A stretch of 64,000 nt of DNA. Source: Xiphophorus maculatus. Its lineage: Eukaryota > Chordata > Actinopteri > Cyprinodontiformes > Poeciliidae. Shown piece by piece: positions 1 through 64,000 of the stretch. A model generated the notes under the pieces. The model worked only from the letters and a program-made list of their open reading frames with translations, did no database searches and was not told the origin of the DNA. Position 1 is the stretch's first letter. The number at the start of each line of letters is the position of its first letter. The stretch lies in assembly GCF_002775205.1 (NCBI RefSeq), contig NC_036459.1, forward strand, positions 1,831,088 to 1,895,087, given 5' to 3'. A program made the translations under genes and the position numbers.

Positions 1-2914
1 GATATTCTCCATCCAATTGGACTGAGCTAAAGATCGTACTTTCTGAAGTTTCAGCTTCTTCCAGAGGAACGTTGAGTTGTTCTCTGTGAAGTTTCTGTCT
101 CTATGGAGTGATAGGCGAGAAATTCGACTCTTTCCTCCGGGTGTCTCCTTCTGGCTACAGCAGAGGAATTTCTCCAGCACATCAGTAAATCCAGCCAGCT
201 GAGCAGCCAGAGGACACGTGTGGGCATCATTACTCAGAGTTGCCTAGAAGACTGTAAAGCTGGCCAGTTTGGAGAGTTTTCTGGGCTCCAGATAAATCTC
301 CTGGACTCATCAGGCGGTAAATCAGTTCGCCAGCTAAAGCTTCACTTCCTGTCCCCCGGTGGGCCTCGGAGACGCGGAGCTGCAGGGAGGACAGGTATGC
401 TACTGGAGTCTGCAGTTTCCAGCAGAACAATTGGAAATGCAGAACCTTTAAAGTGTTAATGCGCCTAATCAACCTGCAGGAGGCGCCGCCATTTACGAGA
501 AGTGGAGCGATTTCATGCTAATGATCAGGTTGATGAAAGCAGCTTTTGTTTGGAGCCGACACACCTGAAACGACAGGCTCAGGTAATTGCTGTTTATGCT
601 AGTTAGCAGCAATAAGGCTGACGTTGGTCTGCAGGGAGATGAAGAAGATGAGTCCACGGAGACTCAGAGTCTGAACCTGAACCTGAACCAGAGGATGGAC
701 CCGACCATTCTGGGCTCCACAGGAACACTGACAGGAATAACGTTCATGGATTTGGACTGGTCCAGAACCAGTGGAGGAGCTTTAACTGGGCCAGTTTCAT
801 GTTGGTTGTTAAAGCTTCTGCCAGCTGAGGTCAAAGTTCAGGGAAATGTCTGCAGCTTGGAGTATTCCCGCCATCTCCAGCATTCCCAGTCTCCCAGTAG
901 TTGGTGATATTCCCGCTGCATGGACTGGTGAGTTATGGAGGAAGACAGCGAGTGACCACAGGCGTTCTGCGGCTCACCATAATGACAGAGGTCATAAAAC
1001 GGCTCCATGTCAGGAAGTGAAAGCTGCTTTCAAACACTTGTTCTCCTGGAAACACTGAACTCAAGAAAATCACTCAAAGATTCTTTGTATTTTCAACTGA
1101 ATATTCACAGAATATATCAGATTTTCTGTAGTAATGAATTATCCGGGTTACACACACCGAACAAACAAACTTATGCCTGGCTCACACAAAGATTTTGGTC
1201 TGATTTCACCTTCAGACAATGTTTGGGACTCTGATTATTGGGATGGATTTTTAGATAATCTTAGTAAATATTCCTGCTGTGTGTTTAGAGCAGCAATCTG
1301 GTCCGCTCTTAGCCAATTAGAGGGCGAGGTGACGGAAACATGGAGGGGAATCCAAAATAAAGAACACATAATTGCCATGGTGCTTCAGAAAGTCCAGTGG
1401 ACGTTAGAGACGTCTTTGTCTTTTCTCTGTTAAATATCTTTCAAAAACAATCGCCATTGTTTCTTCCCAGTCGGCCATGTTGGCTTACTCTAACCTCACG
1501 TTTAGTCTTAAGAGATTATGCAAGATATCCCATCTGACACCGCACACAAGCAAACCTGTTACAGCTAAGATTGTTGAAAGAAACAACCCAATCGATGATT
1601 TTATTTTCACCGTTTAAAAATATCTGACCTGGGTCCATCTGTCAAAAGGTCAAACTAAAGCCAGAAGCAAAAAATCAAAACTTAATGTTATTTAAGATCA
1701 GGAGCTGTGAGGAGAAGCATCAGGAAAACTGAGCGTGGCCCGGGTCAGAACGGGTCCACATGTGGTCCAGATGTAACTGCATATTGACAGATGAGCAGCT
1801 GTCTGACTTTAAGGTGAGAAAAGATGGAGACGACAGATGGGCAGCTGGAGACTTTATCACTCAGAACCAAGTATACAAGGGTACTAATGGAGAACTTTTG
1901 TTTCTTTTGGGCTTTTTATTTCCAGAAAAATAATCAGATGGCGTTTAAAGACAAACCCAGTCCTCCAAAACCCCAAAATGAGAAATCCTAGTGATTCATT
2001 TATCCAGAGGAAAGCTGATCCAGGCTGGTACTGGAGCAGAGCAGAGGCAGGAAGAACCATCTCCTCCGTAGATCCATGTTCCCTCAATCCGACACATTAT
2101 TTAACCCAGACCTGGAAATGTGTCCATTGCACCGATGAATCCACAGCTGGAGATCACAGAGGCCAACATGAATTTTTACATGACGAAATTCATAAAACAA
2201 AGTTCTGACTTTGGATTCTGCTTATTCAGAAACGTTTCAGCAAACTGACAGAAATCTGCAGTTTAATTCCCTCCAGAGACAGAAAACTGTTTTAATTTTC
2301 CTTGATGAACAGTTCTAATTAAACTGATTCTTTCTGTCCAATGTGAACAGCTCAACTCAGTCTGTGTGAGTCTGTCTGAATGTTCATTTTCCAAACAAAT
2401 CACAGTTTAGACCCAGAGGCTGCAGGTCCTGAGAAGCCAGGTTTCTTTCTGTTTCTTTTAACAGAAACTTGGATTCCTCTGCTTAGGAAACACATCTGCT
2501 CAGCCGATTGGGAGCAAAGCTCCTAAAAATAGAAAGTGAGCAGTTTGAGGCGTGAAATGAGGCGAGGACGTTCCCATCAGTCAGGCATCAGAGTGAACTC
2601 TGCAGGAGTCCCAACAGGAAAACCTCCAGGAGGGAGTCAGGATGAACCAATGGACCATTATGTTTCTGGAATTGGTCTCTGGTTCTGTTTGGTTCCAACT
2701 TTGGTCCAACCAGAACTGGGCAGAGTCAAGGGAGTCCAATCAGTCATTATCTGGTTCCGGTTCTGAAGGGAAGATCCAGGCAGATTCTGGGACTCAATCT
2801 GGCATTGAAGGAGAGTCATGCTGGTCCACTGAATGCAGGAACACACCGACCAGTTAGAGGAGTCGGGTTTGGGCTTGGATCTGGTTGGTGTGACCTTTAA
2901 CCTCTGGTGACCCT
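1..2914. other. Intergenic, no gene recognised
   Basis: Short open frames occur on both strands, but none has recognisable domains or paired splice signals. The stretch is ordinary non-coding fish DNA with scattered AGAACC/GGTTCT words, for example around 660-700. No RNA gene was seen. Confidence 0.6.
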
Positions 2915-3165
2915 CAGGGTTTCCCCAGAAAACATTCCACACACGGTGGTCGGGAAGTCGTCCAGCGATCCACAGAAAATCTGAGTTAAAAGCGTTTGAA
3001 AGTTGAAAGTAGATTTGAAAATGTCACTGGGTAATTATCTGTTATTAGAAGGCAAAATTAATATCTAAATGCATGTTCACCCTAAAGTACAATAAATAAA
3101 CAAACAAAGCGTAGCCTGATGGGGCGCCAGTACGGCCTGGTGGCTGATCAGTGGGGGAAACCCTG
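2915..3165. mobile_element. Short MITE with 12-bp inverted ends
   Basis: The segment begins CAGGGTTTCCCC (2915-2926) and ends with its exact reverse complement GGGGAAACCCTG (3154-3165). It is 251 bp long and has no coding capacity. Ends beginning CAGGG are common on hAT-type non-autonomous elements of fish, so hAT is the likely class. The 8 bases on either side do not match, so the target duplication has decayed or the family is different. Confidence 0.55.
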
Positions 3166-4983
3166 ATAACTCGGTTAATCTCCAGATAATCCAGCCAATA
3201 ATCTGTGTGATGTTTTCTGATCTCATCTGAAGCTCTGAATTAATCTGAACAGATTTGAGTCAGAACCAGTTAAATCCAACTCAGGTAAAATTCTGGTTCT
3301 GCAGGTCCAGCTTCATTCATGTTGCCTTCAGGAACGTCCCGGTCGGAGGAATGTCTGTGGGTGGCATCGTAAACATGGACACCGTCCCCAGGCTGTTTTT
3401 AGACCTCGCTCTGACCCAAACCTCCGCCCACGGCTCTGTCTGGACCCGGACAGCCAGGTAGCCCACAGACATGCCTGGCCTTTGTTTGGACTCTCTCTTC
3501 CTGATGACACTCCTTCAAATAAACGGATCTCCTGGAAAACAACGGGAAAATTCCTCCTTCACTGTTGACCGTTTCCCTGAGCAGATGTGGAAGCAGAGGG
3601 TCGCTCTGTGCGTCCGGCTGTTCATGAGGAAAATTCAGTCATCTGCCAGGAAGTGACACCAAGTCTAAACAAGTGGATGTGTTCAGGTCTTCAGAACTGA
3701 CCACAGAACCACTTCAAACCGATTTAGCCTGCAGGAACAAACAGCTTCAGATTCAATGAGGCGGAAATGAACATGAAGCGCTCTTCAGGTCCAGAGTTTC
3801 TGTCAGGACCTGAAGATGAAAACAGTTTTTATTTCCGACGTGTCTGAAACATCAGCGATGATGATTAAATCCTTCTGGTAACCCACCGAAACGTCCCAAC
3901 TGTCTGGTTTCCTGTTTCATCATTCCCAACCATCCCACAGCTGTTTGGTTTCTTTAACCCTTTGTGGTTGGTGCCAACGTTAAAAAGGGCCATCTTTCTG
4001 GAACGGACCCCCGCCATCTTTACCGAACAAGCTGCACATTATGCTTGGATACAATGGAAAGACCGAACTGAAAATAGCATGACAGAAAGCATCATCACCG
4101 ACATGAAGTTAGGTAAAGTAAAGCTGCTGCATCGTAGCAAAGAAAAGCATAGTTTACCGTTCTTTATATGACTTTAAATGCAAAACGAAGCTGGAAATCG
4201 TTCATCTCAGTCTGATTCTGTTCTTGAATGTTTTCAATGTTGCACTTTGTTTTTTGTTTATGTGTAGTTTTTTTATCTTCATAATTTGATTGGCTGTTCT
4301 GCAGCTGTCACACACATTTATAGAAAATGGAAAAACAGACTCCGACACTTTGATATAATATCTGTTTTAAATTTCAGATTTTTGTCCAAGCCATGTCCCA
4401 AATCTGAATTTCTTAAAGTCATCATATAAATGATTGGAGTGCACTCCTCCAGCTATTTAATCTTTCAGGAAGGGATTTTCTGAAAAACCTTAAAATAAAA
4501 GTGTTTGGTGAAACACAAACTAATCCCCATTTTTCTACATTCATTTTAATTCTAAATGCTTCAGAATATTAACATGTCTTGTTCTTGTTGCAAAGAAATC
4601 CTACACCCCTAAAAAGCCAATCAATCCAAATAAATTAGTAAATTTTAATCCTGTCCTATAGACACAAACACAGCGTTAGATCTACAATAATCCACACATC
4701 ACTTTTCTACTTGTTTTAAGAAAATTTTGCGTTTTTATTTTATTATTGACCAGATTAAAACAGAAAAGACAAAAACTTTTGTTTAAAATTTTAATTAAAT
4801 ATTTTTTTTTGGCCTCAAAGAAATTGTAGCTTGATGGTAAAAGTTTGGCTACCCCTGAGCTTAAAGGCATCAGGACCTCTAGGGTCAGGGGTCATGGCGT
4901 TTGTAAGGTCAGGGGTCATGGCATCCAGCCATGTCTGCTGTACTTCGCCGTTCCCAGGTCGGCTCCTTTCGGCCATGACTCCT
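3166..4983. other. Intergenic, no gene recognised
   Basis: This is AT-rich, non-coding-looking sequence. Short open frames are scattered on both strands without conserved motifs or credible splice structure. Confidence 0.55.
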
Positions 4984-5290
4984 TCAGCTGCAGGTCCCCT
5001 GTCTCAGATGATATCTAACTCCAGCAGGTGAACGCCCTGAGCGTAAACAGCGGGCCCCCGGGGGCCCCGGCCTCCGTCCCGGCTGGCTGTGGTGCTTGGC
5101 GGCGCCGGCGGAAACCCGAGCCCCGCGTTTGTTGCCGCAGCGACTCGTGTTGTTGTAAAGCTCAAAGATGAAGAGCGAGTCGGGATTAAAGCCATGAGAA
5201 GACAAACAGACGCCGCTGGTTCCTCCTCTTCAAAGGCTGCGGCCCAGATCCTAGCTGGACCAGAACCAGGACCCGACCCGACCTGTTGTT
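4984..5290. promoter_or_regulatory. Isolated CpG-rich patch (possible CpG island)
   Basis: Between about 5,030 and 5,260 the DNA switches abruptly to GC- and CpG-rich, with runs of G and C near 5,055-5,110, while the flanks are AT-rich. Open frames cross it on both strands, which is expected of GC-rich DNA. One minus-strand frame is protein-like over about 25 residues, but I could not join it to splice sites or to a known family. It could be an orphan promoter, a degraded exon or a GC-rich repeat. Confidence 0.35.
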
Positions 5291-5530
5291 TGCCCAGAAC
5301 AAGGATGGAGGACCCACTTGCCGTCAGGCAGCTGAAAGACTCAGGGACAGAAAACCAGAGAAGAAGAATCCGTTTGTTCTTCAGATTCCTGCTAAGATCT
5401 GGTTCTGTTCTGACCCGACCCGGTTACTGCTCATGACCCCTGACCCTACAGGCTCCAAACATCATGACCCCTAAGCTTACAGTCTTACTTCAGGGTCCAA
5501 ACTAACTTAGTAATATGTCAACAGATTTAA

Positions 5531-5722
5531 AACTAGAAAATTTCGGAAGAAATTTAGCCGGGGCCTGCCAAGGCGCGCCCGTCGGGCATGGGCCCGGCGT
5601 CGTCGCGCCACAAATCGGCGTCGACGCCAAAGGACGCCGCGACGTGATCAGTGGCACGCGGAGAACCGCAAGAACGTTAAGCGAGGCGGACGTGCACCGT
5701 TCGGTACGATTTAAAATGTTGT
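5531..5722 (+). repeat. Composite repeat, CpG-rich head module, copy 1
   Basis: This ~190-bp block is extremely CpG-rich in a low-GC neighbourhood. It starts AACTAGAAAATTTCGG and leads straight into the 129-bp satellite. Near-identical blocks start at 8,027 and 11,107. Copy 1 differs by a few substitutions (for example GCCGG where the others have GACGG). A plus-strand frame is open through all three copies, but nothing shows that it is translated. Confidence 0.85.
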
Positions 5723-7208
5723 CAAGGCTTTTATTTTGGAAGTTTTGTTAACCTTCATTTCAAAGGGCCAAACTAATCCCATGCGTAATAGTCCTTGGGT
5801 TAAAATAGTTATATAATGCTCAAAACACAAGTAGCTGATGTAAAAATATTCAAGGCTTTTATTTTGAAATTTTCAGTATGCTTCATTTCAAAGGGCCAAA
5901 CTAATACCACGTGTAACAGTGCTTTGGATGAAAAAGTCAAATAAAGCCAAAAAGAGCAATTACGTCATGTAAAATTATTCAAGGCTTTTATTTTGAAATT
6001 TTCAGAATGCTTCATTTCAAAGGGCCAAACTAATACCACGTGTAACAGTGCTTTGGATGAAAAAGTCAAATAAAGCCAAAAAGAGCAATTACCTGATGTA
6101 AAAATATTCAAGGCTTTTATTTTGAAATTATTATTATGCTCCATTTTAAAGTTCCAAACTAATCCCATGTGTAACAGTGCTTTGGATGAAAAAGTCATAT
6201 AAAGCCAAAAACAGCAATTACCTGATGTAAAAATATTCAAGGCTTTTATTTTGAAATTTTCAGTATGCTTCATTTCAAAGTTCCAAAGTAATCCCATGTG
6301 TAACAGTGCTTTGGATGAAAACGTCAAATAAAGCCAAAAACAGCAATTACCTGATGTAAAAATATTCAAGGCTTTTATTTTGAAATTATTATTATGCTCC
6401 ATTTTAAAGTTCCGAACTAATCCCATGTGTAACATTGCTTTGGATGAAAAAGTCATATACGGCCAAAAAGAGCAATTACTTCATGTAAAATATTCAAGGC
6501 TTTTATTTTGAAATTTTCAGTATGCTTCATTTTAAAGTTCTGAACTAATACCACGTGTAAGAGTGCTTTGGATGAAAAAGTCAAATAAAGCCAAAAAGAG
6601 CAATTACGTCATGTAAAAATATTCAAGGCTTTTATTTTGAAACTTTTGTTAAGCTTCATTTCAAAGGGCCAAACTAATACCACGTGTAACAGTGCTTTGG
6701 ATGAAAAAGTCAAATAAAGCCAAAAAGAGCAATTACATGATGTAAAAATATTCAAGGCTTTAATTTTGAAATTTTTGTTAATATTCATTTCAAAGGGCCA
6801 AACTAATACCATGTGTAACAGTGCTTTGGATGAAAAAGTCAAATAAAGCCAAAAAGAGCAATTACGTCATGTAAAAATATTCAAGGCTTTTATTTTGAAA
6901 TTTGCAGGATGCTTCATTTCAAAGGGCCAAACTAATCCCATGCGTAATAGTCCTTCGGTTAAAATAGTTATATAATGCTCAAAACACAAGTAGCTGATGT
7001 AAAAATATTCAAGGCTTTTATTTTGAAATTTTTGTTAAGCTTCATTTTAAAGGGCCAAACTAATACCATGTGTAACAGTGCTTTGGATGAAAAAGTCAAA
7101 TAAAGCCAAAAAAGAGCAATTACGTCATGTAAAAATATTCAGGGCTTTTATTGTGAAATTTTCAATATGCTTAATTTTAAAGTGTAAAACTAATCCCATG
7201 TGTAACAG
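5723..7208. repeat. 129-bp satellite array 1 (~12 monomers)
   Basis: The word CAAGGCTTTTATTTTG recurs at 5723, 5851, 5980, 6109, 6238, 6367, 6495, 6624, 6753, 6882 and 7010, with a variant at 7140. The spacing is therefore 128-130 bp. Each monomer also has conserved words around CATTT(T/C)AAAG, CCATGTGTAACAGTGC and GATGAAAAAGTC. The first monomer is a divergent edge type (with ATAATGCTCAAAACACAAG), and this type reappears inside the array at 6882. That suggests an internal duplication or a fused shorter array. Confidence 0.95.
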
Positions 7209-8026
7209 TTACTGAGTTAAATCAGTTATATACAGCCCAAAGCAGCAAGTAGTTGTAAAGGCCAGTTCTCAGTCCTGATCTGTTTCAACTGAGGATAGAT
7301 AGAACTACAACGATGCGTATTCGTAGTCCTAACCAGCAGCCAATAGCCTCTTGAGTTCCGTTGCTATGGCAAATAATGGTCTCAGCAGGTGTGAGCTCTG
7401 AGCTGTGAGCTCTCAAACACACAAGTGTGTTTGAGCAAACACACTTTACTGAAAAAAAGCATTGGAAACAAATCCTTCTTGTTCGGGAACCGTAATACAT
7501 ATTCGAAAAGCGTTTTAAGCGTATGACAGTTCAATGTGTCTTCTGCGATAGTCCCGAGATTCATATCTGTACCTCACTCAGAGCATTTACAGTGATGAGA
7601 GAAAGAAATGTTGTGCCCAGATATGAACCGAGGTCGGCTGTCACTCTAATATGAGCAAAAATGAGAAACTTTGGGTCGCTTAGAGGCAAATTGTGGACAA
7701 ACCATAACTGGTATCGACGAGCCGTCTTCACTTTCGAAGAGATCACAGACGTATCTACAAAATGAAATTTGAATGGCATTTCTAGGTGAATTTGTGACGA
7801 CACAGCAAATCCTCAAAAATAGGGTATTTCTAGGATTTTTCCCATTGAGTTATAATGGGGTTTTTTTCGTAGTTTTTTGCGAATTATGTCGCCATGTTAA
7901 TCCCGAATCCCACCAAAAGTAATAGCTGGAATGGCGTGAATTTTCTGCACGTTTTGATACCTCTTTTGTAGGTGTGCACGCAGCGGTATGAGCCGCATTA
8001 ACGGTTACGGATGAAAAATAAAGAAT
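7209..8026. repeat. Composite repeat, tail module, copy 1
   Basis: This non-satellite segment of about 820 bp follows array 1. It begins where the monomer word GTAACAGT runs into TACTGAGTTAAATC, and it ends at the next CpG-rich head. It matches 10,215-11,106 and 12,785-13,991 over most of its length. It lacks the terminal CCTGCCAT...ATGGCAGG hairpin found in copies 2 and 3. Short minus-strand open frames of 60-80 codons are shared by the copies, but I recognise no protein family. Confidence 0.85.
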
Positions 8027-8218
8027 AACTAGAAAATTTCGGAAGAAATTTAGACGGGGCCTGCCAAGGCGCGCCCGTGGGGTTCGGGCCCGGCGTCGTC
8101 GCGCCACAAATCGGCGTCGACGCCAAAGAACGCCGCGACGTCACCAGTGGCACGCGGAGAACCGCAAGAACGTTAAGCGAGGCGGACGTGCACCGTTCGG
8201 TACGATTTAAAATGTTGT
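8027..8218 (+). repeat. Composite repeat, CpG-rich head module, copy 2
   Basis: This is nearly identical to the block at 11,107-11,298 and marks the start of the second composite unit. High CpG content survives in every copy. In methylated vertebrate DNA that implies recent amplification, protection from methylation or selection. Confidence 0.85.
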
Positions 8219-10214
8219 CAAGGCTTTTATTTTGGAAGTTTCAGTATGCTTCATTTCAAAGGGCCAAACTAATCCCATGCGTAATAGTCCTTGGGTTAAA
8301 ATAGTTATATAATGCTCAAAACACAAGTAGCTGATGTAAAAGTATTCAAGGCTTTTATTTTGAAATTTTCAGTATGCTTCATTTTAAAGTTCTGAACTAA
8401 TACCACGTGTAAGAGTGCTTTGGATGAAAAAGTCAAATAAAGCCAAAAAGAGCAATTACGTCATGTAAAAATATTCAAGGCTTTTATTTTGAAATTTTCA
8501 GTATGCTTCATTTCAAAGGGCCAAACTAATACCATGTGTAACAGTGCTTTGGATGAAAAAGTCAAATAAAGCCAAAAAGAGCAATTACATGATGTCAAAA
8601 TATTCAAGGCTTTTATTTTGAAATTTTTGTTAATCTTCATTTCAAAGGGCCAAACTAATACCATGTGTAACAGTGCTTTGGATGAAAAAGTCATACAAAG
8701 CCAAAAACAGCAATTGCATGATGTAAAAATATTCAAGGCTTTTATTTTGAAATTATTACTTTGCTCCATTTTAAAGTTCCAAACTAATCCCATGTGTAAC
8801 AGTGCTGTGGATGAAAAAGTCATATACGGCCAAAAAAAGCAATTACATGATGTAAAAATATTCAAGGCTTTTATTTTGAAATTTTCAGTATGCTTCATTT
8901 CAGAGGGCCAAACTAATACCACGTGTAACAGTGCTTTGGATGAAAAAGTCACATAAAGCCAAAAACAGCAATTACCTGATGTAAAAATATTCAAGGCTTT
9001 TATTTTGAAATTATTATTATGCTCCATTTTAAAGTTCCGAACTAATCCCATGTGTAAGAGTGCTTTGGATGAAAAAGTCAAATAAAGCCAAAAAGAGCAA
9101 TTACGTCATGTAAAAATATTCAAGGCTTTTATTTTGAAACTTTTGTTAAGCTTCATTTCAAAGGGCCAAACTAATACCACGTGTAACAGTGCTTTGGATG
9201 AAAAAGTCAAATAAAGCCAAAAAGAGCAATTACATGATGTAAAAATATTCAAGGCTTTTATTTTGAAATTTTTGTTAATATTCATTTCAAAGGGCCAAAC
9301 TAATACCATGTGTAACAGTGCTTTGGATGAAAAAGTCACATAAAGCCAAAAACAGCAATTACCTGATGTAAAAATATTCAAGGCTTTTATTTTGAAATTA
9401 TTATTATGCTCCATTTTAAAGTTCCGAACTAATCCCATGTGTAACATTGCTTCGGATGAAAAAGTCATATACGGCCAAAAAGAGCAATTACGTCATGTAA
9501 AATATTCAAGGCTTTTATTTTGAAATTATTATTCTCCATTTTAAAGTTCCAAACTAATCCCATGTGTAACATTGCTTTGGATGAAAAAGTCATATACGGC
9601 CAAAAAAAGCAATTACCTGATGTAAAAATATTCAAGGCTTTTATTTTGAAATTATTATTATTCTCCATTTTAAAGTTCCAAAGTAATCCCATGTGTAACA
9701 GTGCTTTGGATGAAAACGTCAAATAAAGCCAAAAACAGCAATTACCTGATGTAAAACTATTCAAGGCTTTTATTTTGAAATTATTATTATTCTCCATTTT
9801 AAAGTTCCAAAGTAATCCCATGTGTAACAGTGCTTTGGATGAAAACGTCAAATAAAGCCAAAAACAGCAATTACCTGATGTAAAAATATTCAAGGCTTTT
9901 ATTTTGAAATTATTATTCTCCATTTTAAAGTTCCAAACTAATCCCATGTGTAACATTGCTTTGGATGAAAAAGTCATATACGGCCAAAAAAAGCAATTAC
10001 CTGATGTAAAAATATTCAAGGCTTTTATTTTGAAATTATTATTATTCTCCATTTTAAAGTTCCAAAGTAATCCCATGTGTAACAGTGCTTTGGATGAAAA
10101 CGTCAAATAAAGCCAAAAACAGCAATTACCTGATGTAAAACTATTCAAGGCTTTTATTTTGAAATTATTATTATGCTCCATTTTAAAGTTCCAAACTAAT
10201 CCCATGTGTAACAG
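8219..10214. repeat. 129-bp satellite array 2 (~16 monomers)
   Basis: This is the same monomer family as array 1, here about 16 copies. Sub-families differ by diagnostic words (TTTTCAGTATGCTT, TTATTATTATTCTCC, TTTTTGTTAATATTC). A block of about 384 bp (around 9,520-9,900) is repeated almost exactly at 9,904-10,150, indicating a recent multi-monomer duplication. Long open frames on the minus strand (8,461-9,081 and 9,465-10,205) follow from the period being a multiple of three. Confidence 0.95.
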
Positions 10215-11106
10215 TTACTGAGTTAAATCAGTTATATACAGCCCATAGCAGCAGTAGTTCTAAAGGCCAGTTCTCAGTCCTGATCTGTTTCAACTGAGGA
10301 TAGATAGAACTACAGCGATGCGTATTCGTAGTCCAAATCAGCAGCCAATAGCCTCTTGAGTTCCGTTGCTATGGCAAATAATGGTCTCAGCAGGTGTGAG
10401 CTCTGAGCTGTGAGCTCTCAAACACACAAGTGTGTTTGAGCAAACACACTTTACTGAAAAAAAGCATTGGAAACAAATCCTTCTTGTTCGGGAACCGTAA
10501 TACATATTCGAAAAGCGTTTCGAGCGTATGACAGTTCAATGTGTCTTCTGCGATAGTCCCGAGATTCATATCTGTACCTCACTCAGAGCATTTACAGTGA
10601 TGAGAGAAAGAAATGTTGTGCCCAGATCTGAACCGAGATCGGCTGTCACTGTAATTTCAGCAAAAATGAGAAAGTTTGGGTCGCTTAGAGGCAAATTGTG
10701 GACAAACCGTAACTGGTATCGACGAGCCGTCTTCACTTTCGAAGAGATCACAGACGTATCTACAAAATGAAATTTGAATGGCATTTCTAGGTGAATTTGT
10801 GACGACACAGCAAATCCTCAAAAATAGGGTATTTCTAGGATTTTTCCCATTGAGTTATAATGGGGTTTTTTTCGTAGTTTTTTGCGAATTATGTCGCCAC
10901 GTTAAGCCCAAATCCCACCACAAGTAATAGCTCCAATGGCGTGAATTTTCTGCACGTTTTGATACCTCATTTGTAGGTGTGCACCCAGCGGTACGAGCCG
11001 CATTAACGGTTACGGAAGAAAAATAAAGAATTATAATAATATTAAAGAGACACTTTGTTGGGTGTAGAGTAATAGGTTCCTGCCATTGCTTTGCATGGCA
11101 GGCCCC
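10215..11106. repeat. Composite repeat, tail module, copy 2
   Basis: This matches the tail at 7,209-8,026 and has an extra ~70 bp at its right end: an AT-rich stretch, then TAATAGGTTCCTGCCATTGC and a hairpin ending GGCAGGCCCC. The hairpin lies directly against the next CpG-rich head at 11,107. Confidence 0.85.
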
Positions 11107-11298
11107 AACTAGAAAATTTCGGAAGAAATTTAGACGGGGCCTGCCAAGGCGCGCCCGTGGGGTTCGGGCCCGGCGTCGTCGCGCCACAAATCGGCGTCGA
11201 CGCCAAAGAACGCCGCGACGTCACCAGCGGCACGCGGAGAACCGCAAGAACGTTAAGCGAGGCGGACGTGCACCATTCGGTACGATTTAAAATGTTGT
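11107..11298 (+). repeat. Composite repeat, CpG-rich head module, copy 3
   Basis: This is the third copy of the CpG-rich head. Its GGGGCCTGCCA is the exact reverse complement of TGGCAGGCCCC in the tail end just upstream. Together they can form an 11-bp stem around the short AACTAGAAAATTTCGG spacer. Confidence 0.85.
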
Positions 11299-12784
11299 CA
11301 AGGCTTTTATTTTGGAAGTTTCAGTATGCTTCATTTCAAAGGGCCAAACTAATCCCATGCGTAATAGTCCTTGGGTTAAAATAGTTATATAATGCTCAAA
11401 ACACAAGTAGCTGATGTAAAAGTATTCAAGGCTTTTATTTTGAAATTTTCAGTATGCTCCATTTTAAAGTTCCGAACGAATCCCATGTGTAACAGTGCTT
11501 TGGATAAAAAAGTCACATAAAGCCAAAAAGCGCAATTACCTGATGTAAAAATATGCAAGGCTTTTATTTTGAAATTATTATTATTCTCCATTTTAAAGTT
11601 CCGAACTAATCCCATGTGTAACAGTGCTTTGGATGAAAAAGTCACATAAAGCCAAAAAGCGCAATTACCTGATGTAAAAATATTCAAGGCTTTTATTTTG
11701 AAATTATTATTATTCTCCATTTTAAAGTTCCAAAGTAATCCCATGTGTAACAGTGCTTTGGATGAAAAAGTCATATAAAGCCAAAAACAGCAATTACCTG
11801 ATGTAAAAATATTCAAGGCTTTTATTTTGAAATTATTATTATTCTCCATTTTAAAGTTCCGAACTAATCCCATGTGTAACAGTGCTTTGGATGAAAAAGT
11901 CACATAAAGCCAAAAAGCGCAATTACCTGATGTAAAAATATTCAAGGCTTTTATTTTGAAATTATTATTATGCTCCATTTTAAAGTTCCGAACAAATCCC
12001 ATGTGTAACAGTACTTTGGATGAAAAAGTCATATACGGCCAAAAAGAGCAATTACATGACGTAAAAATATTCAAGGCTTTTATTTTGAAATTTTCAGTAT
12101 GCTTCATTTCAGAGGGCCAAACTATTCCATTGTGTAACAGTGCTTTGGATAAAAAAGTCACATAAAGCCAAAAAGCGCAATTACCTGATGTAAAAATATT
12201 CAAGGCTTTTATTTTGAAATTATTATTATGCTCCATTTTAAAGTTCCGAACTAATCCCATGTGTAACATTGCTTTGGATGAAAAAGTCAAATAAAGCCAA
12301 AAAGAGCAATTACCTGATGTAAAAATATTCAAGGCTTTTATTTTGAAATTATTATTATGCTCCATTTTAAAGTTCCGAACTAATCCCATGTGTAACAGTG
12401 CTTTGGATGAAAAAGTCATATAAAGCCAAAAACAGCAATTACCTGATGTAAAAATATTCAAGGCTTTTATTTTGAAATTATTATTATTCTCCATTTTAAA
12501 GTTCCGAACTAATCCCATGTGTAACATTGCTTTGGATGAAAAAGTCATATACGGCCAATAAGAGCAATTACGTCATGTAAAATATTCAAGGCTTTTATTT
12601 TGAAATTATTATTATGCTCCATTTTAAAGTTCCAAACTAATCCCATGTGTAACATTGCTTTGGATGAAAAAGTCATATACGGCCAAAAAGAGCAATTACG
12701 TCATGTAAAATATTCAAGGCTTTTATTTTGAAATTTTCAGTATGCTTAATTTTAAAGTTCCAAACTAATCCCATGTGTAACAGT
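11299..12784. repeat. 129-bp satellite array 3 (~12 monomers)
   Basis: This third array has about 12 monomers of 128-129 bp. It contains the longest uninterrupted frame, 387 codons on the minus strand (11,385-12,548), nine repeats of 43 residues with cores such as FKIKALNIFTSGNC. I see no splice sites, signal peptide or known domain. The frame is open because the period is 43 codons and the monomer lacks stops in that frame, so I do not call a gene. Confidence 0.95.
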
Positions 12785-13991
12785 TACTGAGTTCAATCAG
12801 TTATATACAGCCCATAGCAGCAGGTAGTTCTAAAGGCCAGTTCTCAGTCCTGATCTGTTTCAACTGAGGATAGATAGAACTACAGCGATGCGTATCTGTA
12901 GTCCAAATCAGCAGCCAATAGCCTCTTGAGTTCCGTTGCTATGGTAAATAATGGTCTCAGCAGGTGTGAGCTCTGAGCGCTGAGCTCTCAAACACACAAT
13001 TGTGTGTTTGAGCAAACACACTTTACTGAAAAAAAGCATTGGAAACAAATCCTTCTTGTTCGGGAACCGTAATACATATTCGAAAAGCGTTTGCAGCGTA
13101 TGACAGTTCAATGTGTCTTCTGCGATAGTCCCGAGATTCATATCTGTACCTCACTCAGAACATTTACAGCGATGAGAGAAAGAAATGTTGTGCCCAGATC
13201 TGAAATTCTATTCAAATACATGGGAGAGAGCCTCAGACAGCCTCAGAAAATCCTGTCGCATGACTTTGCTCTGAAGCACCGTGACAGAAAACCGTACGGT
13301 CTAGATAAATTTCGAAAACATTTTACCGGAGCAGACAGGCGTATCAATGTCAGGACCGATTTTGATACTAATCGTGCGATATTTGTGGGCGTGATGGCGA
13401 TTTCAAAAATGATTTGGGTTGAAAAAGTTGTCTTCATCTCTCACTCTAAGCAGCCAGAAACGCACTCTAACTTGAGCAAAAATGAGAAACTTTGGGTCGC
13501 TTAGAGGCAAATTGTGGACAAACCGTAACTGGTATCGACGAGCCGTCTTCACTTTCGAAGAGATCACAGACGTATCTACAAAATGAAATTTGAATGGCAT
13601 TTCTAGGTGAATTTGTGACGACACAGCAAATCCTCAAAAATAGGGTATTTCTAGGATTTTTCCCATTGAGTTATAATGGGGTTTTTTTCGCAGTTTTTTG
13701 CGAATTATGTCGCCACGTTAAGCCCAAATCCCACCAAAAATAATAGCTCCAATGGCGTGAATTTTCTGCACGTTTTGATACCTCATTTGTAGGTGTGCAC
13801 CCAGCGGTATGAGCCGCATTAACGGTTACGGAAGAAAAATAAAGAAGTATAATAATAAAGAGACGCTTGTTGGGTGTAGAGTAATAGGTTCCTGCCATTG
13901 CTTTGCATGGCAGGCCCCAATAATAATAAAGAAACTTTTCTTGGGAGAATAGCAATAGGTTCCTGCCATTGCTTTGCATGGCAGGCCCCAA
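12785..13991. repeat. Composite repeat, tail module, copy 3 (long form)
   Basis: This copy is homologous to the other tails but carries about 270 extra bp at roughly 13,205-13,475, where copies 1 and 2 have a short, different joint. It ends with two tandem versions of the hairpin (13,856-13,917 and 13,919-13,991). The extra piece lies in a 137-codon plus-strand frame (13,091-13,504) and is also open on the minus strand. Copy 3 may be the fuller ancestral form and copies 1 and 2 deletion derivatives. Confidence 0.8.
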
Positions 13992-14315
13992 AAACCTAAA
14001 TTGCGTTAATGTTCAGATTTTCTCATGTTGATGTTGGAAGGATTTTTAGCTGCTGATTCAGCCGTCGCTATAAGTCAGACTTTGACTACACCATGTTACA
14101 AATTATTATGCAAGTGATATTTTCTCAGATTTTCCTAAATGGTCAATGCAAATGATGGTCAGTATAATTTTCAAGTCATGAACTATTACAGTGTAAATCA
14201 GATTTTACTGAACAAAGATCCCCATGACAACAGGATTTTTTTCAAAAATAAAAAACTCAAAATGCAAAATGTTCCAAATTATTATGCACAGCAGATTTTC
14301 TAAACATTTTATGGA

Positions 14316-15420
14316 TTATAATGAACTGCAAACGGTCATTCTTTGAATGTGCAACATTAAATGGTCACATGTACTCAAATCTAGAGCTATTTCAATCAAA
14401 AACATCTTAGGAAACATAGGACCTTCTTTGATATCACAGCACAATTCTGGATCCATTGAACTTGTGAGTTTGTGGAAAGTTTCTGCTTGAATTTCTCTGC
14501 AGGATGTCAGAAAACCTTCCCAGAGCTGCTGGTTGATATGAACTGCATTCAAATCTTCTGCTTGAGGAAACTCCAAGGTCCTCAATAGGGTTGAGGTCAG
14601 AGGTCAGAGGAGGATGGTGACCACACCATGAGTTTCTGCCCTTTATGCCCATAGCAGCCAATGACACAGTGGTATTCCTTGCAGCATTCATTGTCATGAT
14701 AAAGATGATTTTACTACTGAAGGTTCGGCTCTTCTTTTTGAACCATGAAAGAAAGTGATCAGTCAGAGAGTCCACATACTTTGCTGAGGTCATTTTCACA
14801 CCTTCAGGGACTCTGAAGGGGCCGACCAGCTCTCTCTCTCTCTCTCTCTCTCCATGATTTCAGCCCACAGCATGACTTCACCACCTCCTTGCTGACGTTA
14901 CAGCCCTGTTGGGACGTGGTGGCCATCCACCACCAATCCACTGCTGAGTCCATCTGGACCATCCAGGGTTGCACAGCAGTCATCAGTTAACAAGTCTTTG
15001 AAAATGAATCTTCATGTCCGGCTGGGCCCACTGCCACCAGTTCTGCTTGTGAGCTCTGGTTAGGGGCCCAATAGTAGGTTCATGCACCGCAAGCCTCTGG
15101 AGGATCCTCCACCTTGAGGTTCCAGCAGCTACAAATAACTATTTGCTGCTTTGTAAGGACATTTTAACAGCTGATCTCTTAATCCCATGAATTTGTCTAA
15201 CAGAAACCTTCCTCATTCTGCCTTCATCTGTACAAACCATCTTTGTTCTGAATCAGCCACAAATCTCTTTACAGTACGATGACGCTTCAGTTTTTCTTAA
15301 ATATCTAATGTTTTCATACCTTGTCATACGGCACTACACTATCTGATGATTTTCGTCAGCAGAGATCCTTTCTCTTTCCCATATTGCTTGAAACCTGTGG
15401 CCTGCTTAATAATGTGGAAC
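14316..15420 (-). pseudogene. Degenerate Tc1/mariner transposase
   Basis: Reading the minus strand, fragments resembling a DDE transposase appear in at least two frames. About 14,434-14,799 contains the hallmark DLNPIED of the third catalytic acidic residue, followed in a shifted frame (14,316-14,585) by a C-terminal tail. Further upstream (~15,000-15,250) there are tryptophan-rich remnants. Frameshifts and stops split the frame and a LINE cuts its 5' side, so no active enzyme is encoded. The family assignment rests on the motif and on the TA-flanked inverted repeats. Confidence 0.7.
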
Positions 15421-15461
15421 ATCCTTCTTAAGTAGATTTCCTTTAATTGAGCTCACCAGAT

Positions 15462-16121
15462 GAGGCAAGTGAAGGAGTTCAAGTATCTCAGGATCTTGTT
15501 CACAAATGAGGGAAGAAGGGAGCGGGGGATCGACAGGCGGATTGGCGCAGCGTCTGCCGTCAAGCGGGCGCTGTACCGGTCCATCGTGGTGAAGAGAGAG
15601 CTGAGCCAAAAAGCGAAGCTCTCAATTTACCAGTCGATCTACGTTCCCACCCTCATCTATGGTCATGAGCTTTGGGTCGTGACTGAAAGAACGAGATCGC
15701 GGATACAAGCGGCCGAAATGGGTTTTCTCCGCACTGTGTCTGGGCTCTCCCTTAGAGAGAGAAGCTCAGTCATCCGGGAAGGACTCAGAGTCGAGCCACT
15801 GCTCCTTCACATCGAGAGGAGCCAGTTGAGGTGGCTTGGGCATCTGGTCAGAATGCCTCCTGGACGCCTCCCTGGTGAGGTGTTCCGGGCACGTCCCACC
15901 GGTAGGAGGCCCCGGGGAAGACCCAGGACACGCTGGAGGGACGATGTCTCTCGGCTGGCCTGGGAACGCCTCGGGGTTCCCCCGTAAGAGCTGGAAGAAG
16001 TGGCTGGGGAGAGGGAAGTCTGGGCCTCCCTTCTGAAGCTGCTACCCCCGCGACCCGACCCCGGATAAGCGGAAGAAAATGGATGGATGGATGGATGGAT
16101 GGATGGATGGATGGATGGATG
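15462..16121 (+). mobile_element. 5'-truncated non-LTR retrotransposon (Rex3/RTE-like)
   Basis: A plus-strand frame from 15,460 to 15,987 encodes the C-terminal end of a LINE polyprotein, with FKYLRILFTNEG, the RIGAASAV region, SIYVPTLIYGHELWV and RWLGHLVRMPPGRLP. One premature TAA at 15,985 precedes the natural end near 16,066. The 3' tail is (ATGG)n (about 16,079-16,121). A GATG-type tail is known for fish Rex3 elements, hence the name. The insertion is bounded by a perfect 13-bp target duplication, GAGCTCACCAGAT, at 15,449-15,461 and 16,122-16,134. Confidence 0.85.
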
Positions 16122-16283
16122 GAGCTCACCAGATAAACTAATCAACCCAGCTTTCTGAAATTAATTATAGTGATTCAAAGAGCCCTGACACACAATACCA
16201 TCTATAAATTTAATAGCACAACAAAAAATTTAATCTTTATGACACTTTAATCCAATTTGCATAATAATTTGGAACACGGTGTA

Positions 16284-19200
16284 AAGGAATGCTGTTATTG
16301 GCAGAAAATTGGTGATTTTCTTATTAATTCTTATGGAAAAGCAATCAAATTATTTATTATTTTCATCTTTTGATGTACTGGTAATGTATAATCAGATCAC
16401 GTTCCTGTTGCTCCTCTGTTCATCGCTGATTCTTTATGAAGCAAAGGGAAACGGCTTATTTACCATTTACAATCTGAAAAGTGTGGTGTGCATCTCCATG
16501 TAGCTTCCGGCTGCAGATCTGAACAGGTGAAACATTTCCAGCTGGATGAAGAACATCCAGCCACAGATTCCAGTGGGATTCAGGTCTGGACTTTGACTAG
16601 GCCATTCTAATATTCATGGTGGTTGTCCTGCTGGAAGCTGAACCTCCAGCCCAGTCTCAGGTATGATGGAAGTGATGATCAGGAAGTGATGTCATCATCC
16701 TGGATCCTCTAAACGCTTCCAGTCCAGCTGTGAGCTGAACGACTCCGTCTGAATGAGAGCAGCGCTCTGATTGGCTGGAGCTGATGATGTGGAAGCTCTG
16801 CAGAGCGGAAAAACGGCGTCAGGTTCTGGAGGCCAGCGAGGAATGAATGCACCGCTTCAGTTTTCATAATGGCTGCAGTGATTCAGAGCTGAGCGCTGCA
16901 GCTTCAGGGCGGGGCTTCAAACATCCAGCCCATGATGTCATCGAGCTGGCGACTCCATGGTGGCCTCGCCGCTGCAGCCTGACATGGGGAGACGGACCCA
17001 CTCTGATGCAGCTGGTTTCTTAGTGCGAGACGGTGATCAGACCGGAACTGGAAGAATGCCAGGATGAGGAGCTGATGAAGAGCAGAAGGGGGAGGCAACC
17101 AGTGGGACCAGTTTGGGTTTAACTGCTGATCCTTCAGCTGTTCTGGTTTGATTCAGTTTTGTTCACATTTATTTCATCTAAAAAAATAAACGGCTGCAAA
17201 TGAGTTCTGGTGTGTATCCATCCTTCCATCCTCTGAATATTTCAATATCTTATTAAAATATTTTAATAAATTATTCACTCGTTTATTTCTCTGGATACAA
17301 ACGAGTGAAGGGGATTGTGGGAGTTTTCCTTGCAGCCAGGCTCAGACTGCGGCTGGTTCTTGACTTTTTGTCCATAGTAACTTCTGAACATGAAGAGGAT
17401 TAGAGCCGTGAGCAGAACCACCTCCTGGCTGCAGCCTACTGGGCTTTAACTGGGATTAAACTGGAAAAACAGTTTGCTCCCAGCTAGATGAGTCTCGGCT
17501 GTGGCCCGCTTCCAGCAGCAGATCACTGATGGGTCCAGCTGAACGGGACCGGGAGGCCGTGGCATTCCTCTTCCTCTCCAACTGGTTCTACTGGTCCTAA
17601 GTTCTGGGAACCATTACAGAAACACGGAGAGCTTAGTGTGAACGGGGACAAGTCGGGACTCCAGCTCCTCTCTGTGTAACAAGCAGGTCTGGCTTTGTGT
17701 CTGAGCAGCAGAATGAAGTCACTCTCTGCTGCTTGCTCAGCAGTTCTGGGTCCGGCTCGGCTGCGGGTGGTCGGGTTCTGATGCTCCGGCTGTAAGTGGC
17801 TCTTTGAAGCCTCCTTTCCTTCCACGGAGGAGCGTTTGTGCGTATCCGGCTCGGACTGAGGGGCGATCCCTGTTCGTGTGGTGTAAACCGTGTCAGAGGA
17901 GGATGCCAAGGCAAACATCTCCTTTATTGGGGAACGATATCTGCTGATGTTTGCTCTCCATAAAGAGCTTCTGTCTGAAGAAAAGACGGATCGCTGCTGG
18001 ACCTGGAGGAGCTCAGCCTTTTGTGCTGCTGGTTATTAATCATCTAAATACTGAAATATGGACAGCAGCCAAACAGGGAGAGTTTACAGCAAGGAGGAAG
18101 AATGCAGGTTGTGTTCACATCCAAAGCTCCACTTTGAGAACGGATGGAAACACTTTGTTAACAATCTGGCTTTAGGTTGGGGCTCCTTTGTACTTCCTGG
18201 CTTTACAGCTTCAACTTAACGACAATAAACCAATTTATTTTACACAGCCTGTAAGAGCCAACAGCTTAGAGGATAATCATTGCTTTATAATAACAGTCAG
18301 GATGCCAGGGACCGTAAACATGAATGGCTGCCGAGCATAAAAGATGGTTTTAGCTTCACCTTGAAGTGAAACTTCCTCTGAATGAAGGTTTGTTCCTCCA
18401 ACTGACAGCGGCTGAAAACAACTCACAGAAAAATCTGAGATTCTGCCATTAAACCTGCCGCTGGTGTCTCATAATCGGGATGTGGATGAATCGCACAGAT
18501 TTCTGTCTCCTTCATCCAGAGCCAAGAACGGTTCTTCATACAGCGACATTTCAATCCTGGATTCAGCTAAAAAGCTTTTATATTGTCCTCCATCTTGTTC
18601 TCACCAAGCCTTTCAGCACTATTATAGATTTATATGAATACTTATTGCTTCTGGTTTTACAGCTGTAGTTTCAATCTCCAGGAAGCTTTCTGGTTTATTT
18701 CAGTTCATCTGGATTTCTAATGTTCAGCCCACCTGGTAGAGTTAAACACACCTGGTCTGCGTTCACACTGAATCTGGTCTACAGCATACACTCTGTTTGG
18801 TCTTGGTCCAAAATAACAACCAGGTTTAGTTCTGCAGAAGATCATCAGGTCTCAGTCTAGCCGGTTAAAGTCTGGTTCGGTCTTTCCAGTTTGACTCGGT
18901 GTCACTATGGCTGTGATGATGTTAGCAGCAAAACTCAGAAACAGAGAACCAGAACCTCGAGGTTCTGATGGACTCAACTGAACCCAGATTTTAAAATTTG
19001 TCTTTTAGATCTTCATTGCTTTGCCAATGGAAAACAATTCAAACGTACAAATTTATCAATGTTGTGGGGTTTTTTTTAAACAAATGCAACTTTCTGGGTT
19101 TAGGCAAAGGATGTGAACCAATGGCCATGAACTTTACTGAAAAGGAAAAGAATGAACTCGTGCTGCTGGCAGGGTGCTACATTACGGTCATTCTGCTCCA

Positions 19201-20295
19201 CATTAAGCATCTCTGTGACGGCAGACGCCATGTCGGCGCTGGTTCAGATGTTTGGAGTGTGGAAGGTCCAACCTTTGCTCAAGCAGTGAGGTAATCACTG
19301 GCCAATGAAAGGACACAGTCTGCTGTGAATCAAATCTCTTTAGCGCAATACACGGCTTGTTCCGGCTTGTCCTACCTCTGAAGTGAAAAACATTCTGGTG
19401 ATAAAAGTTAAAAACAGGATCGGTCAGATGAAATGACCATCTTTGTTGTTGGATTTTTTAGCTGCATACTTTCTCTCATCAACAGTCACATTTCCTAAAA
19501 GAATCCAGCTGTTTGTACAGAGTAACTGGGAGATGATAAAGTGAAGGTTTGTGGTTTTAGTTCAGCCTTGATGTCCAGTCAGTAAGTGATGATTCAGATC
19601 AGGTAATCCCCCTCATGTCACAGTAATAATGGCGGGTCTGACTTTCCCAGCTGTAGTCCACGGCTCCATCTTCCCCTCCAGAACTTAAGTCAAACAAATG
19701 TAAAGGAGTCTCCAGAAATCCTTCCCACCTGAACGGTTATCCGACTCTCAGCTGGCTCATCACTTTCTAAAGCTCCTCTGCTTTCTCCTTCTCCAAGCTC
19801 AGCTCAGTTTCAGCTTCCAGCCTCCAAGCACCTGGAACTGCTTCAAGGACTGCAGGGTGGTTCTGCAGAACCAACAAACACAGCGGCTCTGTCCAAGTGT
19901 TCATCAGTTTGATCGGTTAAGGACATGGTCCACACCCAGAACATCTCTGCTGTGTTTCCTCCGGTCCGCCAGATCCCAGGCTTCATTTAAACACCCTGAT
20001 ATCGCTCTGATTAACACCTGCTGCAGGTTTAAATAAACGCGGCAGAACAAAGGGTCAGTGTGGATTTCTGCCGGCTGGACTTTCTGCTGCTCCGCACTTT
20101 CAGTTTGAAACTACAGATCGTATTTAGGAGGATAAACACCAGAAAACTGAATCACTTTTAACACTCTTCAGTAAAAAAATAACCTGCAGGTTGTTGAGGA
20201 AAACAACGATAAAGATTTTATCTCACAGCTTTAAGATCAGGTTACATCAAGGAAAACCCAACGGTCCTGATCTGGTCAGGATGTACAGGAAGTAG
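16284..20295. other. Intergenic, no gene recognised
   Basis: The longest frame is 131 codons on the minus strand (17,523-17,918). It is compositionally ordinary, has no recognisable domain and overlaps other open frames. No splice chain, tRNA or repeat array was found in this stretch. Confidence 0.5.
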
Positions 20296-20640
20296 GGCTG
20301 AAACAATTAATCAATTTCTGAAATCAAATATATTATTAATGGTATAATCTCTAGAGTATACACACTAAAACCTGATGTTTAATTGTGAAAGGTTCATCTT
20401 TTCACATGTTGATGTTAGACGGATGTTTCAGCTGCATATGCAGCTTTTTCTACAAATGACTATAGCAATACTACATTGTGCATTTTAGGCAATACAGTTT
20501 TCAATTTTTCATCTAAAAAACGGAACTGAATTATTTGTTGATTTGTTTTCTTATGTTGTAGAGTGAGCTTATAAACTGTTTCTGCGATAGAGTAAGTTGT
20601 TCCTAAATTTGCTGTTTCCATCTTCCATGCTTTGTCTCAG
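20296..20640. repeat. Probable dispersed repeat remnant
   Basis: It starts AGGGCTGAAACAATTAATCA, a common edge of dispersed fish DNA-transposon remnants. It contains CATGTTGATGTTAGACGGAT, which resembles CATGTTGATGTTGGAAGGAT at 14,021-14,040 beside the mariner-like element. The end is not defined. Confidence 0.35.
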
Positions 20641-23588
20641 GAAGCAGCATGGAGCTGCAGCAGCCGTCCACTGGGACAGAACGAATGTCCTCTGATGGTC
20701 ACATGACACATAGTGGTGGGATCTTTGGAGGAGTCCAGGTTGTGAAGCACAGTGGTGACAGCATCATTTGTTTGACTAGAACAGGGTTCTGTTTTCCTGC
20801 AGGACGACGATCCCAAACCGATCCAGACTGAGTGTATAAAGCGGGCCCGGCACCCAGGACTCCAGGACCTGGACTCACTCCTGATGAATCTTTATGAACT
20901 CAGATGTGTGAAGCTTCCAGCCACTAATTTAATGCTCTGTCAGCAGAACCGTTTGGGCCGTGAGCTCAGCGCCTCCCACACACTCACCAGAACCTCTTCC
21001 AGGAAGAGACCTGACTCATGCCGGCTGCAGACACAGGAAGTCTGACTGTTGCTTCATCACCTTTACCCCCAGCTCCACAGATGCTAATGATGCTGCTGTC
21101 CTAACAAGCAGAGCCCAGACTGGAGCAGCACCTTTCCACTCAGCAATACCTGGGAATCCCTCGACTAGCTGATGGTTCTGATGGGGCCCGCTGAATTCAA
21201 GCATCTTACTGATGGGACACTCCTGCCACAATTTGCAGTCCTTCCAGGATTTAGTTGTGTTTTTTTTGGAATAAAAATCCAAAGTTTTGACATCAGGGAA
21301 TATCTCTCCAGTTGACTAGACGTTCAATGAGGGCCGGCTGGAGGAAATCCAGCGTTTGCGTGTTGATGCTCTCCTGCATCAACGCACTCCGGGTCATAAC
21401 TCTGCAGCGCTCCATGAGCTCCAGGATGCTTTTAATCCAGACCAGAGATGATACACACACAAGAATTTTCTTTTTGCTTTAGTCATTTGTTCTCAGTGCG
21501 TAAAATTAAAAATGTTAGCACCATGTGGACTGAAATCTGTCAAAATGACAGATGGCCTTCAGATTTTTCGTCAAAGGCTAAAAATATTCCGCCTGAGAAA
21601 ACGTAATAAATTCTGCCTCCTGCAGGTGGGAGGTAGCAACGCTAAGCCCACTGATTTTGAGTATTGCAGCAGAAAACTTATAATAAACTCATAATTATGC
21701 ATTAGCACAAAAGCACGCGCAGATCTGTTGATCCCGCGTTAATTTAAGCAACCAAGGACAGAAAACCTTGACAGGGAGGGAACTGGAACGGGTCCAGGAC
21801 AGAATCAAAGACCAGATCCAGAACCAAATGGTTCTGTTACATCTAACGCCCTGAGCTGCTTTCATCTGTTTTCCTCCACGTTGACCTCTGACCTCACCAG
21901 ATTCATGGCTCTCTTCTCCTATAGAAACTGCTTATGGGACAATCAGAATTCGATTTCTGTTCTCTCCAACTCACCGTCAGTCACAGGACTGGTTCTGGTT
22001 CTACTGACAGTCTCTATTTAAAGCCAAGTTGTTCCTTTCTGCTGTTTCCATGTGTTTGGTGAGGATGAGATATTTCTGCAGTCAATATCTTTTCCAGACT
22101 CCAGCAGACAAATGAACATCTGGGAAGAGATCAGAGCTCTGGACTTTCTTATCCTCAAACATCTCTGTCTTCTTCAGATTTATCATCATCTGGTGATAAA
22201 AACTGGGCTTGTTTCAGCTTCTGTGCAGCGAGCTGAAACAACATCATGAACATCAATGATGAAAGGTTTATTTTCCATCTCAAGCTGGATGAATGAAGTC
22301 CGGCTTCAATCCCACCCAGCACCATTCCCAGGACTTCACGCAGGATTTCCCACATCAACAGGTTGGGATTGAAGGTAAATCCAGCCACCTCTGATATGCC
22401 GACATCTGGATCAGACAAGGGAGAGCTGACTCGGAACCAGCTCGCCTCCCACGGGTCTGCAGACCTTCACAGACCAATAAGAAGTCTCTACTGGCTGATT
22501 TGTTTTGAACAGAGTGAAACTCGTTCACATCAACCTCAGCTCTGCAGGTGAGCTTTAAATGTCACTAGTAGCAGCTCATCAGACGACTCATCACATCTTT
22601 TCACACCTCATCTTGATCAACGCTGCAAACAGACCAGAGGGCCAAATTAGCTCCCAGTGGGGCTGAACGTTCAGGTAAATAAATGCTTCATGGCAGCACT
22701 TCCTCACAGCTGTCAGTTTGCTCTCAACAATTCCTGAAGAAAACTGTTGGTCCAGGGTCCAGGTCACATCAACTTTCCCTAAGAACTGTTCTCACTCCAG
22801 TTCCAGAATGCTATCGGGATGTTCCGACCTCTGGAGGCCGACAAAGTGCTTCAGCTTTAGGAGGGCTGCAGGAACGCTCTGGATCCTGGAGGGTGAAGGA
22901 ACACTCCGGATCCCAGAGGATACGGAGACGTTCCAGTTCCAGGACAATGCATCATGGTCCGGCCTCGGCACGTAGCTGATCTGTTTCAGTTTCAGGTTGG
23001 TCACAATGAGCAGCTACCTGGTGTGATGTTAATGCCACTTTAATTTATGGCCTGATTGTCTCCTGCTGGTTGATCAACAAGCTGTGACCTTCTGCCAGCT
23101 GTCGGCCTTAATGTGAGCAGACAAGTAGTCAAAGTTCACCAGCTAAGCATCTCATTATTTCATTATTCAGCCTGAATGTCATTTATGAACCATCAACCTT
23201 AATGCTCATCAAGCATAAACGAGACCAACTGAACCCATCAGGGAGAAACTCTTGTTGAAGCAGGAATTAGAGAATAAATCCAGGAAGTCCTTGATGATCA
23301 ATAAGAGTCCAAGAGGGATCTGACAAGAACTGAGAGGAATGAGACCTTAATCACTCATTTCTAGCCAACATGATGGAACATTTCTAAGACCACTACAGAC
23401 ATTTTAAAGGACCAGCGTTTGTGACTGACTGCCATCAAGTGGCCAAGGTGGGGAGTGCCCAGACGTGAAACTGGACTAGTTACATGTAAACAACAATAAC
23501 GTGAACGGATCCAAAACAGAGAAAATAAGAATGGACAGAGACTTATGACAGAAAACCTAAAAAAAGTCTGAATTGTAATAAAGCTCAA
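20641..23588. other. Intergenic, no gene recognised
   Basis: Only short frames without family resemblance occur here. The region has no obvious repeat array or CpG-rich promoter. Confidence 0.5.
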
Positions 23589-23599
23589 CCATTTCGGCC

Positions 23600-24040
23600 A
23601 GGTGCAAGCGGCCGAAATGGGTTTTCTCTGTAGGGTGTCTGGGCTCTCCCTTAGAGAGAGAAGCTCGGTCATCCGGGAGGGACTCAGAGTAGAGCCGCTG
23701 CTCCTTCACATTGAGAGGAGCCAGTTGAGGGTCATCTGGTCAGGACGCCTCCTGGACGCCTCCCTGGTGAGGAGTTCATGTCCCACCAGGAGGAGGGGAA
23801 AACCCAGGACATGCTGGAGGGACGATGTTTCTCAGCTGGCCTGGGAACGCCTTGGGATTCCCCCTGGAAGAGCTGGAACATGTGGCTGGGAGAGGAAAGT
23901 CTGGGCCTCCCTTTTTAAGTTGAGATCCCCTCGACCCGACCCCGGATAAGTAATAAGTAAGGAAGTAAGGGAGGGAGGGAGGGAGGGAGGGAGGGATGGA
24001 TGGATGGATGGATGGATGGATGGATGGATGGATGGATGGA
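23600..24040 (+). mobile_element. Second Rex3/RTE-like LINE fragment with ATGG tail
   Basis: It resembles the 3' part of the LINE at 15,462-16,121, starting at the AAEMGF...SGLSLRERSSVIREG region and ending at the PRPDPG stop. A small deletion near 23,725 shifts the frame, so it is a dead copy. The 3' tail mixes (GGGA)n and (ATGG)n from about 23,965 to 24,040. The left junction has an 11-bp inverted repeat, CCATTTCGGCC (23,589-23,599) against GGCCGAAATGG (23,610-23,620). Confidence 0.8.
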
Positions 24041-25079
24041 ACAAAGAGCTGGAGAGACTACTTCCCGTTTACAAACCTGCAGACTGAACGAGAGCCAATG
24101 GTCAGTCTGAATCTCTTCTCCAGTTCAATAAATTCATGAGGCTTTTATCAGTAAACTGGAATAAATGTGAATTTATTTTAAAATGCAGACAGGAAACGAG
24201 TCCACTGTTCATCTGGGTAGAAAAACTGCTGACCTCCTGATGTGTTCATGGAAGAATTATTTCTGCAGTTTGAACATTTATTGCTTCATCAGTGGAATTG
24301 AAACCAGGACTGTTTATGAATTACAGGCTGCTAGACGTGATTCTGTTACGCAACAGTGAACTAACACTCCAACCTTCAGCACCAGGCAAACATCTACAAT
24401 TCAGATATTACAATATTATAGATATTCAAATAATTGTAATTTAATATGTGATAAATATCTCCATTTAAAGAGCAATGTTTGGGCTTTAATTTGAAAAGTC
24501 GGTAGCGTCGGTCAGACTGTGTTTCAGAGGCGTTCCTGTGTGTTTTTCCACAAAAGCATTTACTTATTTATTTACCTGCTTGGTGTTGAAACTCAGATGC
24601 GTTCTCTCCTGTTACACAGATCTGCAGTATGCTGACATTGTTTGATGTGTAGAAAATGTTTGGACTGACTTTGTTTTCTAAAGTGCTGCTGTCCCGGTAC
24701 AGGGGGGATTTTAGGTCATACAGGTTAAAATCACTCTTTTAAAAATGATTTGTTTTTTTGCCGTTCCATGATCACAGATTGGTAGATTTACATATGTGAG
24801 AAAATATCTGATGTGGAAATGATAAACTACTGAATACTGAGGGATCTCAACAAAAAGAACAAAGAAAATTAAAAATTACACTGCAATAGTTACGTAAAAA
24901 TACAGCTTGAATGGAACTACTGAAAGGAAACAAGTTAATTTAAAAGATTTATGAAAAATGAAAAGAAGATATTATTGGGATATGTTGAAACCAAAAATAT
25001 GAAAAACACAACAAATGTCAAAGGATCCATTAGGGTTCAGGGTTTCCTGGGGCACAGGTGTGATGTCACTTCCTCCTAC
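24041..25079. other. Intergenic, no gene recognised
   Basis: AT-rich sequence with no supported coding exon. Confidence 0.5.
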
Positions 25080-25190
25080 CTGAGTAGAGCTCAGTGTTGG
25101 TGTAAAGTCTGATCTGTGGTTCTGGTTCTGGTCAGGTTCAATCCTCCTGAACCAACTCTTCATCATGAAACCAGTCATCAGTGGAGCAAC
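25080..25190 (-). other. Candidate exon, unrecognised (weak)
   Basis: On the minus strand the piece is bounded by an upstream AG (in GGTTATAG) and a downstream GTAGGA. It is 111 bp (37 codons), open, and includes ATG codons (MTGFMMKSWFRR). A possible first exon with a good donor lies 294 bp upstream. The acceptor has no clear polypyrimidine tract, the peptide is unfamiliar and no further exons were found. It may well be chance. Confidence 0.2.
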
Positions 25191-25484
25191 CTATAACCAG
25201 TAACCATGGTTACAGCTTTAAATTAGCTGCATGATGCTGATAAAAAAATGAAAGAAAATGTTTTTATAAATTATTTAAACCTACATATATATTCTACCAA
25301 ATAATCGAAAATATTTTATTTATTAGCAGTTTAATAAATTTACAGTTAATTCTTTACAAACATTAAACACATAATCATCTCGAACTCGAGGTCCCGGTTC
25401 GGGTTACCGGAACCTCTTCATTTAAAACCAGAATTAGCCCAGAGGCTAACGGTCCAGCTAGCAGCGGCTACATCCATGACTCAC

Positions 25485-25620
25485 CGGAGCTTCTAAAAGT
25501 TTTAACCCGGCCGGAAGCGGTCCGTATTCGACCCGGAGTGGAGCTATAAGGAAGGTATGGATCACTAACACGAACCAGAACATTTTATACAGACTTTAAG
25601 GGTAGTTTATGGAAACCTTT
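25485..25620 (-). promoter_or_regulatory. Candidate promoter/first exon on the minus strand (weak)
   Basis: This locally GC/CpG-richer patch has a consensus donor on the minus strand, CTCCG followed by GTGAGTCATG, with the exon edge at 25,485. It would suit a non-coding first exon of a gene reading leftwards, but no gene body is recognised downstream. The right limit is a guess. Confidence 0.25.
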
Positions 25621-25776
25621 TACTAGCTACATCCGCGGTTCGGTTCAGCAGGGTGGTGCCTATGAAGGGGAAGTGATCTTTGACCTTTTAGTGTTCGCGA
25701 CCATCTGTTGAAGCGCGTGCGCCCCCTACTGGCTGAGTCAGAATCACACCTTTATTTACATACAGTGATTTTAGAT

Positions 25777-26668
25777 CAGTGTTTCAAACTTTTTCAGGCT
25801 GAGGATCATTTAACCCATTTAGCAAACAGTCATAGACCACCTAACCCGAAATTTCCCCCGCGACAGCACATCTTAATATATAATGCAACCTGAAATTAAA
25901 ATATTAGTCTCTTAATTCACGTATTGTTGTTTTCTTTGTTCTTTCTAATGAGAAGGGTGGTGCTGTTTGGTAAACGTGACTGGCCATGACAAAGAGATGA
26001 TGACGTCTACTTGGGTATTTTGAGTTAGATTGTTAAAGTGTGAAGTCTAAGCTTTCTAATTATGTTAAAAAAGAGGAATTAAAAAATAAGTTGTTCTTTA
26101 CTATCAAGTGTTATGTGCATTAATAACATTTAGGGCTATTTGTAATTTAGAAGCACAATTAAAGAAAAATAGCCTTGAGTTGCTTTAACAGAAACAAAAA
26201 ATCATTTTCTGCATCATTAGATATAAAAATAATAATAATATACTATATCTATCAATATTTAATATTTTTAATTAAATACAAAATTACAATAGCTGTTGAC
26301 CAGAAAGAGGAGCATCATTCATTACCAAGCAAAGTCATAAAAACAAAGAACAGTTCTGACTATCAGAGTCGATTCCTACCGCATAGAGCCGTTCAAAAGA
26401 ATCCATTCGCTAGTGAACGACAGCAGCTCCAGCTTCCTCTGGTCATAAAATATTCCTGGAGTTTTTCTTTCCACCGGTATCTGCAGCTTTTCTTTTGAGT
26501 GACTCTGTTTTAATCCAGTTTTCCGTAATTATTTTTAACACAATCCTTTGCTAAGCTAGTTGTAACGTCACGGCAAATAAATGGTCGTTTACATGCAGTA
26601 CCTGGCGGACCACCAGGGGGCGGCCGCGGACCACCAGTGGTCCGGGAACCACAGTTTGAGAAAGTCTG
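25777..26668. mobile_element. Non-autonomous hAT-like element
   Basis: The left end CAGTGTTTCAAACT and the right end AGTTTGAGAAAGTCTG are imperfect inverted repeats typical of hAT ends in fish. The flanking 8-mers TTTTAGAT and GTTCAGAT agree at 6 of 8 positions, consistent with an aged target duplication. The characteristic GGACCACC words sit near both ends, and no transposase frame is seen. Confidence 0.55.
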
Positions 26669-27737
26669 GTTCAGATGAACACTTTGACATGTTTAGGGCT
26701 ACAGAAAAAGTTAAAATTCTGACATTAAAACTGGCTGCTAATCCTAATATTTTTATGCTCATTTTCCACCTGACAGAGTTCTGAGAAACTTCTGCTTCTT
26801 AAATCAAAGAGAGAAGTTGGAAAAGAGAATTAACTACAATGACATTTTATTTTATACGTTGTAAATAAATTACTATTGTTTTTAAAATTGAAAGAGGTGG
26901 AAAATGGAGAACAGAAGAGACTGAAGTCATTTTGGTTGCTTAAGAAAGATCATAGGTTCATTCACCAGTGATCTGTGAATGAAAACCAAACGGTCTCCTC
27001 TCCACCTTCCTGTTTGCCTCTAACTCTGCTGAACTCTACAGCGAAGACGTTTCCAGAACCACTGGAGCAACAGAATGTCTCCATCTTCTGGACTGGCCCG
27101 GCATTTCCTTTTAACAGCTGATAAAAGCATTTGGGGTGAATGATGGGTTCCCAGAGGATCCAGGCAGCGGCTGGCCGGCTCCTGGGAAAGTGTGGGCAGA
27201 CTGGGCGGACTGGCCGAACTGGGCGGACTGGGCCGCGGGCAGATGAGCTGGATCAAAGCGGTGCTGGAAAAGCCATCGGGACGGATTCATGATCCGCTTT
27301 ACGGCTCTGAACTGTTAGAATCAGGAGCTCGGCTTTCATGACAGCACGACATGCTCGACTTGTCCTCCCGCCTGGATCCGATTCCAGTCGGCACCGGTCC
27401 GAAAAGCTGACTGCAGCTTTGATTCTGGAGGTTCCGAAGTTCTGCGAGAGGTTTTCTTTCCATGGCAGCTGTCATCGTTTAGTCTGAGACGTCAGTAAAT
27501 GTCCATCACAGGTTCCTGCAGCCAAACTCCTCAAAGGCTCCAACGGAGCCCAAACATTCCTGAAAGTCCAACATGTTCCCTCCATTGGCTCCGGTTTTCC
27601 CGCTCCCAGTTCGCCTGTCAGAGGAGATGGGATGTCCATCCAGGAAGGTTTTTCTCTTCCAGGTCATGGATCCGTCAGTTTTCCTGAGGTTTCAGGCAGA
27701 TTATACAGAATTAAAGGGATTTATAATCTGTAGATGT
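26669..27737. other. Intergenic, no gene recognised
   Basis: Contains GGGCGGACTGG-type short repeats near 27,190-27,240. No supported exon. Confidence 0.45.
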
Positions 27738-27810
27738 CAGGCAGGACCAGCAGGCCCAACTGCTGGTCCTGCCTGCAGTTGGGCCTTCATAAAATCAGAG
27801 TTTTATGAAG
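27738..27810. repeat. Cluster of three perfect inverted repeats
   Basis: Stem 1 is CAGGCAGGACCAGCAG (27,738-27,753) with its complement at 27,760-27,775 and a 6-nt loop. Stem 2 is AGGCCCAACTG (27,752-27,762) with 27,776-27,786; it overlaps stem 1, so the two are alternatives. Stem 3 is CTTCATAAAA (27,785-27,794) with 27,801-27,810. All pair without mismatches. No function is known. Confidence 0.8.
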
Positions 27811-27934
27811 TTTGGAGGAACAGAACCGTGACTATTATGGGGCCCGTTTGGTGAGTCGTTTAACCTTTCATAAGAGCAAGTCATATTATTACTATGTTAT
27901 TCAATCTTTTACAAATGTCAAAGTAATAAACTAC

Positions 27935-28140
27935 ATTTTTAGTTAGCTAGTCAAATATTTAGCCTAGAGCTAAATATTTAAAAATTACCTAAATATATAA
28001 CTAAAATATTTAGGTAATATGCAACTAAATATTTAGCTTGAAGCTAACTAGCTACATTCCTAAATCGATATCTAGTTATGATCTTGCCAAATATTTAGTT
28101 TGGCCAACAATATTACCTAAATATTGAGAGCTAAATATGT
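27935..28140. repeat. AT-rich palindromic TAAATATTTA cluster
   Basis: The stretch repeats variants of GCTAAATATTTAG and CCTAAATATTTAGG, many self-complementary. Similar words occur at 31,715-31,862 and 52,505-52,605. It is probably a degenerate simple repeat or MITE interior. Confidence 0.55.
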
Positions 28141-28664
28141 ACTTTGACTGGCACTGGATCTTGATGCTGGGTCATTAAGTCCCAGCTGAAGTGGTTCTGG
28201 ACTCTGGCCCAAACGGGTCAGAGTCCAGAACCTTTAGTAGTGTGGAACAGGAATGATCCTTGCAGGATTTGTTGTTTCTGTTCAGAGAACTATCCAGTAA
28301 ATCCTCTCTGAGCTCTCTGCTGCTCACGCTGTGGTTCTGATCCAAACGATGATCGGTCCCACAGGGCCAGGAACTGGGCTGAGTTCGAATCATTGATCCT
28401 TTAATCGGGACGCAGAGCCGAGTTCTGAAATGTCTCCAGGTTCTTCTGGACCATTCTGGGTTTCGGTTCTGGTTGGCTTTCTTCCTCCTCCTCTTCCTCA
28501 GATCCAGTATCTGAACCGATCCAGATGGGCAGAAGGCCCAGATTACTCCAGAACAGAACCAAGAAATCAACTAACAGGTTTTTATTTTATTCTGTTTATT
28601 TGGTGAATGAACAATAAAATAATAAATTTATGGTTTTTAGTTCAGGATGTTTACAATCAGAGCG

Positions 28665-30307
<1,643 letters not shown>

Positions 30308-30480
30308 CAGTGGTTCCCAAAGTGTGGGGCGCGCCCCCTAGGAGGGGCGCAGGATGACTGAAAAAACCCCAAGAAACAGTTACACAAAGTGTTTCACTGT
30401 AAAGATGGTTTGTAGTTTTGTTGCAACCTGAAAGTGAAATAAACTTCAGTGGAGTTTGAAAACAAATGTGTGTTTAGGTT
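30308..30480. mobile_element. hAT-like terminal fragment
   Basis: It begins CAGTGGTTCCCAAAGTGTGG followed by a GCGCGCCCCCTAGG segment, a typical left end of hAT elements in fish. No matching right end is seen, so the copy looks truncated. The GGCCCGCGGGCC just upstream may come from another hAT remnant. Confidence 0.5.
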
Positions 30481-30907
30481 TATGTCTGGTTGAACGATTC
30501 ATTTAAATTTTAACTTACAATCAGCAGCTGGTGGTTCTGTCTTCACTGACCTGAGTTGTGGTTCTGGTTCTGTGAGGCCCGGTGTCGGGTGGGGTTCTGG
30601 GTGTGGGTGGACCCGCTCCGGTTCCTCTGTCAGGGCGTGGAGCTCGGCGCTGAAAGCTCCTCTTCCTTGTTTTGATTGTGAGCAGAGAAAGTTCAACTCT
30701 GCCTGGATCTGAGGCACGTCTGCAGGAAACGCCCAGACATGGCCTGAAGGTGGCGCCGCAGCGCAGAGCTCAGCAGTACCGTCGGTTCTGACCGGGTCTC
30801 ACCGGGTCAGAACAACAAACTACAACCAGACCGTCATCTGCAGCCAACAACCCCTGGAAAATGCTCGAAATTAATCATTTGGTCCAATGAGGAAAGAAAC
30901 AGGAGTT

Positions 30908-31004
30908 AACGAGCTTCATGACCTAACGACCCCAACGAGCTACATGACCTAACGACCCCAACGAGCTACATAACCTAACGACCCCAACGAGCTTCATGAC
31001 CTTA
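30908..31004. repeat. 26-bp minisatellite, ~3.7 copies
   Basis: Units starting AACGAGCT(T/A)CATGACC begin at 30,908, 30,934, 30,960 and 30,986. Differences are single substitutions. Confidence 0.9.
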
Positions 31005-31714
31005 AACGGAACCAGAACCAGCTCAGACCAACTGGATCTTCCTCCTGCCAAATGCGGAGACGCTCCTCTTCCTCCTCCCCTGGGAGAACAGAGCCTCCTC
31101 TGTTGAGGCTCCGCTGCCTCATTGGCGGCTGCTGACAGCCGGTGTCATCAGAATCGGATTTGTGGGCCCGGTTATCACCGGGTCATGCTGGCTGGTTCTG
31201 GGAGCGGCCCGGCTTCAAACGGACCGGTTCCTTAGAGCTCTGCTGTGACTGATGGCAACCTTTATGAAACTCAATCAACATCAGATCACCATGCTCTCAG
31301 GGGCCGCTCGGCCGCAGTACCGCGCTGCGGCCACCAGGGGCCACTGTTTCTCCTCGAGGCTTCCGGCCTGTTTAACATTTGGAACATTAACAGCGATGTG
31401 TTTCTGTGAAAACTGGAAAAATGTTGGGATGTTTGGTTCGGATTCTTCAGGGAACGTTTAGGTTCTGGTTAGTCTGAGCAATTTGATGTAACTGAAACAG
31501 CACCCTCTGCTGGCCACACCTAACATCTTGTAAGTTACTTTTGGATAGTTTTTTTGTCTCTTCAGTAAATTATGAATTTATTCACACAATGCCCATTAAC
31601 CCTGAGTCTACGGTGCCTCATCGCTGCCAAAACTCGTCACATAGCCGAGTTGGAGAGCAGGTGTGAGGTTGGCTAAGCAGTTAGCGAGCTAAAGCTTACA
31701 AACTGAAACTACAC
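31005..31714. other. Intergenic, no gene recognised
   Basis: Plain intergenic sequence. No supported exon or repeat. Confidence 0.45.
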
Positions 31715-31862
31715 ATTTATCTTGAAGCTAAATATTTAATTAGCAAATCAAATATTTAGCTTCAAACTAAATATTTCGATTGGAGCTAAATATTTAGTTT
31801 TTTTGCTCCAAAATATGTGGAGCTAAACTTTCCAACTAAATATTTAGTTAGCAAGTTAAGGC
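31715..31862. repeat. AT-rich palindromic TAAATATTTA cluster, second
   Basis: Repeats of GCTAAATATTTAG and AACTAAATATTTAG alternate in both orientations. The words match the cluster at 27,935-28,140. Confidence 0.55.
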
Positions 31863-32304
31863 TTGTTACTTTACAAACGATTCCCCACAGATCTGCGTCC
31901 GACTCGACATTCCCATAAAACAACGGGAGAACCTCTGATCCTCACTGTCAGTAACGGCATAGTCCAATCATCTGTTCTGGCTGAACTGAAGCGGGTCGGA
32001 CTGACGGCAGCCGTTAGAATCTGTTATTTTCAGGGTTTTGCAGTAATTCGTCTCTCTGCAGGGGGGCTCTCAGGCCAACAAGCTGCTGGTTCTGTCTGGA
32101 TCTGATTCTGTTCACATACTGAAACGCTCCTGATCCAAATCAGTCCACAGAACCGGACCGGTCCGGTCTGTCAGTCTGACTGGACCTGATGGAGAAACTC
32201 CATTTCACCTTATTCTGTTGGTTAAAAACTCCTGTTGATGTTGTAATTAGGCTTATTAAAACGTTTTTATATTTTATATTAATATATATTTGATCTTCCT
32301 CTGT

Positions 32305-32705
32305 TGACTAGAACCACAGTAACTAGTTACATTTACTCAATTACATTTACTTGAGTAACCTTTTTGAAAATGCTTACTTTTATAAGCATTTTTACTACGC
32401 TGCACTTTTACCTTTTACTTGAGTAATTTTATGAAGTATTTCTACTCTGAGTAAAATTTCTGGATTTTCTACCCACTGAATGAGAAACAAAAACATTTTA
32501 AACCAAAAATTCAAATTTTTTTAATTGAAGAACTGTTTTGGAAAAATGTCCTTTTGCCTGATTTTGTTAAATATTAAATGATTGATAATTTGATCACTTA
32601 GTACTCCAGTAAACGTTTTACCAAATATCTTTTTACTCGAGAAACTTCTTGGACGGATACTTTTTACTTTTACTTGAGTAAAACATGTTGAAGTAGTTTT
32701 AATCT
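32305..32705. repeat. Dispersed fish repeat (ACTTGAGTAA family)
   Basis: Blocks such as TTACATTTACTTGAGTAA and TTTTACTTGAGTAA occur at both ends of this ~400-bp stretch and within it. This is the look of a very common non-coding repeat in fish introns. The class was not determined. Confidence 0.5.
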
Positions 32706-33524
32706 TTTAATTTTTGGTTTTCTGTCCAGCTCTCACTGCTCTACCGTTATGCCTTACAGACCAGCGCCTCCATGTGGACAGATGACGGAACTGCATCAGC
32801 CTCATTTCCACAGGGATGGTTTTAGATGCGACCTTTATGGGTTTTTATTTTAATGATTAATATTCTGAATTAGTATCAATTAATCAGAATGAATCAATTG
32901 AAATAAACTAATTAATCATTAACTGAAGCATAGAAACTTAAAAAGGAAATTTGCTGAAACAGCAGAAATGAAAAGAAATCTGTAAAAAAGATAAACATTT
33001 AAATCTACCAGAAGTTTTAACCAGCTTCAATTAGAGAAAATCTTTTACATTCCTTTATTTCAATTTTCTGATGTATTTAAGTCTGTATGTACAGAATATT
33101 AATTAAATGTAAAATCAGCAGAATAATTGATTATTAAAATAACCGATAGCAGCAGTGACAATATTTATTATTTTGTAGATAAGTATGTGGATCAGTGATG
33201 ACATCAAATAAACTGCTCTTGATAAAAACTCAAAATTATCTTTAGAAACCAGCGACTAAAATACATTTAACCATATTTTCTAAATTATTGACGCTCATTG
33301 AATAAACAGTGGGAGAAATGATGAAAATAAACCAGATGGGTTTTTTTTTTAACTTATCGTCAAAAAAGTTATCGTAACAATAAGTCAAAATTCTTCTGAA
33401 ATTTATCAGGATAAATGTAATAAATGCCGCGGCTGCAGCCTCACATTAATCTGTCTGATATTTAATAGTGTGTCTGGATTACTCAGCTGCAGTAAAAACA
33501 GAGTCGGGTTTTTCTCCAGATTTC

Positions 33525-33530
33525 TTTATT
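33525..33530 (-). terminator. RPL18A polyadenylation signal
   Basis: TTTATT on the plus strand reads AATAAA on the coding strand, 21 bp beyond the stop codon. Such a short 3' UTR is usual for ribosomal protein mRNAs. Confidence 0.75.
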
Positions 33531-33550
33531 CTCTGTATTTCTGCGTCTCC

Positions 33551-38887
<5,337 letters not shown>

Positions 38888-38912
38888 GGTGTCTGTCGCT
38901 CAGCGCCACAGT

Positions 38913-38923
38913 GAAAGAGGAGG
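38913..38923 (-). promoter_or_regulatory. RPL18A 5' TOP-like start region
   Basis: On the coding strand CCTCCTCTTTC lies 26 bp upstream of the start codon. A pyrimidine run at the cap site (5' TOP) is the hallmark of ribosomal protein mRNAs and ties translation to mTORC1/LARP1. The exact start site is inferred. Confidence 0.6.
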
Positions 38924-39800
38924 TAGCAAGGCGGATACTGCGCATGTCAAGTGGAAGGAGGTAATGAATCTACCCAGATACAGTTTACGACTCACACTGT
39001 GATAGGCTGAACTAATAATTACACGTTTACTAGTGTACATGTAATTGTCATTGGCTGAACCACGGACACGTGAATAGTTCGCCGTCTTAGTTTAAAAAAT
39101 ATATCTATTAATAATACTAGTAATAAATATAAAATTACACACATATGTCATTTTATATGTACGACTAATATTTTTAGAATTATGTTTTAATAATAATGAT
39201 AAAATAATTCTGGTTCTGGGCGGTAACCGCCTACTAGATTACAATCGAAACCCCCCAAAATTTATATTTTCAGGTAACGTTTTTTTTTCTTTGTATTTTT
39301 TGTAGTTGAATTTCTCAGTTTTATTTATTTTAGCTCAGCCCACGGTTTGTTTGGTTTTTTACTTTGTCTAGTCAAAGTAAGCACAAACAAATGTGGCAAT
39401 TACAATAGTGTCACTCTATAGAATGCATAGCAGAATCAGACTTAGAAATGGGAACACAACAGCAAAATTGATATAAAAAATAAACTACGACAATGGGATT
39501 AATATTTTAGGATTAACATGCATTAGTGGGCAATTTCATTAATATTTCAGTCATGTATTCATATGTTTCAATACACTTCAGAGATTTCAAATATAACTGG
39601 AATTTAAATAAATAAATAAAAATAACTGGGGACGACCTTAGCACTTTGTTTATGAATAAAGAATTGTGTCAGACAAAATTACCAGAGTTCTATTTTGGGG
39701 TATTTTCAGCTAAAGTTTCATGAATGCATTTGTATGTCTTTGGCTCAGTGCGCCCCCAAGAGGCCACAGTGAATATTACCTCCCTCCCTGGCCCTCCTGA
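38924..39800. promoter_or_regulatory. Shared upstream region between RPL18A and XPOT
   Basis: This ~0.9-kb gap separates the two head-to-head genes. Its middle is AT-rich, and GC content rises toward XPOT. No coding exon is seen. Confidence 0.5.
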
Positions 39801-39806
39801 CCCGGA

Positions 39807-39940
39807 TATAAACCCGCGGCGGACATGCTGGCTGCGCCGTGTGATTCCTGACGACATGCGGACGGTTTCTGGAGGGTCCCCCGTGATTCTGTGATAGCCC
39901 AGCGGGACAGAGAGCCGCGGAGGAGTCAGCCTTCAGTACG
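39807..39940 (+). promoter_or_regulatory. XPOT core promoter and non-coding first exon
   Basis: TATAAA at 39,807-39,812 is followed by a GC-rich leader that ends at 39,940 with a consensus donor (TACG followed by GTGAGTAG). The likely splice partner is the acceptor before 41,413. The cap site was not identified; roughly 39,835 would be typical. The leader contains ATG codons upstream of the main start. Confidence 0.55.
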
Positions 39941-40610
39941 GTGAGTAGATCGGTTTCTCCGGGGAGACAATGAAGGGCTGGAGGGCGGAATGATCGCTTT
40001 GTGGGATGTTAGTGACCGACTGCAGCTAACGGAACCGGGCCGAGACACACAGAACTAAATAACACTTAGAAACTCCTGTGTCTGTCGGTTGGTACTGGCT
40101 CTGCTTGAACTCCGGGCTGGTTTGAGCCCATCTGACCGCCTCTGGTTCCTACAGCAGCAGGTAAACCAGCTAGCCGCAGTCAGCTCGCTGTGTTTGGGCA
40201 AAAGTTTTAGTTTTCAGCCGTGATTCTGCGGCCTGAGAGGCTGATGGGGTGTTGATCCAGAGAGGGGACCTTGATCCAGCTGTCCGGCTCTGGTTGAACA
40301 TGGAGGCCGATGTTTTCTCTGTTTACTGACGGTAAGCCCGGCAGTAAATGCCATGCTGCAGGTGTTGGCACCGTGTTGCATCATGTTGCTGTTAAAGCGA
40401 TCCGTCTGTCCTGCCCGTCATCCAGAAACACGATCCGAACCGAACATCGACTGTCAGTAACTTCTGATCATATCCATAGTACCAACTACCGCGAACCGTC
40501 CAGAACCGGCGGTTAGAATCAGTGCAACAGTCCGCCTAAAGACCACAGAGTCCGGGATAAACAAAGTACCGGAGGCCGCTGACCCACCGGACACTTAGTA
40601 CTAACTGCAA

Positions 40611-40900
40611 ACTGTCATTAACTACCAATACAGGCTAGTAACTGTCATTAACTACCAATACAGGCTAGTAACTGTCATTAACTACCAATACAAGCTAATA
40701 ACTGTCATTAACTACCAATACAGGCTAGTAACTGTCATTAACTACCAATACAGGTTAGTAACTGTCATTAACTACCAATACAAGCTAATAACTGTCATTA
40801 ACTACAAACAGGCTAGTAACTGTCATTAACTACCAATACAGGCTAGTAACTGTCATTAACTACCAATACAGGCTAGTAACTGTCATTAACTACCAGTAGA
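40611..40900. repeat. 30-bp minisatellite in XPOT intron 1
   Basis: About ten units of ACTGTCATTAACTACCAATA plus ten more bases repeat head to tail. Units 3 and 6 share the variant ending CAAGCTAATA while the others end CAGGCTAGTA or similar, suggesting a 90-bp higher-order period. One unit is 2 bp short near 40,805. Confidence 0.95.
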
Positions 40901-41506
40901 GACCCATAACTGTGAGCTAACCACTTAGTAACCTGTGCATGGGTTAAATGGTCTAAGAACTAGTTAACATTTTAGTGTTTTTCACTAAATATCCAAGATG
41001 TTTAATTGCCAGCCACTAACTATCCACCAACTTATTATATACAAAGAATGTTAAATAATCTAAGTAATGTTTAATAGCATGTCACTAACTACCCATCATG
41101 TAGCCTAAATACAGCTTTAACTAGTGGTGGTAACCAATACCAGGTTATTTCCCCGCCACTCGGTAACCATAGTAACCAGCACCAGGTTACTGTGGTGTGA
41201 CAGCTGACCTGAGCGGTACAGTTGTTTGCTTCAGTAAACTAATAATAGTTCAGTCAGAAAGTTGGACTTCAGTTCTGGTTCTGATGAGTTGAGTCCAGCA
41301 ATCACCAGAACTTAAAGCCCATAATTCATTCAGACGGGCCCAGAAATGGGCCCAGAACCCAGGAGTTGTGCTGACCGCTTGGGGGCGTGGTTAACTCCTG
41401 GTTCTCCTGCAGATGTTCCACAGCTGTTCCGCTGCAGCACCGAGGAACCGAGCCCACCGTGAGGAGAGTTAACCCCTGCATGGCCTGCCAGTCTGTCTCT
41501 GCAGTC

Positions 41507-44500
41507 ATGGACGAGCAGGCACTGCTGGGGCTCAACCCCAACGCCGACGCCCCCTACAGGCAGAGGGTGAGACTGCTCAACGGGCCGTTTTCTGTCCGCA
41601 CAGACAGGGGGCGCTGTTCGCCTGCAGGGTAAAGCTTACTGTGTGTCTCTGCAGGCTTTGGCTTACTTTGAGCAGCTGAAGGAGTCTCAGGACGCCTGGG
41701 AGGTCTGCGCCGACGCGCTGGCTAAAGGTATCTACAGGTGAGAGTCTGCTGAGAGCGCAGCACAGGATTCAATACTTCAGCTAAATCTCTGTTGCTCATC
41801 AAGGAAAGATTTACTGACACACCTGCTCACGGTTCTTCTCTGCAGCGACGCCCACGTCAAGTTCTTCTGCTTCCAAGTCCTGGAGCACCAGATCAAGTTC
41901 AGGTGAGGAGCAGCAGGTGTTCCTGGTGGGCTGTGGGCTCTGCAGGTCTTCTGACTCGTGTTGCTGTTGTTGTAGACATGCAGGTCTGAGCGCAGCTCAG
42001 CAGCAGCTCATCAGAGAGACGCTGATGAAGTGGCTGCAGACCCAGGTACCGTCACCTTTACCTAGGCTCCGTCAGAACCTGAGACATTCCTCCTGATCAT
42101 ATTCTCCTCGCTCTGTAGCTGATGAATGCTCAGCCGGAGAAGGCCTTTATCAGGAACAAGGCGGCCCAGGTGTTCGCCCTCACCTTCGTCATGGAGTACC
42201 TCACTCTGTGGCCCAAGTTCTTTTTTGATATCCTGAACCTGGTGGGTCTGAACCCACACGGTGTCGACATCTACCTGCGGACGCTGATGGCCATCGACGC
42301 CGAGGTCGTGGACCGAGACATCGTGCACACGCCTGAGGTGAGCATGCGCGAACGGGTAGGAGGCTCTGGTTCTGGTCCACACTCTGACCCGGCACCGTGT
42401 TCTGCAGGAAACCCGCAGGAATACGTTGATCAAAGACTCCATGAGGGAGCAGTGCATCCCCAGCCTAGTGGAATCCTGGTTCCAGATCCTGACGGCGTAC
42501 CAGCAGACCCACCCGGAGCTCACCTGTCAGTGTCTGGAGGTGGTGGGCGCCTACGTGTCCTGGATCGACCTCAACCTCATCGCCAACGACCGGTCAGCGA
42601 ACGCACCAATCAGCTGACCCGCTTGAGGAGATTCTGGATGGTTCTGTGGGTCATCGGTTCGTCTTGTTCTAGGTTTGTGAACCTGCTGCTGAGTCAGATG
42701 TCCATGGAGGACCTGAGAGAAGAGGCCTGCGACTGCCTGTTTGAAATTGTCAACAAGGGGATGGACCCGGTGGATAAAACCAAGCTGGTGGAATCGCTGT
42801 GCCAGGTTCTGCAGTCGGCCGGATTCTTCAACATCGAGCAGGTAGGAATCGTCCTCACAGCACCAACACAGAACCTCCTGGTTGAAGACAGGAATCTCCT
42901 GACATTGAGGGTGTAGGACTAGAACTTTGTCGTTTAGGCTCCAGGACCAGAACCTTATGGTTTAAGACCAGACTCTTCTGGTTCAGGTCCAATGATTTCC
43001 TCTGGTCCCTCAGGAAGAAGATGTGGACTTCCTGGCCAAGTTCTCCCGGCTGGTGAACGGGATGGGCCAGAGTTTGGTCCTGAGCTGGTCCAAGTTGGTG
43101 AAGTCTGGGAACGTGAAGGAGGCGACGGAGACTCTTCATGCGGTGGAGGCCAAGGTGCCGCTGCTGCTGCAGTTGCTGGTGCATGAAGACGACGACATCT
43201 CGACCAACATGGTGGGCTTCTGCTACGACTACCTGCACGTGCTCAAACAGGTGAGTTCCCCAGAGGAGGTGGGTCTGGATCCTTCTGCAGCAGGTTCTGA
43301 CTCTGTTCTCTCTCTGCAGCTTCCTCAGTTGACGGAGCAGCAGAAGGCAAACATCGAGGTGAGTCACGATGGTTGAAGCTGGAGATGTTGGGGCTTTCAG
43401 CTACTGGTTGGTGTTAAAGCTCTGAGTGTCTGCAGGCCGTCATGCTGGCTGTGATGAAGAAGCTGACCTACGATGACGAGTACAACTTTGAGAACGAGGT
43501 GGGTGGTGTTCCTGCGTGGAGTTGGGGATGATGATGGTGGTGGAGTTGGGGATGATGATGAGGATGATGTGTTCCAGGGTGAAGATGAGGCCATGTTCGT
43601 AGAGTACAGGAAGCAGCTGAAGATGCTACTGGACCGCCTGGCTCAGGTTTCTCCGGAGCTGCTGCTGGAAGCCGTGCGCCGGGTCTTCACCAGCACCATG
43701 CAGTGAGTACAGGCGATGATGACGACGGCTCTGGTGCCGGTCTAGGTTCTGACCCAGTTCTGTGTACCATCAGGAGGTGGCAGACGGCGCCGTTCATGGA
43801 GGTGGAGGTGGCCATCCGGCTGCTCTACATGCTGGGCGAGGCGCTGCCGGCGTCTCATGGCGCTCACTTCTCCGGCGACTCGGCGAAGACGAGCGCGCTG
43901 CAGGACATGATGAGGACGGTGAGTCACATGACCCGACATCTGGAACGGATCAGAACCAGAACATCTACCGGGCAGGTTTCAGGAGGAGTGGTTCAGAACC
44001 AGAATCTCCTGCCGTCCTTCACTGCTCCCTGTCTCTCCTCAGCTGGTTTCCTGCGGTGTCAGCGCCTACCAGCACTCCTCCGTGTCTCTGGAGTTTTTTG
44101 AAACGGTTGTCAGATATGATAAATTCTTTATCGTGGAACCGCAGCACATTCCCAATGTTCTGGTGAGTCCGGCTCCCAGAGAACGGTTCTGATGATCCGA
44201 ACTGCATTTTGATGTGGAAGTGTCTGTCTCAGATGGCGTTCCTGGACCAGAGAGGACTGAGACACAGTAGCCCCAAGGTCCGGAGCAGAGTGGCCTACCT
44301 GTTCTCCAGGTTCATCAAGACTCTGCAGTGAGTTCTCGGTCTGAAACGGGTCGTAAACGGGCCTGTCTCTGGGTCAGGACTGGGGCTCCACTCCCTGCTC
44401 TGACCACACGTCTATTTCTGTCCAGTAAACACATGACGGCGTTCATCGAGGACATTCTGACCCGGATCCAGGACCTGCTGGAGCTCGCTCCTCCTGTAAG

Positions 44501-46379
44501 CAGAGATACAGCTGTTCTCCTCTGACTGCCTTAGCCCTTCACCCTGACTACTTTGACTCCCTGACTCCTCCTCCTCCAGGAGAACGGCTTCCTGGCGCTG
44601 CTGACCAGTGACGACCAGCTCTTCATGTTCGAGGCAGCCGGGGTTCTCATCGTGAGCGGCGAGAGTCCGGTGGAGCGGAAGCAGGTTCTGATGAGGAGTC
44701 TGCTGGCGCCGCTGACGGACGCCTTCCGCCTGCTCCTCGCCAAGCTGCTGCAGGAGAGCGTGGAGGAGCACCAGGCCGCGCTGGCCGACTGCCTGAGCCA
44801 CGCCGTGGGATTCGCCAGGTCAGAGCCAGCATCTCTCCGGTTTAGGGAGGAAGCGGCGGGCTCCTTCGGACCCGCCTGACTCCTCTTCCTTCGTCTCTGC
44901 AGCCGGACCAGCAAGGCGTTCAGTAACAAGCAGACGGTGAAGCAGTGCGGCTGCACCGAGGTCTACAGGGACTGCCTGCATAGCTTCCTGCCGGCGCTGA
45001 GCTGCCCCGTCCAGCGGGGGGCGCTGCGCAGCGCCGTGCGCTCCTTTCTGCATCGCATGATCATCTGCCTGGAGGAGGAGGTGCTGCCCTTCATCCCGGC
45101 CGCCTCGGAGCACATGCTGAAGGACTGCGAGGCCAAAGACCTGCAGGAGTTCATCCCGCTCATCAGCCAGATCACGGCCAAGTTCAAGGTACATCCGGAA
45201 CCAGAACCCTGCGGTTCCCCGCGGCGCCTTGCTGACTCCTCCTCTCCCTGCAGCGCCAGGTGTCACCCTTCCTGCAGCAGATCTTCATGCCGCTGGTCCT
45301 GGCCATCTTCGAGGTTCTGGGCCGACCCGCGGAGGAGAACGACCAGACGGCGGCGCTGGAGAAGCAGATGCTGCGGCGGAGCTACTTCGCCTTCATCCAG
45401 ACGGTGGCCGGCAGCGGCATGAACGAGGTGCTGGCCAATCAGGGTGAGCGCAGAGGCCACGAGATCACAACCGGTTCTATTTGGGTTCAGGAAGCTGGAG
45501 GCGACCTGAGCAGCAGAACATTTGGGCCGGCGGTCCAGATGTTGGTCATGTGACCCGTTTGGTTCTGGTTCCAGGAGCAGAAAACATTGAGCGGGTTCTG
45601 TTCACCATCATCCAGGGTGCTGTGGAATTCCCGGACCCGATCGCCCAGAAGACCTGCTTCATCATCCTGACCCGGCTGGTGGAGCTGTGGGGTGCGTCTC
45701 AGCACCGTGACCTCGGTTCTGGTTCCGGTAAGCCTCTGGGACTAATCTGTGTGCGGTTCTGATCCGATCTGCAGGCGGGAAGGATGGGATGGTGGGCTTC
45801 CCTGACTTTACCTATAAACACATCGTCCCAGCCTGCTTCCTGGCGCCGCTCAACCCGACCTTTGACCTCTCTGACGCCCAGACGGTTCTGGTGAGTCTGG
45901 AACCGAACCCAGTCTGAACCCAGTCACTTGACCCGTTTGGTTCTGATGGTTCTGTTGCTCCTCAGACGCTGTCGGAGTGCGCGCTCACGCTGAAGATGAT
46001 CCATCTGAAACGGGTAAAAACGGTTCTGTTTGTCCCGGTTCTGAGGTTCTCAACGGGTTCTAAGATTCTGTTTGCTCCTCAGGGGTCAGAGTTCATCCAG
46101 TTCCTGCAGCATGAGTACCTGCCGTCCCTACAGGTGACTCCGGAGATCTCACAGGTAGGACAGAACCAGAGCCGTGGTTCTCCTCAGATTCTGGTGTTGG
46201 TTCTGATTGCCATCTTGGTTCTGATCCAGGAGTTGTGCCAGGTCCTCCAGCAGCCCGATGTCAAAGTCCTGAAGAACTACATGAAGGTAGGAGGCGTCCC
46301 TACCCGGTTCTGGTGCTGTTGGGCTTCCTGTGACGGTTCTGTCTGTCTGCAGGCGTTCTTCCAGAGAGCCAAGCTGTGA
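41507..46379 (+). CDS. xpot: Exportin-T (tRNA exportin)
   Basis: XPOT binds mature tRNA with RanGTP and carries it out through nuclear pores. It is an all-helical karyopherin-beta with an N-terminal importin-beta/Xpo1 region and HEAT repeats. Twenty-four coding exons join in phase to 962 aa, the human length: 41507-41566, 41655-41737, 41846-41902, 41976-42045, 42119-42337, 42408-42592, 42673-42841, 43014-43250, 43320-43358, 43436-43498, 43578-43702, 43774-43918, 44043-44162, 44233-44327, 44426-44495, 44580-44818, 44903-45188, 45254-45443, 45575-45691, 45775-45890, 45966-46013, 46083-46154, 46230-46286, 46353-46379. It starts MDEQALLGLNPNAD and ends FFQRAKL, with HLEVV-type cores such as TCQCLEVVGAYVSWIDLNLI. 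The start at 41,507 is chosen by homology and a purine at -3. An in-frame ATG lies 9 codons upstream. Introns are short. Convergent with RTCB. Confidence 0.97.
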
Positions 46380-46677
46380 TCCCGCCCGGACCGCCGCCTG
46401 GACTCTGCTGGAGGCTGGAGGTCGGAGCGCCGCTCTGACCGGACGACGAGCCGTCCCACAGAAACGGCTCCGAGGTTCTGGCCTCGGATTGGAACCTGGA
46501 CAGAGCAGAACCCACTCCTCACCTCTGGAACCCGAAGTGGGAACGTTCCCGTGATCCGCTTGTTTTCGGTTTGCAGTGAAACATTTCAGTCTTCTGTCCG
46601 TCAGAACCAACGCCACCGGCTGCTCAACCAGGTTCTGGTTCTGGACGGTTTCTGATCCAACATAGGATCCGAGTGTA

Positions 46678-46707
46678 AATAAAACAGATGTTAAAACTGT
46701 AAATAAA
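46678..46707 (+). terminator. XPOT polyadenylation signals
   Basis: Two AATAAA hexamers, at 46,678-46,683 and 46,702-46,707, lie about 300 bp after the XPOT stop codon. Confidence 0.75.
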
Positions 46708-47829
46708 GATGCTAGCTTTAGTTTTTTTAAGAATTTGTCACATCTGGGAGCCTTGTACGGAAGCCCATCAATGCCAAGATAAAGATCCAGTTTATGAGGT
46801 AAAGAAAAAAAACTGGTGGCTGAACGTGACCCGATTTATTCTGGAAATGTTTACATAAAAATATTTTCTGTTACTAATTTAGATTTCAGTTAAACGCTAA
46901 TAATCGGCTGAACTGCCAGGAGTTTTCATTTCTGATCTGTTTATTTATCATGTTTCTGTTTTGGTCTCATTGTCATTGCAGAATGTGTGACTCAGTAAAT
47001 TTCCTGCAGATCTTATTTCATCATAAAAGCAGTTTTAAAAATATCTTTTTGTTTTTCTTCTACAATCTTTAAATATTTAAAACATCTGATTCAGTCTAAA
47101 ATATTTTAACAGGAGTACAACTGATTTAAAAAGAAAAAAAAATAACTTTTTAGATGTTTAAAACATCTCTATTTTATTACGCCACTGACTTTCCAAGCAG
47201 TTAAACTCCTCAGCCAATCATCTGGACAGAAGCTGGAAGCCTCTGCTCTGTCTTGTGCCCTCTAGTGGTGGTTTGACGCAATGACATCATGTTTGGTTGT
47301 AGAAAATCCAAAACCTGCATTCCTGATGAGTCCTATATTTCTGATAAAATACCTCAGAGCAGAAAGTATTTCATGTAACTTGATCAAACCATCAGGAAAG
47401 GGAATATTCTGGGAGAAACACTGAATCAAAATAAGACATTCAGAGTTGGACAGGAAACCTAAACCCGAAGGGAGATCAGGCTCTGGATCAGTGTTACGCC
47501 TGGATGTTATGCAGAGTTTTCTGGTTAAAAATTTAATTCCCAGGCAGTTTTAGGTTGGGTTTAGGAAGAGACTGGTTTGAGATTAAGGTTGGGATTACAT
47601 GAGGTAAAACTGGGATACATTTGAGATTAGGCTGGAACGAAGCTGGTTATTGATGAGGTTGAGTTGGGGTGAAGTTAGAATGAGGTTGGGGGAGGATAAG
47701 GTTAAAGGTGTGAAACCATAGAGGTCGGGATGAAGTTGGAAAATCCTGCGGTGGATCTGGCAGGAGGATTGAAACAACGTTTATATAGTTCTGTATTATA
47801 AACGAACTTTTAAGCTTCATGTGATCGCT
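46708..47829. other. Intergenic between convergent XPOT and RTCB
   Basis: AT-rich, no supported exon. A purine/GTTGGGA-rich stretch at ~47,540-47,740 is weakly repetitive (GAGGTTG/GAGATTA words). Confidence 0.6.
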
Positions 47830-47835
47830 TTTATT
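47830..47835 (-). terminator. RTCB polyadenylation signal
   Basis: TTTATT on the plus strand is AATAAA on the coding strand, 128 bp past the RTCB stop codon. Confidence 0.65.
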
Positions 47836-47962
47836 TTGTAAACCAAAAACAGCTAGTCTTGGCGCAGAACCAGACTCTCAGCTTCATTTATAAACAGAAA
47901 TGAACTGAACTGTTCAGAAGCAGAAAAAGGAATCAGTACAGAGTAAAGAGTCTGTAAGGTGC

Positions 47963-51834
<3,872 letters not shown>

Positions 51835-52504
51835 GGTTCCGACCCAAACAGCTGCCGGTTCGACGCCACGCCGCAGGACGCAAAGCGCTACAGAAGCCGG
51901 TAAGACTCAGACTGCAGGAATGACGCAGGAAGATTTAAATGTTCTTATTAAATGATTCCGGGGTGTTTATAAGCTAATTTAAGATCGGTTCGGGTTTCCT
52001 GTAGAAACTAATCCCTCAGCGTTCCAATATTTGTGATTTTCTTCTTCTTCTCTGGTTATAAACAGTGAAGCGGTGCTTCTGATGTCTGTGGGTTATTATG
52101 ATCTGCTGCCACCTGCTGGCAAGGAAAGTCATTACACATTTTTATATTTATATTTGCAATATCTTTTTAAAGTTAGAGCTGCACAGAGGAAGGAAAGTGA
52201 CTCTGGATTGAGGCTGGACTCAGGACTTTATGATTGGCTGCCGAAGGACTTTTTTTCCCCTCTTTTGCGGAAATGATTTTTAAAGAGGCAGAAGGAGTTT
52301 TAAAATATTCAGTGACGGGATTTTAAAATATAGAGTAGATTAATTTGCAGAAGTGGAACTCCGGAGATCCTGAGGAAACGTTTTCCATCTGGCAGCAGGG
52401 AAATCCTGGATTTTTCTCCAAAGATGTCTGAAGACTTCAGTTCTCCTCTTAAAAGTTAAATTTCCTGATTGAGGGATTTCAAAAGTACAGCATAGTAAAA
52501 ATAC

Positions 52505-52605
52505 TCCTAAAAAAGCTAATCGAAATTCAAAATATTAAATTTGAAAGCTAAATAAAGCTAGATAAATCTTTATCTGGTGAATTAAATATTTAGTTTGGAA
52601 ATCTT
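52505..52605. repeat. AT-rich AAGCTAAATA repeat, third cluster
   Basis: Short words AAAGCTAAATAAAGC and TTAAATATTTAGTTTGG resemble the clusters at 27.9 and 31.7 kb, but more weakly. Confidence 0.35.
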
Positions 52606-53389
52606 ACCTTTATAAATTTGTGACAGGTATGATGGGCCAAATTAAATCAAATTATTGCTATTTTTTTACTGTGTAACTTTACAAATGGAACCTCTAGCCT
52701 ACGATAAAGACGGCTTTGATTTGATTAATAAAACAATATTTGAACACAAATGTTATTTAAAAGTTCTACTAATGTGGCGTTTTGTCTTGAAGGCGACAAA
52801 AATAGTTATGGTTAATAATGTATAAACACTTTTTCACTGAGGAACTTTAAAGGTATTTGAGGTTTTAAATTGACATTTGTAATCACTGTGACTGTATAAA
52901 ATAGAAATTGCTCATTTATTGCAAGGGAAGGCAAAAGCAGAGAGAAAAATAATCCCTCTAGGGGGCGCGGTAAAAAAACTCTTAGTCATTTCCCCTGACA
53001 GGCTGAGGAGGATCTTTGGTTCAAAGTTGGGTCGCGGTTCCGCCTCCTCGTACCCCGGACCCGGCTGTGGTGGACGGGGAGTCTGGGTGGCGCCCTGCGG
53101 GTTTGGGGCTGGAACAGTTCAGGTGGGAGCTGGATGGAGTCAGAGGAAGATTACAGGACGACCAGCCACCCAGAACCGACTGAGTGGACCGGGCCGTGGA
53201 CCGGAGAACCAGGCAGATATAATTCTGAGGGGAAAAGTGGAAACAAAAAAAAAGAAAAGAGTTAGCTAGATAATTTATATTAGTTATTAAAATAAATTAA
53301 ATATTAGCATGAATGTCATTAACTTTAATAAAAGATGCAATGATGAAAAGATTATTGAACAAACAACTTCAATGATTTCTGAATATTAC

Positions 53390-53655
53390 TTTATATTCAT
53401 ATTAATATTCTCTGGTAATATTACAACTTCATTCTCGTAATATTGCGACTTTATTCTTGTATCATTTCGACTTCGTGATGAGGAAGTTCCGACTTTATTT
53501 TTATTTTATTGTGACTTTACTCTCGCATCGTTATGGATATTCTCATATTATTTCATCTTTATTCTCATATTACCAGAATAACAATATGACTTTACTCTGG
53601 TAATATTATGACTTTATTCTTGTGTCATTCCGCCTTTATTCTGATGGTATTTGAG
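53390..53655. repeat. Degenerate GACTTTATTCT tandem repeat
   Basis: About ten degenerate units of the type GTAATATTACGACTTTATTC follow each other with drift. This interspersed minisatellite is common in fish. It lacks coding meaning. Confidence 0.75.
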
Positions 53656-54060
53656 TTCATCCTGATGGTGGCGTTTTGGTGTTGTGACTCCTTACTACAA
53701 CTCAGATCAGGATAAGATGGGATTGCTGCTTGGTTCTCGTTAAGCTCGTTAACTCAGATCAGAATTAGATCTCTGTTTGACACTGGTGGGCGGGGCTAAT
53801 GTCTGACCACGCCCCATGACCTTTGACATTGTGGTTGTTTGTCCTGTGAGAACTGATGTGTGTGTTTGTGCGTTTCTACTACGTTATGAGGCCCCTGTGC
53901 TCCTTATGGGGCCCAAAGTTGAGTTTGTTATGGTCGAGTAACGTCTGGGTTAAGCTTTAGAAATGAATAGAAACCAAGACAAAGTCCTTCCAGATAGAAA
54001 GGCGTAATGTGTGTGTGACAGAGAGTGTGTGTGTGACAGGGTGTGTGTGTGATTAGGGTG

Positions 54061-54118
54061 GATTAACAGCGAGCAGCAGCAGTCAGACGAGCTGCAGGCG
54101 GTCAGAGACGCTGACATG
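54061..54118 (+). other. Possible non-coding first exon of the MICAL gene
   Basis: A GC-richer stretch with CAGCAGCAGTCAGACGAGC runs to a consensus donor, GACAT followed by GTGAGTAC, at about 54,118. The next acceptor (CCTTTCAG at 55,303) leads into the exon that holds the start codon. The link is inferred from splice signals only. Confidence 0.35.
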
Positions 54119-55381
54119 TGAGTACGTTTCACCCATTTTCACACTTCAAGCTGAATGTTGACGCTCAGATCTTTTCAGAACTTCTTGATCCAAATGTTAG
54201 AAAGTCGAATCTTCTCAGAGCCATGATAAAGTTAAAGTTCTGACATTCACTGATGAGTCTTATTCAGGTAAAGATGAGTTGATCCAGTAGAACCATGTGG
54301 GTCTTGTCATGTTTTCTGTGAAGCTGGTTCTGCTGATGACCTGCAGAGATTCTCCATGTCAGTTTTCACTCTGCAGCTCCAGCAGGTCAGCGGAGGCAAA
54401 ATAAGCTGAAGGTTAGCTCCTGCTGTCTGGACCTGGCTGACCCGGGTCAGAGCCGACCTCTGGTTCTGATGACCAGGAGACAGCGGGCCGGCTGTGAGCT
54501 GGTGTCTGGAACGGACGGGTCGGCTGCGTGTGAGAGCGTCTTTGTTTCCATCATGTGACCATCACAGCTGAGATGGGAGCTTTATCTGCTTTATGCTGCT
54601 GAAAATCTCCAGATTCCTGAAAGTTTGGATGTTATTCCTCTCAGTTTGGAGGTTAGAGATCCACCAGAGGAAGTTCTGGACACTGTCTGGACCAAAACCT
54701 CAGCAACTTGCCTTTTTTCAGGTGATTACTCCAATGCTGAAGCTACTTCACACAGCTGGACAGAACTTCTCCTCCATAAACCTTGGATCAGATCTGGCTC
54801 CATTCCTCTGGGACTGTTATACTACAACTGAACTTACAGAGGAATCACTTGTAGAATGAAAACTAATTTTATGCCTTTTACGAGTATTTACAGCCTTTGA
54901 CTTTTCCTCAGACCTTTTTAGGATCCCTGTTTGGCTGCAGGAGTTTCGTCTGTCCAAGTCTCAAAACTTCACAAAGACCCTGAAATCTTACAAAGACTCT
55001 TCAAAGACTTTACCAAAACTCGGCAAAGACCCAAATAAGACCCTACAAACACCTCACAAGAATCCTATCAAGATCCCACAAAAATCTTGCAGACATCTCA
55101 AAATCCCTACATAGGATTATCTGCTTTGGCAGATTATATTACAGCAGAGTTTTAATCCAGCGTAAAGGGATTATTGGAGCGTGTTCTAAAGTTTCATTGG
55201 ACTTGTCAAAATCTACTCCACACTCATTCGGAGTCACAGTGAAAAACCTAAAAGCCTTTGTCTGAAGGTTAGAAGTCTGAACTTTTCCTTCTTTACCTTT
55301 CAGCTGATGTCAGAAGAGGAGCTGGGACCCACCAACAGGTGACACCCTTCCCATGATGCCCTGCAGCCTTGAGGGATCACC

Positions 55382-58300
55382 ATGGGAGATGAGTCTTACC
55401 CAGAATGCCAAACTCAGGAGTTGTTTGATGAATTTGTATCAGCATCGACCTGCAGGGCGGCGCTGCGCTGCTTCAGCCAGCTGTGCGAACATCTGCAGCT
55501 GGATCACAGCACCACTGAAAAGCCTCTCTACCAACCAATCAAACAGCGGCTCAACTACTGGAAGGCCAATGCTCTGTGGGCCAAACTGGACCGGAGGGCG
55601 GCACAGCAGGAGTACCAGAGGGGCCGGGTCTGCAGAAACATGACTGTGAGGCTTTACCGTTTTCTCTAACGATGCATTTAGACAAACTGTTTCTGATTGG
55701 TCAGCTTGTCTCCCCTCTGATTGATCAGTGTGTGATCATCGGGGCGGGGCCTTGTGGTCTCAGGACAGCGGTGGAGCTCTGCTTCATGGGAGCCCGAGTG
55801 GTAGTCCTGGAGAAAAGGGACTCGTTCTCCAGAAACAACGTGCTCCACCTTTGGCCCTTCACCATCTACGACCTGAGGAGTCTTGGGGCCAAAAAGTTCT
55901 ACGGAAAGTTTTGTGCAGGCTCCATCGACCACATCAGTGAGTCTTTGACCAGCTGGTTCTGTCTGATGATGACTATAGTGTCAAAACCACCTCTCTCCTG
56001 TGTGCAGGTATTCGCCAGCTGCAGCTTGTTCTGCTGAAGGTGGCTTTGCTCCTGGGGGCCGAAGTTCATGTCAATGTTGAGTTCAAGCAGCTGTTGGAGC
56101 CACCAGAGGACCAGCACAGAAACAGTGAGGCCAGGGAGGTTGAAGGAAGAGGGAGTCGGCAGAAAGTACAACCAACCAGTTTTCATGAAGGACACTGAAG
56201 TATCTAAAGCTTTGTAGCCAAGAAAACAGTGTCAGACTCTTGTGTTAGTTTAAGCTTTTAAATCAACTAAAAGCTGAAACGTTTAGACTGAAAGGCTTGA
56301 AATTCAAGTTACATCTTTATAAATCAAACTGGTCTATCTGTCCTCATGTCCAGAGGAGGGCTGGAGGATGGAGGTGAGTCCAAAGTCCCACCCAGTCAGT
56401 CAGATGGAGTTTGATGTCATCATTGGAGCAGATGGACGCAGGAACACGTTGCCAGGTTTGCAAACATTTACATCTGTCCTTCTACTGTTTATGATTGGTA
56501 CAAGACCCGGATGAGACAGATTTTCTGGTGATCAGGTTTCAGGCGTAAGGAGTTCAGGGGGAAACTGGCCATCGCCATCACAGCCAACTTCAAAAACAAA
56601 AACACCTCAGCCGAGGCCAAAGTGGAAGAGATCAGCGGAGTGGCTTTCATCTTCAACCAGAGGTTCTTTCAGGAGCTGCGGCAAGAAACTGGTTCGTCTG
56701 AACCTGCAGGTCTGACTGAGACACCTGGTCTGGAACTGAGTCTAACATAAACACCTGATTTCAGGTATTGACCTGGAGAACATTGTCTACTACAAGGACG
56801 ACACACACTACTTTGTTATGACAGCAAAGAAACAGAGTCTCTTGGACAAAGGAGTCATTCTACAGGTAAGTAAAACACCTGAAGTCAATCGAGTCACTGG
56901 TGAGAGTTACCTTTAAGATACAAAAAATGATCACACCTGAGTAACTTTAGTGAAACATACCTGGACACATTATTACAAGTAACAATGACATACCTGGACT
57001 GCAGGCAACAGTTCACTATGACACATGTTACTGATAATCTCACCTCAAAGGTAACAGAGACACAGAACAGGTAAAATCACTCACCTGTAGCCACTCCACT
57101 GGCAGTAAGCTAGGTCTGTGGTCACAAAGCAAATCATCACACCTGGAATCAAAGATCAACAGAACTTTGGGTTGAAGGTATCATAAGACTGTCCTCCTTC
57201 AGGACTTTCCAGACACAGAGCAGCTCCTCTCTCGAGGGAATGTGGACCAGGATGCTTTGCAGGCATACGCCCGTGAGGCCGCAGACTTCTCCACCAATCA
57301 CCAGCTGCCAATCCTGGACTTCGCCATGAACCACTACGGTCAGCCGGACGTCGCCATGTTCGACTTTACCTGCATGTACGCATCAGAAAACGCTGCCTTG
57401 ATTCGCCAGCGCCACGGACACCAGCTGCTGGTCACATTGGTTGGAGACAGTCTGCTGGAGGTGAGACAGGTATCTTCTAGACAAAGACATACAACCAGTC
57501 GGTCATGGTTAGAACAGATCTCTGTCTGTCTACAGCCCTTTTGGCCAATGGGGACAGGTGTGGCACGGGGGTTCCTAGCAGCTCTGGATTCAGCCTGGAT
57601 GATCAGAAGTTGGGCTCAGGGTAGAGCACCACTAGATGTCCTGGCTGAGAGGTAAGAGCTCACCTGGACACAATTTCTGATTTGCCTTATGATTTGACAT
57701 GATCTTGTTTACCTAGGGAGAGTCTGTACCATCTGCTGCCTCAGACGACTCCAGAGAATATGCAGAAGAGCATCAGTCTGTTCACCGTAGATCCAGTGAC
57801 AAGATACGTGAACATCAGCCCTCTGACCGTCACACCTGCTCAGGTGAACACGCAACAGACTGAGACGTTATTTCATGTTGCTTTATTTCATGTTGTTGTC
57901 TTTAAAATAAAGGCACTGAAAACATTTTACCTTTCATGTTGATATTCTTTTGGTTGCCAGGTGAGACACCTGGTAGACACAGGTAGAGAGGCCGGGCTAA
58001 ACACAAGTGAGAGTGATATTATCCGGCTGCCTTCCCCCAGAATTTCAAGACAAGGTGACTTAACTTTCATAACCTTTGTTACCTGAATGTTCATCCATTG
58101 GCTCACTGGCACAGGTTTACCTGAGATCTGCTCACCTGGCTCCTCTTTGGTCCCACTGCCTCAATCACTGGGTCACCTGGTTTGTTTTGGCTCTGGTTGG
58201 GTCTTTAGAGGTAAACTGGTTCTTGATGAAACATCAGTTACAATCATTCTACAATGACTCCATAATCAAGTTCAGTCAGATCAGGTAGATCAGGGCCTCG

Positions 58301-61300
58301 CCTGGACTCAGGAACAACAGTAAGCACCAAGAGTCCAGACCTTTACCCAACGGTTAGGGCCGTTTATAGCCAGAAAAAACTGCATGGCACCATTTACCCG
58401 AGGACTCAACTGCTCTATAAGGATCCTCAATGCAGAGGTGCAGTGCTGGTTGGCCATAGATGAGGATCAACCTTAGATGCCCAAACCTTATTTGCTTTCT
58501 GAAAGTGTTACGTCTTTAATCTGTTTGGTCTCCCGTCTCATTTCCTTCTCAGAGTCCTTCTCTCAGTCCAATCAGCTGCTGACTTGGTGTCAGCAGCAGA
58601 CTCATGGTTACAGAGGTGTCGCTATTTGTGACCTGACTACTTCCTGGAAGAGTGGCCTTGCCCTTTGTGCTCTTATCCACCGATGCCAACCAGATTTGAT
58701 GTAACACACTAGACAGTCATGTTTTAAGGCTTGTGATTAAAACACAGGAGACTGCTTGTGTTCTGACCTGAAACATTGTCCAACCTCAGAGACTACGACT
58801 CTCTGGACGAGTCGTCAGTGGAGGAAAACATCCGCCTCGCATTTGATGTGGCTGAGCAAGAGTTTGGGATTTCACCTCTGATGACGGTGGAAGAGATGTC
58901 GTCTGTTGGAGAACCAGACTCTCTTTCTATGGTGATGTACCTGAGTCAGTTCTACCAGCTGCATAAAGAGTCACTGCACCCTGCTGGTGAGACCGAACAT
59001 TGCAATAGTTTTTACAGTTTTAATCCTAACTGATGTGAGGTCAGATGAGTCCAGTAAACTCTGCATCAGTGAAGCAGCTGGTGTTGGTGTTTGTTTCAGG
59101 CTCTCTGAGTCAGAATGCTGATCTGAGAGCAGCTCTCTTCACTCCAGCCTCCCTCCTCAGCAGACTGGGAACCAGTCCGTCCAGGAAGAGAAACCCAAAG
59201 GTACCAGTGGCTCGTCCTCATCATGTCTGATGCGTTCTGTTTCAGATTTTGGTATTGACCTGTTACCTCTGCAGGAGCATGGAGATGCTCTGGGCAAAAA
59301 GAGAAGGACGAGTCCAGAGAGCGGAGAGCTGCAGGAGGTCAGCTACCGATGGATGGATGGATGGATGGATGGATGGATGGATGGATGGATGGATGGATGG
59401 ATGGACTAAAACATTTTGAATTTTTCCATCTAAAGTCTCAGATCTTCATCTCTTCCTGTTTTCTGTCTTCCAGTCACGTGACCTTAATGGCGACTTTGAT
59501 GAGAACTTTGTGGGCGGGACCAGCCGCTCTAGAGTTCGTCTGATGGCCAATCAGCTGCAGGCAAAGCTGGATGAGGGCTCTGCGACCTGCGTGAACTCTT
59601 CGTCTTCTTCTGCTTCCGCTCTACGTCAGCAGGTGGGCGGAGTCAGGCTCTGGGTCCGCGGTGCGACTCATGATGTTTACAGGAAACAGACTGGAGCTTC
59701 CCTCCATGATGTCACCTGTCCCACATGTCAAACTAACGTCTTGTTCTCAATAATGTAATTCCACCTGATAACCAGCAGGGGGCGCCATCCAGCCTCCCTT
59801 CCTCAGAGTCTGCAGACCCCCCGCAGGCCACGCCTCCTATTCAGTCGTCGTCATGGAGACCGGTAAAACCCAGTAGATTTTAAGCACAAATCCTGACATT
59901 GCGATGGGAATGTCTGATTCTTTTAGACAAGCTCATATCAGGATTCATTTTTAAAGTGAAAAGGGTGAATTATTCCGGGAGGGGAGTGAATACTAGTTAC
60001 CAGCAGAACCCACCCGGTTCGGGCCGGACTCACGGTTCTGCGCTGCCCTGTCTCTGCCAGAAGAAGCGGACCCTCCAGCAGGAGCAGATGAGTTTCCGCT
60101 TCAGGGAGAGGATCAAGTCTCAGTGGGCCGCCAGCCGGGACCAGCAGGTACCGGTGCTGGACATGATGTGACGTGACCCGGTCCGACCCACCGGGCCTCC
60201 TCTGTCTTCTGTCTCGTTGTGTCCTGTGGCTGAAACCGTCCTTAGCGCCGCATGTGACCCACAACAGCCAAACCCCATGAATAGTTCCTATTGATGGGCC
60301 CGGGAGCCTGCCGAACCGCCCTGACAGCTGGACGGGTTGCTGACTGGGCACTTTGTGCAGTCGGACCCAGAAATTCCCAGAATGTTTCCACAATCAGAGT
60401 TTCAGTTCATCTGCAGCAGCTTCCAGCAAAACTGGCAGCAGAAATTCAAAAATCAGCAGCAGGAGACCTCACTGACCTCAGTAAAGATGGCCGCCATTGA
60501 ACTCTTTGAATTAATGGAGGATCCATCCTGATTGGCTCGTTTAGTTTGTCCTGTGAGAGCAGAAACACTGATTGTGCTGCTGAAGATGGAGGACTTTAGA
60601 TTGGTTAGCTGTGATGTCCCCTCATGTCGTCTCTGTCCCTTCATGTCCCCCGTCCTCTCTGTCCCTTCATGTCCCCCGTCCTCTCTGTCCCTCTGTCCAA
60701 AGTGTCTTCAGATGTACACCGGTGGAGTGAACTCACTGGCTGAGCAGATAACCAGCCGTTTTCAGCGTCAGCAGCAGAGTAGCTTGGTAAGAAGGTTTCT
60801 TCATCTTTATGTGGAATGGCCACTAGAGGGCAGGAGTGGTGCCTTCATAGAAAGTTGAGTGGAAAGAAAACCATCAGCATCATCAGATCTGCTGGAGTTA
60901 AAGGTTGAACTGTTTCCCTCTGTGGTTGGAGGAGCAGTCTCCAGTGGAGACTCTGGAGGAGCTGCAGAGATCTGACCCGGTTACAGTTTGTTACAAACCA
61001 GCAGAACCTAGCAGCCTCTGGTCTGGTTCTGCTTCAGACCCAAGAAAATCTAGTTATTGATGTGGAGTATGAAGATATTTCAGGGTTTTTTTACTTTGTT
61101 CTTCTTTAGTCTGGGTTCTGGTTCCTTCCGTCCTCCGGTTTTTGTCTCTCTGTTGTCCTCTGGTCCTTCCCTGTCCTCTAGTCCTTCCCTGTCCTCCTGT
61201 CCTTCCCTGTCCTTACCTGTCCTCTGGTCCTTACCTGTCCTCTGGTCCAATCGGTGTCTCTGTCCCTGCAGGTCTCTGTGGGAAGCGACGTCTGTTTCTT

Positions 61301-63026
61301 CTGCAAGCAGAAGGTTTATGTGATGGAGCGTCTGAGCGCCGAGGGGCTCTTCTTCCATCGCAGCTGCTTCCGTTGTGATTCCTGCAGCGCCCCCCTCAGG
61401 CTGGTCTCCTACAGCTACGACCAGGACACCGGTCAGTTCACAGATGACCTATAACCTTTTGGAAAAAGTAGCTACATTTGTCACTAGTCTTTTTTTTTAA
61501 AGAAGGTTAGCAACAGAGTTTCTGTCCTTCTGGCCACGCCCCCATCCTGGCCACGCCCTTCCTGGCCACGCCCCCTTCAAGTCTTGGCTCTGCGTTTCCA
61601 GCAGCGGCAAAAAGACGATTTACCTGCAACATCATGAAACCACAGCTCTGCTGGTCAACATTCAGATAATCTGAGCTAAAAATAGCAACCAGTAACTGGA
61701 ACATACTCTGCTGAATATGGAGAAAAACACATCAGATTTAACTTTAGACTAAAAACCAGGAAGCTCTGCTGCTGCTTCAATATTCAGAAAACACAAATGA
61801 ATTCATAGATTGGATCAGTTTTATAAAGTTCTTAACAGCGTCCCGCTGAAAACCTCCTGATCCAGACGACCACCACATGTGGAGTTCCTCAGTCTTCATA
61901 ACCTTCTGCTCAGATTATCTCATCTACACTGAGGACACAAACTTATAGTTCTGTGATGAAACAAAACCACAGAATCCAAATACAAATGTATTTATAAGGT
62001 CAAAGGTCAGGCTTAGCTGACATAATGAGGCTAACGCTACAACCATAAAGGCTGAAGATGAGCTCACTTCTGTTTTGATTCATCATCAGCTTTGTGAACT
62101 GAAGGTTCCCGTTTCCAAGGTAACAACAAACCGGGACTGTGTGGAGTATGAGGTTCAGGAACTATCGGGTCCTGACCTCTGGCCTCTGCAGAGCTGGGGT
62201 CGTCCTGAACCTATCTGCAAGTATGAGTGGCAGTTTTGAGGCCCATCTGGCCCCCTGCCGCCCATGGGGCCCCACGCGGCCCCCTGCCGCCCATGGGGCC
62301 CCATGCGGCTCCCTGTCATCACAGCAACCCGGCAGCAGCCACATGATGCCGTCATGTGAAGGACCTCGAGTCTCTGTGCTGCAGATCTGTGGGGTTTTTA
62401 TCTGACAGGATTCTTGCTGTGTGTGTATGAAGCTCAGCAGCCAATCGGGGCGCGGAGGTCACATGACCTGTGTTTGTAGCAGGCATGCGGCTATAAAGGT
62501 GGGGCAGCTCCGTCCCGGCGCTGATGGACGGCTGATGACAAACTTCTTGTCTTCTGTCTCAGGAAGGTTTCGCTGCCTGCAGCATCCTGACTGCCGGCCG
62601 GCTGCTCCCAGGAAGAGAGCGACTCCCACGGGAACATCGGCGGTGAGGAAAAACCCCGCGCCTGTTGCTGCTGCTGGTTGCTATGGTAACCATGGGCCGT
62701 CTTGTCTTGCAGCCATCTCCGTCCTCGGCCGCGTCCCTCTCCGACTCTCTGAGCGAGCGGCGCCGGTCTTCAGGTGAGGCCGCCTCACCTGGCCACGTCA
62801 GTCTGCATACGAGTCGACACGGAGGCCGCCACTTTAAACCTCTGGATCAATGTGGGCTTTAGTGTGTGTGTGTGTGTGTGTGTGTCTGTGTGTGTGCGCG
62901 ACTGCGCTGCTGTGTCTGCAGCTGCGTCTGTGATGGCGGCGACGCCGGAGCGGATCGAGCTGGAGAACCGCAGGAAGGAGGAGGAGGTGCCGGAGGAGGT
63001 CCAGAACCAGGTCAACCTGAGCCAAG
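55382..63026 (+). CDS. mical3: [F-actin]-monooxygenase MICAL3-like, 3' end beyond window
   Basis: MICAL enzymes are FAD/NADPH monooxygenases that oxidise actin methionines and disassemble filaments. Twenty-three in-phase coding exons give about 994 codons: 55382-55645, 55729-55936, 56008-56124, 56354-56455, 56536-56691, 56765-56865, 57203-57460, 57536-57651, 57717-57843, 57961-58054, 58553-58700, 58790-58986, 59100-59200, 59275-59337, 59474-59632, 59779-59862, 60061-60147, 60361-60480, 60712-60786, 61272-61431, 62563-62642, 62713-62773, 62922-63026. Order: FAD domain ([42 protein letters not shown]), calponin-homology domain (exons 11-12), nuclear-signal-like [17 protein letters not shown] domain (VCFFCKQK... 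CRCDSC-type zinc pairs, exons 20-21), then [14 protein letters not shown]3 is favoured over MICAL2 by QVRHL.DTG, SVGEPD.LSMVMYL and LLSRLG..PSRKR. Which fish duplicate it is, and exons 16-19, are less certain. C-terminal part and stop lie to the right. Confidence 0.9.
59349..59404. repeat. (ATGG)14 microsatellite in a MICAL intron
   Basis: A pure tetranucleotide tract 11 bp after the donor of exon 59,275-59,337. Unlike the ATGG tails at 16.1 and 24.0 kb, no LINE sequence precedes it. Confidence 0.97.
60635..60686. repeat. 26-bp pyrimidine-rich tandem duplication
   Basis: Two exact units beginning GTCCCTTCATGTCCCCCGTC lie 25 bp before the acceptor of exon 60,712-60,786. Confidence 0.9.
61147..61250. 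repeat. Pyrimidine-rich tandem repeat before the LIM exon
   Basis: Degenerate units of TGTCCTCTGGTCCTTCCC type repeat about six times, ending about 20 bp before the acceptor at 61,271. Confidence 0.85.
62249..62307. repeat. 29-bp tandem duplication in a MICAL intron
   Basis: Two copies of GGCCCCCTGCCGCCCATGGG plus nine bases lie head to tail with one difference. Confidence 0.85.
62861..62898. repeat. (TG)n tract upstream of a MICAL exon
   Basis: An interrupted TG tract that ends about 23 bp before the acceptor of exon 62,922-63,026. UG repeats before acceptors can bind TDP-43/CELF-type proteins in vertebrates. No effect is shown here. Confidence 0.9.
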
Positions 63027-64000
63027 GTGTGCATGTCAGGTGAGGGTTGGAGCCGTACGGAAGTCCGACAGGAGCAAAAATATGTGTTTCTAGAGTCGCA
63101 TTAAACTGAGAAACTGCAAAGAAAAAAAAAAAAAAAAGAGTCAAATTCACAGGAAAAAACTCTGGATCAAAGATATAAAAGTTTAAAAAACTATAATTCA
63201 GACTATTAGGATTTTCAGTCAAACCTTAACTGAAAATACGGAAACCAATCAATGCCACACTACTTAACTGAGATTATAAATTGTAATTAAATTAAGAAGC
63301 TTTAATTATTACAAACAACTGGAAGAAATAAAAAACTGACACAAATGTTTTTATTTTACTTGTCAAATTATTGCAAACTGTAAAATTATGCCTGTCAAAA
63401 AAACTCATCAAGTGAAACTTTAACTGTTTTAACTTTAATTCAGACTTCAAATTTGAAAACTGGAACTGTGTAAAAGATGGAAAAATAAATTAATCCTCTA
63501 ATTTATTATTTAGTCTTACTTTCGCTTTTCAAACTTTAAATTTATGCAAAAATGAAACTTTTTATATTAATGTCTGAATTATTTCAGTATTTTAAACAGG
63601 AAATTAAACTTTTAAATGATTCTTTTTAGATATTCGGAAAACTAAGTTCCTTCTTTCTGATGTGCGGGATTTGATTTTTCTGTATGGAAATGTTTTTTTG
63701 TTTGTTTTCAGCTTTAACTGAATATTTTGATTTAAAAATCAGATAAAATGAATAAACGTTTATGTCTTACATTTTTAGAAAATCTCTGAAAATAAACTGA
63801 TTTTAAGTTTTTTGGGAGGATTTTCAAAGCTTTGCTGACTGTAACCAAACATCGATGTAGTTTTGCTGCTAAAACCGGATTTTTCTGTTAGAAACTCAGT
63901 AAAAGTTCAATTTGAAAACAGTAAATATGAATCTGATTGTTAATGGACTTTTTAAAATTCTGAATTTAGCTTTGAAAAATTTAAATATCTGATCAGTTAA
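63027..64000. other. MICAL intron (partial), AT-rich
   Basis: After the donor at 63,027 (GTGTGC, a weaker consensus) no further exon is visible before the window ends. A 16-bp poly(A) run sits at 63,122-63,137. Confidence 0.6.

Follow-up and report, generated by a model that had tools for sequence, protein, structure and literature searches.

The composite tandem repeat at positions 5,531 to 13,991 of the window, by which we mean the whole 64,000-nucleotide stretch of Xiphophorus maculatus DNA under analysis, can be identified with good confidence as three stacked non-autonomous Helentrons (HINEs), which lie on the minus strand and each contain a 129-bp satellite, the second and third units being nested in the 5' region of the first. 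We infer that these units were mobile. An earlier note on this DNA had suggested rolling-circle (Helitron-like) concatemers. Of the three ideas it offered, a rolling-circle mobile element is the best supported, and can be given more exactly as a Helentron/HINE; concatemers are not well supported, because nested insertion jointly explains the missing and the extra 5' modules, and because the left modules of units 2 and 3 differ.

Units, modules and satellite of the array

Three units make up the array; their monomers, each of about 129 bp, number 12, 16 and 12. The head starts (5,531, 8,027 and 11,107), the approximate monomer counts (12, 16 and 12) and the approximate unit lengths (2.5, 3.1 and 2.9 kb) given in the earlier note were all borne out, the measured lengths being 2,496, 3,080 and 2,885 bp for units 1, 2 and 3. 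The heads, about 190 bp long and 60% GC, are CpG-rich as described, with observed/expected ratios of 1.71-1.74 against 0.58 for the window, and over 195 aligned sites they differ at 8 (units 1 and 2), 10 (units 1 and 3) and 2 positions (units 2 and 3). The tails had been called unique; they are instead shared, with BLAST pieces 95.6-97.0% identical between units. The picture of a regular three-copy tandem unit holds for the number of units, but not for their regularity: tails 1, 2 and 3 end in zero, one and two copies, respectively, of a 71-bp terminal module, and a stretch of about 258 bp (13,205-13,462, minus strand) is confined to tail 3, in the left module of unit 3, at a place occupied by about 14 nt in units 1 and 2. 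Because the units differ from one another, a simple assembly duplication is unlikely.

No other copy of the head, tail or satellite was found in the 64-kb window (BLAST, E 0.01). Patterns for the 5' hairpin end, the 3' end, the tail stretch and the satellite had no exact match in viral_contigs, and those for the 5' hairpin end and the satellite had none in genome_contigs; the former is a viral and the latter a prokaryotic collection, so that both results say little.

The central satellites lie on the minus strand at 5,722-7,261 (unit 1, 12 monomers), 8,218-10,267 (unit 2, 16 monomers) and 11,298-12,837 (unit 3, 12 monomers), the right edges being approximate, and all three have a monomer spacing of 126-130 bp. 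Many of the monomers contain the word AATAAA, as do the tail ends. A minus-strand frame runs through the satellite for up to 395 aa without a stop, 129 being a multiple of three. Across 32 of the 40 monomers, minor-allele cells in this frame number 127, 82 and 44 at codon positions 1, 2 and 3, and variable columns 12, 12 and 7. Third positions therefore vary least, the opposite of coding sequence, and a protein-coding repeat gene was rejected. When ten frames were scanned, Pfam matches at E 0.1 or better came from five satellite frames and from none of the remaining five. Some satellite-frame scores exceed the curated whole-protein score, reaching 58.1 bits for DUF4752 and 57.8 bits for Gp54; we take these matches as sums over repeats, no single stretch having passed alone in any such row. 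In a further scan of ten frames, neither of the two that lie in the units matched. In the array region the gathering score was not attained for any Rfam family, and no tRNA was found. The window has a sole Rfam match, SNORA68 (37,150-37,280), a long way from the array.

These data bear on a macrosatellite or tandem non-coding transcription unit, in which the CpG-rich head would be a promoter and the tail would be polyadenylation-like. The head composition (observed/expected about 1.7) and the AATAAA words fit such a unit, but it leaves the paired subterminal inverted repeats (subTIRs), the hairpins, the T flanks and the split outer unit unexplained, and both the Rfam result and the codon-position pattern speak against it. 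We regard it as very improbable, and the transcription unit proposed in the earlier note is not needed.

Terminal anatomy and class assignment

The minus strand is most likely the functional strand of all three units. The end anatomy lies on this strand, which reverses the head-to-tail direction first proposed. In this orientation, the order is 5' subTIR/hairpin, left module, satellite-like repeats, TGGCAGGCCCC, a 7-bp palindrome and CTAG, with T on both sides. The 5' subTIR is the 11-nt GGGGCCTGCCA, 0-2 nt from the 5' end, and the 3' subTIR is TGGCAGGCCCC, 27 nt from the CTAG end (5,560-5,570, 8,056-8,066 and 11,136-11,146 in units 1, 2 and 3). The 3' palindrome, AAATTTC-TTCC-GAAATTT (5,538-5,555, 8,034-8,051 and 11,114-11,131), lies 5 nt from the CTAG end in every unit, and the terminal CTAG itself is at 5,533-5,536 in unit 1, where the host side continues as TTTT, at 8,029-8,032 in unit 2 and at 11,109-11,112 in unit 3. 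All three 5' modules carry a hairpin, CCTGCCAT/ATGGCAGG, with an 8-bp stem and an 8-nt loop, and seven of the eight nucleotides of its first arm fall inside the 11-nt subTIR, a nesting of the DINE-1 type. The 5' ends with subTIR and hairpin are at 11,079-11,106 (unit 2), 13,891-13,918 (unit 3) and 13,962-13,989 (outer HINE, with host flank TTTTT), again on the minus strand.

At least two T residues stand on each side of every copy: TTTTT and TTTT beside the outer one, and TT at each inner junction. The shared flanks are AAAA at the outer ends, AATAA at the split and AA at each inner unit; they are unequal in length and all fall within A/T-rich sequence, of a simple kind at the outer ends and the split. 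There may be a target duplication at the split, of up to 5 bp (AATAA), or at the outer ends, of 4 bp (AAAA). Folded singly, the ends are only moderately better than their shuffles (z -1.4 to -3.1).

When the full end grammar was used as a search pattern, it matched 12 times in the local 10 kb, always on the minus strand and never on the plus strand. For the controls, the figures to use are 5 first-order random sequences with any match among 1000 modelled on the local 10 kb, and 1 among 300 modelled on the whole window; a smaller control gave 0 of 20. Beyond the array, the window holds one plus-strand and three minus-strand matches.

Two other transposon classes do not fit these ends. Canonical Helitrons (Helitron1) have a 5' TC and a 3' CTRR and insert between A and T. 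Here the 5' end is GGGG after T, with T as the 5' flank, although the 3' CTAG followed by T does fit. MITEs and cut-and-paste transposons have inverted repeats at their very ends and a target duplication of fixed length; here, at one of the two ends, the repeat is set 27 nt inwards.

The marks of HINE/DINE-1 elements, as outlined in PMC4067079, include subTIRs, a 3' palindrome, central repeats and a T-rich target, and in each unit here the tandem repeats are placed centrally between two modules. For mite HINEs, the ranges given there are 38-60 nt from the end for the 3' subTIR, 8-35 nt for the palindrome and 12-15 nt for subTIR length, so that our spacings of 27 and 5 nt and our 11-nt subTIR lie at or just outside them; the same account puts the 5' subTIR 2-4 nt from the end and, for one family, applies a subTIR rule of at least 11 nt.

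Nested insertion as the probable origin of the head-to-tail order

Plain triplication does not describe the array. Its T-rich 5' region probably holds, within an older HINE, two further ones, because removing units 2 and 3 rejoins unit 1 cleanly and because the module thereby restored to unit 1 is the odd one of its kind. Unit 1 is without its 5' module, and a surplus 5' module lies beyond unit 3. The main part of unit 1 (5,531-8,026, minus strand) consists of a 3' module, the 12-monomer satellite and a left module without its 5' terminal part. Units 2 (8,027-11,106) and 3 (11,107-13,918), on the same strand, are complete at both ends, with 16 monomers in the former and 12 monomers and a long left module in the latter. 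Under the nested reading the third unit would end at 13,918, and 13,919-13,991 (minus strand), which includes a 5' subTIR and hairpin, would be part of unit 1: it is probably the 5' terminal module of the outer HINE, displaced from its main part. When position 8,026 is joined to 13,919, the product is identical to unit 3 at 106 of 118 positions, with gaps only at the alignment ends, and to unit 2 at 107 of 118, with 7 gaps of which 4 are internal. On a 70-nt basis, the outermost 5' module is identical to each of the other two at 62 positions, while those two agree with each other at 68.

The private changes in units 1, 2 and 3 number 8, 2 and 1 in the distal tail, 8, 0 and 2 in the head, 4, 0 and 7 in the proximal tail, and 2, 3 and 2 in the mid tail. 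The head and distal tail thus agree with the outermost module in marking unit 1 as the odd one; as evidence to the contrary, it is not the odd one in the proximal or mid tail. In element sense, the T-richest 30-mer of unit 2, the one unit of three for which the T profile was drawn, has 20 T, starts 58 nt from the 5' end and spans the position that matches the split, the next-best 30-mers, in the satellite, having 19. The split falls in an AAT/ATT repeat, which leaves its exact position uncertain.

The same order could have arisen at a stroke, had a single rolling-circle event continued past the 3' terminator, so that three HINE copies were inserted as one concatemer. The perfect head-to-tail order would then follow, as would the exact 3'-to-5' joint, with its TT, of unit 3 to unit 2; such a TT also fits a rolling-circle dimer. 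The units differ by about 1-7% depending on the segment, however, the left module of unit 3 departs from the short version common to units 1 and 2, and the missing and surplus 5' modules would require additional events. In addition, many of the plant arrays ascribed to partial rolling-circle copying in PMC12628747 have multiple 5' ends but a single 3' end, whereas all three 3' ends are intact here. We therefore consider a concatemer unlikely; the head-to-tail order is better accounted for by insertions made one after another into T tracts on the same strand.

A HINE dimer might also have grown to three copies through unequal crossing-over in the satellite, an origin that we hold to be distinctly improbable. 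The satellite interiors are indeed shuffled among units: u1m07 is identical to u2m02, and u1m08 to u2m08, and the satellite of unit 2 contains an internal three-monomer duplication. The first and last monomers cluster by position and not by unit, with one exception (u1m10, which resembles first monomers), a grouping that we count in favour of the stack of HINEs. The uneven spread of private changes over the four segments hints at mosaic units, but it is not significant (chi-square p 0.056, permutation p 0.055). Unequal crossing-over would, moreover, have copied the junctions, and yet the two internal junctions differ, one having a 5' module and the other none. Such exchange may have acted later on the unit interiors.

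Relation to known elements and a possible route to array growth

The earlier note's view that the composite is unlike known things was too strong, since central satellite-like arrays are a described HINE trait (PMC4067079, PMC7492417). Compared by anatomy, the HINEs characterised by Thomas et al. 2014 (PMC4067079) are likewise non-coding elements with subTIRs, a nested 5' inverted repeat (DINE-1 type), a 3' palindrome, central repeats in some copies and T-rich insertion, and the array differs from them in a slightly shorter 3' spacing and in its three stacked copies. Crassostrea gigas HINEs also have satellite monomers between left and right modules, although these are reported to be mostly 160-180 bp, with Cg170 arrays averaging about 6 (PMC7492417, PMC8268682), against about 129 bp and 12-16 here. 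By its description, the Drosophila DINE-1 / DINE-TR1 is a Helentron-type element with central tandem repeats, and the title of the DINE-TR1 paper mentions satellite emergence. In the teleost Harttia, HduSat17-150 is a satellite linked to a Helitron (PMC11955569); its name implies a 150-bp monomer, and it is reported as a satellite, whereas the one described here is embedded with element ends. As to stacking, transposon dimers in Drosophila melanogaster arise through insertion-site preference (McGurk and Barbash 2018, as cited in PMC12628747), and like those tandem copies the present ones would stem from repeated insertion at a preferred site, here a HINE into its own T-rich end. Bat and maize Helitrons directly adjoin other Helitrons (PMC4067079), but those neighbours are given as distantly related copies, and the abutting copies here are closely related and share an orientation, and one of the copies is split. 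Among the matches listed in the Helentron/Helitron and satellite/fish literature, no title or abstract opening announces a teleost HINE with this full structure, and no title describes nested head-to-tail stacking of Helentrons.

In the mechanism that we propose, a Rep/helicase from an autonomous Helentron, acting in trans, would nick the 5' end. A single strand would be displaced through the satellite until termination at the 3' palindrome-CTAG, and would then be inserted beside T residues. Units 2 and 3 would have entered unit 1 at a T-rich stretch close to its 5' end. Since the strand on which the target is rich in T is that of the element itself, a copy landing there, or in the junction TT, would point in the same direction, and repeated visits would give a head-to-tail array. 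Satellite copy number could later shift within units by slippage or unequal exchange, with the edge monomers staying in place.

The composite repeat, otherwise a strange-looking macrosatellite, is thereby accounted for, and it offers an easily read example of a head-to-tail array that seems to owe its order to nested insertion more than to the formation of concatemers. PMC12628747 names tandem-repeat expansion within such elements as one proposed source of new satellite DNA. We suggest, tentatively and as the less probable side of the question, that the element bears a landing pad on its own strand, in that HINEs prefer as a target the run of T-rich sequence immediately inside the 5' module, such that, with targeting specific to one strand, arrays grow stepwise and always head-to-tail. 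If so, neither rolling-circle concatemers nor unequal crossing-over would be needed, each round would add a satellite block, and a dispersed transposon would have a way, here in a vertebrate, of turning into a complex, higher-order satellite.

Composition of the units and their ends on the minus strand

Tandem-repeat search and BLAST self-comparison recovered the three units described in the earlier note (units 1, 2 and 3, within 5,531-13,991), with heads at 5,531, 8,027 and 11,107 that are CpG-rich as claimed there (CpG observed/expected ~1.7). An anchor search with a tolerance of 3 mismatches likewise bore out the counts of 12, 16 and 12 monomers of the ~129-bp satellite; it gave 42 matches in total, 40 of them inside the array (12, 16 and 12) and 2 isolated ones outside, at 36,471 and 47,822, which were taken as chance. 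GC content is 60% in the heads versus 30-31% in the satellites. The heads differ at 8 (units 1 and 2), 10 (1 and 3) and 2 (2 and 3) of 195 sites, the tails past the last monomer diverge by 1.6-7.5% (three segments common to all units), and monomer mean identity is 85-87%, the same range within and between units.

The key to the anatomy of the units is the minus-strand reading, in which the head is the right and the tail the left module of an element. A complete unit starts 5' with GGGGCCTGCCATGCAAAGCAATGGCAGG, a subterminal inverted repeat (subTIR) with an 8-bp hairpin, followed by a T-rich stretch, the rest of the left module (~0.85-1.1 kb in total), the satellite, the right module and T residues. 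The CpG-rich right module (~190 bp) contains TGGCAGGCCCC, which is the other subTIR, the palindrome AAATTTC-TTCC-GAAATTT, and TCTAG. When folded as single-stranded DNA, all three left ends include the hairpin in their best structure and all three right ends the palindrome (z-scores of the unit ends, -1.4 to -3.1). The left module also holds a hairpin-forming palindrome at 7,412-7,446, 10,417-10,451 and 12,987-13,012, with the unit 3 copy perfect across 26 bp.

Whole-grammar scan and other features of the window

The whole grammar requires TT, a 10-mer subTIR with inverted repeat, the reverse complement of this 10-mer at a distance of 0.3-6 kb, and then a 7-bp palindrome followed by TT; it matched 12 times on the minus strand and 0 times on the plus strand of the 10-kb local region. 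Of first-order random sequences, 5/1000 modelled on the local region and 1/300 modelled on the window contained any match; these figures express rarity and are no independent test, the grammar having been defined after the ends were known. Outside the array the window yielded 1 plus-strand and 3 minus-strand matches, which sit near 28.0-28.1 and 31.7 kb in stretches where the palindromic word AAATATTTAG is frequent. These stretches (27,930-28,140 and 31,700-31,860), ~3.6 kb apart and in parts mutually inverted, could mark the termini of a further repeat or be simple AT-rich clusters.

Two reading frames with a common GLSLRERSSVIREGLRVEPLLLHIERSQLR (15,451-15,987 and 23,572-23,949) gave no Pfam match; they are likely remnants of one retrotransposon family. 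The window further holds a SNORA68 snoRNA on the minus strand (37,150-37,280; 60.2 bits), a 30-bp minisatellite with 9.6 copies, distinct from the array and found by tandem-repeat search (40,610-40,895), RtcB, an Xpo1-domain gene, and FAD-domain and LIM-domain frames.

Probable nesting of the array and turnover of its satellite

The three copies are confirmed, but the array is most likely nested and not a plain triplication, as judged by missing and surplus terminal modules that rejoin. The 71-bp terminal module is absent from tail 1, present once in tail 2 and apparently twice in tail 3. If units 2 and 3 (8,027-13,918) are treated as inserted DNA and removed, unit 1, which breaks off at 8,026, abuts the outermost module at 13,919. 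The sequence across this joint is identical to unit 3 at 106/118 positions, with gaps at the alignment ends only, and to unit 2 at 107/118, where 4 of the 7 gaps are internal. The outermost module matches each inner one at 62/70 positions, and the two inner modules match each other at 68/70. A local duplication inside unit 3 would give the opposite pattern of similarity. By private changes (units 1, 2 and 3, respectively), unit 1 also stands apart in the distal tail (8, 2, 1) and the head (8, 0, 2), but the proximal tail (4, 0, 7; all differ at 2 sites) and the mid tail (2, 3, 2) do not single it out.

TT is present at each inner junction. In the T profile, computed for unit 2, the T-richest 30-mer in element sense (20 T; the next best, in the satellite, has 19) starts 58 nt from the 5' end and spans the point equivalent to the split of unit 1. 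That split sits in an AAT/ATT repeat. The sequences flanking it share AATAA, and those at the outer ends of the array share AAAA, so the position of the joint is approximate and a short target duplication may be present.

The first monomers of the three arrays cluster together (95-100%), as do the last (88-94%), and interior monomers are shuffled between units (the seventh of unit 1 equals the second of unit 2, and the eighth of unit 1 the eighth of unit 2), with a recent three-monomer repeat in unit 2 (11 = 14, 12 = 15). Since edge monomers group by position and interiors are shuffled, we infer that the whole unit was what was copied and that slippage or unequal exchange drove the turnover of the inner monomers. 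One interior monomer, the tenth of unit 1 (6,881-7,008), joins the first-monomer group, a type otherwise seen only at first position, and may reflect exchange inside one array or from one array to another. The long minus-strand frames of the satellite seem to follow from its period being a multiple of three.

Proposed formation and comparison with known elements

The units have the anatomy and T flanks set out here, and the missing and surplus modules rejoin. The array most likely formed by rolling-circle transposition driven by a putative autonomous Helentron, with units 2 and 3 inserting at T targets; we infer the order of these events as well. Because the left module is short in unit 2, as also in unit 1, and long in unit 3, units 2 and 3 are probably two insertions from different donor copies; the short version in unit 2 might instead have been acquired by conversion from unit 1. 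Same-strand T targeting would give successive copies one direction.

According to a 2025 review (PMC12628747), insertion-site preference appears to be the major route to transposon dimers in Drosophila melanogaster, and many Helitron arrays of plants combine multiple 5' ends with a single 3' end; our array, in which all three 3' ends are intact, matches the former better. HINEs (non-autonomous Helentrons) and DINE-1, as described by Thomas et al. 2014 (PMC4067079), are non-coding, carry subTIRs and a 3' palindrome, and insert at T-rich sites with at least 2 T at each end and no other target change; some copies have central repeats, and in DINE-1 the subTIR encloses the 5' side of an inverted repeat at the 5' end. 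The array units share the subTIRs, the 3' palindrome, the nested 5' inverted repeat and the T flanks, with a right-end spacing shorter than in the mite HINE families of that account. Oyster HINEs, as described in PMC7492417 and PMC8268682, carry satellite-like arrays between both modules, the same composite layout as in the present units.
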